Positions 1-64,000 of a DNA stretch of 64,000 bases are shown one piece after another. The DNA is from Oligoflexia bacterium (GTDB lineage: Bacteria; Bdellovibrionota; Bdellovibrionia; Bdellovibrionales; Bdellovibrionaceae), in the NCBI GenBank assembly GCA_016861345.1, contig BOLD01000005.1, positions 62,001 through 126,000 on the forward strand. The letters run 5' to 3'. Position numbers and translations under genes: made by a program. The notes beneath the pieces were generated by a model, which searched no databases, was not told the DNA's origin, and worked only from the letters and a program-made list of their open reading frames with translations. The stretch's first letter is position 1, and each line of letters starts with the position of its first letter.

Positions 1-814
1 GTACTTTGACGAACGGATCATCGCTGGCTTCTCGTGAGAAAGTTCTTAATCCCTTGATAATTCCTGCTATGCGATCAGTTAATGCCAGTATCTTTCCTGT
101 GGATTCGGTAAACTTTGCAGGATCGAAATTTCCCTGATTAATCATTTTTTGTAGTTTTTCACTTTGGAGCTGGATGACACAAAGTGGTGTGTTAATTTCG
201 TGGGCCACTCCGCCAGCCATATGGCCAAGAGCTGCCATTTTGCTGCTCTCAAGCAACATCATACTTTTGTGTTTTACGAGATCTTCAAGGTCATCAATAT
301 ACTGTTGAACCTTCTTCCTGAGACCCCACTTTGTTGTCAGGCTCAGGGCTACTTGATTAACAGCAACAGAATCAAATGGTTTTCTCATAAAGATGAGGTT
401 GTCAGTTATGCCAAGTTTGCTGATGAGATCTTCATGAGAGTAGTCCATAAATGCAGAGCATAGGACAATCTGTGTATCAGGAGCTATTTCCCATATTTTT
501 TTCGCAGTATGGACTCCGTCAAAGCCAGGAGGCATTCTAACATCAAGAAAGACCACGGCGTAGGGTTGGCCCGCATTGAAAGCTGACCGAATCATATCGA
601 TTGCCTGGGAGCCTTGAAAGGCTGAATCAAGTTCATATTGAACTTTCTGAATCTTCTCAGTGCTTGTTCCAAAGAGTTGATCTTCAAGTTTACTAAGCTC
701 TGTGTCCAATTCAGAGTGATCTTGTCCAAGAACTTTCTTGAAATCTTCGTGTATCGATGTGTTATCATCAACGATGAGAATTTTACGATTAATTGTCTTA
801 TCTGACTTTTCCAT
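1..814 (-). CDS. Receiver-histidine kinase (3' part missing)
   Basis: The gene runs off the left edge; 271 codons are visible. The first ~160 residues are a receiver domain with the acidic pair in ILIVDDN and the phosphoacceptor Asp91 in FLDVRMPP. A long helix follows, then a HisKA domain with His205 in GGVAHEINTPL. The ATPase domain must lie outside the window. No membrane segment is seen, so it is probably cytoplasmic. The ATG at 814 has AGGCGG upstream and starts 8 bases after the symporter-kinase stop, so the two are co-transcribed and this is the likely phosphorelay partner. The partnership is inferred from position only. Confidence 0.88.
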   Translation of the reverse strand, partial: MEKSDKTINRKILIVDDNTSIHEDFKKVLGQDHSELDTELSKLEDQLFGTSTEKIQKVQYELDSAFQGSQAIDMIRSAFNAGQPYAVVFLDVRMPPGFDGVHTAKKIWEIAPDTQIVLCSAFMDYSHEDLISKLGITDNLIFMRKPFDSVAVNQVALSLTTKWGLRKKVQQYIDDLEDLVKHKSMMLLESSKMAALGHMAGGVAHEINTPLCVIQLQSEKLQKMINQGNFDPAKFTESTGKILALTDRIAGIIKGLRTFSREASDDPFVKV

Positions 815-822
815 TCAACCGC

Positions 823-3816
823 CTATTTCGTTTCAATAGTTCTTTCAAAAGGTGTGAGGGGGAGACGAATTTGAAATCGAGCCCCCTTATTTTCCCCGTC
901 GCTTAAAGCAATAAGTTTTCCACCCATTTCTTCTACGGCAAGAGCTCCACTGTGAAGACCGAAGCCATGGCCGCTTTGCTTTGTTGTAAACCCATGACGG
1001 AAAATTTTATCGAGATTTTCTTTTGGAATTCCTACACCATTATCTACGATTTCAAAGACGACAGTGTCGTGTCCATCTAGGTACAGATGAGCCTGAATTA
1101 GCCTTTTGCCAGGTAGATTGGAAACAGCATCCTTGGCATTGCTGATAAGATTAACAAGGACTTGAAGAAGTTTGTGTTTATCGCAAAGAAGAGAAGGGGT
1201 TGGTGTGATGTTCTTGACCAATTCAATGTGATGATTCTGAATGCTACGTGTATTAATTTTAATTGCATCTTCAAGAACATCAATAGGTTTAACGTCTTCG
1301 ATGACACCTAAAGATTTAGCTTGTGTTTGTTGTACGCTGATAATGCTTTTAATATGATTCACGTTCTCTTGGAGATAGTTGATTTCGCGTGAGAGTTGAT
1401 CTTTTTCCTCTGTTAAAACTTTTGAAAGTTGTTTTATATAAGAGGGTATAGCTTGTCCTCGTGGGTCTTCTGTTATGAAACGACCTAATTCCTCTTTTTG
1501 GTTATCAAGGATTTGACTCACTTGCGCAAGTTTATCTACTTTAGTTGATTTCATCTTATCTTTAACAAGACTCAATGATGTGTTCACACTATTGAGAACA
1601 TTGCCAACATTGTGCAGGACTGAATTTGCCATTTCAGCCATCCCAGCCTGTTTGGCAGTGCCTAAGAGTTGTTTATGCAGCTCCTCGGATTCTTTTTGAA
1701 TTTTTTGACGTTCTTCAATTTCGAGAGTGAGCATCTTATTTGCTTCATAGACCTGGAGGGTTTTTTGTTTGTTTTCCTCATCTCGTTCTTTGAGTTTTCT
1801 TTCAAGTTCAATGGCTTGATTCTGAAGAATAGACTCACGCTCTTTATGAAAGTCGATCTTTTGTTTCAGTTCTGTTGGTGAGATCTTCATGTCTGCGAGC
1901 ATGTCAGCATAGAACTCGGACAAACTTTTCTGTTCTGAAGCCGTAATTATACTTTTCTCTTTTAAGGCCATGTGGGCTGAAGCAGCTCCAATTGCTCCAG
2001 AGAGATGTCTTTCAATTTCGTTATAGAGTTCTGATAATTCGGCGATGGTAATCTTCTCTGTTGCCTTTATATGAGCATTGGCAAGACATTGGTCAAAGAC
2101 CTTTTGAGCTCTCTCTTTTGGATAGTAGTCATAGAGGAGGTTGAGAATCTGTTGAGATTTGTCAAAAAAGTCCGTTTCGGCGATGCTATGACTACCCTGT
2201 TTAAAAAGTTCGGCATTGGAGACAGCATGGATAAATTGCTCGGCAATTTGTTCTTCTTCAGCACACTGGGAAGTTAGAACTGAGATGATGATATAAAGTC
2301 CGATATTAATGATCATGCTCCAGATCATTGCATGTGTCAGCGGGTGAAGACCTGAAAGTCCAAAAAGAGATTCTGGTTTGAGCAAGTTAATGCCAAAAGG
2401 TCCCTCTTTTAAAATTGTATCTGATACGGTGCCTGATTTCATAAAGACGGGCAGGTATAAAGTGTACAGCCAGATCATTGATCCACCCAAAAGTCCTGCG
2501 ATGGCTCCCTTTCGATTGCCTCTTGTCCAGAAAAGTCCGCCGAGAACAACGGGGGCAAATTGTATAACAGCAGCAAAGGAGATCATTCCCATTGAAATCA
2601 ATGCGCTTCCCTGGTTGGCTTTTTGGTAAACGAAGCCAGCTGTAATGAGAAGAAATGCCGAAACCCAGCGCAACGGAAGTACATTTTTCTTTAAAAATCC
2701 AAATCGATGAAGTCGCCCCAGAGTGGGAAGAATGAGGTTGTTTGAAATCATTGTTGAGACGGCCATGGATTCAATCATGATCATCCCAGCGCCTGCGGAG
2801 AAGCCTCCGATAAAAACCAATGATGGAAGAAGTACCCCTTCGCCATATTTTAAAGGGAGTGTGAGAACAAAAGACTCTGCAGTCGTAGCGCTTTCTCCGA
2901 TGATCAACCCGCCAAAAGCAATAGGAATAACAAACAGATTAATCAAAAAGAGATATATGGGGAAGGCCCACATGGCTGTTGCAATATGCTTTTCGTTCGA
3001 GTTTTCGATGACAGCGACATGGAATTGTCGAGGTAAAAAGAGTATTGCGGAACCAGCAAGAATCATATAGGTCATCCACAAAAGGGTGTCGGGGGCAGTT
3101 TCACGATCAAAAAAATGAAGAGGATGTTGGTTTTCAATTGTCTTTGAAAACTGTGTGAAAATATCCTCAAAGCCATTGAACATCGAATAGGTCACAAATA
3201 GTCCTGCAGCAACAAATCCAATCAGCTTTAAAATACCCTCAGCTGTGATTGTCATCATCATACCTGGGTGGCGTTCTGTCGGATCTAATTTTCGGAGTCC
3301 AAAAATAATAGTGAAGAAGGTCATTGAAATAATGATGAGAAATCCCAGGCTGTCTTCAGATAAAGATTCGTGAGGCGTGATCAGGTTTACTGTTGTGATA
3401 ATGGCGCGGATTTGAAGTCCGATGTAGGGGATAATGCCAAGGAGTACCAGAAGGGTGGCAATGACTCCGACTCCGATGGATTTGTTGTAACGAGCCGAAA
3501 CAAAATCTGCAAGGCTTGTGATTTTATGTGAGTTTTTTATGCGAACAAGTTTTCTGAGTATGATCCACCAAAGAAGTATGCAAAGCATGGGGCCAAGATA
3601 GATTCCAAAAAAGAGCATTCCATTTGTGGTGGCACTGCCCACAGAGCCGTAGTACGTCCACGTTGTGCAGTAAACAGATAGTGAAAGGGCGTAAAGCCAA
3701 GAGCTTCTTGTCCAGTTGGCTCCTTGGCGAGAATGCTTTTCGGCTATTTGTCCTAGAATAAATAATATCAGAAAATATGTAGCCAGGATGACGGAAAGAG
3801 AGGTGATGCTAAACAT
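823..3816 (-). CDS. Sodium:solute symporter-histidine kinase fusion (CbrA-like)
   Basis: The protein has 997 residues. About 550 N-terminal residues form a many-helix SLC5/PutP-type symporter. A linker, a long coiled coil (about 650-720) and a kinase core follow. The H-box is the VLHNVGN type (His735). The ATPase domain has NLISNAKDAV, the DNGVGIP box and GHGFGLH. The architecture is that of CbrA-type kinases, in which a transporter-like domain is joined to a kinase; the ligand here is unknown. The start at 3816 is chosen over an upstream in-frame codon because AAGGAGAG precedes it and it overlaps the upstream stop as ATGTTTAG, which implies translational coupling. The receiver-kinase at 814 follows directly. 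Confidence 0.9.
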   Translation of the reverse strand: MFSITSLSVILATYFLILFILGQIAEKHSRQGANWTRSSWLYALSLSVYCTTWTYYGSVGSATTNGMLFFGIYLGPMLCILLWWIILRKLVRIKNSHKITSLADFVSARYNKSIGVGVIATLLVLLGIIPYIGLQIRAIITTVNLITPHESLSEDSLGFLIIISMTFFTIIFGLRKLDPTERHPGMMMTITAEGILKLIGFVAAGLFVTYSMFNGFEDIFTQFSKTIENQHPLHFFDRETAPDTLLWMTYMILAGSAILFLPRQFHVAVIENSNEKHIATAMWAFPIYLFLINLFVIPIAFGGLIIGESATTAESFVLTLPLKYGEGVLLPSLVFIGGFSAGAGMIMIESMAVSTMISNNLILPTLGRLHRFGFLKKNVLPLRWVSAFLLITAGFVYQKANQGSALISMGMISFAAVIQFAPVVLGGLFWTRGNRKGAIAGLLGGSMIWLYTLYLPVFMKSGTVSDTILKEGPFGINLLKPESLFGLSGLHPLTHAMIWSMIINIGLYIIISVLTSQCAEEEQIAEQFIHAVSNAELFKQGSHSIAETDFFDKSQQILNLLYDYYPKERAQKVFDQCLANAHIKATEKITIAELSELYNEIERHLSGAIGAASAHMALKEKSIITASEQKSLSEFYADMLADMKISPTELKQKIDFHKERESILQNQAIELERKLKERDEENKQKTLQVYEANKMLTLEIEERQKIQKESEELHKQLLGTAKQAGMAEMANSVLHNVGNVLNSVNTSLSLVKDKMKSTKVDKLAQVSQILDNQKEELGRFITEDPRGQAIPSYIKQLSKVLTEEKDQLSREINYLQENVNHIKSIISVQQTQAKSLGVIEDVKPIDVLEDAIKINTRSIQNHHIELVKNITPTPSLLCDKHKLLQVLVNLISNAKDAVSNLPGKRLIQAHLYLDGHDTVVFEIVDNGVGIPKENLDKIFRHGFTTKQSGHGFGLHSGALAVEEMGGKLIALSDGENKGARFQIRLPLTPFERTIETK

Positions 3817-4039
3817 TCTGACTCTCCTTGGGTGGATCCTCAGATTTGGATTCTGAGCGCTGAAGAGATCTGCCAATGAGCCAGAGAATGAAAATAGTTA
3901 CTAGCCAAAGGATTACGTAGTAAAAGAAAAAGGATGATTTTGTTGGCAAGAGACCTTCGGAAATAAATGGCCATAGGGTCAGGATGAAGATAATCAGAAA
4001 AAATGCAAAATGAAGCTCCGGCTTACGAAAATGGTTCAT
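3809..4039 (-). CDS. Small two-helix membrane protein coupled to the symporter-kinase
   Basis: This 76-residue protein has two hydrophobic segments (about 10-30 and 37-58) and a charged, Ser/Lys/Glu-rich C-terminus. It overlaps the symporter-kinase start by 8 bases. Small membrane proteins commonly precede SLC5 transporters, and CbrA of Pseudomonas is preceded by the small coupled protein CbrX, so a subunit or translational coupling role is reasonable. I do not recognise a specific family from the sequence alone. Confidence 0.75.
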   Translation of the reverse strand: MNHFRKPELHFAFFLIIFILTLWPFISEGLLPTKSSFFFYYVILWLVTIFILWLIGRSLQRSESKSEDPPKESQNV

Positions 4040-4255
4040 ACATACATTCTCGGGTAAATATTTGAAAAACTGAAGTTATTTTCTGTAGTTAACAAGTTGT
4101 TTTCTCATCTTGAAGCAGAAAAAATGCCTTTTCTTAACAAAATCCTAAGAGGTCTCTGGTTTAGCTTGATTTATTTTTTGAAAATCGCAGGACGAATGTG
4201 GAGAAAACCAAAAACTAGACCGCTTAAGAACCCCTTCTCCTTGTAAACTGAATTC

Positions 4256-5230
4256 ATGGATACTTTTGTTCCCATTCAGACTCTTGATGTTGAAGCTGAA
4301 AAGCAGATCACCTTTGATCTTTTCGTTCATCTGCCGCTGAATCAGAAATACATTCTTTATCGTCGAAAGGGTGGGCAGATTGAACAGAATCGTTTTGAAA
4401 AAATCATTGAAGGATCAGTGAATAATTTTTTTATTCGCCAGGATGACTACAAAACTTTTGTAAAGTACGTTGCAGGACGATTACAAGGTCTTATCGGTAC
4501 CGAATGCACAGAACAGACGGTCAGAATGATGTCATCTTCCACGAGAGCTTTGTTAGCCAGTACTCTTCAGCAAAAAGATACAGCAATGGTTCGAGTTTTA
4601 ATGGAGAACTTAAAGGACATCACTGGCGTAATTATTGAGTCTGTTATGGAGCGTTCTCAGATTGGATCAAAGATCTCTTTTCAAAAGATGGTTGAGCTTT
4701 CGAACAAGGGAACTGATTTTCACAAGCACCCGGTCAATGTAGCAAGTCTTGCTGTTTTGTTGACAATGGGAATTGGTTACAACACAGATCGCATACTGTC
4801 TGAGGTGGCGATGGCAGCCCTTCTTCATGACGTGGGCCTTGCACACATGCCCACTCATATTATAGCCCGATCGCACTCGCCACTGGAGTTGTCTATTTCT
4901 GACCGACGCCTACTTTATGAGCACCCCAAACATTCTCTTGAACTACTTAAGGCGCGACGAGTTAAGATGAGCCCAATGATTGAGACCATGATCCTTCAGC
5001 ATCATGAGTACTACAATGGGGGAGGCTACCCGAAGGGTTTAAGAGGATTTCAGATTAATGAATTTTCTCAAATTTTATTGGTAGCTGATGAAATGGACCA
5101 AGTTATTGCGGGACCGATCGAAACCAATCGCGAATTGAAGTATAAAATTTCAGCATTGTTTGATCAGTATAATCGAGAGTTGACGATTGAACCAACTTTG
5201 CTGTCCCGCATTCGAAGCGTCATACTTTGA
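4256..5230 (+). CDS. HD-GYP domain protein (cyclic di-GMP phosphodiesterase family)
   Basis: The 324-residue protein has an N-terminal region of about 150 residues without a clear family, then an HD-GYP domain. The metal-binding HD pair is in LLHDVGLAHMP, and the signature HHEYYNGGGYPKG is intact, followed by ILLVADEMDQ. The usual Lys of HDxGK is Leu here, so activity should not be assumed. HD-GYP enzymes hydrolyse cyclic di-GMP. No membrane segment is seen. It is divergent from the symporter-kinase operon across 216 bases that hold no ORF. No good Shine-Dalgarno precedes the ATG at 4256, so the start is the least certain part. Confidence 0.88.
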   Translation: MDTFVPIQTLDVEAEKQITFDLFVHLPLNQKYILYRRKGGQIEQNRFEKIIEGSVNNFFIRQDDYKTFVKYVAGRLQGLIGTECTEQTVRMMSSSTRALLASTLQQKDTAMVRVLMENLKDITGVIIESVMERSQIGSKISFQKMVELSNKGTDFHKHPVNVASLAVLLTMGIGYNTDRILSEVAMAALLHDVGLAHMPTHIIARSHSPLELSISDRRLLYEHPKHSLELLKARRVKMSPMIETMILQHHEYYNGGGYPKGLRGFQINEFSQILLVADEMDQVIAGPIETNRELKYKISALFDQYNRELTIEPTLLSRIRSVIL

Positions 5231-5292
5231 CAGAGTCTTAATATTTCCATAGACATAGACCTTCAACTTGAACTTACAAGTGAGGTAATTCT

Positions 5293-7356
5293 ATGTCAGT
5301 TGATTCCTTTTTGATGACCCCCATTATTGCTGGTGTCATCGGTCTTGTGGTTGCAGTTGGTCTTTACTTCCGAGTGAAGTCTCAACCAGCCGGAAACGAA
5401 ACAATGAATCGCATTGCATCTTATGTGCGGGAAGGGGCTATGGCCTTTCTCGTTCGTGAGTATAAAGTACTTGCGATTTATGCTCTGATTGTGGGCGTTG
5501 CTTTGGCTGCTACTCTTGGGGCTGTTGCGGCTGCATGTTTTGTTCTGGGAGCTTTCTTGAGTCTCTTGGCTGGTTTCTGCGGAATGAAGGCTGCGACATA
5601 TGCCAACGTTCGGACAACTCAAGCTGCGGCTGGTGGTTCAAAACCCAATGCTCTTCTGATTGCACTTGATGGTGGTGCGGTCATGGGTCTTGCGGTAGCA
5701 GGTCTTGGTCTTGTTGGTTTAGCTGTTCTTTATATGATGTTCCGCACACATGCTGAAGTGGGAACAGTTCTTCACTCGTTTGCAGTGGGAGCAAGTTCGA
5801 TTGCTCTATTTGCTCGTATCGGTGGTGGTATCTATACAAAAGCGGCTGACGTGGGCGCAGATATCGCTGGAAAAGTGATCGAGGGAATTCCTGAAGATGA
5901 TCCACGTAACCCTGGTGTTATTGCCGATAACGTTGGTGATAACGTCGGTGACGTTGCTGGAATGGGTGCAGATATTTATGAATCTATGATCGCGGCTATT
6001 GTATCTGCAATGGCCATCGCACTCACAATTCCAACTGAGCAAATTCAAAACTTAATGCCCGGTGGAACTCCAGAAAATTTAAAATCAATGTCGATCTTCC
6101 TTCCTCTTTTCCTTTCTGGCGTGGGAATGGCGATTTCGATTGTTGTGATTTTCATCGCTCGTATGTGCAAAAATATGGCTCCAGCGACAGTGCTCAGAAC
6201 TTCGTTGATGATGCCACCAATTCTTCTCACATTAGCTTCGTTTGTGATGATGCCGATGTTTGGTGTTTCTCAGGGTGTGACTTGGGCCTTAGCAGCCGGT
6301 GCATTCGGTGGTGCTCTTATCGGTTTGATTACTGAGTACTACACGGCTGCAAAACCTATTCGGTTAGTAGCTGAAGCCAACATGACAGGTGCGGCAACAG
6401 GTGTGATCCGTGGTCTTGCTGTGGGTATGGAATCAGTTGCCATTCCTTTAGCGATTGTTGTTTTGGCTGCCTACATCGCAGACCATTTCTTAGGTCTTTA
6501 CGGTATCGCCCTATCTGCTGTTGGAATGTTGGCGGGGACAGCTGTTGTGATGACTGTTGATGCTTACGGTCCGATTGCGGACAACGCGGGTGGAATTTCT
6601 GAGATGTCAGGTCTTGGAAAAGAAGTTCGTGAGATCACCGATGAACTCGATGCAGTTGGAAACACAACAGCGGCGATTGGTAAGGGTTTTGCCATCGGTT
6701 CTGCGGTGTTGACAGTTCTTGCTCTATTCTCTGCCTTTAACATGGAAGTAAACCATGTGCGTGCATTGAAAGGCCTTGGCAAGATGGCTCTTGATTTAAC
6801 ATCGTCAGGTGTTTTGATCGGTCTTTTGATCGGTTCAATTCTTCCTTTCCTTGTTGGCTCAACAACAATGACAGCGGTGGGTCGTGCAGCACAAAAAATT
6901 GTGAAAGAAATTGCACGTCAATTTAAGGAAATTCCAGGTCTCCTTCAGGGTAAGGCTGAGCCAGAACCAGCAAAAATCGTGGACATTGCCACTCAGGCCG
7001 CTCTTATTGAGATGATCGTTCCTGGTATGATTGCGATTGTTGCGCCAGTTCTTGTTGGATTTATTCTTGGTCCTCAAGCTCTTGCGGGAATGCTAGCGGG
7101 TTCGTTAGCAGTTGGTGCGACCATGGCTCTATTCATGGCGAATGCTGGTGGTGCATGGGATAATGCGAAGAAGTTTATTGAAAAGGGTGGAATCCCTGGT
7201 CACAAAAAAGGTTCAGAGGTTCATAAAGCAGCCGTTATTGGTGATACAGTCGGCGACCCATTCAAAGACACTTCGGGTCCAGGCGTTGCGATTTTGATTA
7301 AGGTGATGTCAGTCGTGTCACTTTTGATAGCTCAGTTGATCGCACTTATTGGCTAA
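5293..7356 (+). CDS. hppA: Membrane-bound ion-translocating pyrophosphatase
   Basis: The 687-residue, multi-helix integral protein couples pyrophosphate hydrolysis to ion export across the inner membrane. The pyrophosphate-binding region has [25 protein letters not shown] and DNVGDNVGD; a second acidic site lies near the C-terminus ([15 protein letters not shown]). The residues [10 protein letters not shown] carry Ala where K+-independent enzymes have Lys, so it belongs to the K+-dependent class. Whether it pumps Na+ or H+ cannot be settled here. The start has GAGG upstream. It follows the HD-GYP gene by 62 bases on the same strand. Confidence 0.96.
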
Positions 7357-7366
7357 TTCTAATAGA

Positions 7367-7807
7367 ATGCGAATTTATTTACCGCTTGTTTTAGTAGCCT
7401 TAGTTGGGTTTTTCTCGACTAAGGCTCTCGCAAAAGCTCCTTACGAGTCTCCTCGGTACGCCTACTATTGTACAAATGGCGAGTCTGCTGATTCAAACAA
7501 CTATGTCAGTTTTCATGTTGATGGAGTTCGATTTGATCAAAAGACTCAGGTCCGGGTGTCGGTAAGTACGAATTATCGCCGCTATGATGAGTGGAAGGCG
7601 ACTTCTTTAGTAGAGTCCTGGGGTGACTTATACTTGATCACGATTGTTAATAATCGATTTTGTCGAGGAACGTCCTGCCAAGAGGGAATTTACATTCAAA
7701 GGCCCAGAAAGTCTCCAGAGTTCCGAATTCGAGCTGACTTAAAACTTGCCGATGGTTCGGTATCAACATTGACCTGCGATGAAAGTCTGTCCGTACTTGA
7801 TCTCTAA
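7367..7807 (+). CDS. Secreted protein of unknown function
   Basis: This 146-residue product begins with a signal peptide (hydrophobic core about 5-20, ALAKA cleavage region). The mature part is rich in Tyr and beta-prone, with five cysteines, including FCRGTSCQEG, which could form disulfides. I do not recognise a family. The ATG at 7367, 10 bases after the hppA stop, is preferred to an upstream TTG overlapping hppA because the signal peptide begins there; no clear Shine-Dalgarno is present. It may be co-transcribed with hppA. Confidence 0.7.
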   Translation: MRIYLPLVLVALVGFFSTKALAKAPYESPRYAYYCTNGESADSNNYVSFHVDGVRFDQKTQVRVSVSTNYRRYDEWKATSLVESWGDLYLITIVNNRFCRGTSCQEGIYIQRPRKSPEFRIRADLKLADGSVSTLTCDESLSVLDL

Positions 7808-7880
7808 TTAAAAACACTTTCAAATAAGAAATCGAGAGAGTTCTCATCATATTCATAAACCATCTTCAAAGGAGTGAAGA

Positions 7881-8261
7881 ATGAAATTATTTGCATCAAT
7901 TGTATCAGCAGTTCTTTTTGTCAGTGGTCTTGCTTTCGCTCAAGGCCCCTGCCATGACGATATTCAGAAGTTTTGTAAAGATGTTCAGCCTGGCGAAGGT
8001 CGAATGGCTAAATGTATGAAAGACAATAAAGATAAGTTCTCAAAGGCTTGCCAAGATCACATGGCCCAAATGAAAGAAGCTGTGAAAGAGGGGAAAGAAG
8101 CTTGCTACGAAGATATCAAGAAGCTTTGTGCGGATGTGAAGCCTGGCGGTGGTCGCATTATTAAATGTTTAAATGAGAACAAGGATAAACTTTCGGATAC
8201 TTGCAAGGCTCAGCATGAACAAATGAAAGAAAAACGCAAAGAAAGAAAAGGTAAAAAATAA
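7881..8261 (+). CDS. Secreted protein with two cysteine-rich GLG1/FGFR-type repeats
   Basis: The 126-residue protein has a signal peptide (cleavage near AFAQ) and two tandem repeats of about 55 residues. Each repeat has the pattern CxxDIxKxC, then VxPGxGRxxxCxxxNKDKxSxxC. This matches the Cys-rich GLG1/FGFR-type repeat (PF00839 family), known from the animal Golgi protein GLG1 and from short secreted bacterial proteins. A strongly basic tail (KEKRKERKGKK) ends it. The Shine-Dalgarno AAAGGAGT is strong. Function in bacteria is not established. Confidence 0.85.
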   Translation: MKLFASIVSAVLFVSGLAFAQGPCHDDIQKFCKDVQPGEGRMAKCMKDNKDKFSKACQDHMAQMKEAVKEGKEACYEDIKKLCADVKPGGGRIIKCLNENKDKLSDTCKAQHEQMKEKRKERKGKK

Positions 8262-8267
8262 TCTTCT

Positions 8268-9500
8268 ATGCCCATCCGGCGCTCAAAGCGATTAAGCTAT
8301 TTTGATGCTTTTTTCTTTAGCTTGATGGTGGGCGCTGGAGAGACCTATTTGCCAGCTTATGCTCTGTCTGTTGGGATGAGTGAAACCTTATCAGGGCTTT
8401 TTGCAACAGTACCATTGTTTGCAGGAGCCCTGATTCAATTATTTACCCCCTTATTTATTCCTTATGCAAAGTCGATTAAACGTTGGGTGGTTGTAACAAC
8501 AGCCTTGCAAGCGCTGGCCTTCTTGCCACTGATTTATTTCTCGTTTGATGAAAAAATTAACTTTTTACTTCTTTTTTTGATTGCTGCAATTTATTGGGGT
8601 GCTGGATTTGCAGCTGGCCCTAGTTGGAATTTTTGGATGGGTCACCTTGTTTCGGATAAAGAGAGTCCTCATTTTTTTTCAAGAAGACTTTATATATCTC
8701 AAGCGGGTGTGCTCATTGGACTCGTGGGTGGGGGTTATGCCCTTCATTATAAAATTGCAATCGGTCCTTTCACTTCAGTTTTTTCTTTGATTTTTCTTGT
8801 GGCCTTTCTAAGTCGAGCTTCTTCAAGCCTTATTCTCTCGATGAAGCATTACCAACACGACTGGACACCGCTAGCGTTTGGTCAACCTCTTCGCGAGGCC
8901 TTTCAAATGTTTCGAAATTCTAGAGAATACTTAACTTTCTTTGGATTTTTATTTTTATTTTTTTTCACAATTAATATTTCTGCTCCGTTTGTCGTTCCCT
9001 ATTTTTTAGCTCAACTGCATTTGACATATAATGAATTTATGTTGGGTATTGGAGCCTTTATCGGAACAAAGCTTTTAACTCAGACCAGGGCTCATCGGGT
9101 GGTGGAAGGGTGGGGGCCGAAGTTGACCTTTTTTATTGGAGCAATTGGAATGGCTCCACTGCCAGCATTTTGGGGAGTTTCCGATCACATTCTATTTGTG
9201 ATCTTTCTTCAGTCACTCAGTGGATTTTTTTGGGGACTTTTTGAGGTTGCTATGAGTGTGATTTTCTTTAACCAGCTTAAACATGAAGATAAGATACCTC
9301 TCTTGACGCTCTACAACTTTTTTAATGCTTTAGCAATTATTGGCGGCAGTTTGATGGGGGCCCAACTTTTGCATTCATTCGGTGAGACCCGAGAGGCTTA
9401 TTATTATATTTTTATTTTCGGGGGTTTTATGAGGACACTTGTGACCGTGGTGTATGGACAGGTGTCGAAAAATAAGCCCATCCTCATTCGGGACAAATAG
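8268..9500 (+). CDS. Major facilitator superfamily transporter
   Basis: The 410-residue protein has about 12 hydrophobic segments. Its organisation is typical of MFS carriers, with a first helix containing an acidic residue (MVGAGETYLPAY) and a central loop around residues 195-210. Substrate cannot be inferred. It starts 6 bases after the Cys-rich repeat gene, and the downstream ene-reductase starts 19 bases after its stop, so the three are probably one transcript. Confidence 0.87.
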   Translation: MPIRRSKRLSYFDAFFFSLMVGAGETYLPAYALSVGMSETLSGLFATVPLFAGALIQLFTPLFIPYAKSIKRWVVVTTALQALAFLPLIYFSFDEKINFLLLFLIAAIYWGAGFAAGPSWNFWMGHLVSDKESPHFFSRRLYISQAGVLIGLVGGGYALHYKIAIGPFTSVFSLIFLVAFLSRASSSLILSMKHYQHDWTPLAFGQPLREAFQMFRNSREYLTFFGFLFLFFFTINISAPFVVPYFLAQLHLTYNEFMLGIGAFIGTKLLTQTRAHRVVEGWGPKLTFFIGAIGMAPLPAFWGVSDHILFVIFLQSLSGFFWGLFEVAMSVIFFNQLKHEDKIPLLTLYNFFNALAIIGGSLMGAQLLHSFGETREAYYYIFIFGGFMRTLVTVVYGQVSKNKPILIRDK

Positions 9501-9519
9501 ATCACCGGAGGGTAATTCT

Positions 9520-10596
9520 ATGGCTGAGCAGATTTTTTCAAACGTCAAAATTGGAAATATGTTACTTAAAAATCATATTGTCATGTCTCCAATGACGAGA
9601 AGTCGTTGTGTGAATAACATCCCGAATGATTTAGTTGTGAAATATTACTCTCAGCGGACTGAGGCAGGTCTTATCATTACAGAGGGTACCTCCCCATCCG
9701 ATAATGGTTTGGGATATGCTAGGATTCCGGGGTTATATACCTCTGATCATGTCAAGGCTTGGAGGAAAGTGACAGAGGCTGTTCACCAAGCGGGGTCCTA
9801 CATCTTTGTTCAACTGATGCATTGTGGTAGGGTTGCACATCCTGACAATTTGCCCACGGGAATGGAAATTTTGGCACCATCACCAATTGGTCTGCAGGGA
9901 ACCATGTGGACAGATACAAAAGGAAATCAGCCTTTCCCGGTGCCAGAGGAAATGACGGAATTGGATATTCAAAATACCATTGAGGAGTACGCACACTCGG
10001 CGAAATTAGCAATGGAAGCTGGTTTTGATGGAGTTGAGCTTCACGGAGCAAATGGTTATTTAATTGACGAATTTCTAAATACAGCGAGCAATCAGAGACA
10101 AGATAGATGGGGTGGAAGTGTAGAGAACCGAGCTCGATTTGCTATCGAGGTCGCAAAGGCCGTTGCAAATAAAATTGGAAAGGAGCGGGTGGGAATTCGA
10201 TTGTCACCGTTCGGAGTTTCAAACGGAATGATTCCTGACCCTCGTATGGAAGATCTTTACGAGTATTTAGCTGGTGAACTGCAGAAGATTGGAATTTTAT
10301 ATATTCATATTGTGGATCACAGTTCAATGGGGGCGCCTGAAATTAAACCCAGTGTGAAGAAAAAAATCCATGATAACTTTAAGGGAGTCGTGATTCTTTC
10401 TGGCGGCTATGATGCCAATAGAGCTGAACATGATTTGAGAGAAAAGATGGGAGTTCTCTTTGCCTTCGGTCGACCTTTTATCGCAAATCCGCATTTGGTC
10501 ACAAAAATGAAATTGAAAAAACCACTTCGGCCTGTCGACCAGTCCACATTTTACACTCCTGGAGAAAAAGGCTATACGGATTATCCGTTAGACTGA
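9520..10596 (+). CDS. Old yellow enzyme family alkene reductase (NemA-like)
   Basis: The 358-residue FMN enzyme of the OYE class reduces activated C=C bonds of enals, enones or nitro compounds with NAD(P)H. SPMTRSR gives the conserved FMN-contacting Thr, and HGANGYLIDEFLN holds the His/Asn pair that binds the substrate carbonyl. DRWGGSVENRARF and the C-terminal FGRPFIANPHLV phosphate-binding segment are also present. Length is normal. The start at 9520 is chosen because GGAGGG precedes it; the longer reading frame overlaps the MFS gene. Its last 9 bases overlap the end of the convergent trmO gene. Confidence 0.94.
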   Translation: MAEQIFSNVKIGNMLLKNHIVMSPMTRSRCVNNIPNDLVVKYYSQRTEAGLIITEGTSPSDNGLGYARIPGLYTSDHVKAWRKVTEAVHQAGSYIFVQLMHCGRVAHPDNLPTGMEILAPSPIGLQGTMWTDTKGNQPFPVPEEMTELDIQNTIEEYAHSAKLAMEAGFDGVELHGANGYLIDEFLNTASNQRQDRWGGSVENRARFAIEVAKAVANKIGKERVGIRLSPFGVSNGMIPDPRMEDLYEYLAGELQKIGILYIHIVDHSSMGAPEIKPSVKKKIHDNFKGVVILSGGYDANRAEHDLREKMGVLFAFGRPFIANPHLVTKMKLKKPLRPVDQSTFYTPGEKGYTDYPLD

Positions 10597-11406
10597 TGAA
10601 TTGTCAGATATATGAAATTGGCTCACAAATAATCGATGCAATTGCTTGTCCTGGTAAGGATCAGGTGATGTCAAAAGAAGCTCTTCTGACGAGTAACCAC
10701 TTCGGATTCCATTTATCGTAATAGTGCAATCTTCTTGATTGTTGATTGCACGATCAGGTCCATTATTGGCGAAGGTAAAATCCACTCTCCATGTCCGATA
10801 AGAAAGCGTGGCGATATTTTCATTTGTTAGTGAGATTCGTTTTTTGTCAGCGTTCAGGGGATCAAAGCTTAATTGATTAATGATGAACCCACGAATATTT
10901 TTTTCACCATTTTTTTCAAGAAATTGAAGTTGCTGTTCGCCTTGAATAGAGAATTGAATTTCATATTTTTCGTTTTGAATCCATCCCATATTGGCCTCTG
11001 GAAAAGAGTCTGCATAGGCAAGATAGGGCTTGAGATCAAGGACAGGGGTTCCATCAAGCAAATCAAACCCCGAGACAAAAACTTTTCTTCCTTCAATTTT
11101 GCGCAATTGAACGCAGGTCATACCAATTGGATTAGGTCGATAAGGGGACCGAGTTGCAAAAACACCAATTTTCGTCGATGAGCCGCGTGGGGGTAGCACC
11201 ATGGGTTTCCAATTTTGATTTTTGTGAAATTGATAAATAATCCAAATATGTGAGAACTGCTCAAGTCCAATCAGGGCTTGTTCAAAGTTCTGTCCACCCT
11301 CAAGCTCTATAAAACCCATCTCAGTATTGATGTCGATATTTCCCTGTCGTGCCGCCTGATAGGGATATTTCTTATCGCAATGAAAATATCCAATGGGTTT
11401 AAACAT
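10588..11406 (-). CDS. trmO: tRNA (adenine(37)-N6)-methyltransferase TrmO
   Basis: The 272-residue protein has the TsaA/YaeB beta-barrel fold motifs: FKPIGYFH at the start, GLEQFSHIWIIYQFH, IGVFATRSPYRPNPIGM and LDLKPYLAYADSF. TrmO uses S-adenosylmethionine to methylate t6A37 in tRNA-Thr. The C-terminal 110 residues match the usual C-terminal lobe only loosely. The start at 11406 overlaps the upstream SpoU gene as ATGTTTAA with GGAG in place, so the two RNA-modification genes are coupled. Confidence 0.92.
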   Translation of the reverse strand: MFKPIGYFHCDKKYPYQAARQGNIDINTEMGFIELEGGQNFEQALIGLEQFSHIWIIYQFHKNQNWKPMVLPPRGSSTKIGVFATRSPYRPNPIGMTCVQLRKIEGRKVFVSGFDLLDGTPVLDLKPYLAYADSFPEANMGWIQNEKYEIQFSIQGEQQLQFLEKNGEKNIRGFIINQLSFDPLNADKKRISLTNENIATLSYRTWRVDFTFANNGPDRAINNQEDCTITINGIRSGYSSEELLLTSPDPYQDKQLHRLFVSQFHISDNSSV

Positions 11407-12184
11407 TCTGCCGACTCCATTCATAGGCAGCAATAGCGAGTGAGTTCGATACGTTTAAAGAGTTTTTTACGCCAAAGACGGGTATTTTTCTGACCTCGTC
11501 AACAAGGTTTAAAGTGCTGCGATCAAGACCAAAGCGCTCATTGCCAACAACAAAGGCTGTGGGGCCCTTCAGAGTTCCTTGATAAAGGGGCAAGGCTTTG
11601 CTCCCTGTTTCAAGTCCAATCACAAAGATTCCTTGGTTGCGAAGAATTTCAATGGCCTCTTTGACTGTTTCACAGTGTCGAGATTTGACGAATTGAGTGG
11701 CTGACATCGATGTTTTTTTAAGGGCTTCATTTTCTGGGCCAACTGTATAGCCGCAGAGAATAATTTCTGAGGCACCCACACAGTCTGCAAGTCGAAAAAC
11801 AGATCCCACATTGAAGGCAGATCGAATATTATCCAGCACAAAAAAGAGCGGGAATTTTTGTTGTTGGGTTTGCGATTGATTCTGTATTTGATCTTCAGTT
11901 GAGATTAGAAATTGATCATCTTGAAGATTTCGATCCAGCAGTCTTTCAATCGGAATCATGAAATTCACAAAATGTCTGAGTGTCATTTGTGGATGCAGGT
12001 GATCGGGAAGTTCTGCGAGTCTTTCCAGATCTGGATTTTTTGAAAATCGAAGCTCAAAAAGTAGGGATGTTAGCTGAGAGAGTAAGGCCTCGTTGAAATC
12101 TTGATCTTTGGATTCTTTTTCAATCTTCAAGGCCAGTGAATGAATTTTTTGAAGAAGTTCAATTTCTAGCTTTGAAAATTTCAT
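11399..12184 (-). CDS. SpoU (TrmH) family RNA 2'-O-methyltransferase
   Basis: The 261-residue protein has an N-terminal helical region of about 105 residues, then a SPOUT knot domain. SpoU motif 1 is LDNIRSAFNVGSVFRLADC (catalytic Arg and Asn), motif 2 is VVGNERFGLD and motif 3 is KNSLNVSNSLAIAAYEW. Such enzymes methylate the 2'-OH of a ribose in tRNA or rRNA; the target is not deducible. The gene follows metG by 31 bases and overlaps trmO by 8, making a metG-spoU-trmO translation operon. Confidence 0.92.
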   Translation of the reverse strand: MKFSKLEIELLQKIHSLALKIEKESKDQDFNEALLSQLTSLLFELRFSKNPDLERLAELPDHLHPQMTLRHFVNFMIPIERLLDRNLQDDQFLISTEDQIQNQSQTQQQKFPLFFVLDNIRSAFNVGSVFRLADCVGASEIILCGYTVGPENEALKKTSMSATQFVKSRHCETVKEAIEILRNQGIFVIGLETGSKALPLYQGTLKGPTAFVVGNERFGLDRSTLNLVDEVRKIPVFGVKNSLNVSNSLAIAAYEWSRQNV

Positions 12185-12215
12185 GGATATTTAATTCCTA
12201 TTGGCCCGATTTACC

Positions 12216-14231
12216 TTATTTGACCTTGTCTCCAGGTTGAGCTCCAGCATCTGGAGAGAGAATGAATAAGGAACTGCCGCCTTCGCCAGCAGCCAGAACC
12301 ATGCCCTCGCTCATGCCAAACTTCATTTTTCTTGGTTTGAGATTAGCGACAACAACAGTTAGGCGACCAATGAGCTGATCTGCTTTGTAGGCAGATTTGA
12401 TTCCAGCAAAAATTTGACGAGTGCCAAGTGGTCCGAGATCCACTTTGAGTTTAAGAAGTTTATCTGCTTCTTTGACTTCTTCAGCTTCGATAATTTTGGC
12501 AATTCGAAGATCAACTTTTGTAAAGGCCTCAATTTCGATTTCACCAGTTGTTGACTCTTGCAGAGCAGGTTTTGCTGCAATCGGAGCCGGAGTAGAAGAT
12601 GCTGCAGGCTTGCTTTCTTCCATCATGGCTTTCACTTTTTCAGGATCAATGCGGTTAGCAAGATGCTGATAGGGTTGAATGGAATGGTTTTCAAGAATCT
12701 TTTGAGAATCAGACCATGCATAGGGCTTTTCATTCAGAAGTTTTTCAACTTGTTCGACGTATTTTGGAAGAACAGGTTTTAGGAATATAGCTAAAAGGCG
12801 ATAGATATTTAAAGTTGTTGTGAGAACAGCCTTTGTTCCTGCAGGGTCTGTGGCCAAAGTTTTCCAGGGAGCTTTTTCATCAAAATATCGATTGGCCTCA
12901 TCAGCAAGAGCGCGAATCTCATTAATCGCCTTAGCAAAATCCCAGGCCTGATAATGATCAGCGATTTCTTTTGCTTTGCTTTGTGCGTGTTGAATGAGTT
13001 TGCGACCTTCAGTGTCTGGAGAAGACATCTTGCCATCCAGTTTTGAAGAAAGCATTTGAGCTCCGCGAGAAGCCAGGTTGGTGATCTTTCCGATGAGATC
13101 AGAATTCACTCTTTGGATAAAATCATCAGTGCTAAAATCAAAATCATCCAAACCTGAACTTAGTTTGCAGGCAAAATAGTATCGCAAATAGGCGGGATCA
13201 AGGTGGTTGAGATAGGTGCGAGCTTGAATCTGGGTACCTTTAGATTTTGACATTTTCTCGCCATTCACAGTCAGGTGACCGTGGACAAAAACTTGGTTCG
13301 GAGTGCGAAAGCCCGCCGTTTTTAGAAGGGCTGGCCAAAAAAGGGTATGAAACCTGGCAACATCTTTCCCGACAAAGTGATAGACTTCGGTTTTATCTGA
13401 TTTCCAGAAATCATCAAAATTCAGTCCCGTTTTTTTGCAGAACTGAACAGTCGTTGAAATGTATCCCATAGGAGCATCAACCCAGACATAGAAATATTTG
13501 TCTTTATATCCCGGTACTTTAAAACCAAAGTAAGGTTCATCTCGAGAAATATCCCAGTCTCTTAAATCTTCTTTGAACCACTCAAGCATTTTGTTGGAAA
13601 CTTCTTTTGCTGTATGTTGTGGAAGCCAAGCCTCAAGATAAGATTTAAAATCATTTAATTTAAATAATATATGATCACTTTGTTTTGTCACAGGAGCATT
13701 TCGGCAAATTGAACAATAGGGACTTTTCATATCGCTTGGATTATAGGTGGCTCCACATTTATCGCAGTTATCACCATACTGATCATTGGCTCCGCATTTG
13801 GGACAAGTGCCTTTCACAAAGCGATCAGGTAGAAACATTTTATCATGTTCGCAGTACAATTGATCGATGGATTTGATATGGATGTGGCCTTTTTCTTTCA
13901 TCTGGTGATAAAAGTATTCGCAGAGCTCTTTATTTTCTTGAGAGTTTGTTGACGAGTAGTGGGAGTATTCAATCTGGCAGTCAGCAAAATCCTGAGTATG
14001 CAGTTTCCAAACCTGATTCACATGATCTTCAGGGGAGATTCCCTTTTCTCGGGCAGCAAGCATGACAGGTGTGCCATGGGTGTCATCAGCACAGAGGAAA
14101 TGACATTCATTCCCTTGCATGCGCTGGAATCTGGCCCAAAAGTCAGCGCCAAAGTGCTCGACAAGGTGGCCAATGTGAACGGGTGAATTAGAATAAGGTA
14201 GTGCTGCGGTGAGTAAGATACGTTTAGACAT
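12216..14231 (-). CDS. metG: Methionyl-tRNA synthetase
   Basis: The 671-residue class I synthetase charges tRNA-Met. The HIGH motif is in SPVHIGHLVEHF, and the KMSKS motif is intact in NGEKMSKSKGT. The zinc-knuckle insertion carries CPKCGA, CDKCGA and CSIC, as in the two-knuckle MetG1 type. The C-terminal ~105 residues (from about 565) are a tRNA-binding OB-fold domain (VDLRIAKI and GPLGTRQIFAGI), joined by an Ala/Pro-rich linker. It is the first gene of the minus-strand run with the SpoU and TrmO genes. Confidence 0.97.
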   Translation of the reverse strand: MSKRILLTAALPYSNSPVHIGHLVEHFGADFWARFQRMQGNECHFLCADDTHGTPVMLAAREKGISPEDHVNQVWKLHTQDFADCQIEYSHYSSTNSQENKELCEYFYHQMKEKGHIHIKSIDQLYCEHDKMFLPDRFVKGTCPKCGANDQYGDNCDKCGATYNPSDMKSPYCSICRNAPVTKQSDHILFKLNDFKSYLEAWLPQHTAKEVSNKMLEWFKEDLRDWDISRDEPYFGFKVPGYKDKYFYVWVDAPMGYISTTVQFCKKTGLNFDDFWKSDKTEVYHFVGKDVARFHTLFWPALLKTAGFRTPNQVFVHGHLTVNGEKMSKSKGTQIQARTYLNHLDPAYLRYYFACKLSSGLDDFDFSTDDFIQRVNSDLIGKITNLASRGAQMLSSKLDGKMSSPDTEGRKLIQHAQSKAKEIADHYQAWDFAKAINEIRALADEANRYFDEKAPWKTLATDPAGTKAVLTTTLNIYRLLAIFLKPVLPKYVEQVEKLLNEKPYAWSDSQKILENHSIQPYQHLANRIDPEKVKAMMEESKPAASSTPAPIAAKPALQESTTGEIEIEAFTKVDLRIAKIIEAEEVKEADKLLKLKVDLGPLGTRQIFAGIKSAYKADQLIGRLTVVVANLKPRKMKFGMSEGMVLAAGEGGSSLFILSPDAGAQPGDKVK

Positions 14232-14281
14232 TCTCTATTTAGACCAAAAATGCGAGCTAAAATCAAGAATTCAGTCGGGCA

Positions 14282-14665
14282 TTAGTCTTCGTGTGGGCAA
14301 TAGCGGCGCACAACTTGGTAGAGTTGATCCAGTTGAACGGGTTTTTTGATCACATTTTCAATCTGCTTTGGTATCCGCTGAACCTTTTCCGAGGTTGCGG
14401 TGACTGCGACAATGGGTATTTTTGAGAGGGGGCTTTGGGAATCCTTCTTTATTTCCTCAACAAACTCCCATCCATTCATATTGGGCATAAGCATATCAAG
14501 TAAAATCAGATCCGGCGCGGGAGAGGATGTTAATATTTTTAAAGCTTCGACTCCATCAGTGGCTTCTTGGATTTGATACCCTTCTAACTCAAGGGCTAAT
14601 TTTAACGTTGATCGAATGGATTCGCTATCTTCCACAAGTAAGATTTTGTGTTGATTATTATTCAT
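14282..14665 (-). CDS. Single-domain response regulator
   Basis: This 127-residue protein is a receiver domain only: acidic pair in ILLVEDSES, phosphoacceptor Asp in LILLDMLMPNMNG, the Thr in VAVTATS and the conserved Lys in VIKKPV. No output domain follows. It lies 14 bases after the sensor kinase on the same strand, which makes it that kinase's probable partner (CheY/Spo0F-like relay). Confidence 0.93.
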   Translation of the reverse strand: MNNNQHKILLVEDSESIRSTLKLALELEGYQIQEATDGVEALKILTSSPAPDLILLDMLMPNMNGWEFVEEIKKDSQSPLSKIPIVAVTATSEKVQRIPKQIENVIKKPVQLDQLYQVVRRYCPHED

Positions 14666-14679
14666 CCTGAATTTCCTTT

Positions 14680-16218
14680 TTACCTTTCCTCTTCATTCTG
14701 AAGTGGTAATTCAACAACGAACAAGGCTCCCTGTCCTGGTTCGCTATCAACCTTAATAGTGCCACCATGGGCTTCAATTATTTGTTTTACTATATAAAGA
14801 CCAAGGCCTAGGCCAATAAACTTGTCTCCAGATACGGCCCTCTCAAATCGTTGAAAAATCTTTTGCTGCATGTCCTTTGGGATTCCGATGCCAAAGTCTC
14901 TTATTGATAGGATGGCTGATTTTTCATTTTTATTCAACTGGACTACGACTTCAATCGGTTTGCCTTGGCCATATTTGATCGCATTGGATAATAGATTAGA
15001 GATAATTTGGTTTATACGACTAGGATCCCATATTCCAATAACAGATTCTTCTGCACTGACTTTGATTACGCACTGCGATTTTGTGACCTCCTCGGACATC
15101 AAGGCGACTGTATTTTTAACCTCAGCACTCAGGTTGACAGCTTGCTTGTGGAGCTCCAGCTTTCCTGTGCGTATGCGGGTCATATCAAGAAGGTCATTAA
15201 GAAGTTTGATGATTTGACTGCAGGCTATAACTGACTTTTTCCCAAGTTCAGCAATTTGAGGGCTAGTTGTAGAATTATCTTTATTAATCAATCGGCCAAT
15301 CAATTGAAGTTGAAGGTAAAGTGCAGAAAGAGGAGTTTTTAATTCGTGAGAAGCAATGGAGAGAAACTCGTCTCGTGTGGTGACAGCCTTTCGAAGCTCT
15401 TCCTCCATCAATTTTCGCTCAGTAATATCTTGTACTGTTCCAACTGATCGAAGGGGATTGTTGTTTTTGTCATAAAAAGTTTGGCCGCTTTCAATAACAT
15501 GCTTTACTCTTCCATCAGCCATCAAAAGGCGATGGTCAATCACGTAGGGCGTTTTACTTTTAATTGAATTGGTGAACGCGCTATTCACTTTCTCACGATC
15601 CTCTGGGTGAATGGCTTTTATGAATGCTTCATAAGATGCTCCAAAGGCCACTGGGCAAATTTCAAAAATACGATAAATTTCGTCTGACCACATCAGCTTA
15701 TTTGTTCTAAGATCAAGTTCCCAGTTGCCGAGATGAGCAATGCGTTGGGCTTCTTTCAGGCGAGCTTCGCTGATTTGAAGTTCGTCGCGATTTTTTTTCA
15801 TTTCACTTTCAGAGGAACAACTTTTTTTGTAGGCTCTTTTCAGTAAAGCTGTAACGGTGTTCATCATTAAATTGAGAGTCCAATATGCAAATAAGAAAAG
15901 ATAGTCAGTAACGGTAGCAGGAAGTACCCGAACAGGCACGACGTAATAATAATTAATGGCAAAGAAACCAATAAAGCCAACACAGAGACCTGGCCAAAAA
16001 CCTTCAGTTGCGGAAACTAAAATGAGACAGCAAGTCGTTAAACAGGTCATTAATAAAGCCGTGTTCGAACTATAAGGTACAATCGAGAAAAGAATAACAA
16101 GACTTGCAGTGACTAGAGTTGCAACAAGAAAGCGAAGCCATAGAGGGTGTTCTTGTTCAAAAAGAATCTCCCACTTCATCAAAGTCCAGGTTTTTAACTT
16201 ACGTATGGGCACGCTCAT
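14680..16218 (-). CDS. Membrane sensor histidine kinase with DUF4118 and PAS domains
   Basis: The 512-residue protein begins with about four membrane helices (residues 28-120) of the DUF4118 type found in KdpD. A PAS_3-type domain (about 150-265) ends in VQDITERK. The HisKA domain has FLSIASHELKTPLSAL, and the ATPase domain has LLSNAIKYG, DFGIGIP and GLGLYIVKQI. It should autophosphorylate and pass the phosphate to the adjacent single-domain receiver. The start has no clear Shine-Dalgarno; a Met at residue 14 is an alternative. Confidence 0.91.
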   Translation of the reverse strand: MSVPIRKLKTWTLMKWEILFEQEHPLWLRFLVATLVTASLVILFSIVPYSSNTALLMTCLTTCCLILVSATEGFWPGLCVGFIGFFAINYYYVVPVRVLPATVTDYLFLFAYWTLNLMMNTVTALLKRAYKKSCSSESEMKKNRDELQISEARLKEAQRIAHLGNWELDLRTNKLMWSDEIYRIFEICPVAFGASYEAFIKAIHPEDREKVNSAFTNSIKSKTPYVIDHRLLMADGRVKHVIESGQTFYDKNNNPLRSVGTVQDITERKLMEEELRKAVTTRDEFLSIASHELKTPLSALYLQLQLIGRLINKDNSTTSPQIAELGKKSVIACSQIIKLLNDLLDMTRIRTGKLELHKQAVNLSAEVKNTVALMSEEVTKSQCVIKVSAEESVIGIWDPSRINQIISNLLSNAIKYGQGKPIEVVVQLNKNEKSAILSIRDFGIGIPKDMQQKIFQRFERAVSGDKFIGLGLGLYIVKQIIEAHGGTIKVDSEPGQGALFVVELPLQNEEER

Positions 16219-16343
16219 TCCATTCTGATTAAAGTTACTTACATTATATCGAGATTATTAGTATATGACAAAGAAATATCAAGAGAATGATTTGAGCTAG
16301 ATAGTCCCAAAGAACTTCATCTTTGTATTTGAATGAGACAAAG

Positions 16344-16370
16344 ACTTTCCTTAGTTTAAGTAAGGAAAGT
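16344..16370 (-). terminator. Hairpin after the carbonic anhydrase gene
   Basis: A perfect 10-base inverted repeat (ACTTTCCTTA and TAAGGAAAGT) with a 7-base loop lies 27 bases past the carbonic anhydrase stop on the minus strand. The sequence after it on that strand is only moderately T-rich (CTTTGTCTC), so it is a weak intrinsic terminator or an mRNA 3' end stabiliser. Confidence 0.45.
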
Positions 16371-16396
16371 ATGAAGACAGAAAATAAGAATATTAT

Positions 16397-17341
16397 TTAT
16401 TCTTTAAAATCAACACTGCCTGAATCAAGGTGATAAAGACTTGCCACAATTTTCACCTGACCAGATCGAACTTTTTCTTCAATAATTCCTGAGCGATTTA
16501 AAAGATCTTTTGCGACACCGCGAGCGTTGGCCCAAGATTCATCCTCAACATGTGCAGAGGGTTCTTTCCCTGCAAATGTTTTGATGCGGGGATGTATATC
16601 GGCAACTAATTTATTCAAGTTAGGACTTCCAGCATCAGATCCATTTAAGGTTCCAAGGGCAGCTTTCACGGCACCACAAGAGGTATGGCCCATGACTAAG
16701 ATCAATCGAGTGCCTAAATGTTCAATGGCGTACTCCATACTGGCAAGAGAAGTGGGATCAAGAGTTTGCCCAGCTGTTCGCACAACAAAAATCTCTCCCA
16801 ACTTTTGGTCAAAAACGACCTCTGGTGGAACGCGGCTGTCGGAACATGAAAGGACGATTGTATGAGGAGCCTGTCCCTTTGAAAGTCGTTCAATGTCTTT
16901 CTTTGACTGGCCATCTTTTCTTAAAAATCCTTTTTTAAATCTCGTGTTTCCATTTTTTAACCAACCAAGAGCCTTCTCTGGAGCGACGCCTTCGGTGGCG
17001 TGAGCTGAATGACTTGGTACTGGAGCGGCATGAGTATCATGGGCAGGTGCAGGCGGAGTCGCAGGCACTGCGGCTTTTCCAATTTCAATGGCCGGAACTG
17101 TTTTGGCCTCTTCCACTTTTTTCATTTCGACGACCATGTCTGTTGACGATGGTACTCCGTCTGCTGGTTTGATTTCACCAGCAGCAGGTGCGGGCCTTGG
17201 TGCTGGTGTTGTCGCAGTAGTAGCTGTGGCAGCAGTCTTTTTTTCTTCTTGTTTCGGTTTTGATGAGCAGGCAGAAAGTGAAACGAGAAGTGCAGGTATA
17301 AAGACTAGCTTCGTGAAATGTTGATGAAGAGAGTTTTTCAT
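16397..17341 (-). CDS. Beta-class carbonic anhydrase anchored as a lipoprotein
   Basis: The 314-residue protein has a lipoprotein signal with lipobox SLSAC, then about 90 residues rich in Ala, Pro, Thr and His, then a beta-carbonic anhydrase domain. Zinc ligands and partner Asp-Arg are visible in LSCSDSRVPPE and VMGHTSCGAVKAA. The enzyme interconverts CO2 and bicarbonate. Most beta-type enzymes are cytoplasmic, so an exported, lipid-anchored form is unusual but not unique. It is transcribed away from the aminotransferase gene and is probably monocistronic, with a hairpin after it. Confidence 0.92.
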   Translation of the reverse strand: MKNSLHQHFTKLVFIPALLVSLSACSSKPKQEEKKTAATATTATTPAPRPAPAAGEIKPADGVPSSTDMVVEMKKVEEAKTVPAIEIGKAAVPATPPAPAHDTHAAPVPSHSAHATEGVAPEKALGWLKNGNTRFKKGFLRKDGQSKKDIERLSKGQAPHTIVLSCSDSRVPPEVVFDQKLGEIFVVRTAGQTLDPTSLASMEYAIEHLGTRLILVMGHTSCGAVKAALGTLNGSDAGSPNLNKLVADIHPRIKTFAGKEPSAHVEDESWANARGVAKDLLNRSGIIEEKVRSGQVKIVASLYHLDSGSVDFKE

Positions 17342-17455
17342 AAATGGGCCCTTTTGTTAAAGTAGAATCCAGTCTTATTTCAGCGGCGAAATGAGAGTCA
17401 GGTCAAACCATAATTTTGTTCATGATGACGCAAGACCTTAGGTGGAGGATTCAAA

Positions 17456-18418
17456 ATGAAAATGACTCACTTAAATGATGATCAGGTGATGCAAAAACTA
17501 AAGAATCAGCACTACTCAGCTCAATCTACGTACAAGGCTTATTTTTCAACTTGGTTAGGTGGTGTCACAACAAATCCATCTCTGATGGTTTTACCAATGG
17601 ATGATCACTTGGTTCATCGAGGGGATGGGGTATTTGAGGCCATCAAAGTTGTGAATCATAACATTTATTTACTGCGCCCCCATATCGATCGGCTCTTTTA
17701 TTCCGCAGAGCAAATTGGAATTCAATCCCCCTTATCAAAAGCTGATTTGATTCAGGTCATTTGTGAAACTTTAAAAATCAGTCAAAGTGAAAACGCCGTG
17801 CTGAGGCTTTTTCTCTCTCGGGGGCCGGGTCTTTATTCAACAAACCCAGCGGACTCTGTTGGGGCTCAGATTTATTTGTGTGTGACCGAGCTAAAGCCCT
17901 TGCCTCAGGAAAAGTTTGAAAAAGGAGTCAGAATTGGACGAAGTCAAATCCCTGTGAAGAATGACTGGCTTGCGAAAATTAAGACCTGCAATTATTTGCC
18001 GAATGTGATGATGAAGAAAGAATCTGTTGAAAGAGGTCTAGATTTTACTGTGGCTTTTGATGATCAGGGTTTCGTAGCTGAAAGTTCCACGGAAAATATT
18101 TTTATTCACACAAAAGAAAATAAATTGGTTCATCCAGGATTTGATCGCATTCTCAAAGGGACAACCATGTCGAGACTTTTTGATTTGGTTGAAGAGAGAA
18201 AACTTTTGCCCGTTCTGCGAGGAGTAAAGATAGAAGAAAATGACCTTCTTCAGGCTCAGGGGCTTTTTATGGCAGGAACGACTTTAGATATCTTACCAGT
18301 TTGTGAATATGAGGGGAAAAAAGTGCCCATTAGTCCAATGGCCAAAGTATTTCTCGAGATGATCAGAGAAGATCAAAAGATGGCAACTTCTCTTAATCTG
18401 GATTATCGAAAAGGATAA
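17456..18418 (+). CDS. Class IV PLP-dependent aminotransferase / aminodeoxychorismate lyase-like
   Basis: The 320-residue protein has the fold-type IV signature: VHRGDGVFEAIKV near the N-terminus, the PLP-binding Lys in AKIKTCNYLPNV, and the Glu segment VAESSTENIF with a downstream phosphate-binding GTTMSR. Relatives are branched-chain aminotransferase, D-amino acid aminotransferase and PabC; this sequence does not decide which. GGAGGA precedes the ATG at good spacing. The Cys-rich gene starts 2 bases after its stop. Confidence 0.88.
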   Translation: MKMTHLNDDQVMQKLKNQHYSAQSTYKAYFSTWLGGVTTNPSLMVLPMDDHLVHRGDGVFEAIKVVNHNIYLLRPHIDRLFYSAEQIGIQSPLSKADLIQVICETLKISQSENAVLRLFLSRGPGLYSTNPADSVGAQIYLCVTELKPLPQEKFEKGVRIGRSQIPVKNDWLAKIKTCNYLPNVMMKKESVERGLDFTVAFDDQGFVAESSTENIFIHTKENKLVHPGFDRILKGTTMSRLFDLVEERKLLPVLRGVKIEENDLLQAQGLFMAGTTLDILPVCEYEGKKVPISPMAKVFLEMIREDQKMATSLNLDYRKG

Positions 18419-18420
18419 AA

Positions 18421-19182
18421 GTGAGGCACTCTTATTTATTTCCTGAATTTTATTCTTCTTGGTTATCTAAAAGACTGCCCATAGCACCGCGAGAAAGTCT
18501 GGCAACTTGTGAGAATTGTGCGATGGTTAATCCGTCAGGAATAACTCGAGATCTGGGTCCTTTTTTTGGACATTTAAAATGTTGTACTTATTTTCCTTAT
18601 TTGCCGAATTTTACATTGGGCACATTGGGTGAAGAGCGGTATCAAGCGGCAAAGAAGAACGGGGTATTTCTGCCAGTGGGTTTGTATGAATCCCTTCAGG
18701 CTCAAGGCATTCGAAATTCTTTTGGGCATCAAGGATTCGGTCGAGAAGAAAAGCTGCTTTGTCCGTTTTTCTCAAAGTCTCAGAACTCATGCTCCATATG
18801 GGCGCAAAGGCCGGGTGTATGCACGACTTATTTTTGTAAAAGTGATTATGGACAAATGGGGCTTGAATTTTGGTCAAAAGTTGAAAAGTATCTCAATCAC
18901 TTTGAATGGAAAATGGCTACGGAATTGATGACTCGTATGGGTTTAAATGAAAATGAAATTGCCTATTGCCAGGCAGTGGTGAGCCCTGAAACCGAAGAAG
19001 ATGAAAGGGATTATTTTATTCAAGCGGCCTGGGGTAAGTGGTTTTCAAAGCAAAGAGAGTTTTATCAAGAGTCTTGCAGGGTGGCACTTGGTATAACTTC
19101 TTCTGATCTTGATAAAATATTAGATCCTCAATTTTTAGAATTAGAAAAATCTATTTCTTCCCAAGTCTCCACAATGAAGTAA
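18421..19182 (+). CDS. Cysteine-rich YkgJ-like protein (metal-binding, unknown role)
   Basis: The 253-residue product starts with GTG, supported by AGGA 6 bases upstream. Cysteines are arranged as CENCAM, KCCTYFP, LCPFF, CSIW and RPGVCTTYFC, resembling the YkgJ family of putative zinc/iron-chelating proteins. No signal peptide is seen. The gene is coupled to the aminotransferase gene, but no common pathway is evident. Its last 32 bases overlap the convergent methyltransferase gene. Confidence 0.72.
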   Translation: MRHSYLFPEFYSSWLSKRLPIAPRESLATCENCAMVNPSGITRDLGPFFGHLKCCTYFPYLPNFTLGTLGEERYQAAKKNGVFLPVGLYESLQAQGIRNSFGHQGFGREEKLLCPFFSKSQNSCSIWAQRPGVCTTYFCKSDYGQMGLEFWSKVEKYLNHFEWKMATELMTRMGLNENEIAYCQAVVSPETEEDERDYFIQAAWGKWFSKQREFYQESCRVALGITSSDLDKILDPQFLELEKSISSQVSTMK

Positions 19183-20296
19183 CTTCTTTTGACCGAGCAC
19201 TATGCAATGGATCGCTTGAGTCTTGGGCTTTTGAGTGTTTCGGTTTTGTATCCAGTCGACCGAGCACCTTTAAGTCGCCCTCGTTGATCCATTGAAGAAG
19301 TTCTTCACGAGTCCGAAGACCCAGGTGTTCAGCGATATCAGAAATAATCAACCATCCCTCGCCCTGATCTTCAAGATGAGAGTTGAGCCCCTTGAGAAAA
19401 CCTTTGAGCATTTGGCTTTCAAAATCATAGATGGCATTTTCAATTGGCGAACTGGGGCGCGCGGGGATCCAGGGGGGATTGCAAATAATAAGAGGAGCCT
19501 TGCCTTCAGGAAAAAGGTGGGCCTTTGTGATTTGAATTTGATTTTTAAACTGCAAATGATCGACATTTTCTTCTGCGCAGGCCAAAGCTCGTGGATCTTG
19601 ATCAGTAGCGATGATTTTTTCAACCCCACGATTGGCAAGAATGCAGGCCAGTACTCCTGTGCCCGTACCAATATCGAAGGCCAATTTTTTTGATGGAAGG
19701 GGTGCCTCAGAAGCAAGATCAAGATATTCACCTCGGACGGGGGAGAAAACGCCGTAGTGGGGATGAATGGTGTGTCCAAGGGTGGGAATAAAGACTCCCT
19801 TTTTGCGCCATTCATGAGCACCGATCAGGCCGAGAAGTTCTCTGAGACTCATCACAAAAGACTCGCTGGTTTTGCCGAAGACCTCTTGTAGGGCGAGATG
19901 AACATCAGGAGATCGTCTCAGGGGAATATGATAGTCTTTTTCAAAAGGAATCAGCAGCATTCCCAAAATTCGTGCGCGTTGAGATTGGGCTTGGCGGTGC
20001 AGGTGAAAAGATTCTGCAGGTGTTTTCCCAGCTTTGGGTTTTCTTTCTGCTCGTCGACTGAGAGCTTGAAGCAACTGTTTGGCATTCTGAAAATCCCCTC
20101 TCCAGAGTGTCGCAGTGCCCTCGCAGGCTAGTCGATAGACTAGATCTGCCTTTGTGGTGTCATTTCCAATAACAATTTTCTTCGGTAAAGACTGGCCGCT
20201 CTCTGATCTCCAGAGTGCTTGATGAGGGGTTTCGTTTTCATTCCAATGGATGAGTAATTTTGTCTCATTGTTAAGATTGTCCGTTGCAGATGTCAT
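19151..20296 (-). CDS. Class I SAM-dependent methyltransferase (N5-glutamine/N6-adenine type)
   Basis: The 381-residue protein has an N-terminal domain of about 180 residues and a methyltransferase domain with motif I DIGTGTGVLACILA, acidic motif II ATDQDP and the catalytic NPPW in LIICNPPWIPA. NPP[YW] enzymes methylate planar amino groups (PrmB/PrmC, RsmC and DNA N6-adenine types); the substrate is not clear. It is convergent with, and overlaps by 32 bases, the Cys-rich gene. Confidence 0.87.
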   Translation of the reverse strand: MTSATDNLNNETKLLIHWNENETPHQALWRSESGQSLPKKIVIGNDTTKADLVYRLACEGTATLWRGDFQNAKQLLQALSRRAERKPKAGKTPAESFHLHRQAQSQRARILGMLLIPFEKDYHIPLRRSPDVHLALQEVFGKTSESFVMSLRELLGLIGAHEWRKKGVFIPTLGHTIHPHYGVFSPVRGEYLDLASEAPLPSKKLAFDIGTGTGVLACILANRGVEKIIATDQDPRALACAEENVDHLQFKNQIQITKAHLFPEGKAPLIICNPPWIPARPSSPIENAIYDFESQMLKGFLKGLNSHLEDQGEGWLIISDIAEHLGLRTREELLQWINEGDLKVLGRLDTKPKHSKAQDSSDPLHSARSKEVTSLWRLGKK

Positions 20297-20396
20297 TGAT
20301 GAAGATAATAGAGGGCAACTCGTGGATGAGCTAGTCCAGTATTGCTTTGATGTTTTCTCTCATGAATAATGAAGCTTGCTTCAAAGGAGTAAGCTC

Positions 20397-22169
20397 ATGA
20401 TGAAATTCGGAAAGATATTATCAGGCCTACGAGGTAAACTCATCTTATTAGCTGGAGTTCCCTTTGTCGTATTTCTTATTATCGGAGCCATGAGGCTTAT
20501 TGATTATGATAATCAACTCAAAACTGCTCGAGCTGTTACTTTGAAGATGAGATTTGTTCAAGCAAGCTCTGATCTTGTCACGCAGCTACAACGAGAACGG
20601 GGAAGATCAACAACCTATGTGAGCGGGGGTTTAACTCAAACAGATCTCGATGCTCAGCGAACACAAACTGACTTAAAGTTAAAAGATTTTCAAACCTCAT
20701 TGGGTCAGACATCTCTTGAGAGTGAGATATTAGAGCGTGTGAATTTGGCAATTTCTACTCTTGAACCAGCACGAGTCTTGGTGAATCAAAAAGAAGCTAA
20801 AGATAAGGTGGCCTCGAAATTTAGCGCCATTATTTTAGACCTTTTGTGGCTTCAAATTGCCGCCACTAGTGGATCTTCAAACATGGAAGGACTGATGCGG
20901 ATTTCTCTGCTCGAGGCTGCCAAAGAGAGCATGGGAAAATTAAGAGCCACGGTAACTCCGATCTTAACTGTCGATCAGCCATTAACTGTAGATGAGATCA
21001 GAATTATTGTTGATCTGAAATCAGCAGCAGAAGTTGGTTTGAATGCGCCAGCATTGATTAGCAACAAAATGACTTTTGAAAAAATTAAGGCATTTCGAAA
21101 TGGTCAAGAATGGGGTTTGGTTTCAGGAACACTTAAAAAGGTGATTGATCGAGCAAAGACTGGGGGCTATGAAACAAATCCCAAATCGTATTTTGATTCA
21201 ATCACAAAAGCCATTGATCAAGTGGGAGAAGTCATTCAGGGTGAATTTGAGCAGTCCTTTAAAGTTATCCTGGCAAGTGAGGAGAAAACAAAATCAAACT
21301 TAATGTTTATGCTCACCGTGATGGTTGTTGTGACTGCAGGAATTGCAATAACACTTTTCTTTGTGATTCGATCCATCACGAAGCCAATACAAGAGATAAT
21401 AGTAGAACTTCAATCAGGATCAACAAGCGTTAGTGAAACCTCAGATCAGATCTCCGTGGCAAGTGAACAGCTTTCCTCAGCGGCGACTGAGGCTGCAGCA
21501 TCTTTTGAAGAGACTGTGGCTTCAATTGAAGTCGTGGGTAAGATGGTCAAGGTGACATCTGATAAGACCGGAGAAACAGCGAAATTAACCCAAACAAGTC
21601 AAACATCTGCCCTTGAGGGAGAAGTTAGACTTAAAGAATTGATTTCTTCAATGAAAGATCTTGAGTCAAGCTCACTCCGGATGGAAGAAATTATTAATGT
21701 GATTGATGACATTGCTTTTCAAACAAATCTATTGGCTTTAAATGCTGCGGTTGAGGCTGCGCGAGCTGGCGAGCAAGGAAAAGGCTTTGCCGTGGTTGCA
21801 GAGGCGGTCAGAGATCTGGCCAGTCGAAGTGCTTCAGCAGCAAAGGATATTTCTCTGCTTATCAAAGAAAGTGTGCATAAAATTAATAACGGTGCAAAAT
21901 CTGCAGATGAAAGCTACACAGTTTTAATTGAAATGGTTAGGTCTTTTACTCAGGTCGCAGAAAACATTGCTGATATTGCAGATGCTTCAAAAGAACAGCA
22001 AACAAGCATAGAGCAAATTGGCAAGGCGATGACTCAGCTTGATCAGGTGACTCAAGGAAATGCAGCGACGGCCGAAGAGGCCTCGGCTTCGTCCTCGGAA
22101 ATGGCGAATCAAGCTACCATGCTTCGAAACGTTGTTGATAAATTAGTTAAACTTGTTGAAGGGGCTTAA
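20397..22169 (+). CDS. Methyl-accepting chemotaxis protein with NIT-type sensor domain
   Basis: The 590-residue receptor has a membrane helix near residues 14-33, a periplasmic helical domain with QLQRERGRSTTYVSGG, the hallmark of nitrate/nitrite-sensing (NIT) domains, and a second helix near 302-324. The signalling domain has the conserved tip DIAFQTNLLALNAAVEAARA. No recognisable HAMP and no C-terminal CheR-binding pentapeptide are visible. The start at 20397 is chosen for its AAAGGAGT. NIT family members sense nitrate or nitrite; the ligand here is inferred. Confidence 0.9.
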   Translation: MMKFGKILSGLRGKLILLAGVPFVVFLIIGAMRLIDYDNQLKTARAVTLKMRFVQASSDLVTQLQRERGRSTTYVSGGLTQTDLDAQRTQTDLKLKDFQTSLGQTSLESEILERVNLAISTLEPARVLVNQKEAKDKVASKFSAIILDLLWLQIAATSGSSNMEGLMRISLLEAAKESMGKLRATVTPILTVDQPLTVDEIRIIVDLKSAAEVGLNAPALISNKMTFEKIKAFRNGQEWGLVSGTLKKVIDRAKTGGYETNPKSYFDSITKAIDQVGEVIQGEFEQSFKVILASEEKTKSNLMFMLTVMVVVTAGIAITLFFVIRSITKPIQEIIVELQSGSTSVSETSDQISVASEQLSSAATEAAASFEETVASIEVVGKMVKVTSDKTGETAKLTQTSQTSALEGEVRLKELISSMKDLESSSLRMEEIINVIDDIAFQTNLLALNAAVEAARAGEQGKGFAVVAEAVRDLASRSASAAKDISLLIKESVHKINNGAKSADESYTVLIEMVRSFTQVAENIADIADASKEQQTSIEQIGKAMTQLDQVTQGNAATAEEASASSSEMANQATMLRNVVDKLVKLVEGA

Positions 22170-22178
22170 TCAATCTAG

Positions 22179-22940
22179 TTACTGAGTGATCTCTTTCATA
22201 AAAGCTGTGAAGGCGGCCCAAGATCTTCGATCAGCGGCAGCATTGTATGCAGCTCCCTTTGAAACATCGTCTCCAGCGCTTGGAAGTGTAAAGGCATGAA
22301 CAGCTCCGCTATAAGAAATAAATTGGTAATCGACACCTGCGGCATTCATTTCTCTTTGAAAAGCTGCGACCTCATCCATTTTAACAAATGGATCAATAGC
22401 ACCGTGAAGTATTAAGGTTTTTCCTTTGATATTTTTAGCGTTATCGGGTGTTGGATTTTCAAGCCCACCGTGAAAACTGACAATTCCCGCAAGATCCACT
22501 CCGGATCTTCCAAGTTCAAGAGCGGTGGTGCCTCCAAAGCAATATCCAATGACGACAATTTTTTTAGGATCGACTTCTTTCAGTGTTTTAACAACATCAT
22601 AGGCGGCACGAACTCGGCGTCGCAGTTCGAGCCGATCGTTTTTATATTTTCCAGCAAGGGCCCCGGCCTCTTTCCCATCTTTGGGGCGAATGCCTTTGCC
22701 GTAAATGTCTGCTGTAAAAGCCACATATCCCATATTGGCAATCTGGTCTGCTTTTTTTTGCGTGAATGAACTTGGTCCCATCCAATCATGAACAATCAAA
22801 ACTGCAGGAGCTTTTCCTTTTAATTTTTTCGGCAGAGCTAAATATCCCTCGGCCTCTTGATCTCCGATTTGATATGTGTGAGTGCTGGCGATGCTGACTT
22901 GAGCAAGAAAGAAAATAACTAAGAAAAAATATTGTTTCAT
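22179..22940 (-). CDS. Exported dienelactone hydrolase family protein
   Basis: The 253-residue alpha/beta hydrolase has a signal peptide ending near VSIAS. The Cys-Asp-His triad is visible: Cys in VIGYCFGGTTAL, Asp in HGAIDPFV and His in GAVHAFTLP. Dienelactone hydrolases open lactone rings, but many exported relatives have other ester substrates. The start at 22940 follows GGAGG at good spacing and begins the signal peptide; the longer frame is rejected. Its stop lies 9 bases from the chemoreceptor stop. Confidence 0.9.
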   Translation of the reverse strand: MKQYFFLVIFFLAQVSIASTHTYQIGDQEAEGYLALPKKLKGKAPAVLIVHDWMGPSSFTQKKADQIANMGYVAFTADIYGKGIRPKDGKEAGALAGKYKNDRLELRRRVRAAYDVVKTLKEVDPKKIVVIGYCFGGTTALELGRSGVDLAGIVSFHGGLENPTPDNAKNIKGKTLILHGAIDPFVKMDEVAAFQREMNAAGVDYQFISYSGAVHAFTLPSAGDDVSKGAAYNAAADRRSWAAFTAFMKEITQ

Positions 22941-23045
22941 AAATCCTCCAGGGAACTCGAACACTATATATCGAAAATGAAAGAATGTGAATTCAGCAGG
23001 GCGCATGGGGTCATCTTGCTTTGTGTGATCTTGAGCAAATTCTAA

Positions 23046-23684
23046 CTAAAAGCTGGAAACAGTTAAGCTATAAGCCAGCTCTAATTGGCGATTGACCATC
23101 TTGTCAAAAACTTCAAGCAAATGATCGTGGTTTCGATTGGGTGGAGAAAGCAGGTCAATGGTTTGGTGAATGGCCTCGATTGTTGAATAGCACTCGGGTC
23201 GGGGTTGGTGGCGAATTCGAAAATTCGAGGGCCGATCCGGAGTAAAACAAATTCTTGGCAAGTCTTTCAGATTTTGGCTCAGGCGGACCATCTTTCTGGC
23301 TGTGTGCCAAGTCCCATCAATGACAAAAATAGCTAATTTTTTTCCGACCAGTCTATTTCCTGAAGGGGTAAGATCAAACTTTTCTTCTTCGCTCATTAAG
23401 CTCATATTTCGAGAATCAGGTCCTGGATACAGCAACACGGGATGAAGTTTTGGATCTTGAAGTAGTAAATTCACACTTTCATTGTTGGTGAAATCATGAC
23501 CACCGATCCAGTGAGAGTTTTTCAGACACAAATGAGACATTCTTCCGGTGGCAATTCGTCGGGCAATTTCAATTGGATGAGTGAGAATGACAAAGACCAT
23601 TCCTGGATCAAAGGGTTTAATTAAAGCACAGTAGCAGCTAAAATCGGGTTGAAGACACTGTGGGCATCGAAGTCGCATTCGCAT
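23046..23684 (-). CDS. DTW domain protein (probable tRNA-uridine aminocarboxypropyltransferase)
   Basis: The 212-residue protein has an N-terminal zinc-type cluster (RCPQC and FSCYC), a PIEIARRIATGRM segment and the DTW-family motif as DGTWHTARKM, then RICFTPDRPSNFRIR. The family (TapT, DTWD1/2) makes acp3U in tRNA using S-adenosylmethionine; the substrate position here is inferred. An alternative start is two codons in. It diverges from hflX. Confidence 0.88.
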   Translation of the reverse strand: MRMRLRCPQCLQPDFSCYCALIKPFDPGMVFVILTHPIEIARRIATGRMSHLCLKNSHWIGGHDFTNNESVNLLLQDPKLHPVLLYPGPDSRNMSLMSEEEKFDLTPSGNRLVGKKLAIFVIDGTWHTARKMVRLSQNLKDLPRICFTPDRPSNFRIRHQPRPECYSTIEAIHQTIDLLSPPNRNHDHLLEVFDKMVNRQLELAYSLTVSSF

Positions 23685-23786
23685 AGAAATATATTATCAG
23701 GGTTTTTTCTTCAGAGTAAGAGGGTCTAGTTCAAGTTCTTGAATAAATTCCTTCGACCTCGGGCAAGATTCTGATATGTCTATCCC

Positions 23787-25196
23787 ATGCAACAAAAAGC
23801 GGTCCTTGTCGGAATTCATCTTCCTCATATGTCTCACCAAGATCTTGAAGGCTCACTTCAAGAATTATCTCGCTTGGTGACCACGTTAGGGTACTCTGTC
23901 GTCGGTCGAGTGACTCAAAAACGAAGTTCCGATCGAAAGGCTATCCTTCTCGGTGAAGGCAAGCTGCAAGAATTAGCGCAGTGGACGGGTGGGACGGGCC
24001 AAGTGGCCTCACTCGTTGAGCATAAATTATCTAAAGCGGCCCAAAAATGGGCCGACGAAGCCGCCGCCACCGAGAATGAAGATGAAGATGAGGATAGCGA
24101 AAGCGATGATTTTGAAGATGATGAGGGTCAAGAACAAGAAAGTCATCCTGCGCCCACAGAAACCGCTGACATCGTCATTGTGGATTGTGATCTTTCTCCC
24201 TCTCAGCTCAGAAACCTTGAAAGTGCCACCGGAGTTCCAGTTCTGGATCGAACCGGTGTGATTATCGAAATTTTTAGTCGTCATGCTCGAACAAAAGCGG
24301 CCAGGCTTCAGGTTGAAATTGCTAGGCTCACATACGTAGCTCCCCGGCTTCGAGAAACTGGCGGGGGAGAAGACCGCGGCGGTGGTGGAGTTGGCGGCAA
24401 GGGTGCCGGTGAAACCAGTCTTGAATTGGATAAAAGAAAAATCAGAGACCGGATTAAAGAATTAAAATCAGAATTAGCAGCGATTGGAAATGAACATCAG
24501 ACCCGTCGGGCCAGACGTGAGCAAGAAATTTCTGTGGCTCTCGTGGGGTACACCAACGCAGGAAAATCTTCTTTAATGCGGGCAATGACCGGCAGTGAAG
24601 TGCTGGTTGCTGATAAGCTTTTTGCGACTTTAGATACGACCATTCGGCCTATTTATCCTGAAACTCGCCCTAAGGTTTTATTATCAGATACGGTGGGATT
24701 TATTAAAAAGCTGCCTCATGATTTGGTGGCTTCTTTTAAGTCCACGCTTGATGAGGCGCTGAATGCTTCGCTTTTATTATATGTGGTGGATGCTTCTGAT
24801 CCTTCGTTTCGATCCCAGCTCGAGGTCACACAAAAAGTTTTAGCTGAAGTTGGAGCTCATGATGTTCCAAGCCTTCTTGTCTTGAATAAAAAAGATCGCT
24901 TAACTGAAGGTGAGATCGCTGATTTAGCCACAGAGTTTCCTCAGGCTTTGATGATCTCAACGAGAAACAAAGAGGATTTAAAAATTCTCAGAGATCGCAT
25001 CATGGAATATTTTGAAACAGACATGGTGGATGAGGATCTTTTTATTCCCTATACGGTTCAAGGGGTGATTGGCGAAATCCGAGCCCGGGTGCGCGTTCTT
25101 GGTGAGTCTTACGATGAAAAAGGGCTTACCCTTAAAGTCAGGTCGACCCCTGACCGCCTGGAGCAGATTCGAAAAAAACTGGTAGTTAGGGAATGA
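23787..25196 (+). CDS. hflX: GTPase HflX with acidic insertion
   Basis: The 469-residue ribosome-associated GTPase rescues or splits stalled ribosomes in other bacteria. The N-terminal HflX domain has LGEGKLQEL and DLSPSQLRNLE; a Gly-rich loop precedes the G domain. G1 is GYTNAGKSS, G3 is DTVGFIKKLP and G4 is NKKD. Between about residues 67 and 127 there is an insertion with a dense Asp/Glu run, lacking in the E. coli protein as I recall it. It is the only gene between the divergent DTW gene and tRNA-His. Confidence 0.95.
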   Translation: MQQKAVLVGIHLPHMSHQDLEGSLQELSRLVTTLGYSVVGRVTQKRSSDRKAILLGEGKLQELAQWTGGTGQVASLVEHKLSKAAQKWADEAAATENEDEDEDSESDDFEDDEGQEQESHPAPTETADIVIVDCDLSPSQLRNLESATGVPVLDRTGVIIEIFSRHARTKAARLQVEIARLTYVAPRLRETGGGEDRGGGGVGGKGAGETSLELDKRKIRDRIKELKSELAAIGNEHQTRRARREQEISVALVGYTNAGKSSLMRAMTGSEVLVADKLFATLDTTIRPIYPETRPKVLLSDTVGFIKKLPHDLVASFKSTLDEALNASLLLYVVDASDPSFRSQLEVTQKVLAEVGAHDVPSLLVLNKKDRLTEGEIADLATEFPQALMISTRNKEDLKILRDRIMEYFETDMVDEDLFIPYTVQGVIGEIRARVRVLGESYDEKGLTLKVRSTPDRLEQIRKKLVVRE

Positions 25197-25275
25197 GAAT
25201 GAATAATCTTTAGGCAAATCCATGGGTTGGGGCTATGAAAATGGGCCTCTTCTGGGGGGTGCTTAAGGAAAAAGC

Positions 25276-25305
25276 TTGTCTATATCAAGTTCCTGATATT
25301 ATAGT
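25276..25305 (+). promoter_or_regulatory. Candidate promoter of tRNA-His
   Basis: TTGTCT (25276-25281) and TATAGT (25300-25305) are separated by 18 bases and lie 62 bases before the tRNA. Between them and the tRNA is a 7-base inverted repeat (CCTTTGA and TCAAAGG). This is a sequence match only. Confidence 0.4.
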
Positions 25306-25367
25306 GGCCTGCCTTTGAACCTCCAGCGGTCAAAGGGGTGTCCCATCAATCTTGATGATCACTGTGT

Positions 25368-25444
25368 GGTGGCCGTAGCTCAGCTGGTAGAGCATGGGAT
25401 TGTGATTCCCAGGGTCGCGGGTTCAAGCCCCGTCGGTCACCCCA
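25368..25444 (+). tRNA. tRNA-His (GTG anticodon)
   Basis: A 77-base cloverleaf including G-1. The acceptor stem pairs GTGGCCG with CGGTCAC, and G-1 (25368) opposes C73 (25441), the histidine identity pair. The anticodon stem is TGGGA/TCCCA with loop TTGTGAT, anticodon GTG at 25402-25404. The T-loop is GTTCAAG, and CCA is encoded at 25442-25444. It stands alone; the 55 bases after it have no clear terminator. Confidence 0.97.
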
Positions 25445-25500
25445 AATTTCTCGCTTCAAAAAATCAGCAAAAATTTATGCTTCAGTAAGTCAGTCGAACA

Positions 25501-26418
25501 TTACATGTCAATGTTGCGATTCTCATCCAAAAGAATCTCCATCTTTGGGTATTCTTTTCGGATTTGTTCACATTGATACGGTGAAAGAGAGTTGATTCGC
25601 AAATCAATGGCTGTGAATTGCGCTAGTTCTGAAAAAACTCCCGCAGGCAAGCTCGAAATGTAGTTGCCGTTTAATCTTAGGCGTTCCAGTTGTTTTAACC
25701 CACGAAAGGCCTTTGGCGAAATAGTTGTGATATCATTTGCAAATATGAGTAACTTTTTAAGTGCAGCGAAAGAAATGAATAGATCATCTTGAAGTTGAGT
25801 TAATTTATTAATAGCTATGTTGAGTTCTTCCAGCTGAGATATGGTTGCGAAAACTTGAGGATCAAAAAATGGGACTCGGTTATCATGTAAATCAAGTATG
25901 CGCAGTTGATGAAGACCACGAAATGCATTTTTATCCAGTTCCGTAATCATATTACTATTCAGCTTAAGAGTGTGAAGTGAAGATAAATATTTAAAGCTAT
26001 CAGCAGGAATGATAGTAATATTATTTGATGAAAGAATTAATATGCGAAGCTTTGATAAACCTTCAAAGACCTCTGATTCTACAGCGGTTAAGTCTGTTCG
26101 TGACATGTAAAGTTCTTCAAGCTGAGCAAGGTGTTTGAAAGTTTGCGGCTGGATTTTTTCAAGTGGATTGTCGTGTAGGTACAGAATTTTTATATTTGAT
26201 AAACCTTCAAAATCTGAGGATTGCAGCTGAGATATAGCCTTATGTGATAGATCAAGAGCATCAAGTCCGTTCAGATCAGAAGTTGTTATCTCATCACATT
26301 TTTTTCCAACAAGGCTTGAAATGGACTCAGCAACCTGAGGTTGTCGATTGCATATCGAAGCGTATGAGAGTGGAGAGAAGAGAATAAGCAGTATTACGGA
26401 TAGGATTCTTGTCATCAT
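25501..26418 (-). CDS. Exported leucine-rich repeat protein
   Basis: The 305-residue protein has a signal peptide (cleavage near SYASI), a short Cys-containing cap, then about nine tandem leucine-rich repeats of 24 residues with the pattern LxxLxLxxNxIxxIxxxxFxxL, and a C-terminal cap with one Cys. The 24-residue pattern is the typical animal-type LRR (Slit, TLR) rather than the bacterial SDS22 or YopM type. Such surfaces bind proteins. It diverges from the five-gene exported operon. No enzyme domain is seen. Confidence 0.9.
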   Translation of the reverse strand: MMTRILSVILLILFSPLSYASICNRQPQVAESISSLVGKKCDEITTSDLNGLDALDLSHKAISQLQSSDFEGLSNIKILYLHDNPLEKIQPQTFKHLAQLEELYMSRTDLTAVESEVFEGLSKLRILILSSNNITIIPADSFKYLSSLHTLKLNSNMITELDKNAFRGLHQLRILDLHDNRVPFFDPQVFATISQLEELNIAINKLTQLQDDLFISFAALKKLLIFANDITTISPKAFRGLKQLERLRLNGNYISSLPAGVFSELAQFTAIDLRINSLSPYQCEQIRKEYPKMEILLDENRNIDM

Positions 26419-26568
26419 TAGTGCATCATTTACCTAAAGGGCAAAAATCTCAATAGTTTTCCTGATGATATTGCTGATATTTATGTCTTTACTCCTGGAT
26501 TCTCATCTTTCATTTAGGATTTAGTCGAACCGATTTCCCCTCAAATCTCATTATTTCGCTTTTAAATA

Positions 26569-26585
26569 TGGCACAACTCCTGCTT
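26569..26585 (+). promoter_or_regulatory. Sigma-54-type promoter of the exported-protein operon
   Basis: TGGCAC-N5-TGCTT has GG at 26570-26571 and GC at 26582-26583, exactly 10 bases between them, as sigma-54 -24/-12 elements require. The predicted start, near 26595, leaves a leader of about 45 bases before the ATG at 26640. Sigma-54 promoters need an enhancer-binding protein; none is encoded nearby and no enhancer site was identified. Confidence 0.62.
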
Positions 26586-26639
26586 CAGATAGGGGATCGG
26601 GGAACAATTATATTTAGAACATAAATTGAAGAGGTTAAT

Positions 26640-28259
26640 ATGAAGAACACGCTATTGCCAATTGCAATGATATCGTTGATCGGAGTTGGAGTACAAGCTG
26701 TGCCCACGCTGTATCCGACTGATCCTACAAAGTTATCTCAAATAAAGAACAATACAGACTCAAATCTTGTTGTGGATGATGTGGATACAAATCGTATTTA
26801 TGTTATGCCGCCAAATACGGCTATGGCAACATCGACTGGAATTCATACAATTAGTGCCTATATTGGTTTTTGTAAGGAAATTTCTGATTCAATGAAGTAC
26901 TCACAACAAATGCAGGCTCGGATTAATGAGCTTGAATTAGAAGCGGCTCAGGGGACTGAGGAAGTTAAGCGAATTAAAAAAGAACTTTATGAAGCCAGAA
27001 AGGCTGCCAGTGACTTTGCTGCCAATAAAAACCTGACTGCATTGGCAGAATTGGATGCGCGAATTTCCAGTCTAGAGACAAGACTGTCTGAACTTTATAA
27101 GGCCAGTGAAAGCTGCAAAGATGATTGTGATGAAATCAATAATGAAATACGCGATGTGAATAATGAAAAAACAAAAATGATGAAAGATCGTCGTGAGCTG
27201 GCTAAAGAAAATACCTCTGATGTCAGACAATACGAAAAACTGAAAGCTCGAGTTGAGTCCATTAAGGCAAATTTACTTGATGCTTCTGAGGGTTTTCAAG
27301 ATATCAATGCTCGGCTATTGAAAGCAAAAGCTCAGATTGCACAACTTCTTTCTAGCTATTCGAAAATGGAGGGTGGGCGAGCAGGTTTTGTCTACAGTTC
27401 CAAATGGAATGAGAATATTGGATCATTAAGAACGGCAAATCCAGGGATGAGTTTTGAGAAAATTCAAACTGCAAATGCCAAAGTTCATTCAAGTCTGATT
27501 GGATTGGACCGAATTGCGGGCTTTGATCGACCAGTGCTCGCTTTTGAATTACCTGGAGCGGTTTCTCAAAACGGAGTGCTTGAACTACCTACTTATCCTC
27601 AGTCCATATCTGCAAATGTGGTTTTAAGTCTTTTGGGTGTATGTCCTATTAAGTACCCCGAGTATTTTAATTTTAAGACACTTGAGACAGAAAAAGACAT
27701 GAAATACGGGATGACTGTGACCTATGAATATCCATCCAGCTTTAAGCTTTCTGTAACGGCAAAATACAACATGTATAAGATGTATCAGAAAGTTGTCAGC
27801 AGTGGATCCAGCGGGGGATTCTTTAGTTCAAGGTCATGGACAGATGTCTCAGAGAGAACTGATTTTAAAGATGCCTTCCGTATTGAGTGGAAGGAGCAAG
27901 ATCCTTCAAACACTATCAGTGACGAAGAGCGTATAAAAATTGAGCAAGACATGAAGGTGGATATTTTTAAGCGAATGTTGACAATAGCTATGCCAACTGC
28001 CCCTGACAAAGGCTCAATCATCACAGCAATGGCTCCTCCTGCACATGGAGCTGTGGTTATAAGTGATTCGCTCATGAAAGTGTGTCCTGCAAATATATAT
28101 TGTGTTGGCGGAGCAGCGGTCATGACAGTGCTTGATGCTATCTTTGGGAACTCGAGCTCGGTGGCAAGCTACACTCAGACACAAAATTTTGAGCTTGTTC
28201 AGGCTTGGTCGAAAGATAAGGTTTCCTTAAAACCCTGGATTACGACATATACAAAATAA
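26640..28259 (+). CDS. Exported coiled-coil protein of unknown function
   Basis: The 539-residue protein has a signal peptide (cleavage near GVQAV), a long helical coiled coil from about residue 80 to 240 interrupted by a CKDDC pair, then a C-terminal region of about 290 residues that is beta-rich and ends with paired cysteines (VCPANIYC). It could be a periplasmic or surface stalk with a globular head. I do not recognise it. It is the first gene of an apparently co-transcribed set of five exported products. Confidence 0.82.
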   Translation: MKNTLLPIAMISLIGVGVQAVPTLYPTDPTKLSQIKNNTDSNLVVDDVDTNRIYVMPPNTAMATSTGIHTISAYIGFCKEISDSMKYSQQMQARINELELEAAQGTEEVKRIKKELYEARKAASDFAANKNLTALAELDARISSLETRLSELYKASESCKDDCDEINNEIRDVNNEKTKMMKDRRELAKENTSDVRQYEKLKARVESIKANLLDASEGFQDINARLLKAKAQIAQLLSSYSKMEGGRAGFVYSSKWNENIGSLRTANPGMSFEKIQTANAKVHSSLIGLDRIAGFDRPVLAFELPGAVSQNGVLELPTYPQSISANVVLSLLGVCPIKYPEYFNFKTLETEKDMKYGMTVTYEYPSSFKLSVTAKYNMYKMYQKVVSSGSSGGFFSSRSWTDVSERTDFKDAFRIEWKEQDPSNTISDEERIKIEQDMKVDIFKRMLTIAMPTAPDKGSIITAMAPPAHGAVVISDSLMKVCPANIYCVGGAAVMTVLDAIFGNSSSVASYTQTQNFELVQAWSKDKVSLKPWITTYTK

Positions 28260-28279
28260 GAGTCTAAGTTGGAGAGATT

Positions 28280-29233
28280 ATGAAAACAAAACTACTTCTC
28301 AATGTGATTTTTGGAATTCTGATATCGCAGTCAGTATATGCTGATAAGATCATGATGACGAAAAATCAGTTTATTCAGATTCCGATTTACGACTCTTATG
28401 AAATATGGGCTGAATCTGAGGTTAAAGAAAAACTACAAAAACAATGTGGTGAATTTAAAAAAATAATGGTGGCCTATGAGGAAATGCCTGAAAGTTCTCA
28501 ACTGAGAGTTTTTACATCTCGCCGGGAGCAGCCTGGTGAATGGCAAAGTTTTTTGGAATCACGTTTTAAGGTTGGTTTTAAAATTAAAAGAGAGGACTTA
28601 AGAGATCTTCTGAATAAGAGAGATAAATCTGCACTTTATGAATATATGAGAGTGACAAAGCCTGACTTACCTTTTGGCACTCAGTTACCCATGAGTGTTG
28701 AGGTGATAGACCCTACGGGTGCGTCCGCCACTGTTGCTGTAACAGATGATAGCTTAAGCTCAAAGGCAAGAAAGCTCGGGTTAAAGTATGGGGGAGTCCT
28801 TGTCGCTCGTGATGGAACCCAGTTTCAGGTGATGATTCATGCTCTTGATCTTGCTTGTGATATGCTTGATGGTAAAGCAAAATTATCTCTTCAGACGAAA
28901 GTTATGGTTCGACCAGAAGTTGTTAACCAAGATCAAATTGGTCAGTTTTACTTTGATCTGTCAAAAATTGTAACAACATCTTTAGCTAAACCATTAACAC
29001 TGAGAAAGAAAATGGGAAGTCTTGGATATTCTATAGGTCAATTATTAGATCAAAATGGACTGAGAGACCAAGAATTGCAAAGTATATTTGTCGGAAATCT
29101 TATGGAATTACTGTTCTCAGATGATGAGCTTCATCTCAGCACTGTCTGGCATGAGACCAGCAGTCATGAGCAGCTCATTCAGTCCCAAAAAACAACTGAC
29201 GGACAAGTAAATCTCACATTGCAGATTCATTAA
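28280..29233 (+). CDS. Exported protein of unknown function
   Basis: This 317-residue protein has a signal peptide (cleavage near SVYAD), a mixed alpha/beta mature region and three cysteines spread through it. No motif or family was recognised. GGAGAG precedes the ATG. It follows the coiled-coil gene by 20 bases and precedes the next gene by 19, which points to one complex or pathway. Confidence 0.78.
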   Translation: MKTKLLLNVIFGILISQSVYADKIMMTKNQFIQIPIYDSYEIWAESEVKEKLQKQCGEFKKIMVAYEEMPESSQLRVFTSRREQPGEWQSFLESRFKVGFKIKREDLRDLLNKRDKSALYEYMRVTKPDLPFGTQLPMSVEVIDPTGASATVAVTDDSLSSKARKLGLKYGGVLVARDGTQFQVMIHALDLACDMLDGKAKLSLQTKVMVRPEVVNQDQIGQFYFDLSKIVTTSLAKPLTLRKKMGSLGYSIGQLLDQNGLRDQELQSIFVGNLMELLFSDDELHLSTVWHETSSHEQLIQSQKTTDGQVNLTLQIH

Positions 29234-29252
29234 TTCTTGGGTGGGGGTGATT

Positions 29253-29693
29253 ATGAAAAAAATTGTTTTCGTTCTTTTAGTTGGGCTCCTGGCTGGAGTT
29301 CTAGTGAAAAGGAATAGTGTTGGTCCAATGATCGCTCATAGTCCATCTGTGCTTGGTCATCAAGTCAATCAAAAGACCAATCCAGGCCTCCAAGTCAATA
29401 TTGATGAAACTAATTTGAAGAAAAATACTGGTCGGGAGGCATTTTCATTTGAGGATCTTGATAGTTTTGAACAAATAGAAAGAGCAATGAGAAATTATTC
29501 CTTAGACGAGATCAAGAACATACTAGCTCAATCTGAATTGCGGGTGAATCAAAATAAGTGGATTGAAAAAGTAAATTCAGGACAGTTGAATGAGAATGAA
29601 ATTTCTTTGTTGGCTTTTGAGCTCAGACAGCAAACTGTAGCCAGAAAAATCATTATTGAAGCCCTTCTTGAAGTGGATGATGATAAGTCATGA
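29253..29693 (+). CDS. Small protein with N-terminal membrane anchor
   Basis: The 146-residue protein starts with a hydrophobic helix (about 4-20) and continues as a mainly helical, charged periplasmic region. The function is unknown. The ATG at 29253 is preferred to the GTG at 29241 because GGGGGTGA lies just upstream. It overlaps the next gene as ATGA, so the two are translationally coupled. Confidence 0.7.
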   Translation: MKKIVFVLLVGLLAGVLVKRNSVGPMIAHSPSVLGHQVNQKTNPGLQVNIDETNLKKNTGREAFSFEDLDSFEQIERAMRNYSLDEIKNILAQSELRVNQNKWIEKVNSGQLNENEISLLAFELRQQTVARKIIIEALLEVDDDKS

Positions 29694-30343
29694 AAATTGG
29701 ATTATTTGTTGGAATAATGACTGTATTGCTTTCTCTTACTGGGTGTTTGACAACCAGTTATGGCACTCGGGTCCGTATGGACGAAAGGGAGGAAGCTAAA
29801 TTAAATGAAGCTTGCAGTCAGATCAGCCAGATAGGTGATATTCAAAGTCTCATTTTTCAATTCAGGTCTGATGTTGAAGAGGTTTTAAGACTTTCTGGAA
29901 GTAATGAACCCACACAGCATTTGGCAAGAATATCAGAACTCAGTGATGAAATAGAATCATTGGTGCTTAGAATTAAATCTTTGATTCGCCAAGAATGGAC
30001 TGATGCTCGCATGAGTTATGCAGTCAAGTGGGTTCTGGGACTTAAAGAGTTCGGAATAATGCCAGATGCTTATCCAATTCATCTTGATTTTAATCAGGTG
30101 AAAGTCAGATCAGTGATTGTGAATGGTCAAGTGCAGGATGAATTAAAATCACAGGTCGTCTCAAGAATTGAAGAGAATAAATTATTTCTTACCTTAAATA
30201 GAAAAGTCAGTGTTCTTGAAGCTTGCACCTTAAGTAGTGCCATGGGTGTGCTCGTGGATGTGAGATATTCGATTAGTGGTATTGATATGAGCCAGGCATC
30301 AGGCGTGGGATATAGAAGCTTTCGATTATTAGTTGGAAAGTAG
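29690..30343 (+). CDS. Lipoprotein of unknown function
   Basis: The 217-residue protein has a lipoprotein signal with lipobox LTGC. The mature part has a helical first half and a beta-rich second half, with two further cysteines. No family is recognised. Outer-membrane anchoring is likely because the residue after the lipidated Cys is Leu, not Asp (a general sorting rule from enterics). It is coupled to the gene before it. Confidence 0.75.
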   Translation: MKIGLFVGIMTVLLSLTGCLTTSYGTRVRMDEREEAKLNEACSQISQIGDIQSLIFQFRSDVEEVLRLSGSNEPTQHLARISELSDEIESLVLRIKSLIRQEWTDARMSYAVKWVLGLKEFGIMPDAYPIHLDFNQVKVRSVIVNGQVQDELKSQVVSRIEENKLFLTLNRKVSVLEACTLSSAMGVLVDVRYSISGIDMSQASGVGYRSFRLLVGK

Positions 30344-30350
30344 GATCATT

Positions 30351-30587
30351 ATGAAAAGGTTTTTATTTTCATTATGTTTATTTCTTGGTGCTTGTGGGAT
30401 GAATTCAAAAACTGAACAGACTCAAGGTGGAAAGGGGCCTAAGGAAGTGATCCATCAGGATGAGGAGATGAGATGTCAGGTTCAATTCAAGGAATCCGAG
30501 TCGCGTCGAGAGATCGGAGCAAAGGCGAATCTGATGAGAATTCAGTGTGGGTTGAGTGAGGAAGAAGTCTTGGCGCTGATTAAATAA
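30351..30587 (+). CDS. Small lipoprotein of unknown function
   Basis: The 78-residue product has a lipobox LGAC at residues 10-13 or so, a polar linker, and two cysteines in the mature part that may pair. It ends the five-gene exported operon. The ATG at 30351 begins a good lipoprotein signal; the earlier TTG would overlap the previous gene. Its stop codon directly abuts the stop of the convergent FecR-like gene. Confidence 0.68.
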   Translation: MKRFLFSLCLFLGACGMNSKTEQTQGGKGPKEVIHQDEEMRCQVQFKESESRREIGAKANLMRIQCGLSEEEVLALIK

Positions 30588-31517
30588 TTAATAGTCGCAA
30601 GGGCCTACAATGGGGGAAAGTTTGCATTTGTTCTGCCCTGGTGTGAGTTCAAAGGGATCTGACCACTGACCGTTGGCAAGGCACCGATATCGTACACATT
30701 TAGCTTTGCTGTTGGTATGACCAACAGCGCAGGTTTTCGCTTTTTTGGGGTTATTTTCACATTTCCATACGCATTGGTTTAATTTGCCGAAGGGGTTGTC
30801 ACAAATTTCATCAGACTTTCGAGGTTTTGCCTTGGCTTTTTTAGGGGCTTCAGGTTTTTTGATCCATGTTGATTTCTCAATTTCATTGAGTTCGATTTCC
30901 GAAAGTCTTTCGACTTTAGAAAGAGTGCCTCGAGCTACCTTTCTGCCTTTGAGAAGAATGTCAAAAGCAAGTTGCCCCCCATCGAATATTCCTTGAAAAA
31001 ACACTCTTTCTCCGGGGCCGACGTAGGCCTCTTGTTCATGTTCTTGACCTCGGAATTTTAGTCCGTTTTTGAAACATAAAACTTCAGCTCGTGCTTTGTC
31101 GCGGTCATAGGATAAAAGAAAATCGGCACTTGGATAGATATCTCTGGTTAAGGGGGTCGCATAGATGCGCTCGCCACTGCCCTGTGTTGCTATACGAGCT
31201 TGGCCGTAATTCAAAATCACAGTGGAAACATCTCCATCTTGATTAATGTTTGGAATTTCCAAGCTTGAATTGTCGAGTAAGATAACCACAGTCTTTGGGT
31301 CTAACTCAATTTGAACCTGAGATTTATTGCCGGTTAAAATGGTTGCACGATCTTTTAGAATTGTGCCTTTGGTGATGGTTAAATTTTCCCCTTCTTTGGT
31401 GATGGACTGAATTTTTCCATTTAACTCTGAAACATAAGGGTACTTGGAAAGTGCATAGGATTGTTGGTTGATGCTGATCGCAAAGAGAAAGGAAACAAGG
31501 CAAAAAATTCGAATCAT
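30588..31517 (-). CDS. Exported FecR-like domain protein with cysteine-rich tail
   Basis: The 309-residue protein has a signal peptide (SYALS), a FecR-type beta domain at about 28-190 (KGTILKDRATILTGNKSQV, LDNSSLEI), a basic Pro/Lys linker and a C-terminal module of about 75 residues with eight cysteines. Exported FecR-domain proteins are not necessarily linked to iron regulation. The start overlaps the glycosyltransferase stop as ATGA, so the two are coupled. Confidence 0.8.
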   Translation of the reverse strand: MIRIFCLVSFLFAISINQQSYALSKYPYVSELNGKIQSITKEGENLTITKGTILKDRATILTGNKSQVQIELDPKTVVILLDNSSLEIPNINQDGDVSTVILNYGQARIATQGSGERIYATPLTRDIYPSADFLLSYDRDKARAEVLCFKNGLKFRGQEHEQEAYVGPGERVFFQGIFDGGQLAFDILLKGRKVARGTLSKVERLSEIELNEIEKSTWIKKPEAPKKAKAKPRKSDEICDNPFGKLNQCVWKCENNPKKAKTCAVGHTNSKAKCVRYRCLANGQWSDPFELTPGQNKCKLSPIVGPCDY

Positions 31518-32293
31518 TTTTGAGACTTCCTTTCTTGATTGGGATTTAATCCCGACTCAAGTTCCCAAACCTTAGCCCAACGAATAAAGACAGAGTAGGC
31601 CGCTCCTATAGCGATTATAAAACCTGGTAAGCCATCAAGAAACCCGAGCTTTAAAAAATAACATTCGATGAATTTAGTCCACGGCTTGAAAATCAGTTTG
31701 AAATAAGAAAATTTCTGGCCCTTTTGAAAGTGGGCATCAGCTTGCAGGCCAGAATATCGGTTGTTGGTTTGAACATGGTCTGAAATCTGGCGGAAAACAT
31801 AGTGGTGCATGGGTTTCTTTAATTTATCAATTTTATGGGCGATGACTTTTTCATGGATAGGTGCAGAGTCCCAATTTGAATGAATTCGATTAAAAAGCCG
31901 TAATTGATAGTCAGGATACCATCCCCCATGAAGGATCCAACGACCTAGATATTTTGATTTGCGGGGTATAAGGTACCCAGTTTCAGGATCAAGGTTTTTG
32001 AATTGAGTTTGGATTTCATCAGAAAGTTCAGGACTAAGTTCCTCATCCGCGTCTAGGTTGATGATCCAATCGTATTGGGCTTGGCTAACACCAAAGGCTT
32101 TTTGGGGGCCAAACCCCCTCCATTTTTCTTGGATGACCCTGGCGCCTAATTTTTCAGCTAACTCTGCTGTTCGGTCCTGGCTTCCGCTGTCAATAACCAC
32201 AATGTCCGAGGCCCAGGGGACGGAACGGAGGCATCTTTCGATATTACGCTCCTCATTAAGAGTGATCACAACTAGGCTGACGGGTAATTTCAT
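31514..32293 (-). CDS. Family 2 glycosyltransferase (WaaE/KdtX-like)
   Basis: The 259-residue protein has the GT-A start PVSLVVITLNEERNI, DIVVIDSGSQDRT and the metal-binding NLDADEE, then RKSKYLGRWILHGGWYPDYQ and RLFNR, characteristic of the WaaE-like group that adds sugars to the lipopolysaccharide core. A hydrophobic segment lies near the C-terminus. The ATG at 32293 is used; a TTG two codons earlier is possible. The acceptor is inferred from family only. Confidence 0.88.
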   Translation of the reverse strand: MKLPVSLVVITLNEERNIERCLRSVPWASDIVVIDSGSQDRTAELAEKLGARVIQEKWRGFGPQKAFGVSQAQYDWIINLDADEELSPELSDEIQTQFKNLDPETGYLIPRKSKYLGRWILHGGWYPDYQLRLFNRIHSNWDSAPIHEKVIAHKIDKLKKPMHHYVFRQISDHVQTNNRYSGLQADAHFQKGQKFSYFKLIFKPWTKFIECYFLKLGFLDGLPGFIIAIGAAYSVFIRWAKVWELESGLNPNQERKSQK

Positions 32294-32370
32294 ATACAAT
32301 ACGATGCACCTAGAGTCTTCGACTTGTCAAATGACCTGAGGCTTTTTACACTTTTCAGACGAGGTGACCC

Positions 32371-33003
32371 ATGAAATGTTTCAGTTTTGCTTTATCCCTT
32401 CTTGTGATGTTGGGAACATCTGTCTCTCAGGCTTATTTCACCACTGCCGAAAGTGGCGAAATTCAACCCAAAGGAATTCACAAAGTTGGATTTCTGCCCC
32501 AGCTAAAAATCAGCAACGGTGGTGGAATGAATTTTACTGGTTTCTTTGATACGGCTTTAAATGATGAAAGTTCAGTGCGCGTTCACTTGGGCACTGGGGA
32601 TACTGATTTTTATACAGGTCTTTCATACAAATGGATTCCTATCCCTGATTTTGAAAAGCAACCTGCTTTAGGTTTTAAATTTGAAGGAATCTATGGTCGA
32701 GAAGGGAGCGAGAATCTCACCGCGCTGAGAGTGCATCCTTTGATTTCTAAGGTGATGAATACTGATGTGGGAACTTTTGTTCCCTATGGGTCTCTGCCTT
32801 TGAGCTTGGTGAACACAAAATCAAGCTCTGATACGACTGTGCAGATTGTGGTTGGTACAGAGTATAAGACAGAAGATTATCCCAATTTTGGATTTGGCGG
32901 TGAGTTTTGTCTGAATGGTTCAAAGGCATTTTCGTATATTGCCGGTTTTGTAACTTATCAGTTCGAGGACTCCAAAGGATTTCAGTTTAAACGCAGAAAG
33001 TAG
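32371..33003 (+). CDS. Exported beta-barrel-like protein of unknown function
   Basis: The 210-residue protein has a signal peptide (cleavage near SQAYF) and a mature part of alternating polar and aromatic residues with Gly-rich turns, as in small outer-membrane barrels; the last residues are basic, without the usual terminal Phe. No family is recognised. It lies 7 bases before mreB and may share its transcript. Confidence 0.72.
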   Translation: MKCFSFALSLLVMLGTSVSQAYFTTAESGEIQPKGIHKVGFLPQLKISNGGGMNFTGFFDTALNDESSVRVHLGTGDTDFYTGLSYKWIPIPDFEKQPALGFKFEGIYGREGSENLTALRVHPLISKVMNTDVGTFVPYGSLPLSLVNTKSSSDTTVQIVVGTEYKTEDYPNFGFGGEFCLNGSKAFSYIAGFVTYQFEDSKGFQFKRRK

Positions 33004-33010
33004 GATAGCT

Positions 33011-34051
33011 ATGTTTTCATTCTTCAAGGCAGAAGAACCATCAGGTGCTGATATATATGTAGATCTCGGAACGGCGAATACCTTGATTGCAGCAAGAGGT
33101 AAGGGCGTTATTATTAATGAACCAACAGTTATTGCTTACAACGAAGTGAGCCCCGGAAAAAGAAAAGTTGTTGCTGTTGGGCAAGAAGCTAAGGATACCG
33201 TGGCGAGAACTCCTGGGAGCATTATGGCCTATCGGCCACTGAAAGATGGAGTTATTGCAGATTTTGAAACAACAGAAACAATGCTTCGTTTTTTTATGAA
33301 TCAGCCAGGAATGAAATCGTTCTGGAGGAAGCCACGTATTGTCATATCGTTACCTTATGGAGTCACTGATGTTGAGAAAAGAGCTGCCATCGATGCTGGT
33401 AAGAGTGCCGGGGCTAAAGATGTTATATTAGTGGATGAGCCCATGTGCGCAGCTCTTGGCGCAGGTTTGCCCATTAAAGATCCCAAAGGCAGCATGATTA
33501 TTGATATTGGCGGAGGAACCACCGAGGTCGCCGTCATTGCTCTGGCAGATATTGTGTACTGTCAGGCTGTTCGAGTCGGGGGACATCGGCTGGATCAGGC
33601 TATTGTTGACTACATGAAAAAGAAAAAAAACCTGATTATTAGTGAGTTCGTTGCAGAAGAATTAAAAGTTGCCATCGGGACAGCTTGTCCGAAAAAAGAT
33701 ATCAAATCGATGAATGTGACAGGAAGAGATGTCGATTCCGGTTTAAATCGAACTATTGAGATCACATCAGAAGATATCGGAAATGCAATGGATGATAGTA
33801 TTAAAGAAATTATTAATGCCATTCATGCAGCTCTTGAGAAAACTCCACCTGAGTTAGTTTCAGATATTATTGAAGAGGGGATTGTGCTTGCAGGCGGAGG
33901 AGCTCTTATTCGTGATTTGGATATTCGATTAGAGAATGAAATTCGACTTCCGGTGAGAATTGCAGAAAGTCCGCTTTTAGCAATTGCCCGGGGTGGAGAG
34001 AAGGCGCTGTCCGATCCTGATCTTTTAGAGAAGATTCGTCTTGAAGTCTAA
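33011..34051 (+). CDS. mreB: Rod-shape actin homologue MreB
   Basis: The 346-residue actin-family protein has phosphate 1 motif YVDLGTANTLI, phosphate 2 motif IIDIGGGTTEVAVI and adenosine motif GIVLAGGGALI. It forms membrane-bound filaments that direct lateral wall synthesis. AGGA precedes the ATG. No mreC or mreD follows, so this may be a second copy; Bdellovibrio is known to have two mreB genes. The downstream CinA-domain gene begins inside its last codons. Confidence 0.96.
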   Translation: MFSFFKAEEPSGADIYVDLGTANTLIAARGKGVIINEPTVIAYNEVSPGKRKVVAVGQEAKDTVARTPGSIMAYRPLKDGVIADFETTETMLRFFMNQPGMKSFWRKPRIVISLPYGVTDVEKRAAIDAGKSAGAKDVILVDEPMCAALGAGLPIKDPKGSMIIDIGGGTTEVAVIALADIVYCQAVRVGGHRLDQAIVDYMKKKKNLIISEFVAEELKVAIGTACPKKDIKSMNVTGRDVDSGLNRTIEITSEDIGNAMDDSIKEIINAIHAALEKTPPELVSDIIEEGIVLAGGGALIRDLDIRLENEIRLPVRIAESPLLAIARGGEKALSDPDLLEKIRLEV

Positions 34052-34820
34052 AAAAGCCTCAGTCCTTGCCATAGGAACGGAAATTACGACAGGTCAGATC
34101 GTGAATAAGAATTCTTCGTGGATATCTCGGCAACTGAGAAAGTATAACGTGCTGACAGATATTCATCTCACAGTTCCTGATGATCGTGATCTGATCCAGT
34201 GGGCTTTGAATCAGGTTCAAGTAAAATCAGATTGGATTTTTGTCACAGGCGGTCTTGGTCCAACAAGTGATGATTTGACTCGCGAAATGATTAGTCTCTG
34301 GGCAAAAAGGCAGCCTGTTTGGGATGAGGAAAGCTGGCTTCAATTGCGCGACAGATTGAGGTCGCGAGGGCGAGAAGTCAAAGATATACATAAATCCCAA
34401 TGTTATTTCCCTGAGGGGGCACGAATACTTAAAAATGCCCAAGGTACTGCTCATGGATTTCATTTGAGTGTCTATAATAAGGAAGTATTTATTTTTCCGG
34501 GTCCCCCCAATGAACTAGAGTCTTGTTGGCAAAATGATATGGAGACTTGGCTGTTGAAGGAAACAAAGGGTTTGCCTCAATATTTAACTTACAGTTGGGA
34601 TACACAAGGAGTAGGAGAATCTGACGTCGCATTAATGGTTATGTCCGTGTTACCCAAAGAGCATCATGTTGAAGTGGGTTACAGGGTTCATCCGCCTTAT
34701 GTTGAAGTTAAATTGTCTTATTATGAGCGGTACAAAGACGAGGGAGATTTGATTTATCAAAAGATGGATCAAGTGCTCTCATCAATTACTGTTCGCCGTG
34801 CTATTTGGCCGAAGGAATAA
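34041..34820 (+). CDS. CinA N-terminal (MoCF-type) domain protein
   Basis: The 259-residue protein has the MoCF/CinA fold: SVLAIGTEITTGQIVNKNSS, FVTGGLGPTSDDLTREM and IFPGPPNE. The C-terminal NMN deamidase domain of full CinA is absent, so it is a CinA-N-only member (possible ADP-ribose or NAD-metabolite pyrophosphatase). The start is TTG at 34041, inside mreB, with an 11-base overlap. Its last 20 bases overlap the convergent PAS kinase. Confidence 0.87.
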   Translation: MKSKKASVLAIGTEITTGQIVNKNSSWISRQLRKYNVLTDIHLTVPDDRDLIQWALNQVQVKSDWIFVTGGLGPTSDDLTREMISLWAKRQPVWDEESWLQLRDRLRSRGREVKDIHKSQCYFPEGARILKNAQGTAHGFHLSVYNKEVFIFPGPPNELESCWQNDMETWLLKETKGLPQYLTYSWDTQGVGESDVALMVMSVLPKEHHVEVGYRVHPPYVEVKLSYYERYKDEGDLIYQKMDQVLSSITVRRAIWPKE

Positions 34821-35886
34821 GAATTTCAAAAAGAGTTCCGACATGGGGTTCACTACTGACTTTGATTGTTCCCTTCATCTCTTGAATAATTTTGTGAGCA
34901 ATCGTGAGGCCAAGGCCTCGACCAACTCTGTTGACATTAAACTTGTAAAAAGGATTAAATATTTTATCTAATGTTTCCTGGCTCATACCAACGCCAGTAT
35001 CACGAACACTGATTTTGACCTGACTGTTTGGTGAGAGTTCAGTTTTAATTTCAAGATGATTGGATTTGTATTTGAGTTTATCCATGGATTCTGCTGCGTT
35101 CATGATAATATTGAGTAGGACTTGGCCAAGTTTAACCTCATCTCCCAGGACTTTTGGGATTTCTCCGTACGATTTTGTTAAAGGGGCTTTGACTTTAATC
35201 ACATTCCAGAGAACTGAGATTGTAGAATCAATGACTTGATGTATATCAATGAGAGCTGCAGTTGTGGTCGGTTCTTGTGAAAGAAAAGTGAGATCTTTTA
35301 CGATTGTTTTAGCTCTCAAAAGGCTTTCCTGACTTGATGCAATTAATGTCTGTATGATTTCAAATTGTTTAGGGTCGAGATTTTTTTCTTTACCTAGGAA
35401 GTCTAAGATAATTTCAAGTGAAGCGGACATGACAGCAAGTGGATTGTTGATTTCGTGTGCAACTCCAGAAGCTAAATGTCCAAGTGAGGTCAGTCGGTCA
35501 TTTTGAATCAACGTCATCTCAAGTTCTTTTTTTGCAGTTATGTTTTGTCCTACTCCAATAAAATGAGTGATTTCGTTATTTTTACTTTTTACAGGGTTGA
35601 TTGTAAGTTCGAGGACAAATGGCACTCCAGATTGCGTTTTATTGTGCATTTCTCCGCGCCAGGTGGATCCCCCTAAGATGGTGTCCCAGAGAGCCTTGTA
35701 AAAGGTTTTATCGTGCAAACCGGAGGCAAAAATCTTGGGGTTTTTACCTATTAACTCTTCATGCGGAAGGCCTACGGTTTTACTGTAGGCGGGGTTACAC
35801 CAAAGAATTTGCCCAAGTGTGTCTGTGATGACGATTGTATTTTCAGTAATTTCAATAGCTTGTAGTAATAGATCTTGTGTCACCAT
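34801..35886 (-). CDS. Cytoplasmic PAS-histidine kinase
   Basis: The 361-residue protein lacks membrane segments. A PAS domain (about 5-120) ends in GVGQNITAKKELE. The HisKA box is HLASGVAHEINNPLAV, and the ATPase domain has NIIMNAAESM, DTGVGMS and GRGLGLTIAHKI. It should sense an internal signal and phosphorylate an unlinked regulator. No partner is adjacent. Its 3' end overlaps the CinA-domain gene by 20 bases on the other strand. Confidence 0.92.
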   Translation of the reverse strand: MVTQDLLLQAIEITENTIVITDTLGQILWCNPAYSKTVGLPHEELIGKNPKIFASGLHDKTFYKALWDTILGGSTWRGEMHNKTQSGVPFVLELTINPVKSKNNEITHFIGVGQNITAKKELEMTLIQNDRLTSLGHLASGVAHEINNPLAVMSASLEIILDFLGKEKNLDPKQFEIIQTLIASSQESLLRAKTIVKDLTFLSQEPTTTAALIDIHQVIDSTISVLWNVIKVKAPLTKSYGEIPKVLGDEVKLGQVLLNIIMNAAESMDKLKYKSNHLEIKTELSPNSQVKISVRDTGVGMSQETLDKIFNPFYKFNVNRVGRGLGLTIAHKIIQEMKGTIKVSSEPHVGTLFEILIPSAK

Positions 35887-35957
35887 GGTGAGAAGATCAT
35901 AGCATGGTCAGCAGGTGTGGATAAGTTGTGATAAAAAAACAAGATAAAACTGGTCCA

Positions 35958-35986
35958 TTGACAGAAGGTAAGGTGGCCAATTAAAG
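35958..35986 (+). promoter_or_regulatory. Candidate promoter of the riboswitch-nuclease unit
   Basis: TTGACA at 35958-35963 is a perfect -35 element. The -10 at 17 bases spacing (TTAAAG) is poor. A start near 35993 would place the aptamer about 13 bases into the transcript. Sequence match only. Confidence 0.33.
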
Positions 35987-36005
35987 CATGAATAAGGGTT
36001 AGAAG

Positions 36006-36074
36006 GTTCTAGGTATAAGCCGGTAATAGGATCGGCGTTTCTACCAGCCACCGTAATGGCTGACTATTTGGAGC
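36006..36074 (+). promoter_or_regulatory. Purine (guanine-class) riboswitch aptamer
   Basis: The core matches the purine aptamer (Rfam Purine type, xpt model). P1 pairs 36006-36015 with 36065-36074 (10 pairs, several G-U). J1/2 is UAA at 36016-36018. P2 is GCCGGU/AUCGGC (36019-36024, 36031-36036), with GG at 36029-36030 in L2. J2/3 is TTTCTAC at 36038-36044. P3 is AGCCA/TGGCT (36046-36050, 36057-36061), with CC at 36051-36052 in L3 to pair with L2. J3/1 is GACTAT; C36064 equals C74 of xpt, which selects guanine or hypoxanthine over adenine. The P1 3' strand contains GGAG (36070-36073), the ribosome-binding site of the ATG at 36080, so ligand binding should block translation. L2 and L3 are each one base shorter than in xpt. 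Confidence 0.92.
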
Positions 36075-36079
36075 AATTG

Positions 36080-36589
36080 ATGAAAAGTCATTTTTTAATT
36101 TTCGGTCTTCTTGTTCTTATACAATTCGTGACTCAAATTTCATTTGCAAGAATGGCTGGTGGTTATGGCGATCAATACCCACTCGGGCCAAATCCGCAGA
36201 CAACCCCAGGAGTACTTTGCAATCGCCCGGATGGTTTCCGATACGCTGAGAAGATAAAATATTGTAATCGCAATGTCGATCCTGAGTTAAAGCGAGAAAT
36301 TATTGTGACCTATGATCGACAGTTCGGTTTTACTATCGAGAGAATGGATCGTCGAAAATTTAAAATTGACCATTTTATTCCTCTATGTGTGGGTGGAGGA
36401 AATGATCGTGAAAACCTTTGGCCACAACATGAAAGTATATACAAAGTTACTGATCCACTTGAAGCTTTGATATGTGAGAAAATGGCGCAAGGAAGATTAA
36501 GGCAAGAGATCGCAGTCCAGATGATCAGAGCAGCCAAGAGTGATTTAAAGTTAGTTCCTGAAGTTACTCGTCGAGTGCGCGCACTTTAG
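36080..36589 (+). CDS. Secreted HNH nuclease under riboswitch control
   Basis: The 169-residue protein has a signal peptide (hydrophobic 5-18, ISFAR) and an HNH nuclease core at about 95-118: KIDHFIPLCVGG, Asp97-His98, Asn108 and Asn112 in NDRENLWPQ. Two cysteines (47, 62) may pair. It probably degrades DNA or RNA outside the cytoplasm. The start at 36080 has GGAG 6 bases upstream; an ATG at 36056 in the same frame lies inside the aptamer's P3 and is rejected. The guanine riboswitch in its leader is the only clear regulation. A second secreted nuclease gene lies at 42747-43685. Confidence 0.88.
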   Translation: MKSHFLIFGLLVLIQFVTQISFARMAGGYGDQYPLGPNPQTTPGVLCNRPDGFRYAEKIKYCNRNVDPELKREIIVTYDRQFGFTIERMDRRKFKIDHFIPLCVGGGNDRENLWPQHESIYKVTDPLEALICEKMAQGRLRQEIAVQMIRAAKSDLKLVPEVTRRVRAL

Positions 36590-36762
36590 TTTTCTCAAAA
36601 TTAAAATACTGAGAGAGAATCATCTCTAGGGTTGAGATAGAAAAAAGAAAATTTGCAAACACTGATTCTGTAAGCAGTGCCGTCAATACTAAATTATTCT
36701 TTGACACTGAAGTTGGGCATCATGGTTAAATTTCATATCAATACACATGGTGGGGGATTGAT

Positions 36763-39126
36763 ATGGCTTCAGATACAGCAAATGGCCCAGGCAACAAAAA
36801 TCTTGCAAGCATATTTTTAAATAAAAAATATTGGATAGCACATTTTATCTTTGTCTCAGCGGTCAGTATTGGTGGGTTGATTTATCTTGGTGGAGCGACC
36901 TACAAACATGCGCCCCCACTTTCTGATTTTGTATCTGCAGAGAATGGTGAAGTCGTTATTTCAAAAAAGGATATTTATAAAGGTCAGCAAGTTTACCTTC
37001 AAAGAGGATTAATGAGTTACGGCTCATTTTGGGGTGATGGGGCTGAACGTGGGCCTGATTTTACGGCAGATGCGCTTCATCAAATGAATCTAGCAATGCA
37101 GTCGTTTTATGAAAACGAAAAACAAAATCAGTCGCTCACTCAAAATGATATAGAGGCAATATCGGCTCGTGTGAAACGTGAGCTTCATTTCAATACATGG
37201 GATGAGAAATCTGATCAGATCAAATTGAATCCTGCTCAGATTCATTCGTTTAAGCGGCTGAATGATCATTACCTAGGTCGTTTTACCGATCCTAACCACG
37301 CTGAATACATTCGCTTGGGCCATGAATTAAGCCAAGAAGATATTCGTTTGCTGACTACATTTTATTTTTGGGGTGCATGGGTGACGGTAGCTAATCGTCC
37401 TGGGGAAAATTATAGTTATACTCACAATTGGCCGTATGATCCGGCTTCTGGCAATATTCCCACTTCCTCAACAGTCGTTTGGAGTGTTCTTTCTATTCTG
37501 CTTCTCTTTTTAGGAACTGGTTTTATTCTTTATGTTTATGGACAAATGAAAGTTGTCTTTCCTGAGCCATTTAATGACATTACTCATGCGAAATCGAAAT
37601 CTTTGACAACAAATGACCTCGAGAGCGATCGTGTTCGACCTACTCAAAGAGCGACTTATAAATTCTTTGCCTTAGCTGTTGTTTTATTTGGACTGCAGGT
37701 TTTAGCTGGGATTCTTTGTGCAACTGATTTTGTTCGACCATTTGGAATTTTTCTTGGTGATATTATTCCGTTCTCAGTCGCTCGTGGTTACCACACATTG
37801 TTCCAGATATTTTGGTTTTTCATGTGTTGGGTGGGTTACACTATTTTCTTTTTGCCCAAATTAGCAAAAGTTCCTCCGGGGCAGAATTTTTTAATTAATC
37901 TTTTGTTTTATCTATGCATTTTTGTGGGTGCTGGAGCCTTGGTGGGGATTTATCTTGGTCATAAGGGTATTTTGACAGGGGAGATTGGATATTGGTTGGG
38001 CAGCCAGGGTTGGGAATTTATGGAGCTTGGTCGCCTGTTTCAAATTGTTCTCTTGATTGGTTTTGCACTCTGGATCTTCATTATTTATCGTGCAGTGAAA
38101 CCTTGGTTAACAAAAAAGAATTTGTGGTCAGTTCCTGCTTGGCTACTTTACGGTAGCGGCATCATGGTTTTCTTCCTGTTTTTCGGCCTTTTTGTCTTAC
38201 CAGAGACGAATTTTGCAGTAGCTGATTTCTGGAGATGGATGGTTGTGCATATGTGGGTTGAGGTTACCTTTGAAGTATTCACAACCGTTATTGTGGCTTA
38301 CATGATGGTGCAGATGAACTTCATTAATCGCGTTATGGCGGAAAGAGCGATATTTTTGGCGGTCATGCTCTTTTTATTTACAGCGACTATAGGAGTCGCA
38401 CATAATTTCTACTGGATTGCTAAGCCAACAGGTGTCATTGCTCTTGGAAGTACATTTTCAACGCTTCAGGTTCTCCCACTTCTTTTGTTGACACTAGATG
38501 CCTGGTCGATGAGGCAAAAAGGCGATCTGGCGATTCAGCATCTAAGAAGCGGAAAGCAAAAGGTCGTAATGGAGGAAGTTTGGCTCTATATCCTCGCGGT
38601 CAATTTCTGGAATGTCTTTGGAGCAGGAGTTTTTGGTTCGCTCATTAATCTTCCAATTGTGAATTATTTTGAGCACGCAACTTATTTGACAAACAATCAT
38701 GCCCATGGTGCCATGTTTGGAGTTAAGGGTAACATTGCAATTGGTGGAATGCTCTTTTGCTTGCAGCATCTTTTCCCAAAGGCCTCTTGGAATCAAAAAC
38801 TGGTCCGAATGTCATTTTGGAGCTTGAATATTGGAATTGCGATGATGATGTTTCTGGATCTATTCCCTGTTGGTGTATACCAGCTTTACGCAGCCATTGA
38901 ACATGGATTTTGGTACGCTCGATCTGACGCCATCGTTCAAGGTAGTGTATTTAAGACACTGACATATCTTCGTTCATTAGGCGGGGTGGTTTTTGTTTTC
39001 GGTGGGCTTATACCATTAATTTGGTTTGTCCTTTCTCGTGCTCCTCGACTTTTACCTGAGAGTAAATCTCAAGAGGAGGCATTTGTTGCTTATGAAGAGG
39101 GTTGGGCAAATCAAGATAAGTTGTGA
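36763..39126 (+). CDS. norB: Quinol-dependent nitric oxide reductase
   Basis: The 787-residue, roughly 14-helix protein reduces NO to N2O with quinol electrons in the inner membrane. The N-terminal extension (about 45-290) is typical of single-subunit qNOR and has no heme c motif. Heme and FeB ligands are visible: HTLFQIFWF, HMWVEVTFEVF with its glutamates, HNFYWIAKP and NNHAHGAMFG. No norC is nearby, in keeping with qNOR. GGGGGA precedes the ATG. TTGACA at 36701 is a possible -35, but no good -10 or regulator site was found. Alone, it suits NO detoxification more than full denitrification. Confidence 0.95.
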   Translation: MASDTANGPGNKNLASIFLNKKYWIAHFIFVSAVSIGGLIYLGGATYKHAPPLSDFVSAENGEVVISKKDIYKGQQVYLQRGLMSYGSFWGDGAERGPDFTADALHQMNLAMQSFYENEKQNQSLTQNDIEAISARVKRELHFNTWDEKSDQIKLNPAQIHSFKRLNDHYLGRFTDPNHAEYIRLGHELSQEDIRLLTTFYFWGAWVTVANRPGENYSYTHNWPYDPASGNIPTSSTVVWSVLSILLLFLGTGFILYVYGQMKVVFPEPFNDITHAKSKSLTTNDLESDRVRPTQRATYKFFALAVVLFGLQVLAGILCATDFVRPFGIFLGDIIPFSVARGYHTLFQIFWFFMCWVGYTIFFLPKLAKVPPGQNFLINLLFYLCIFVGAGALVGIYLGHKGILTGEIGYWLGSQGWEFMELGRLFQIVLLIGFALWIFIIYRAVKPWLTKKNLWSVPAWLLYGSGIMVFFLFFGLFVLPETNFAVADFWRWMVVHMWVEVTFEVFTTVIVAYMMVQMNFINRVMAERAIFLAVMLFLFTATIGVAHNFYWIAKPTGVIALGSTFSTLQVLPLLLLTLDAWSMRQKGDLAIQHLRSGKQKVVMEEVWLYILAVNFWNVFGAGVFGSLINLPIVNYFEHATYLTNNHAHGAMFGVKGNIAIGGMLFCLQHLFPKASWNQKLVRMSFWSLNIGIAMMMFLDLFPVGVYQLYAAIEHGFWYARSDAIVQGSVFKTLTYLRSLGGVVFVFGGLIPLIWFVLSRAPRLLPESKSQEEAFVAYEEGWANQDKL

Positions 39127-39153
39127 GATTGATATTTGCACTTTTGTCTAGGG

Positions 39154-39184
39154 AGATGAATCAATTCTTTGAATTGATTCATCT
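39154..39184. terminator. Long perfect hairpin between norB and the cNMP-binding gene
   Basis: A perfect 14-base inverted repeat with a TTT loop (arms AGATGAATCAATTC and its complement). The following bases (GGTTTGAGAC) are not a T-run, so it is at best a weak terminator. It ends 19 bases before the next ATG, which lacks a Shine-Dalgarno. It could instead be a protein operator or mRNA stabiliser. Confidence 0.5.
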
Positions 39185-39203
39185 GGTTTGAGACACTTTT
39201 GAT

Positions 39204-40982
39204 ATGTCGCGAAAACACCCACAAGAAATTGCAAAAGATTTCAAGCAGTTTCCATTCTTCAAGAATTTTACAGATTCTTTGTTACTGCAAGTCTGCACTT
39301 TGGCTCAGCAAGTGGTTTTTAATCCTGGTGATGATGTCCTCAAGCAAGGGCAAGAGAATGATTGTCTTTACTTTTTAAATAGTGGAGAGGTTGATGTCAT
39401 TCTTGACGGTGAATTGGTCACGCACTTATCTCGTCGAGGCGAAGTCTTGGGTGAAATGAGTGTGATTAGTCAACAGCCGGTGTCGGCGACGATACGGGCC
39501 ACGACAACATTGGACTGTTATTACATGAATGCGAATGATTTCAGCTATGTAAACCCTAAAGATAAAGATCATTTTCAATATCTACTTTATAAGATTTATG
39601 CAGATATTGTAACAGATCGACTAAGAACGACAAATTACAAAGCTCGACAGTTTGAGATATCCAATCGAGATCTATTAGCTGCGCAGGATGAATTGAAGAG
39701 AATTAATATGAATCTTGAAGCACTTGTTGAAAGTCGGACTCAAGAGGTTAAACAAAAGGCTCAGGAGCTTGAGGTTTCCTACGCAAAGCTTGAACAGCAA
39801 AATGCTGTTCTCTTGGCAGGTTTTAATAAGATTACTGAACAAGCACATCAAAGGGAAAAAATTCTCGATACAATTCGACGTTTAGATCAAACCTCGCTCA
39901 TTGTACTTCGAAAAGGTCTTGAGGGCATAAAAAATACAGGCGTTATCGCTCCTGAGTTGGACCTGGTGCAAAAAGAAGTTGATAACATATCCGACCTTGT
40001 GAGCTCGCTGGGAGAGCACTTTCAAAAGGAAAAAGCCACGCAGGGTAAACGAGTACTGCTTGTTGAAGGGGAAAAAAAACAACAGTTGGTTGCTAAAATG
40101 GCTCTTGGTGGAACTGGTGTGCAGTTGGATATTGCATCTGATCTTGGTTCAGCCCAAGCATTGTTAGATTCTCAAAACTATGACATGATTTTTTGTGAAA
40201 CCACACTGGCAGATTTGTTACTAGAAGCTCACAAAAGAAATTTTCCTGGACAAATGGTTTTAGTGACCTCGAGCTTTGTGAATTCAACCTTGGGCATTAT
40301 CAAATCTTTGCCATTTGTCAGCAATGTTGTTTCAAGAGATGTGAATGATCGAACGTTCACAGTGAAGACAATTGTAACTACGATTACAAAAATTTTAAAT
40401 CGAGATTACTTTGGTTTAGAGAAATACCTTTCTTGGGGTGTGGATGTTCAAGAACGTCGATTAACAAATAGCAGTCAAAGAAGTTCGGCTATTGAAGAAA
40501 TGGGTGAGCAATTAAAGAGTATTGGCGTTCGAGGGACTTTGATTGATCGTTGCGGCTTGGTTGCTGAAGAAATGCTTATGAATGCGATATATGACGCTCC
40601 GACAGATAAAAATGGCAAGTCACTTTTTAATCATGTGGCGCGGACGGAAGAGATTCAGCTCTCCGAAGATCAGGCTGCGAAATTGAGATTTGCCTGTGAC
40701 GGAAATTTAGTTGCAGTATCTGTAGTGGATCCCTTTGGATCATTATCGAAAAAAATCATTATTGATTATCTAGAATCTTGTTACGGAGATCGTGCGGGTG
40801 AATTAAATGAAGGTAAGGGAAAAGCTGGTGCGGGAAGAGGGTTGCACCAGATCATTGAAAATGCAGATCTCACGATTTTTAATGTGCAAAAGGGTTATCA
40901 AACAGAAGTCATTTGTCTTTTTAATGTGGACGCTAATCAAAAGCAGGACAGGTCGTCAACATTTCATTATTTCTTTTCTTGA
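39204..40982 (+). CDS. Cyclic-nucleotide-binding domain protein with receiver-like and HATPase-like domains
   Basis: The 592-residue cytoplasmic protein starts with a cNMP-binding domain (about 10-125; GEVLGEMSVIS). A coiled coil follows (about 145-215), then a degenerate receiver-like region (about 290-395) starting RVLLVEGEKK without the usual phosphoacceptor. The C-terminal domain has EEMLMNAIYDAP and GAGRGLHQI, resembling the N and G boxes of RsbW/HATPase proteins. No DNA-binding domain is seen. It may be a cNMP-controlled protein kinase or anti-sigma-like switch; this is inference. Its 3' end overlaps the deamidase gene by 16 bases. Confidence 0.78.
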   Translation: MSRKHPQEIAKDFKQFPFFKNFTDSLLLQVCTLAQQVVFNPGDDVLKQGQENDCLYFLNSGEVDVILDGELVTHLSRRGEVLGEMSVISQQPVSATIRATTTLDCYYMNANDFSYVNPKDKDHFQYLLYKIYADIVTDRLRTTNYKARQFEISNRDLLAAQDELKRINMNLEALVESRTQEVKQKAQELEVSYAKLEQQNAVLLAGFNKITEQAHQREKILDTIRRLDQTSLIVLRKGLEGIKNTGVIAPELDLVQKEVDNISDLVSSLGEHFQKEKATQGKRVLLVEGEKKQQLVAKMALGGTGVQLDIASDLGSAQALLDSQNYDMIFCETTLADLLLEAHKRNFPGQMVLVTSSFVNSTLGIIKSLPFVSNVVSRDVNDRTFTVKTIVTTITKILNRDYFGLEKYLSWGVDVQERRLTNSSQRSSAIEEMGEQLKSIGVRGTLIDRCGLVAEEMLMNAIYDAPTDKNGKSLFNHVARTEEIQLSEDQAAKLRFACDGNLVAVSVVDPFGSLSKKIIIDYLESCYGDRAGELNEGKGKAGAGRGLHQIIENADLTIFNVQKGYQTEVICLFNVDANQKQDRSSTFHYFFS

Positions 40983-41824
40983 GTGAGAATTATTTCTTGA
41001 GTTGGCTGGATGAGCCAGGGTGGTGAATCACCCAATTCTTTTATTGGATCGCGGTTCATTTCTTCAAGTCGGCTCCATTCAGGTTCCAAATAACGGTTTT
41101 GAACATGGAAAATGTCCTCGATAGACATTTCAGTTCCGCCATAACAGGCGGACTCTGGACTAAAGGCTCCAGAATCACAAATAGCAATCGAAGCCTGCGA
41201 TTTTTCACCTCCCATTAGCTCTATCCACTTTTCAATCGTTACTGGAAAGCGAGCTTCAATCGAAGGGTCAAAGATGAAGATTTCATTGCCAAGACGGTAG
41301 CCAACAACAACGTGATACCACCATGACGCAATTCCGTCTGGGCTGTTTGGAGTATTAATAACGAGGTCGCCAAAGACGAATATTTTTCCTGGACGATTAA
41401 CCTCAAGGGCTATGGCTTCAACGCTAAGTACTGCTGCACGAGCAAAACACCCATCATCAGGATACAGCCATGTCGGACGTCTTGGAAATGTGGGGTCCTG
41501 GGTCAATACGCGGGTATCTCTCATCTGTTCAAATGTTTTTTGTAGAGACTCAGGACTTCCAAGCCAAAGAGGGACAAGTGATCGATTGAGTTCAGCTAAA
41601 GGTTTTTTTACTTCGTATGGAGTGGTTAATGTAGGTTTAAGCCCAGTTCCACGTTGACTGTTAATTTTTTTTCCGCTGAGACCTGCTCGGAAAGCATGAG
41701 TTGTATAGTGCTCATGAAGCTCTCTTTTTGCTGAAAGATAGGAGGGCGACTTTGTCTGTGCTGGTAGGGTATATATTGTGGTGAGGGCTAGGATTGAAAA
41801 TAAGAAAAGTATGTTTTTTTTCAT
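40967..41824 (-). CDS. Exported protein-glutaminase (protein-glutamine deamidase) homologue
   Basis: The 285-residue protein has a signal peptide (about 1-22), a propeptide-like region (about 23-115), and a catalytic domain with YPDDGCFARA (Cys126), WWYHVVVG (His171) and IFDPSIE (Asp186). These match, in order and spacing, the Cys-His-Asp triad of the Chryseobacterium protein-glutaminase, which converts protein-bound Gln to Glu. No Shine-Dalgarno is visible; the leader is pyrimidine-rich. The gene lies opposite the cNMP-binding protein with a 16-base overlap. The enzyme's targets are unknown. Confidence 0.82.
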   Translation of the reverse strand: MKKNILFLFSILALTTIYTLPAQTKSPSYLSAKRELHEHYTTHAFRAGLSGKKINSQRGTGLKPTLTTPYEVKKPLAELNRSLVPLWLGSPESLQKTFEQMRDTRVLTQDPTFPRRPTWLYPDDGCFARAAVLSVEAIALEVNRPGKIFVFGDLVINTPNSPDGIASWWYHVVVGYRLGNEIFIFDPSIEARFPVTIEKWIELMGGEKSQASIAICDSGAFSPESACYGGTEMSIEDIFHVQNRYLEPEWSRLEEMNRDPIKELGDSPPWLIQPTQEIILTQEKK

Positions 41825-41992
41825 GCGGAGGCAAAGATACGTGAAGAGTATGGGAGAGGGAAGAGGGTCTGGTAAAGATTACGCTTATGAATAGATAATA
41901 GTGTCTAAAGAATGGACGTTCGTGTCCAGCTAAAGGTCTGAGATCAAATAAAATATGTGCCTGGGAAAAAGAGAATCGGCTAATCTTTGCAT

Positions 41993-42805
41993 ATGGTTAT
42001 AGCAAAAGAAATTATGCATAGAGGGACCCCGGTTTTATCTTTTGAAACCAAAGTTCCAGAAGCACTCGAGTATTTTCGTAAACATCCAACATCTTTTGTT
42101 GCGATCTCTGCTGATATCGATCGGTACCATGGGGTATTGACCGAGGCTGGATTAATGAGGATTTACTTGAGATACAAATCCAATCCAGCCAAAGATTCTC
42201 TCATTTTGTACAGAGATTTGCTGGAGCCGACTCAGTTGATTCATGAGAACGAGACATTTCCTGATATTGTTAAAAAACTTGTAACTGCCGTGGGAAATCG
42301 TATTTTTGTGATTAACGACAAAGGTGCTGTCATTGGATATATTACAGCGAAAGACATTCTTCCCTTCTTTACAGAGGGGCAATCCGAAAAACAATTTATT
42401 GAAACCACACGTAGCCTTCAGTCGGATTTGTATTTGTTTGAAAGTTTTTTTACAAAGTCTCCATTTATGATGCATTCAGTGAATCATCATGGAGTTATTC
42501 AAATGGCGAATGAAATGCTTCATGCTGTATTAGGATATGAATATGGGGAATTAATTGGAAAAACAATTTTTGACATTTACCCCGAGGAAAACCACAAAAA
42601 GGCTGAGGCTGGGATTAAGCAAATTTTTGATAAGGGATACCACAAAGTCATTCAAGCTCAAATGATCGACAAAAAAGGAAAACGAATCGATGTCGAGCTT
42701 GTTTCAAGGGCTCTTACTGATCAAGATGATAAACCCATAGGAACAATCACTGTATCGAGGCCGCTGGATATGAACTATCTTCTAGGTTGTCTGCCACACT
42801 CTTAG
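41993..42805 (+). CDS. CBS-pair and PAS domain protein
   Basis: The 270-residue protein has two CBS repeats (about 1-130; the second ends VIGYITAKDILPFF), a linker helix and a PAS domain (about 150-262; IGTITVSRP). No output domain or membrane segment is present. CBS pairs bind adenosyl ligands and PAS domains sense small molecules or redox, so this is a soluble sensor or adaptor. The ATG at 41993 is used; no good Shine-Dalgarno is seen. The last 59 bases overlap the convergent nuclease gene. Confidence 0.85.
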   Translation: MVIAKEIMHRGTPVLSFETKVPEALEYFRKHPTSFVAISADIDRYHGVLTEAGLMRIYLRYKSNPAKDSLILYRDLLEPTQLIHENETFPDIVKKLVTAVGNRIFVINDKGAVIGYITAKDILPFFTEGQSEKQFIETTRSLQSDLYLFESFFTKSPFMMHSVNHHGVIQMANEMLHAVLGYEYGELIGKTIFDIYPEENHKKAEAGIKQIFDKGYHKVIQAQMIDKKGKRIDVELVSRALTDQDDKPIGTITVSRPLDMNYLLGCLPHS

Positions 42806-43685
42806 AAGTTGTGCCGTCACAAACACTGGAAAGTTCTCTCATGTACTCACGCTGTTTTTCCAGTTCGCCTTTGGTCATCTGAAGATCTTCTGCTTTACAG
42901 TTGTACTCATTAAGAGCTCTGTGGATGGCTTCGCTCTCTGGGGGGGTCATTGCCAAACTCCAGATAAGCTTTACTTTTAACCAGCGCTGTAGGTATGCGC
43001 AGGTGAATTCCTGGTTGGGTGGAAGGTACCCTTCGGGGCCACGGTCACCCTTTGCCCCATTCTCATTACCGAGTACTGCGATGAGATGATAAGGATTCGA
43101 TGTGTAATTTGCGTAGAGACAACGTTTGCGTCCATCCCATTTCCAGGCTCCTGTACGGTAGGCATTTTTGAGAGGAACAAAGTGATCAATTTCCATATCA
43201 CGTGCATCTGTAAATTCTTGCCCAGAGAATGGATCATGCCAAAGGCCAGTGGTGACACGACATTTTTTCGAATCGGCATACTCTACAGGCTTCAAAGAAT
43301 CTCTTTCAAGTACGATAGCTCGAGTATTTTTGCATGTACCGCTGGGGTCCTTAATCCAAGTCCCGAAGTGTTTTCTGCGATTGTAAGGTTCGTTGCCTTC
43401 GTTAAGTGGTTTATTGTGACGAATCCATCGCAGAAGATTCATATCTTTAAAAACATTATCTTGAAATGTGGTCTCTAGGACTGTGTTCAGTACTTGAAGC
43501 GGCTGTGAGAAGCCACTCTGGATTTTTTTATTTGACTCATCGATTGTGTAGTACTGCTTGTAGACCTCGGAGCTTTCTTCCGTCGAAATCACATTATCAT
43601 TCAAATTAGGAATATTAACTTGCGCCGAAAGTTGTGGAGTTAATATGAGCGAGAACAGTAGTATATATAAGTTTTGTCGTGACAT
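42747..43685 (-). CDS. Secreted HNH nuclease (DUF1524-like)
   Basis: The 312-residue protein has a signal peptide (cleavage near LSAQV) and an HNH-type core: MEIDHFVPLKNAYRTGAW (Asp167-His168), then YTSNPYHLIAVLGNENGAKGD and EGYLPPN, the DUF1524/secreted-HNH arrangement. A C-terminal coiled coil follows. It should cut nucleic acids outside the cytoplasm, like the shorter nuclease at 36080, but the two are not close homologues. GGAGGGA lies before the ATG and may be masked by a hairpin (43690-43725). Confidence 0.87.
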   Translation of the reverse strand: MSRQNLYILLFSLILTPQLSAQVNIPNLNDNVISTEESSEVYKQYYTIDESNKKIQSGFSQPLQVLNTVLETTFQDNVFKDMNLLRWIRHNKPLNEGNEPYNRRKHFGTWIKDPSGTCKNTRAIVLERDSLKPVEYADSKKCRVTTGLWHDPFSGQEFTDARDMEIDHFVPLKNAYRTGAWKWDGRKRCLYANYTSNPYHLIAVLGNENGAKGDRGPEGYLPPNQEFTCAYLQRWLKVKLIWSLAMTPPESEAIHRALNEYNCKAEDLQMTKGELEKQREYMRELSSVCDGTTSKSVADNLEDSSYPAASIQ

Positions 43686-43689
43686 GTGT

Positions 43690-43725
43690 TCCCTCCGTCT
43701 ATGATTGGACCTTCTTCCAGAGGGA
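43690..43725 (-). promoter_or_regulatory. Hairpin covering the nuclease ribosome-binding site
   Basis: On the minus strand, TCCCTCTG (43718-43725) can pair with CGGAGGGA (43690-43697) across a 20-base loop. The second arm is the Shine-Dalgarno of the nuclease starting at 43685. Eight pairs, one G-U. No riboswitch consensus was recognised in the loop. Confidence 0.4.
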
Positions 43726-43740
43726 GTTTCAAGAAAATTA

Positions 43741-44283
43741 TCATTCGGATTTTGTTAGGAATTTTACGCGATAGGATAATGACGCCATATGGCGATGAGA
43801 CTTCGAGAACTTAGATTCAAAATCCAATAAAGACTGCTTAGTTTTTGACCCATTCGCTGCGCTATAATTTCCAATCCTGCCACTCTGTGGCAGAACCCTA
43901 TGGCAGGGAATAATAATTGGAAACCGATTTTTTCTCATTGTTGTGCCCACTGCCCGGGCAGCGTTTTTTGCTCCACATTTATTCCCTAGATCGCCGTATG
44001 ACAATGTTTCACCAGGTTTTGTTTGAGAGAGTTTTTCGTAGACCATTTTTTGAAAATCAGTCAGTGATTCCACGAGCAGGGGAATAGTTGGTGATGGCCC
44101 CCTATAGACTTTATTATCAAAGAAGGATTGGAAGTAAGTTTCTGTTTGTTTTGCCCATAAGGGAAGGGTCTTAGACCGCAAACAAACGTCAAAAGATACT
44201 CTCAAAAGACCAGATTTGGTTCCATGAAAACTGAGAGGTCCAAACGGAGTATTGACTTGAAATGAGACAGTACTTTTATTCAT
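43741..44283 (-). CDS. ogt: Methylated-DNA-protein-cysteine methyltransferase
   Basis: The 180-residue repair protein removes alkyl groups from O6-guanine onto its own Cys. The active-site motif is IIPCHRVLPQSG, preceded by LSYGDLG and AARAVGTTMRKN and followed by GNYSAANG. No Ada regulatory domain is attached. It diverges from tetR across 103 bases containing the palindromic sites. Confidence 0.94.
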   Translation of the reverse strand: MNKSTVSFQVNTPFGPLSFHGTKSGLLRVSFDVCLRSKTLPLWAKQTETYFQSFFDNKVYRGPSPTIPLLVESLTDFQKMVYEKLSQTKPGETLSYGDLGNKCGAKNAARAVGTTMRKNRFPIIIPCHRVLPQSGRIGNYSAANGSKTKQSLLDFESKFSKSHRHMASLSYRVKFLTKSE

Positions 44284-44325
44284 AACTTACTGAAATGACA
44301 CAGAATCATCAATTGTGCAACTTGA

Positions 44326-44374
44326 AATCAAACGTTTGATTAATTTCTTATTGATTTTAATCAAATGATTGATT
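44326..44374. promoter_or_regulatory. Palindromic operator cluster before tetR
   Basis: Three inverted repeats share AATCAA/TTGATT half-sites: a perfect 16-base palindrome at 44326-44341 (AATCAAACGTTTGATT), TTGATT-N2-AATCAA at 44351-44364 and AATCAA-N4-TTGATT at 44359-44374. They lie 13-61 bases before the tetR start and are the likely binding sites of that regulator. A -10/-35 pair could not be assigned. Confidence 0.65.
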
Positions 44375-44386
44375 TAACCTATCCTC

Positions 44387-45046
44387 ATGAAAAAACAAAC
44401 AATCAAAGAAAGCATTGAAGTGCACGGAGCTCGTGAGAGATTGATCGAAGTCGCCACACAGCTCTTTGCTGAAAAAGGCTTAGATGGGGTCAGCACCCGG
44501 GATATCTCCAAAGCTGCCGGCTTGAATATCAGCTTGATTAGTTATTACTTTGGAGGAAAAGAGGGTCTGTATAAGGCCGTCATTTTGGACTTTGCACTAA
44601 AAGCCCAGGCTCGGCTTACAGAGCTACTTCAGCTTCATGACTTAGAGAAGATGAATAAAGAAATTTTTCTGAAATTCATGAGGTCCTTTGTGACGGCAGT
44701 GGTGCGATTTCGATTTTCAACTCCACACATTACGAAGATTCTGACTCGGGAAGCAATGGCGGGGTTGCCATATGCAAAAGAAGTCTATGAAAACATTTTT
44801 CGCGGGGTTGGTGAGTCTGTCATTCAGGTGATGAAGCGGGCTCAGGATAAAAAGATTCTTCGGCAAGATATTCATCTATACGTGTATTTTCTATCGCTAG
44901 TTCATGTAGTTGAAAATTTCTCTATTTGTACGAAGTGCGACACAGAATTTATCCACAGGCTGCCAAATCCGGATACTGAAGAAGATCAGTATGTTGATCA
45001 AATCTATAAGTTATTTGTTGAAGGGATTATTTATGAAAAAGAATGA
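44387..45046 (+). CDS. TetR family repressor of the efflux operon
   Basis: The 219-residue regulator has an N-terminal helix-turn-helix domain: ERLIEVATQLFAEKGLDGVS, TRDISKAAGLNISLISYYFGGKEGLYKAV. The C-terminal ligand domain resembles the AcrR/CerR type, with a short Cys pair (CTKCD). The TolC-like gene begins within its last codons, and palindromic sites lie just upstream, so it very likely autoregulates the tetR-tolC-RND operon. The ATG has no Shine-Dalgarno. Confidence 0.92.
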   Translation: MKKQTIKESIEVHGARERLIEVATQLFAEKGLDGVSTRDISKAAGLNISLISYYFGGKEGLYKAVILDFALKAQARLTELLQLHDLEKMNKEIFLKFMRSFVTAVVRFRFSTPHITKILTREAMAGLPYAKEVYENIFRGVGESVIQVMKRAQDKKILRQDIHLYVYFLSLVHVVENFSICTKCDTEFIHRLPNPDTEEDQYVDQIYKLFVEGIIYEKE

Positions 45047-46475
45047 TTGGATCATTTTTTCTTTCGTGTTCATGTTGACTACGTTTGTTATACCAAAAGC
45101 TTCAGCGATAACTTTGGATGAGTTTTTAAATGAGGTGAAAAAGAAAAATAGAATGAGTATTTCTTATGAGCAATCTATGGTTGCCTCTGAGAAAAGAAAA
45201 GAAGCAAGTCAGGTCGATCTTTCGCCGGTTCTGGTCCTCAAATCTACCTATCTAGACGATAAAAAGCCGCAAACGTATGGAACCTATGTCTTATCCAGAA
45301 CACAGGCGACAGAGTATTCAGTTGGATTGGCAAAAAAGTTTTCCACAGGTACTCAGGCTCAGGTTAGCGCCTCTGCATCTGACGTCCAGGCCAACGCCCT
45401 TGTGAGCGGTGCTGGAGTTGAGCAGAAAATGGGGATTGGATCCCTTGGGGTTAGTTTATCTCAATCTTTATGGAAAGATGGATTTGGAGCGAGCACAAGA
45501 TTGAAATGGGATCGAGAAGCTGCAGTCGAAAAAGCAGAAAAAAGTGGGTATGATCTTCAGCAAAGACAACTGCTAATTGAGGCAGAGTCGGCGTTTTGGG
45601 ATTTAATCTATCTTCAAGAGGAAATGACACAACGAAAGGCTTCTCTTGAGCGAGCGAAAAGAATTGAGTCTTGGGTTAAGCGGCGTGTGGAAAATGGAAT
45701 CGGTGACCGTGCGGATTTGCTCAACGCTCAAGGTCTTGTTGCGGCTCGTGAATTACAATTATTAGTGACTCAAGATGAGCACCTTGCAATGGTAAAAAGG
45801 CTGAATGACTTTTTAGAAGTTCAAGCTCAAGAGAATCCAAATCTTGAAGGGGATCTTAAGCAGGTTCGTAACATTAGGGATCTGGTTGGGGTGAGTTCAC
45901 AAAAGAATCCTGTTCGACTGGATGCTTATCTGTCAGCCCTCGAAGCTCAAGCAAAAATGGTTGGATCTCGCGAAGCAGAGGAGGCAATGAAGCCTGACCT
46001 TGTCCTTGAAGGACAATATAAAACAAATCCAATTGAGTCCTCTATGTCTTCTGCTATGAATAAGCTAACGGACACTCAGAATCCCACCACAGCTATAGCT
46101 GTGAAGCTAACCTGGCTGCTCGATGGAGGTGCAAAGGGTTCGGTTCGAGAAGCAGCAAGGCAAGAAGCCTTGGCTTCTCAATATAAAAAAGAGAGAAAAC
46201 TTCTTGAAAGTCAATCCAGCTGGGAAGAGATCCAGAGACGCCATACAGAGCTAGGTAAAAAAATCAAGGCCGCTCAAATTGTCAGTCAAGTACAGGCTCA
46301 AAAGGCAGCCGTAGAACGAGATAAGCTAACAAAGGGACGAACGGTGACATCACAGGTGATCACAGCAGAACAGGATGCTGCAGAGGCAGAATTGACCTTA
46401 GTTAAACTTCAGGCAGAGCAGAGAAAGTTGGAAGCTCAAAGTCGGTTATTTGTCAGTATTGAGGAGTCGTTATGA
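45033..46475 (+). CDS. TolC-family outer-membrane efflux protein
   Basis: The 480-residue protein has a signal peptide (cleavage near KASAI) and the long alternating helical hairpins of TolC/OEP proteins, with two duplicated halves (ERVENGIGDRADLLNAQ and the Gln/Ala/Glu-rich second half). It forms the outer-membrane exit duct. The start at 45033 has AAGGGA 8 bases upstream and overlaps tetR by 14 bases; the longer frame is rejected. It overlaps the RND gene by 4. Confidence 0.9.
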   Translation: MKKNDWIIFSFVFMLTTFVIPKASAITLDEFLNEVKKKNRMSISYEQSMVASEKRKEASQVDLSPVLVLKSTYLDDKKPQTYGTYVLSRTQATEYSVGLAKKFSTGTQAQVSASASDVQANALVSGAGVEQKMGIGSLGVSLSQSLWKDGFGASTRLKWDREAAVEKAEKSGYDLQQRQLLIEAESAFWDLIYLQEEMTQRKASLERAKRIESWVKRRVENGIGDRADLLNAQGLVAARELQLLVTQDEHLAMVKRLNDFLEVQAQENPNLEGDLKQVRNIRDLVGVSSQKNPVRLDAYLSALEAQAKMVGSREAEEAMKPDLVLEGQYKTNPIESSMSSAMNKLTDTQNPTTAIAVKLTWLLDGGAKGSVREAARQEALASQYKKERKLLESQSSWEEIQRRHTELGKKIKAAQIVSQVQAQKAAVERDKLTKGRTVTSQVITAEQDAAEAELTLVKLQAEQRKLEAQSRLFVSIEESL

Positions 46476-49400
46476 GTCTTGCAGAATTATCCATTAAGCG
46501 TCCGATATTTATTATCAGTATCGTGAGTCTGATGCTGATTATGGGATATTCATCGTTAAAAAAAATGAGCGTGGATATGTTTCCGGACGTGAGTTTCCCA
46601 GTTATTTTTATTCAAACGGTTTACCCGGGCGCCTCTCCCTTAGATATGGAGAAGCTTGTGTCAAAGCCCATAGAAGATGAGCTTGGAAATTTATCTGGTC
46701 TTGAACGGATCACATCAACAAATGCAGAGTCTGTTTCTTATGTTATTCTTGAATTTAAATTGGGAAGTGACATTAAAGATCTTGAGCAACAAGTTCGTCA
46801 ACGTTTGGGTAACATTCGCCGTAATCTGCCAGTTGAAATTAAAGATCCTGTGATTCGTCGGTTTGATCCAGCAGATCAGTCCATTGTTCGATTGGCTGTA
46901 ACCAGTCAGCTGCCACCTGCAGAGCTTTATGATTTAGTTGATGATGTGGTGAAACCACAATTTGAAACAATTCATGGTGTTGGTCAGGTGACATTAGTCG
47001 GCGGTGTAAAGCGAGAGATTCAAGTTTTAGTCAATAAAAATAAGGTGCAAGAACGCAATATATCTCTTCTGCAAATATCAGAAAAGATCAAAAACACTTC
47101 GAAAGATGTTCCTGTTGGTAAGGTTGAATCAGGGACTTCTGAAACAGTGTTGAGAGCTTCCGGAGAGTTTGAATCCATTAAGGCTCTGAGTGAAGTGAAT
47201 GTGAACTTTCTTGGCTCGGATCAGGTTGTGCGACTTCAAACAATCGCTAACGTGAAAGAGGGAACGGAAGATAGAACATCTATCGCTACATTAATGAGAA
47301 AAGACGGAAATTTTGAAAGAAAACCGACAATGTTTCTTGAAATCTTTAAGCAGTCAGGCTCGAACACTGTTAAAGTTGTGGATACAGTTCGAGCAAAGAT
47401 AGATAAGGTTAACGAGCTGTTAAAAGAGCGAAAACTGGATATAGTTGTTTCACACGTTCGTGATGGAGCCCAGCCCATTCGTTTAAATATTCAAGATGTG
47501 CGTGAGTCCATCGCTATTGGTATTATTCTTTGTATTGTTGTCGTGTTTTTCTTCTTAGGATCTGGTCGATCAACATTTATCACAGGGATGGCATTGCCGA
47601 ACTCACTGCTCGGCGGCTTTGTGATTATGTATTTAATGGGTTTCTCAGTGAATATTATGACCCTGATGGCGCTTTCGCTAGCTGTGGGGCTATTAATTGA
47701 TGATGCTATTGTTGTACGGGAAAACATATTCCGACACATGGAAATGGGTGAAAATCCTCGCGACGCTGCAATCAAAGGTACGAAAGAAGTTGCTTTGGCA
47801 GTTATCGCAACAACGCTTGTGGTTATTGCAGTGTTTGGTCCCATAGCATTTTTGGATGGCATTATTGGTCAATTCTTTAAACAGTTTGGTTTAACCATTG
47901 TGTTCACAATGTTGATTTCATTGTTTGATGCGTTCACGGTTGCGCCAATGCTTTCTGCCTATATGGCTGTGCGCAATGAACATCATCGAGGAACAGGTTT
48001 TGTTGATCGAATGCTTGGAGCATTTGATCGATTTCAGACATGGCTTGAAAATCGATACGAGGATACTGTTCGCTGGGTGCTCCGTCATCAGCTCAAGACT
48101 TTGATTTTTGCCTTTCTATTTTTTATTGGCAGCTTAGTGTTAGTTAAATTTATTCCAAAAAATTTCATGGCCGCTCCCGATAATGCTGAGTTTATCGTCA
48201 AGGTCGAACGCCCAGTAGGGACGAATCTTGAGGCAACAGCAGAATTGACTAGAAAGGTTGAAAATTTACTTAAGGCGAACCCTGCAATTGAGTTGTTGGC
48301 GACAGTAGTTGGATCCGGCTCTGGGCAATCAGAATCAAATAAAGCGTCAATCTATGTTCATCTGGTCCCAAGAAAAGAAAGATCTGGCAGTACGTCAACA
48401 ATCAAGGATCAGATTCGTCCACTGTTATCTCAATTTTCTCAAGAGGGTATTGTGAGTCTGGCAGATATTGATATGGTTGGAGGAAATCAAAAACCATTTA
48501 TCATGAATGTAACCAGCGAAGATTTGGATCAGCTGTCAGCTTATGTTGATAAACTTGTTGTTCGCCTGAAGAAAATTAAAGGTCTTGTGGATTTGGACAC
48601 GAACTATAGAGCAGGTAAGCCTGAATACCATGTTGATTTTGACCGGGAAAAATCAGAGAGTCTTGGTGTCTCTACTGTTACCGCCGGCGCTGAACTCCGA
48701 GCTCGTGTTGAGGGCGTGGTGCCTGCGACCTATAGAAAAAATGGAAAAGAGTATGATATTCGAGTTCGGTTGAGAGAAGAAGATCGGGATTTGCGTCAGA
48801 ATTTTGTCCAAACTCAGGTCCCGAACTCCAATTATAATATGATTCCACTTTCAAAAGTAGCAAAGGGATCAGAGACTTTAGGTTACTCACAGATCAATCG
48901 TCAAAATAAGGCTCGATATATCAAGATTGATGCGAGCTTAGACGCAAAAGGAAATCTGGGAGATATCACGAATGAAATTGATCGTCTTTTGAAAGAGGAT
49001 CCTGAATTTAAGCTGCCCCCCGGGATTACATATAAGTTTCAGGGACAGGCTGAAGATTTTAGAGACCTCCTTGATAACATGCTGATGGCTATGTTTTTAG
49101 GAATAGTATTTATTTTCCTTGTTCTTGCTTCTCTGTATGAGAGCTTTATCACTCCGTTTACAATTTTATTGGCGATACCTTTGGGAATCAGTGGTGCCCT
49201 GGCCGGTCTTTTTGTTACTCAAAAAAGCATTGATATATTTTCACTCATTGGAATTGTCATGCTCTTAGGGGTGGTGGCAAAAAATTCAATTCTTCTTGTG
49301 GATTATACGAAGCAGCTCACGGAAGAGGGAATGCCTCGTCGTGATGCCCTTCTTAAGGCTTCAAAAACTCGCCTTCGTCCGATTTTGATGACAAGCTTTG

Positions 49401-49654
49401 CTCTTATTGCTGGCACTGTGCCGATTGCAATTGGTTTAAATGAGGCCTCGGCCATGAGAACATCAATGGGAATAGCAATTATTGGGGGATTGATTACATC
49501 AACTTTATTAACTCTGATTGTTGTCCCTGCTGCCTATGGGTATGTGGATGATTTCCGAATGTGGATTGGCAAAAAAATAAGAAAAATTCGGGGCCAAGCT
49601 GAGGAACCAAAGATTCAGGATGTGGCTCAGGGAGAGCTGCAAATGGGAAAATAG
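46472..49654 (+). CDS. RND-type multidrug efflux permease
   Basis: The 1060-residue protein has the AcrB/HAE1 layout: a first helix at about 10-30, a large periplasmic loop, six helices, a second loop and six more helices. The proton relay Asp pair is in GLLIDDAIVVREN. Periplasmic porter segments such as DMFPDVSFPV and YPGASPLDMEKLV are present. It overlaps the TolC gene as ATGA with GAGGAG. No membrane fusion protein gene is in the operon or nearby, so the adaptor must come from elsewhere or be dispensable. Confidence 0.95.
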   Translation: MSLAELSIKRPIFIISIVSLMLIMGYSSLKKMSVDMFPDVSFPVIFIQTVYPGASPLDMEKLVSKPIEDELGNLSGLERITSTNAESVSYVILEFKLGSDIKDLEQQVRQRLGNIRRNLPVEIKDPVIRRFDPADQSIVRLAVTSQLPPAELYDLVDDVVKPQFETIHGVGQVTLVGGVKREIQVLVNKNKVQERNISLLQISEKIKNTSKDVPVGKVESGTSETVLRASGEFESIKALSEVNVNFLGSDQVVRLQTIANVKEGTEDRTSIATLMRKDGNFERKPTMFLEIFKQSGSNTVKVVDTVRAKIDKVNELLKERKLDIVVSHVRDGAQPIRLNIQDVRESIAIGIILCIVVVFFFLGSGRSTFITGMALPNSLLGGFVIMYLMGFSVNIMTLMALSLAVGLLIDDAIVVRENIFRHMEMGENPRDAAIKGTKEVALAVIATTLVVIAVFGPIAFLDGIIGQFFKQFGLTIVFTMLISLFDAFTVAPMLSAYMAVRNEHHRGTGFVDRMLGAFDRFQTWLENRYEDTVRWVLRHQLKTLIFAFLFFIGSLVLVKFIPKNFMAAPDNAEFIVKVERPVGTNLEATAELTRKVENLLKANPAIELLATVVGSGSGQSESNKASIYVHLVPRKERSGSTSTIKDQIRPLLSQFSQEGIVSLADIDMVGGNQKPFIMNVTSEDLDQLSAYVDKLVVRLKKIKGLVDLDTNYRAGKPEYHVDFDREKSESLGVSTVTAGAELRARVEGVVPATYRKNGKEYDIRVRLREEDRDLRQNFVQTQVPNSNYNMIPLSKVAKGSETLGYSQINRQNKARYIKIDASLDAKGNLGDITNEIDRLLKEDPEFKLPPGITYKFQGQAEDFRDLLDNMLMAMFLGIVFIFLVLASLYESFITPFTILLAIPLGISGALAGLFVTQKSIDIFSLIGIVMLLGVVAKNSILLVDYTKQLTEEGMPRRDALLKASKTRLRPILMTSFALIAGTVPIAIGLNEASAMRTSMGIAIIGGLITSTLLTLIVVPAAYGYVDDFRMWIGKKIRKIRGQAEEPKIQDVAQGELQMGK

Positions 49655-49721
49655 GGGAAATATTGCCTGAGTCTTACCCCCAAGGTTGACAAGAATCTAA
49701 GCCCGGGGGAAAAGGGCTGGA

Positions 49722-50132
49722 ATGAGAGCCGTCGTTGTTAAAGTGAAAGAAATTGTGAGTTGGGATAAGGTTGGTATGGCCTTGTCTTTACTTTGCGCAC
49801 TTCATTGTATATTGACGCCAATAGTCATGCTTTCGTTGCCAATCATGGCCAGATACTACTTAGCTCACCCGATGTTTCATGTAGCCTTAGCTTTAGCAAT
49901 TGTTCCTGTCGGTTTGTTTGCCTTTGTTCTCGGGTATAAACACCATCACCGATCCCAAGTCTTTTGGCTGGGAATACCTGGATTGCTTATTGTTGCCTTT
50001 ATTCCAGTGTTTTTTCATTCTTATTTATCTTGGTGGTTAGAGCCCCTTTTGATGCTACTTGGTAGCAGTCTTTTAATTTACGCCCATTGGATGAATCGTC
50101 GCTCCTGCTCATGCTCTATGCATCGAGCCTAG
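49722..50132 (+). CDS. MerC-domain membrane protein
   Basis: The 136-residue protein has four membrane helices and the MerC hallmark DKVGMALSLLCALHCILTP with its Cys and His pair; a His cluster (KHHHRSQ) and a C-terminal CSCSMH follow. MerC proteins carry mercuric ions inward in mer operons, but no merA or merR is here, so another metal or role is possible. It lies 67 bases after the RND gene. Confidence 0.85.
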   Translation: MRAVVVKVKEIVSWDKVGMALSLLCALHCILTPIVMLSLPIMARYYLAHPMFHVALALAIVPVGLFAFVLGYKHHHRSQVFWLGIPGLLIVAFIPVFFHSYLSWWLEPLLMLLGSSLLIYAHWMNRRSCSCSMHRA

Positions 50133-50159
50133 TAAAAAAATTTTCATTTCACTTTCAAT

Positions 50160-50184
50160 AAGGTTTCAATTACCTTTTAAAGGT
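50160..50184. promoter_or_regulatory. Possible operator with AAGGT half-sites before the HiPIP gene
   Basis: Three half-sites (AAGGT, ACCTT, AAGGT) lie close together: AAGGT at 50160-50164 opposite ACCTT at 50172-50176, and ACCTTTTAAAGGT at 50172-50184, a perfect 6-base inverted repeat around one base. No regulator can be named. Confidence 0.3.
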
Positions 50185-50228
50185 TGATAAGGAAATATGC
50201 CAATACATAAAACAAGGAGTGGATGGCT

Positions 50229-50621
50229 ATGCAAAACTCACGTCGTGATTTTTTCAAAAAAGTAGCAGGGATCGCAAGCGCAGTTGTAGTTGCTCCTGCA
50301 GTAGTTAATGGTCTTTTTTCTTCAGTAGCAAATGCTGAAGGCAAAAGAGGTGGCGCCGCAGGTGGTGGACTTCCTCTTGTTGAGCCAGGTAAAGATATGG
50401 CGGCAACTGTGAACTATGTTCACAATGCAAAAGATATTAAAGATGCAAAACTTAAGACTGAGCGCCAGGGTGTGAAGTTTGAACAGCAAAACTGTGCTGG
50501 TTGCATGCTTTATACAAAGGAAGGAATGCAGGGCGGAGTTGAGGTTGGTAAGTGCTCAATTTTTGCTGGTAAAGTTGTTAAATCGACAGGCTGGTGTACT
50601 TCTTGGGCTAAGAAAGCTTAA
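50229..50621 (+). CDS. High-potential iron-sulfur protein (HiPIP), Tat-exported
   Basis: The 130-residue protein has a twin-arginine signal (SRRDFFKKVAG, then a hydrophobic stretch to VANAE). The mature domain has the HiPIP ligands CAGC, then GKCSIF and GWCTSW, for one [4Fe-4S] cluster at high potential. HiPIPs are soluble periplasmic electron carriers. The ATG at 50229 is chosen because GGAG lies 9 bases upstream; the ATG at 50223 would leave 3. It precedes the cytochrome island and has its own terminator. Confidence 0.92.
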   Translation: MQNSRRDFFKKVAGIASAVVVAPAVVNGLFSSVANAEGKRGGAAGGGLPLVEPGKDMAATVNYVHNAKDIKDAKLKTERQGVKFEQQNCAGCMLYTKEGMQGGVEVGKCSIFAGKVVKSTGWCTSWAKKA

Positions 50622-50645
50622 TTCGTATAATTAAATCAGATAACT

Positions 50646-50678
50646 AAAAAAACCCGCTTTAAAAGAGCGGGTTTTTTT
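50646..50678 (+). terminator. Rho-independent terminator after the HiPIP gene
   Basis: CCCGCT (50653-50658) and AGCGGG (50666-50671) form a 6-base GC-rich stem with a 7-base loop, preceded by seven A and followed by seven T, so it may work in both directions. It is the only textbook intrinsic terminator found in the window and separates the HiPIP gene from the cytochrome operon. Confidence 0.93.
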
Positions 50679-50782
50679 ATTTTGATCTTGAGACACTTCG
50701 TCTCAATAGAGATGCAAAATCAGGCATGTATACATGAGTTCTTGACTGGGGACAGAGGTTAGATTTTAAGTGTTAGCCCCAA

Positions 50783-51838
50783 ATGAAAATCTCAATTTTT
50801 TGTCTTTGTTTAGCGATTCTTTTATTGCCTCGATTCGGGGTAACGGCGGGTGTTGGAAAAAACATCACCTGTCAGACTTCCGGATGTCATCAAAACTTAG
50901 GCGCTGGTTCGATTTCTCATGGGCCAATCAAAACGGCTAAAGGGTGTAAAGTTTGTCATCCTGTTGTTAAAACAAGCCAGAACGCAGACCATCCTATTTT
51001 AGAAAAACTCAATCCTCAGTTCGTCAACAAAACCTGTTATCTTTGTCATGAAGAAGTTGAGCACTCTTTTGCGGGAGCAAAATCCGTGCATAAGGTGCTA
51101 TCTGAAAGGTCCTGCGTTGCTTGTCATGAACCCCATCGAGCTGACAATCAAAAGTTATTGAAGACCGCCAATATAGTGAATCTTTGTTTAGACTGTCATA
51201 AAGACTTTGCTTCTCAGAAGGCTAAGGGTTCTCATCATCAGATCAGTAAAATGAAAAATGGGTGTTTGAATTGTCACGAACCTCATGCTTCGCAAGCCAG
51301 TGAGAAACTCTTGAAAGCTTCAAACAATAAAGATCTTTGTCTCAAGTGCCATGAGAAAGATATTTCCTCTTGGGTTGGTCTTGGTGCTCAAAAATTGCAT
51401 AAGCCAGTTCAAGAGGGTGAATGTCAGAAATGTCATGATATCCATGGGTCCGAGGCTAAGGCTCTTTTGCCTTTGCCCCATGGAAGATCAATGTATTCAG
51501 CCTCGCCAGTGGAGGAGGCAAAGCTCTGCTGGAAGTGCCACGAAGATAAAGTCGTCAATCAACCAAAGGCTTTAGAGGAAACTCAGTTTCGAAATGGATC
51601 TCAAAATCTTCACACTTTGCATGTATTGGATGGAAAGAAAAAAAGGAATTGTTCTGTTTGCCATGACCCTCATGGCTCATCTCAGGGCTCTCTCATTCGA
51701 GCTCAGTTTCAATTTTTAAACCATCAAGTTCCCTTGGTGTATCAAAAAACAAAAACAGGAGGAACCTGCGCAACAGCTTGCCACAAAAATATGACCTATG
51801 ATCGAGAAAAGGCGGTAAAAAATGTTACTGATCCTTAG
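50783..51838 (+). CDS. Undeca-heme c-type cytochrome (doubled CXXCH type)
   Basis: The 351-residue exported protein has a signal peptide (cleavage near VTAG), nine canonical CXXCH motifs, one CX4CH (CQTSGCH) near the start of the mature protein and one CX3CH (CATACH) near the end, so up to 11 hemes. Motifs followed by (E/D)PH or IHG match the doubled-CXXCH domain, as in MtrA- and OmaB-like cytochromes. It should span the periplasm. The ATG lacks a Shine-Dalgarno. It overlaps the barrel gene by 17 bases. Confidence 0.9.
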   Translation: MKISIFCLCLAILLLPRFGVTAGVGKNITCQTSGCHQNLGAGSISHGPIKTAKGCKVCHPVVKTSQNADHPILEKLNPQFVNKTCYLCHEEVEHSFAGAKSVHKVLSERSCVACHEPHRADNQKLLKTANIVNLCLDCHKDFASQKAKGSHHQISKMKNGCLNCHEPHASQASEKLLKASNNKDLCLKCHEKDISSWVGLGAQKLHKPVQEGECQKCHDIHGSEAKALLPLPHGRSMYSASPVEEAKLCWKCHEDKVVNQPKALEETQFRNGSQNLHTLHVLDGKKKRNCSVCHDPHGSSQGSLIRAQFQFLNHQVPLVYQKTKTGGTCATACHKNMTYDREKAVKNVTDP

Positions 51839-53051
51839 GTTTCTATCGGGAATATTCTTGGCTTTATCTTCAATAGCTGAGGCAGGTCTACTGAGGACTC
51901 AATCAGAAACTTATTTTTCGCAAAGAACGGGTGATAACAAAAAACTTGAGACCCCGATATATGAGCAATTCTCAGCAACCTATTTAACCACGGCCCGAAC
52001 CGGGCAGTTCGATATGAATTTTGGTTATTATTACGATTTCAGTAAAAATATTTATGATTTTGATTTGCATTTACTTAAGGGTGATTTTCACTTTGACCAA
52101 AGTCACCTTTCAATGGGTCGTCAATTTGAAACCTTTCATCTGATTAAAGCAACGATCATTGATTCCGTTTCTTACGATTATCAATTCAGTCCCTTTATCC
52201 GAGCTGGAGTTGTGGCAGGAAAGGCTCGTCAATTTGAGTTGGGAAGTGATGAAAAAGAAGCTTTGATCTCTGGCGTTTATGCTGATCTTCAGACCGAGAA
52301 TGTATTCCCATGGCGATCTGGACTTCATTTTGAAAATCGTGATTTTTCATCAACGGAGAGATCCCGACAGAATTGGGTAAAATGGTCTCTCAAAAAAGAG
52401 TGGCCCATTACTCTGCATCCGGAATTTCTTTTCAATATCGAAGAAAATTTGGACCATTCCAAAGGCTACCGTCGTGAAGCTGGGGTTGATTTCTATCCAA
52501 ACTTAAATTCATCCTATGGAGTACGAGCGCAAGTTTATCATTTAGACTCTGGTGAGTTTTGGGAAGATCCTATTTCCTCTATTTTTACTCAAGGTGAGGT
52601 TCAAGAGGTCTCGGGTCTTTTTCATTACCTTTTAACGCCAGAGTGGTCCACTGGTTTTGACTTGGGATATGATCAATATCTCGTGCAACAAAATCAAAAA
52701 ACGACAGGATACCGAGCTGAGTGGTCACTGAAGTGGACGCGTGATGGTCGAGGAATTGAAAACTCTGTCTTTCGAATCTCAAGCTTCGGTGGTTGGGTGA
52801 ATGGGAATAAACTACGTGTGACCTATCCATGGACCGATAAGTTCGATTTTGAATTCAACCAAGATTATGTTCAATATCAGAAGGTGACATCAGCCCAATC
52901 ATTGGCAAGCTCAACACAGGCTGGTATGGGGTATTGGCTTTGGAGACAGTGTCGACTTTGGGTCGCAGCTGAACTTAATTCCAATCACTTTTACTCTCAA
53001 GATGTCAGCTTTCTGACCAGGTTGACAATTTATGATTGGAGAGAGTTATGA
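51822..53051 (+). CDS. Outer-membrane beta-barrel protein, porin-like partner of the cytochromes
   Basis: The 409-residue protein has a signal peptide (AEAGL) and, throughout, alternating strands ending in aromatics (FDMNFGYYYDF, RAGVVAGKARQFEL, VRAQVYHLDSG) and short turns. This suits a barrel of about 18-20 strands. In Geobacter and Shewanella, an unrelated-in-sequence barrel sits next to the multiheme genes and forms a porin-cytochrome complex; I infer the same role from position and translational overlap on both sides. I do not recognise a named family. Confidence 0.75.
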   Translation: MLLILRFLSGIFLALSSIAEAGLLRTQSETYFSQRTGDNKKLETPIYEQFSATYLTTARTGQFDMNFGYYYDFSKNIYDFDLHLLKGDFHFDQSHLSMGRQFETFHLIKATIIDSVSYDYQFSPFIRAGVVAGKARQFELGSDEKEALISGVYADLQTENVFPWRSGLHFENRDFSSTERSRQNWVKWSLKKEWPITLHPEFLFNIEENLDHSKGYRREAGVDFYPNLNSSYGVRAQVYHLDSGEFWEDPISSIFTQGEVQEVSGLFHYLLTPEWSTGFDLGYDQYLVQQNQKTTGYRAEWSLKWTRDGRGIENSVFRISSFGGWVNGNKLRVTYPWTDKFDFEFNQDYVQYQKVTSAQSLASSTQAGMGYWLWRQCRLWVAAELNSNHFYSQDVSFLTRLTIYDWREL

Positions 53052-53623
53052 GATCTGTATCTTTCGTTATGACACTATTGATTTCACTATCTTGCTTCGG
53101 TCGCTCAGCAGTCATCCAAAGATATGATCATCAGTTGCATGAAGAAAAAGTGTTTTTAAAAATGAAAGTAAAATGCTCGGACTGTCATCAGATGCAACAG
53201 TCAGCGGATGGTCAACTGACAGTCGAAGCTATGCTCACAAAGGCAACTTTCAAAAAGAGTCTTAAAAATATTTGCCATGACTGCCATCAAAATCAAAAAA
53301 TTCAAGAAGCTCCCAAAGAGTGTTATACCTGTCATCAAAGCCAAGAAATGATGGCCGTGATTAAGCCCCAGTCTCACCAAAATCAAAATTGGAAATCTCA
53401 ACATTCATTTCAGGCTCGAAATGAATCCTCGCAGTGTCTGAATTGTCATAGTCAAAGTCAGTGTGTGAAATGTCACTCTAGCCGAAATCCTGTCATGAAC
53501 GTGAATCACTCTCGCAATTACAGGTATTTTCATAGTGTTGAGGCAAGGTTAAGTCCTCAGAAGTGCGATACTTGCCATACGAAATCTTATTGCGTCCGCT
53601 GTCATCTTGGAGGTGTCAGATGA
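53048..53623 (+). CDS. Hepta-heme c-type cytochrome
   Basis: The 191-residue exported protein has seven CXXCH motifs (CSDCH, CHDCH, CYTCH, CLNCH, CVKCH, CDTCH, CVRCH); the last four form two close pairs. The signal peptide ends near GRSAV. The start at 53048 follows GGAGAG and overlaps the barrel stop as ATGA; the next gene overlaps its stop the same way. A small multiheme shuttle or a subunit of the conduit is likely. Confidence 0.88.
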   Translation: MRSVSFVMTLLISLSCFGRSAVIQRYDHQLHEEKVFLKMKVKCSDCHQMQQSADGQLTVEAMLTKATFKKSLKNICHDCHQNQKIQEAPKECYTCHQSQEMMAVIKPQSHQNQNWKSQHSFQARNESSQCLNCHSQSQCVKCHSSRNPVMNVNHSRNYRYFHSVEARLSPQKCDTCHTKSYCVRCHLGGVR

Positions 53624-53916
53624 GATACATAATACTTCTTTCGGTGTTTATTTTTTCTTCCTGCCAGACAAATGAAAGACAGACTGAAAATTATGGAGAC
53701 ATCAATCAGGGGCCTGGTGGTAAGAATTTAGTTATCGAGGCGGAACATCAAGGGGGATGGGGACGCTCAGAGTGTTTGTTGTGTCATCAGGCTGCGCTCA
53801 ATGTTCATCGAAATTCGAATTCGGTTATTGATCCTGAAGCACTTAATGAACTTGTTTGGCAAAATGGAGGCTCAAAGTATTGTTTGACCTGCCACGGACC
53901 GAATGGAGTTCAGTGA
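53620..53916 (+). CDS. Di-heme cytochrome lipoprotein
   Basis: The 98-residue protein has a short lipoprotein signal (lipobox FSSC), a Gly-rich linker and two CXXCH motifs (CLLCH and CLTCH). GGAGG lies before the ATG at 53620. The gene overlaps both neighbours (ATGA, then TGATG), so it is part of the same translational chain. The membrane it is anchored in is unknown; a surface or periplasmic face is inferred. Confidence 0.83.
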   Translation: MRYIILLSVFIFSSCQTNERQTENYGDINQGPGGKNLVIEAEHQGGWGRSECLLCHQAALNVHRNSNSVIDPEALNELVWQNGGSKYCLTCHGPNGVQ

Positions 53917-54395
53917 TGAAAGTCTTTACCCTCTTATGTTTTTTTTCATCGGTGACGTTCGCAACTGACGTTGAGTTTAAAAAACTTCCGCCAAAGGCTA
54001 TTTATCAGGAATGTCAAAACTGCCACCGTACAAAGTCAGTTTCAGATGTTCCTAAGAAACGTCAGCCTGTAAGAGAACATTCTCAAATTCAGTTAAAACA
54101 CGGTAATAAAGAGATGTCGTGTAATCACTGTCACGATAAAGCAAACCACAATCTTTTAAGAGAAAAAGTGAGCTTTCAATCTCCATCAAAAGTGTGTTTT
54201 CAGTGCCACTCTGATATTCTCAAGTCTTGGGACAAGGGGTTGCATGGGAAGCGAGTTGGGGGTTGGAAGGGACAGAGAACCCAGTATCACTGTACAGAAT
54301 GCCATAATCCTCACTCTGTGGTCTTTCCACAATGGAAGGCAGAACCTGCCCCTGCTAGACCCAAATACTCTATCCCTAAATCAGAAAAACACTAG
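53916..54395 (+). CDS. Tetra-heme c-type cytochrome
   Basis: The 159-residue exported protein has four CXXCH motifs (CQNCH, CNHCH, CFQCH, CTECH) and a Pro-rich C-terminus. Its second half (DKGLHGKRVGGWKG, CTECHNPH, PKYSIPKSEKH) closely resembles the tri-heme protein at 55820, so they are paralogues. The start at 53916 overlaps the previous stop. It ends 2 bases before the convergent 12-heme lipoprotein stop. Confidence 0.87.
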   Translation: MKVFTLLCFFSSVTFATDVEFKKLPPKAIYQECQNCHRTKSVSDVPKKRQPVREHSQIQLKHGNKEMSCNHCHDKANHNLLREKVSFQSPSKVCFQCHSDILKSWDKGLHGKRVGGWKGQRTQYHCTECHNPHSVVFPQWKAEPAPARPKYSIPKSEKH

Positions 54396-54397
54396 TT

Positions 54398-55630
54398 TTA
54401 TCCGCGTGGGGGCTGAATAGGTTCAGTTGGTGCAGGTTCAGATGGATCTTGTGGTGGATTCTGTGGCGGAGGACTAGGTTGAACTGGGGCGGGTGGCGCC
54501 GGTGGAGTTGGTGGTGGAGTTTCTTCTTCTTTGGCAAATCCAATATGAGGGAAGGTCGACATAGGTTCGCCCTCGTGGCACTTCAGACACTTATCCAATT
54601 TTGGTACGCTACGCTTTGGATTAAGATGACAAGAATAACACGAGCCGATTTTTTCCGGATTTTGTTTTAAATAATTGTGGTGTCGGATGGGGCTGCCTTG
54701 TCCCGCAGGAGCAGGGAAGAATTGTCCATGCGGCATATCCGCATGACAACTGTTGCAGGCCACGTGTTGTTCAGGATGGCGACCTTTGAAGTTATCAGGT
54801 GAAGGATCTTTATTCTCATGGCACTTAAAGCATTTAGAGACATCTCTCTCATGGGGTTTGACGTCAGGTTGAGTCTTTGTAATTTCAATGAAAGCTGATC
54901 CGTGCTTACTCGGACTTGCCCACTTGGTATCATGTGGGTAAGAATGACAGTTCTCGCAGGCAACCTTTGAGCTGCCGCCCTTATAGTCTTTTCCATGGCA
55001 GGTTGTGCAAGTGTTTTTGTCTTCAAAAAACTTAGCTCCATGAGCAAAAGTCGTTTTAAACTCTTCGTTGTGAGGGAATCCTTTGTGGCAAGAGTCACAA
55101 GCTATTTGAACCTTCCCGCCAAGTAAATCCGAACCGTGGCAGGTCTTACAGTTTTGTTTGTCTGCATAGTATCGTTGTCCATGTAGTTTTGTGAGTTTAA
55201 AATTTTCAGCATGAGGAAATTCATTATGGCAAGTTGTGCAAGAAACCTGTGCCCCGCCCCCTTTGTAGTCAGATCCATGGCAGGTTTTACAGTTTGCTCG
55301 GTCACTAATAAAGAAGTTGCCATGACCAGATTTTTTAAATTCATCAGAGTGTGGATAGGATTTATGGCAAGTTGTGCAAGAAACTTGAGCTGTACCTCCT
55401 CGAAGGTCTGATCCATGGCAGGTCTTGCATGTATTTGCATTGGCATAGAAGGCTTTTCCGTGGGAGTTGGTTGTCGAAAAAGTGCCTGTGTGGGGGTAGA
55501 TATTTTCAGATGCTTTTGTTAAAACCTGAGAAGTTGTTTTTTGTGGATTCTGGTTTTCTTGTTTTAAGCACCCGACAAGGGTAAGAAATGCTATGATAAC
55601 AAAGCTCAGAAAGAAGGAACCTTTACTCAT
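54398..55630 (-). CDS. 12-heme cytochrome lipoprotein with tandem di-heme repeats
   Basis: The 410-residue protein has a lipobox (LVGC, Cys21), four tandem repeats of 46-47 residues beginning at Cys68, 114, 161 and 208, each with CxTCHG(S/K)D then C(T/E/D)xCH and a FPH/YPH, then four more CXXCH motifs, 12 in all. The last ~50 residues are Pro-rich (PPPTPPAPP). Outer-membrane lipidated multihemes of this size act as terminal reductases at the cell surface in Geobacter (OmcB has 12). It is on the opposite strand in the middle of the island, with its own promoter region at 55631-55819. Confidence 0.88.
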   Translation of the reverse strand: MSKGSFFLSFVIIAFLTLVGCLKQENQNPQKTTSQVLTKASENIYPHTGTFSTTNSHGKAFYANANTCKTCHGSDLRGGTAQVSCTTCHKSYPHSDEFKKSGHGNFFISDRANCKTCHGSDYKGGGAQVSCTTCHNEFPHAENFKLTKLHGQRYYADKQNCKTCHGSDLLGGKVQIACDSCHKGFPHNEEFKTTFAHGAKFFEDKNTCTTCHGKDYKGGSSKVACENCHSYPHDTKWASPSKHGSAFIEITKTQPDVKPHERDVSKCFKCHENKDPSPDNFKGRHPEQHVACNSCHADMPHGQFFPAPAGQGSPIRHHNYLKQNPEKIGSCYSCHLNPKRSVPKLDKCLKCHEGEPMSTFPHIGFAKEEETPPPTPPAPPAPVQPSPPPQNPPQDPSEPAPTEPIQPPRG

Positions 55631-55819
55631 AAACCGACCTCATTTGATAGAGTAGGGGATTATCAGTTTCTGATTCAAAAATCGAGCCTTTTTCCTTAAT
55701 GAATAGAAAGTACTGACCATTCTTTTGACAGGCCTTGAGGTATTCTGTCTCAACCATAAAATATGAGGTAAATCAGACAATTCTGTGGCTACAATTTGCC
55801 CTTTTTTTGACTTTCAGAT

Positions 55820-56248
55820 ATGACCTTGTCCTCTATGCTGAAGTTATTGTTATGGGGCCTTTTTGGTCTGACATTTATGAGCCACTTGAGTGTCGCAAAA
55901 ACGGCATCTGAAATTCAAAAAACGTACAATCATATTCAAAACGAGAAAAGATGTCTAAATTGTCATATTACGACATCGGGGCCCGAATTGAAAATGTTGA
56001 CAGGGGAAAAGCTGACGAAAGCACAAGTTCCTCAGTTGTGTGGTCAATGTCATGGGCTCGTCAAACGAGATTGGGATCATGCCATGCATGGGAAAAAAGT
56101 GGACAGCTGGAAGTTAACAGGCCGAAAGCTTCTCTGCACAGAGTGCCATGATTCTCATGATCCGAAATTTAAAACTATGAAGGCTGTTCCACCACCAAAG
56201 AGACCAACTTTGGGGATTGAGAAGGATGAAAAACATGGAAAACACTGA
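55820..56248 (+). CDS. Tri-heme c-type cytochrome
   Basis: The 142-residue exported protein has three CXXCH motifs (CLNCH, CGQCH, CTECH) and a Pro/Lys/His-rich C-terminus. It is a shorter paralogue of the tetra-heme protein at 53916. It opens the second half of the island and overlaps the Fe-S protein gene by 14 bases, which suggests it passes electrons to or from that complex. An ATG five codons in is an alternative start. Confidence 0.86.
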   Translation: MTLSSMLKLLLWGLFGLTFMSHLSVAKTASEIQKTYNHIQNEKRCLNCHITTSGPELKMLTGEKLTKAQVPQLCGQCHGLVKRDWDHAMHGKKVDSWKLTGRKLLCTECHDSHDPKFKTMKAVPPPKRPTLGIEKDEKHGKH

Positions 56249-57233
56249 TCGAGAAAAATTGAATCGATGGGCAGAGAGAATCAAGAACCGCACGGCAAAT
56301 ATTTTAGAGACAAAAACTGAGCGTCGGGGCTTTTTAAAAGGTCTTTTGGCAAGTGTCGGTGGCGTGGCTGCGGCGACTTCAGCAGCCGGGGCTGTGGCTT
56401 CACAAGTTTTACCAGAAAATACTCTGACAAGTGACTTTTCTTGGGAAAAATTCTTTCAGCAACACTATAAACAAATGAGTCAGGCAGAGAAGGAAAAAGT
56501 CTTTGCACGCATTCAAGCAGAAACTCAGAAAAAATATGGGGTGAATCCTGATATTCAAGACCCTCAACCGCTTGAGGGAGTAAAGTTTGCTTATTGTTTA
56601 AATCTCTCAAAATGCAATGGTTCGCGCATGTGTGTTGCTGCTTGTGTTAAAGAGAACAATCAGGGGCGTGATCCTCAGATTCAATATATTAAAGTCATCG
56701 AGATGGATATTGGAACGCTTAATCCTGAAAAAGGGGATATGTATTATGAGGGAGAATCCGTACCGAAACCCGGAAAGTTCTATCTGCCAGTTCAATGTCA
56801 TCAATGTGATAATCCCCCGTGCACAAAAGTGTGTCCTATCGAAGCGACATGGAAGGAAAAAGACGGAATTGTTGTGATTGATTATGATTGGTGTATTGGA
56901 TGTCGGTACTGTATGGCCGCTTGTCCTTACGAGGCAAGACGATTTAATTTTACAGATCCTAAAATACCTCAGAATGAAATGAATCCAAATCAAGGCTATC
57001 TTTCTAATCGAATACGTCCAAAAGGAGTTGTTGAGAAATGTCACTTTTGTTTGCATCGAACTCGTGAGGGAAAAAATCCAGCATGTCTTGAAGCCTGCCC
57101 AACAGGGGCTCGCAAATTTGGAAATATTTTGGATCCTAAATCTGAAGTTGCTCAAATTTTGGAAACAAAGCGGGTCTTTGTTTTGAAAGAAGAGTTAAAT
57201 ACCATTCCGAGTTTCTTTTATTATTTTGATTAG
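56235..57233 (+). CDS. Tat-exported ferredoxin-like subunit with four Fe-S clusters (NrfC/PsrB type)
   Basis: The 332-residue protein has a twin-arginine signal, Arg30-31 in TERRGFLKGLLAS, and then Cys groups in the DmsB/NrfC/PsrB arrangement: YCLNLSKCNGS, CHQCDNPPCTKVCP, CIGCRYCMAACP and CHFC with CLEACP, for four [4Fe-4S] clusters. It passes electrons between the NrfD-type membrane subunit and the multiheme proteins. The start at 56235 is preferred because AAGG lies 9 bases upstream. No molybdenum catalytic subunit is present. Confidence 0.92.
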   Translation: MENTDREKLNRWAERIKNRTANILETKTERRGFLKGLLASVGGVAAATSAAGAVASQVLPENTLTSDFSWEKFFQQHYKQMSQAEKEKVFARIQAETQKKYGVNPDIQDPQPLEGVKFAYCLNLSKCNGSRMCVAACVKENNQGRDPQIQYIKVIEMDIGTLNPEKGDMYYEGESVPKPGKFYLPVQCHQCDNPPCTKVCPIEATWKEKDGIVVIDYDWCIGCRYCMAACPYEARRFNFTDPKIPQNEMNPNQGYLSNRIRPKGVVEKCHFCLHRTREGKNPACLEACPTGARKFGNILDPKSEVAQILETKRVFVLKEELNTIPSFFYYFD

Positions 57234-57256
57234 TTTGTTTTGAAAAGGGTGAGGAT

Positions 57257-58477
57257 ATGAAGTCGTATATCATTTATTGGCTCAGAATGCTTCGTTGTGC
57301 AATCGTCGGACCTCCTTTGTATTATATTTGGAATACAGTTTTGACGTTCTTCTTCTTAGTTGGTGTCATTGCCTATTCCTACCAGTTCAAGAATGGATTG
57401 ATCATGACTAATCTGACTGATCAAGTCAGTTGGGGTGCTTACATTGCGAACTTTACTTTTTTAGTCGGAGTCGCAGCTGCAGCGGTACTCTTGGTCTTTC
57501 CGACCTATGTCCTTCATCGTGAAGACGTTAAGGATGTGGTTCTTTTGGGTGAATTAATGGCTTTTGCGGCAATCACAATGTGCTTGTTGTTTATTACTGT
57601 GGATCTGGGACGACCAGATCGCTTCACTCATATCATGCCTGTTTTGGGTCGTTTAAATTTCCCTCGATCGGTTTTAGCTTGGGATGTGGTTGTATTAAAT
57701 GGGTACTTATTTTTGAATCTGCATGTGCCTGGATATTTACTGTATATGGCCTACAAGGGTCGAAAACCTAACAAGTGGTTGTATTTGCCCTTCGTCTTTG
57801 TGTCCATCGCTTGGGCTGTGAGCATACATACGGTGACAGCCTTTTTATACTCAGGTCTTGGTGGAAGACCTTTCTGGAATACGGCAATTTTAGCACCACG
57901 ATTTCTGGTTTCTGCTTTTGCCGGTGGACCTGCAATATTAACAATCGTGTTTTTACTGATTTCAAAATACACAGCTTTAAAAGTTCGACCTCAGGTTTTT
58001 CAATTGTTGAAGCAAATTTTGATGGTCTTTTTGCCAATCAATATGTTTTTGTTTGGCAGTGAAGTTTATAAGGAATTTTACACAGACTCCATTCACACAG
58101 AATCAATGAAATATCTCTTTTTTGGTGTTCATGGGCATGCCATGTTGAAACCCTATATTTGGGCCAGTATTGTGATGAGTTTTACAGCAATGGGGATTTT
58201 CTTTACACCAAGATTACGAAATAATCAGACGATTTTTGTTATTGGATGTGTTTTGACAATATTGGGTATATGGATTGAAAAGGGAATGGGCCTCATTATT
58301 CCAGGCTTTATTCCAACTCCGTTGGGAGATCTTGTCGAATACACTCCTTCATTGGTAGAATTTTTCGTCTGTCTTGGGATTTGGTCTTTTGGTGCGCTCT
58401 TATTCACAGTGCTTGCCAAAGTGGCCGTTGCCATTCAGGTTGGGGAGTTACGTGAGACCGCTCATAAAAGCACTTAA
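57257..58477 (+). CDS. NrfD/PsrC-type quinone-interacting membrane subunit
   Basis: The 406-residue integral protein has about ten helices, with motifs of the NrfD/PsrC family (WGAYIANFTFLVGVAAAA, TVDLGRPDRFTHIM). Such subunits bind menaquinol and pair with a periplasmic four-cluster ferredoxin. The Fe-S gene is immediately upstream (23 bases), and the CcsB gene begins within its last 26 bases. With no molybdenum enzyme or NrfA around, the likely acceptor is the multiheme set. Confidence 0.92.
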   Translation: MKSYIIYWLRMLRCAIVGPPLYYIWNTVLTFFFLVGVIAYSYQFKNGLIMTNLTDQVSWGAYIANFTFLVGVAAAAVLLVFPTYVLHREDVKDVVLLGELMAFAAITMCLLFITVDLGRPDRFTHIMPVLGRLNFPRSVLAWDVVVLNGYLFLNLHVPGYLLYMAYKGRKPNKWLYLPFVFVSIAWAVSIHTVTAFLYSGLGGRPFWNTAILAPRFLVSAFAGGPAILTIVFLLISKYTALKVRPQVFQLLKQILMVFLPINMFLFGSEVYKEFYTDSIHTESMKYLFFGVHGHAMLKPYIWASIVMSFTAMGIFFTPRLRNNQTIFVIGCVLTILGIWIEKGMGLIIPGFIPTPLGDLVEYTPSLVEFFVCLGIWSFGALLFTVLAKVAVAIQVGELRETAHKST

Positions 58478-60137
58478 GCACACACTCATAATTTTTTGGA
58501 AGACGCTCGGTTCAGCAAAATTTGCTATCCCATTACTTGGTCTATTTACCATCGGAATGATTGTTGGGACTGTTCTAGAAAGTCTTTATGGAACGCCCTA
58601 TGCTGTCAAGGCTGTGTATATGACCTGGTGGTTCTTTTTGATTCAAGCCCTGATGGTTGGAAGTCTGATTGTGGCTGTTATTGATCGACTGCCATTTCGA
58701 AAGCGTCTTACGGGATTTTATATTATTCACGCATCAATTGTGACAGTTATTGCAGGATCGGTCATTACCAAAGTTAAAGGTTTAGATGGACAACTTCAGT
58801 TAAACCCAGGTGAACAATCGCAGTTTGTTCGATTAAACGAAGATGTACTTTATATTTCAACTCCGTTTAAAGAGTTTCAATTTCTATTACCTTCTACAGT
58901 TCGAGAGCAAGCAACATCTCAAGTTCTTCATCAGTCTGAAACCCTGAAAATAACAATGAAAAAGTATTATCCCTACGCCGATGCCCAGGTGAAATGGATC
59001 GAGCAGGATGGGTATCATTCGACACACTGGTTGCTCAAAAATGATCAGGTGGCTCAAAAAGTAGAACTCTTATTTCCAGAGACCAATGTGGTTCCTAATG
59101 AAGCTCAATTGGGGCCATTGAAATTGACCTATCTCTCAGAGAATGATTTTATAAAAAAAACAAAGGATGAGTTTTTAGGGATCCAAGTTTTTTTAAAAGG
59201 GCAGTCTAATCCTTTTTTGATCCCAAGCTTACCTTTTTACGGAAAACTTGAAGGCACTGAGCAAAAGTTATCAGTGGAGCTGGTGACTCTTCCGAAGGTG
59301 AGTTTGCGATTTTATAAAGTTGAAATGAATGGCCAAATCTATAAATTTTTTCCGAAGTATTCAGACTTTCCTTTGAAAGATCATCTTGAAATTGACTCAA
59401 ATTCACCTATTCGTCTTCGTGATCAGGGACAAAACCAGGAATCAAAGACCCAAGTATTAATCACTCGCTCTGAAGATAAAAAAATAAAAATTGGATTTCA
59501 AAATAAAGGAAAATGGCAAATTCTTCGATATCAAGGAAGTCCAGTAGCACTTCCTTGGATGGGACTGCAGTTAAGCTTATTAAAAGAAGCTGAAAAGACC
59601 AAGCCAGAGCTTGAGTTTGCTAAAGGAAAACCTCAGAAGGATGATGAGAAAAATACTCAAGCGGCATTCATTGAAATTCAATTGAAGCAGGGAAATTCCA
59701 CTATTGAAAAATCCTTTTGGGTGTCAGATGCATCAAAACAGATGACAACGCTGGGCGATCTTCAGATACATGCTTTTGTCGGGAAGAAGTTAGAAAAGCT
59801 GCCCTTTTGGCTATCTTTAGATAATTTTAAAATGGAGACGAATCCGGGAACTCAAGAAGCCGCTAGTTATGAGTCTTTTGTTAAAGTTGAGGGCGATTCC
59901 GAAATTGCTCATATTTATATGAATCATCCCCTTAAAAAACAAGGCTACACGTTTTATCAGTCGTCGTATTTTCAAGATGAAAATGGAGAGTACCATTCGA
60001 TCCTTTCTGTGAATCAAGACCCGGGTAGAGTGTGGAAATACATAGGTTCTCTCGTTTTAGTTTTAGGTTTGATCATTCATTATTTGATTTATTACCGAAT
60101 CGTTCGGTTCTCCAGTGACAAGGCTCCGCGGGGGTAG
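58452..60137 (+). CDS. ccsB: Cytochrome c biogenesis protein CcsB (ResB)
   Basis: The 561-residue protein has three N-terminal helices (LGSAKFAIPLLGLFTIGMIV, a conserved ResB opening), a large periplasmic domain and a C-terminal helix near 530. In System II maturation it holds heme with CcsA and attaches it to CXXCH apocytochromes. The start is GTG at 58452, with GGGGAG 5 bases upstream. The gene overlaps the NrfD gene by 26 bases and precedes ccsA by 3. Confidence 0.92.
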   Translation: MRPLIKALKHTLIIFWKTLGSAKFAIPLLGLFTIGMIVGTVLESLYGTPYAVKAVYMTWWFFLIQALMVGSLIVAVIDRLPFRKRLTGFYIIHASIVTVIAGSVITKVKGLDGQLQLNPGEQSQFVRLNEDVLYISTPFKEFQFLLPSTVREQATSQVLHQSETLKITMKKYYPYADAQVKWIEQDGYHSTHWLLKNDQVAQKVELLFPETNVVPNEAQLGPLKLTYLSENDFIKKTKDEFLGIQVFLKGQSNPFLIPSLPFYGKLEGTEQKLSVELVTLPKVSLRFYKVEMNGQIYKFFPKYSDFPLKDHLEIDSNSPIRLRDQGQNQESKTQVLITRSEDKKIKIGFQNKGKWQILRYQGSPVALPWMGLQLSLLKEAEKTKPELEFAKGKPQKDDEKNTQAAFIEIQLKQGNSTIEKSFWVSDASKQMTTLGDLQIHAFVGKKLEKLPFWLSLDNFKMETNPGTQEAASYESFVKVEGDSEIAHIYMNHPLKKQGYTFYQSSYFQDENGEYHSILSVNQDPGRVWKYIGSLVLVLGLIIHYLIYYRIVRFSSDKAPRG

Positions 60138-60140
60138 TTT

Positions 60141-61646
60141 ATGAAATTTGTTTCAACTTTAGTGATAGTAATAATTTTGAGCTTTCAGGCTCAAGCAACC
60201 ACTGATTTTTGTTCTGACCCAAAATTAGGTTCGCTCCCTATTCTAAGTGATGGTCGAATTAAACCTTTGGTGAGCCATGCTGGAGAACTTCGAAAAAAAG
60301 TTTTTTCGCAAACTTGTGGGTTACCACCAGTAGAACTTTTTTGTCGTCTATCAACGGGCGAGGTGGAAAACTTTCAGCGGCAGAGCAAGTGCCAAATCAC
60401 ATTTAAAGTTGATCATGAAAAAGCGATGAAGTTGTTGGGAGTTGCGACTCATGAGGTATCCTGGGAAATTGTCGAGAAGAATAATTTTGCTCTGACAGAG
60501 GAATATAAGAATGAAGAAATGCAGGGGCGAAAAGATGGGGGATACGCCTTAACCTTAGCTCGTTTGATGACCAGTCTGTCGACTTTTAAGGAAATTGTTT
60601 CCGGACAGAATTGGAAAATATTAGTCGAAAATAATAAGTGGGTTGGTTTAGATCAAATTCCCATTGAACAACGAGAAAAGGTCATTCAAGAGCAAAATCA
60701 ATATTTAGGCAAGGATGATCAAAAGCGAATTGATTATGAAATTATCTTTCAAAAGACCAATCCGTTTTCCCATGGCATTTGGATTGGGATCATCGTTTTT
60801 TTGATTTCTTTAGCAGCAGTGAGAATGTCTTCAGCATTTAAGGTTGCAATAGGTTCTGGTGTTGTGTTTTTAGTTGTTCAGATTTACGGCATCATACTTC
60901 GAGTGTTGATTTCTGGACGTAGCCCTGTGACGAACATGTATGAAACAGTTATGTGGGTTGGTCTTGGTGTTCTTGGTCTTGGGTTATTGATGGGAGTTAC
61001 GAAAAAGGATGCAAAATTATTGAGTATTGCCGTAGGTGCGAATGTAATTGCTCTTTTTATGATGAAGTTTGCAACAACTATGTTAGATGAGAGCATTCGC
61101 CCCCTTGTTCCTGTTCTGAGAGATAATTTTTGGCTTTCGACCCATGTGACCACGATTACATTGTCATATGCGTGTTTTGCTCTTTCTTGGGTATTATCTA
61201 ACGTGGGACTTTTTGGAGTTCTTTTTGGAAGAATTCAGAAGCAGAACATAGAGAGAATGAACGACGCGATTCGTATGGGAATGCAAGTTGGTTCTGTATT
61301 GCTTGCAGCAGGGATTATTTTGGGTGGAGTGTGGGCCGATTACTCGTGGGGTCGTTTTTGGGGATGGGATCCGAAGGAAACCTGGTCTTTGATTGCATTG
61401 ATGGTTTATATGATGATTCTTCATGGCCGTTATGCCGGGTGGTTTAAGGGGTTTACATTTACCATATTGGGTGCGGCAGGTTTTATGTTTGTATTGATGG
61501 CCTGGTTTGGTGTGAATTATATATTGGCCTCGGGACTTCATAGTTATGGGTTTAGTTCTGGTGGCGCAGCATTTCTTTTAACCATATTTTTATCACAAAT
61601 TTGCATTATTGCAGCTTCTGCAATTCGAGGCCGTCATTTAGTGTAA
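60141..61646 (+). CDS. ccsA: Cytochrome c assembly protein CcsA (ResC)
   Basis: The 501-residue protein has a signal-like N-terminus, a periplasmic region of about 185 residues, then about eight helices. The heme-binding WWD motif is ADYSWGRFWGWDPKETWS, and conserved His residues flank it. The N-terminal extension is longer than in Bacillus ResC. GGGGG precedes the ATG. With ccsB it completes System II, and its place in the cytochrome island suggests a dedicated maturase; the canonical copy, if any, is outside the window. Confidence 0.94.
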   Translation: MKFVSTLVIVIILSFQAQATTDFCSDPKLGSLPILSDGRIKPLVSHAGELRKKVFSQTCGLPPVELFCRLSTGEVENFQRQSKCQITFKVDHEKAMKLLGVATHEVSWEIVEKNNFALTEEYKNEEMQGRKDGGYALTLARLMTSLSTFKEIVSGQNWKILVENNKWVGLDQIPIEQREKVIQEQNQYLGKDDQKRIDYEIIFQKTNPFSHGIWIGIIVFLISLAAVRMSSAFKVAIGSGVVFLVVQIYGIILRVLISGRSPVTNMYETVMWVGLGVLGLGLLMGVTKKDAKLLSIAVGANVIALFMMKFATTMLDESIRPLVPVLRDNFWLSTHVTTITLSYACFALSWVLSNVGLFGVLFGRIQKQNIERMNDAIRMGMQVGSVLLAAGIILGGVWADYSWGRFWGWDPKETWSLIALMVYMMILHGRYAGWFKGFTFTILGAAGFMFVLMAWFGVNYILASGLHSYGFSSGGAAFLLTIFLSQICIIAASAIRGRHLV

Positions 61647-61690
61647 TTCAAAACGTTGCGCTCCTTTAAACCCTGTGAAAGGATATCAGA

Positions 61691-63079
61691 ATGCGAATTC
61701 TGATTACAGGTGCCACAGGTCTTGTCGGGAAAGAATTAGGGAAAGCTCTCGTTCAGAGAGGGCATCAGATTATTGTTATTAGTCGAAACAAGGAAAGAGC
61801 TCACCGTGATTTGCCTTTTCCATGTGAAGTTATCGAGGGTGATCTTTTAAAAGAGCCAGTTCGGGATGAACGTCTTAAGCTCATATCCGGTGTTATCAAT
61901 TTGCTGGGAGAGAATATTGGGTCAGGAAGATGGACTGAGGTTAAAAGGCAAAAAATATATGATTCACGGATAAAAGGAACTCAGAATCTTTTGCAGAGTC
62001 TCAACGGAATTTCTCGTCCTGAGTTTATGATATCGACATCAGCCGTTGGATTTTATGGACATCGTGAAAATGAGGAACTCACTGAAGTTTCCAGTAAGGG
62101 TCAGGGTTTTCTCAGTGATGTTTGTCAAGACTGGGAAAAGGTTATCCAATTGGCTGAATCAAAAAATCAATTTCCAGGAACACGATTTCTTATTTTTCGA
62201 CTAGGAATGGTTTTATCTTCCTATGGGGGTGCATTCCAAAAAATGATCACACCTTTTCGAATGGGAGTCGGTGGTCAGTTTGGTTCAGGTCTTCAATGGA
62301 TGAGTTGGATTCATATTCACGATTTGATTAAAGCTTTTGTCTGCGCGGTTGAAATATCTGATTTTCAAGGAGTGTTTAATATTGTCGCTCCAGAGCCGAT
62401 CACCAATCGTGAATTCACAAAAACACTTGCTCATGCCTTTGGTAAGAAAACGGGGCCTTGCGTGCCTCGAATTGCATTAAAATTGGTTTTGGGCCAGATG
62501 TCCGAGCTGGTTTTATTTTCCCAAAAGGTGAGTTCCCTTAAATTGCAAAAGATGTCATTTTATTTTAAGTTTCCGACTTTGGAAAAAGCATTGCAGGATA
62601 TTGTTCATCCCTACCTGGGCGGCAACAATATGTTGTATTCGGAACAATACATTCCAGCAAAAAAATCAGATGTATTTCAATTTTTTGCAAATGCTCATAA
62701 CTTAAAGAAAATAACTCCATCAGACCTCGATTTTCATGTTTTAAAGATGTCAACTTCAGCAATACAAAGCGGGACTTTGATTGAGTATCAATTAAAAATG
62801 CGCGGCATTCCTTTACGTTGGAGAGCAAAATTTATTGAGTGGAATCCCTGTGACCACTTTACCGAGCTTCAGGAAAAAGGCCCTTACTCATATTGGAGGC
62901 ATGAACATATTTTTGAGGATATGGGGCCAGGTACATTGATGATTGATCGAGTGCAGTATCGATTACCTTTTGGGCTATTGGGTGGGTTAATATCGGGGAC
63001 ATCGATCAGCCGGGATATGCAGATTGCGTTTCAGTATCGAAGACAAAAATTGAGTCAGGAAAGGTTTTTACAAACATGA
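61691..63079 (+). CDS. TIGR01777-type epimerase fused to an SRPBCC domain
   Basis: The 462-residue protein has an NAD(P)-binding Rossmann domain (MRILITGATGLVGKEL, about 1-300) of the TIGR01777/YfcH class with ISTSAVGFYG, then a C-terminal SRPBCC/START-like domain (about 315-460) starting EQYIPAKKSDVFQFF. The fusion occurs in several bacterial groups. Substrate unknown. The next gene overlaps its stop by 4 bases (ATGA). Confidence 0.9.
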   Translation: MRILITGATGLVGKELGKALVQRGHQIIVISRNKERAHRDLPFPCEVIEGDLLKEPVRDERLKLISGVINLLGENIGSGRWTEVKRQKIYDSRIKGTQNLLQSLNGISRPEFMISTSAVGFYGHRENEELTEVSSKGQGFLSDVCQDWEKVIQLAESKNQFPGTRFLIFRLGMVLSSYGGAFQKMITPFRMGVGGQFGSGLQWMSWIHIHDLIKAFVCAVEISDFQGVFNIVAPEPITNREFTKTLAHAFGKKTGPCVPRIALKLVLGQMSELVLFSQKVSSLKLQKMSFYFKFPTLEKALQDIVHPYLGGNNMLYSEQYIPAKKSDVFQFFANAHNLKKITPSDLDFHVLKMSTSAIQSGTLIEYQLKMRGIPLRWRAKFIEWNPCDHFTELQEKGPYSYWRHEHIFEDMGPGTLMIDRVQYRLPFGLLGGLISGTSISRDMQIAFQYRRQKLSQERFLQT

Positions 63080-63507
63080 TTCGAGTTGAGTTAAAAGGTC
63101 GAGATCTTATTGAATATGTTTGTGATGAGGACACAAAGCGGGAAAGTTTGAATGTTATTGGTTGTGCTGAACTTATGCAGCTGATTCAAAGGTATCAGGA
63201 AAATGGCCAGCCGGTAGCTCAATGGGAGCTTCCTATGGGAAAGTCTCACTCTGAAGTCCTAGTGAGAGAATTGATCTCTAAAGTGAGGGGGGTATGGAAT
63301 TTTCCATATCCTCACGATGAGCTTTGTCATTGCCGTGCGGTGCAAACAGAGACTGTGGATCAGGCCATTATAGCTGGGGCACATACTGCGTCCGCCATTA
63401 GCCGAGTAACGTCAGCAAGTACGGCTTGCGGAAATTGCCGTTTTGATATCGAGGCAATTCTACAATACCGTCTTCAGGATGGGTGCCAGATTCATAAAAC
63501 AAATTAA
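63076..63507 (+). CDS. BFD-like [2Fe-2S] protein
   Basis: The 143-residue protein has an unrecognised N-terminal half of about 75 residues and a C-terminal BFD-like domain with CHC, then VTSASTACGNC, suitable to hold one [2Fe-2S] cluster. Bfd helps release iron from bacterioferritin, but BFD domains also occur in assimilatory and NifU-type proteins. It overlaps the stop of the epimerase gene by 4 bases, and the convergent bfd-like gene at 63504 by 4. Confidence 0.84.
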   Translation: MIRVELKGRDLIEYVCDEDTKRESLNVIGCAELMQLIQRYQENGQPVAQWELPMGKSHSEVLVRELISKVRGVWNFPYPHDELCHCRAVQTETVDQAIIAGAHTASAISRVTSASTACGNCRFDIEAILQYRLQDGCQIHKTN

Positions 63508-63728
63508 TCTTTTTTGTCGACTTTAGGAAGTTGACCAGTGGCAAGGTAGTGCTCGAGCATTGGTACTATTTTTCTCCTGCAGGATCCACCGCAGGGGCCT
63601 ACTCCGGCGGTGGTTTCATCAAAAATCTTATTCATTGTGTCGCAACCATTGAGTATTGCTTTTTCAATCGTTTCTCGATCAACATTGTTGCATCGGCAAA
63701 TAATGTCTTTTTTCTTTCTTCTCTGCAT
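63504..63728 (-). CDS. Small BFD-type [2Fe-2S] ferredoxin
   Basis: The 74-residue protein has the Bfd pattern: IICRCNNVDRETIEKAI, then GPCGGSC, for one [2Fe-2S] cluster. It is near the length of E. coli Bfd (64). No bacterioferritin gene is in view. It lies directly after the DHHA1-protein gene, with no gap, and its stop overlaps the other BFD protein's stop. Confidence 0.9.
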   Translation of the reverse strand: MQRRKKKDIICRCNNVDRETIEKAILNGCDTMNKIFDETTAGVGPCGGSCRRKIVPMLEHYLATGQLPKVDKKD

Positions 63729-64000
63729 TTACTCTTCTTCAAGTTCTTGGCAAAGTCTTGTTCTTAGGATATCGACAACCTGTTTTTTAAATTTTCCATA
63801 ATCTCCTTTAATAAAAGCTCCAGATGCGTAGAGATGTCCGCCTCCGCCAAGTGATTCGGCAACGTCGAGAACCTCTATTAAGCCTTTGCTTCTTAAAGAG
63901 ACTTTGTATTCGTCTTCTGAGTCTTCACGAAACAGAACTGCAGCCTCGAGAGTTTCAATATTCATGACCATGTCGATTACGTCGCGTGAGTCATCTGGAT
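63729..64000 (-). CDS. DHHA1-domain phosphoesterase (5' part missing)
   Basis: The open frame continues past the right edge; only about 90 C-terminal residues are visible. The segment has KVSLRSKGLIEVL and ESLGGGGHLYASGAF, the GGGH substrate-binding motif of DHHA1 domains in NrnA-type enzymes, which degrade very short RNA oligomers or pAp. The catalytic DHH domain is outside the window. It ends one base before the bfd-like gene starts. Confidence 0.86.
   Translation of the reverse strand, partial: PDDSRDVIDMVMNIETLEAAVLFREDSEDEYKVSLRSKGLIEVLDVAESLGGGGHLYASGAFIKGDYGKFKKQVVDILRTRLCQELEEE

Follow-up and report, generated by a model that had tools for sequence, protein, structure and literature searches.

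We found that the messenger RNA of a probably exported nuclease in a relative of the predatory bacterium Bdellovibrio begins with a purine riboswitch of the guanine type that overlaps the ribosome-binding site, and that the same kind of element sits in front of several different exported nucleases across the phylum Bdellovibrionota. This arrangement suggests that these bacteria turn nucleic-acid digestion down when they have enough purine, although guanine binding, the OFF sign of the switch and its purpose are inferred.

The region under study lies in a 64,000-nucleotide stretch of DNA (hereafter the window) from an Oligoflexia bacterium (GCA_016861345.1, contig BOLD01000005.1, positions 62,001 to 126,000). 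A covariance model search of the whole window against 4227 families identified a match to the purine riboswitch family RF00167 at 52.7 bits (gathering score 37, E 4.2e-6). The alignment covers the full model (1-102), and this is the only riboswitch that reaches its cut-off in the window. The anatomy of the leader, read by eye from the sequence, agrees with the ViennaRNA minimum-energy fold, which draws the same three helices:

35991-36086 (+), RF00167 purine riboswitch match, whole model with flanks
36006-36015 (+), P1 5' strand, which pairs with the strand carrying the Shine-Dalgarno (SD) sequence (10 bp; 7 of the first 8 pairs are A-U or G-U)
36016-36018 (+), J1/2 UAA, with the U22 equivalent first
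36019-36036 (+), P2 with L2 AAUAGG, whose GG makes the loop-loop contact
36037-36044 (+), J2/3 GUUUCUAC, with the U47 and U51 equivalents
36045-36062 (+), P3 with L3 CCGUAA, whose CC makes the loop-loop contact
36063-36064 (+), J3/1 AC, with the C74 equivalent at 36064
36065-36074 (+), P1 3' strand, containing the SD sequence
36070-36073 (+), SD sequence GGAG, wholly inside P1
36080-36589 (+), HNH-type nuclease with a hydrophobic N-terminus, 169 aa

The longest open reading frame starts at an in-frame ATG at 36056, inside the aptamer, but the SD sequence fits the ATG at 36080, 15 nt after C74. A first-pass annotation of the sequence had proposed a guanine riboswitch masking the ribosome-binding site of a secreted HNH nuclease, and its coordinates, guanine-type core, P1-embedded SD and HNH-type protein hold up. 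The next gene downstream (36763-39126, +), 173 nt after the nuclease, encodes a single-chain nitric oxide reductase with COX1 and NorB cytochrome c-like domains.

Further analysis of the 169-aa product indicated that it is likely, but not certain, to be a divergent HNH nuclease. Alone, the protein falls below the Pfam cut-offs (13.9 bits versus 27.5 for HNH_5). However, in a 15-member alignment of the family 14 members hit HNH_5 at E<=0.1, the best at 6.6e-5, and 12 hit HNH. A profile of the alignment has Cas8f-HNH fusions as best solved relatives (E 0.026), and D97, H98, N112 and H117 are invariant in 35 sequences. A confident structural model (pLDDT 93.5) returned HNH-containing entries at ranks 1-14 of the PDB list, though all of these matches are weak (best E 0.22, none <=0.001). 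Export of this protein is inferred from its hydrophobic N-terminus; a signal-peptide heuristic passed 23 of 42 control ORFs and all 11 EamA proteins and was too lax to support any count. No phage relatives were found in 50,697 records at E<=1e-5. A second HNH-type protein with a hydrophobic N-terminus (PF07510 GmrSD_C, E 3.9e-9) is encoded 6 kb away at 42747-43685 (-), without a riboswitch match in the window.

We next asked whether this association extends beyond the window. The window's own genome has two purine riboswitches, the other lying before an endonuclease I. Of 99 genomes in a search of relatives (the window's own included) 63 have matches, and of 368 genomes in a search of the phylum 93 have matches. 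The union is 150 riboswitches, 112 from the first search and 38 more from the second; these counts are lower bounds, as searches with over 40 genomes use stricter filters and lose weak matches (a match in one genome, G011, was found in the first search and missed in the second). Classified by the next gene, 76 precede this HNH-type nuclease, 39 an endonuclease I, 12 an EamA transporter, 11 an exported-looking PD-(D/E)xK-like protein with a GELDVV..GEVKCWK motif, 6 EEP nucleases of two types, 4 a DUF3465 protein and 2 an EndoU protein. No xpt, pbu or pur gene, nor any other purine salvage or synthesis gene, is the next gene behind any of the 150, with only the first gene behind each aptamer considered. 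Thus, where the first-pass annotation had described a single unusual gene, the HNH-type nuclease is the commonest target of the purine riboswitches found in the phylum.

These classes derive from BLAST clusters and from Pfam searches of one or two representatives per cluster rather than of all 150 proteins. Representatives pass their cut-offs for endonuclease I, EamA, EndoU (PF14436, 2 of 2), DUF3465 (1 of 2) and one EEP type, while the other EEP representative falls just short (23.1 versus 24.5 bits). The GELDVV family, of about 190 aa with a hydrophobic N-terminus, has only sub-threshold hits to HamA, DUF234 and NERD, and its assignment as PD-(D/E)xK-like is putative. Endonuclease I and HNH nucleases may share the beta-beta-alpha-metal fold, so that calling these families unrelated would be too strong. 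The EndoU genes suggest that RNA as well as DNA digestion may be in the regulon. In two of the four DUF3465 loci (L017 and L025) the start next to the aptamer is a UUG that opens a leader stretch or a short frame ahead of the likely signal peptide.

To explore how the aptamer might act, we compared the leaders. One EamA locus (L116, no start within the stretch, assigned by eye from its partial protein) and L282-L287 were left out of these statistics, as was L268, one of the EndoU loci, which was parsed wrongly. In 131 of 132 parsed non-EamA leaders 11-21 nt separate C74 from the start codon, the exception being L268. In 11 EamA leaders the distance is 21-57 nt and the SD lies outside P1, providing an internal control with the same phylum and aptamer but another platform. 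The EamA leaders carry mostly GUCUCUAC in J2/3 (10 of 11 parsed), and in one of them (L112) we saw by eye a hairpin that could compete with P1. The register of the SD differs between leaders (UAUUUGGAG, UAUGGAGG, UACGAGG, UAAGGAGG and others). An unbroken P1 holds two or more SD bases in 81 of 131 leaders, four or more in 34, all in 3 (the window's among them) and none in 36. With one mismatch allowed these numbers are 101, 63 (with SD bases ahead of P1 left out; 64 in another count), 15 and 17. The rule is therefore an SD that overlaps or abuts the closing helix, and the complete burial noted in the first-pass annotation is this member's version.

Leaders of relatives show compensatory changes in P1 pairs 3-5. 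Taking one leader per genus and gene family (59 groups), P1 pairs 3, 4 and 5 are standard in 51.4, 46.5 and 41.7 of 59, against 34.1, 24.8 and 26.2 in shuffles. HNH leaders alone (33 genera) show the same signal (29.2, 26.7 and 26.0 against 17.9, 19.9 and 19.3), but in endonuclease I leaders alone (8 genera) no pair clearly exceeds shuffles. From pair 6 outwards, where most SD guanines of HNH leaders lie, pairing is little or not above shuffles (39.6 versus 33.5, 38.0 versus 36.3 and 31.8 versus 30.3 of 59). Nevertheless, C is enriched opposite SD guanines at pair 7 (26.5 of 50.5, against a background C of 0.197) and more weakly at pairs 6, 8, 9 and 10.

The bases that contact the ligand are those of guanine-I aptamers. 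U22, U51 and C74 are guanine-I contacts (PMC9295807), and all three have equivalents in the window. Across the set, U51 is kept in 143 of 143 parsed leaders and C74 in 141 of 143; of the two others, one (L258) has one extra base before the C, and the second is the wrongly parsed L268. The window fits neither the 2'-dG-II class, which has C51 and a J3/1 insertion (PMC8872408), as it has U51 and a two-base J3/1, nor the adenine class, which is expected to carry U at position 74. Guanine, with hypoxanthine as a likely second ligand, is the best call.

The nuclease family is wider than its switch. Of 58 HNH matches of 120 bits or more in the 99 genomes (the window's own included) 52 have the aptamer just upstream, against 1 of 22 weaker matches. 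Of 80 named loci (the best 80 of 160 confirmed, many from the same organisms as in the relatives search) 41 carry the aptamer and 39 lack it. By record titles, 27 of 28 loci titled Bacteriovorax, Halobacteriovorax or Bacteriovoracaceae lack it and 40 of the other 52 have it, although titles of metagenome bins are unreliable; two bins titled Streptomyces griseus and Nitrosovibrio carry this nuclease with the riboswitch and are probably mislabelled. B. bacteriovorus strain kdesi has the HNH nuclease with the aptamer. No remnant aptamer was found by J2/3 motif before orthologues without a match, either in 6 relatives or in 38 of the named loci (the 39th begins inside the gene). Orthologues with the nuclease but no aptamer and random P1 changes were among the signs that the first-pass annotation had named as counting against its reading, and this sign exists in part.

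Taken together, we consider it likely that the element is a guanine-I riboswitch working as a direct translational OFF switch. Since ligand binding stabilises P1 in this class, guanine or hypoxanthine in the three-way junction would hold P1 closed and hide the SD, and a fall in guanine would let P1 open and ribosomes load next to the aptamer. With the same cassette before several other exported nucleases, this would constitute a guanine-responsive regulon for digesting nucleic acid outside the cell or in prey. The in-silico support for switching itself is weak, however. Forcing P1 lowers SD accessibility in 48 of 72 HNH, 26 of 37 endonuclease I and 3 of 11 EamA leaders, but only slightly (mean SD unpairedness in HNH leaders is 0.31 free and 0.29 with P1 forced). 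In the window P1 forms at probability 0.94 without ligand, so it could be closed regardless of guanine. No promoter-like site was found upstream of the aptamer on the + strand within 35880-36760.

Other readings appear unlikely but deserve consideration. The ensemble result raises the possibility that the window's copy is a closed or degenerate switch that no longer responds, yet its core is complete, it scores 52.7 bits, and its weak A-U and G-U pairs may be left open by co-transcriptional folding; a relative (L066) also keeps the same P1. The small change in SD access, and the dominance of transcription attenuation among Firmicutes riboswitches (PMC2258182), could instead point to action through transcription or RNA stability. 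Against this, only 15 nt separate C74 from the start codon, no terminator-like site was found in 35880-36760, and P1 and SD overlap in most leaders. It is likewise improbable that the aptamer responds in vivo to 2'-deoxyguanosine or another nucleoside released by digestion, giving product feedback on the nuclease. Nuclease products are nucleotides, and related 2'-dG-II aptamers are reported before endonuclease I, ComEC and phospholipase D genes (PMC8872408), but the leaders keep U51, where 2'-dG-I and -II have C, and nearly all keep C74 in the expected place.

One target can be linked to known biology. In B. bacteriovorus, a genome of our set (G036) holds three PF04231 genes, as does the published table (bd0934, bd1244 and bd3507; PMC3593177), and by gene order the third, the only one with a riboswitch match, is Bd3507; the genes taken as Bd0934 and Bd1244 have none. 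Bd3507 is an endonuclease I with a predicted secretion signal. Its transcript is highest at 1-2 h (PMC7925074), whereas the protein is up 5.35- and 5.17-fold at 3 and 4 h (PMC12546842), a lag that is compatible with translational control but has other explanations. Other observations are less favourable. purF (Bd3009) falls during growth in prey, read by its authors as purine supply from prey (PMC12546842), and plentiful guanine while Bd3507 rises would speak against the simple logic. Deletion of Bd3507 did not affect predation (PMC7925074).

Purine riboswitches are a textbook case of a cell adjusting its own purine synthesis, salvage and uptake; here the step behind the sensor is digestion of nucleic acid outside the cell, in a phylum known for bacteria that eat bacteria. 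A bolder reading, which we offer only tentatively, is that Bdellovibrionota turned the guanine riboswitch into a feedback device for feeding, in which internal guanine sets when exported nucleases are translated and, in intraperiplasmic predators, times the late wave of prey nucleic-acid digestion. Under this reading the element has been attached to four named nuclease families and probably a fifth, predicting nucleic-acid roles (for DUF3465, in degradation or uptake) for DUF3465 and the exported PD-(D/E)xK-like family, and purine transport for the EamA protein. The switch would also give Bd3507, already deleted and reporter-fused in print (PMC7925074), an unsuspected controlling RNA, and makes the question of what times the sequential release of nucleases during predation testable in a laboratory predator.

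The aptamer class and the type of mechanism are known, and what is new, as far as we have seen, is the combination of a guanine-I aptamer, an SD overlapping P1 and an exported-nuclease regulon across a phylum. No paper that we found among open-licence publications, judged by title, abstract start or passages, connects a purine riboswitch with Bdellovibrio nucleases (among those without relevant content were PMC13273304, PMC3766115, PMC3627812, on a c-di-GMP riboswitch RNA, PMC7174725, PMC12622784 and PMC11656739), and prior notice, including in Singh and Sengupta 2012 (PMC3499989) and Weinberg et al. 2017, is not excluded. The element shares with guanine-I riboswitches (RF00167) the covariance score, the three-way junction, the L2 GG and L3 CC, and the U22, U47, U51 and C74 equivalents, but it stands before exported nucleases and its SD overlaps P1. 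The 2'-dG-II riboswitches of Bacteroidetes (PMC8872408) have a purine-type junction and include endonuclease I among their downstream genes, a precedent for a purine-family riboswitch before a nuclease that the first-pass annotation, which knew only of purine transport, synthesis and salvage genes, had not considered. They differ in having C51 and a J3/1 insertion, where the present leaders have U51 and mostly no insertion, and they occur in another phylum; here four named nuclease families and a putative fifth are involved. The Bd3507 and Bd0934 secreted nucleases of B. bacteriovorus HD100 (PMC7925074, PMC3593177) were described without mention of a riboswitch (0 occurrences in PMC7925074), yet Bd3507 is by gene order the endonuclease I behind one. 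Finally, direct translation attenuation of the SAM-I type likewise places the ribosome-binding site in the P1 3' strand, the aptamer's own closing helix (PMC2258182). That paper names TPP, preQ1 and SAM-I as the common cases and finds it unclear why other classes use this arrangement little, whereas here the SD overlaps P1 in most leaders of a purine class.
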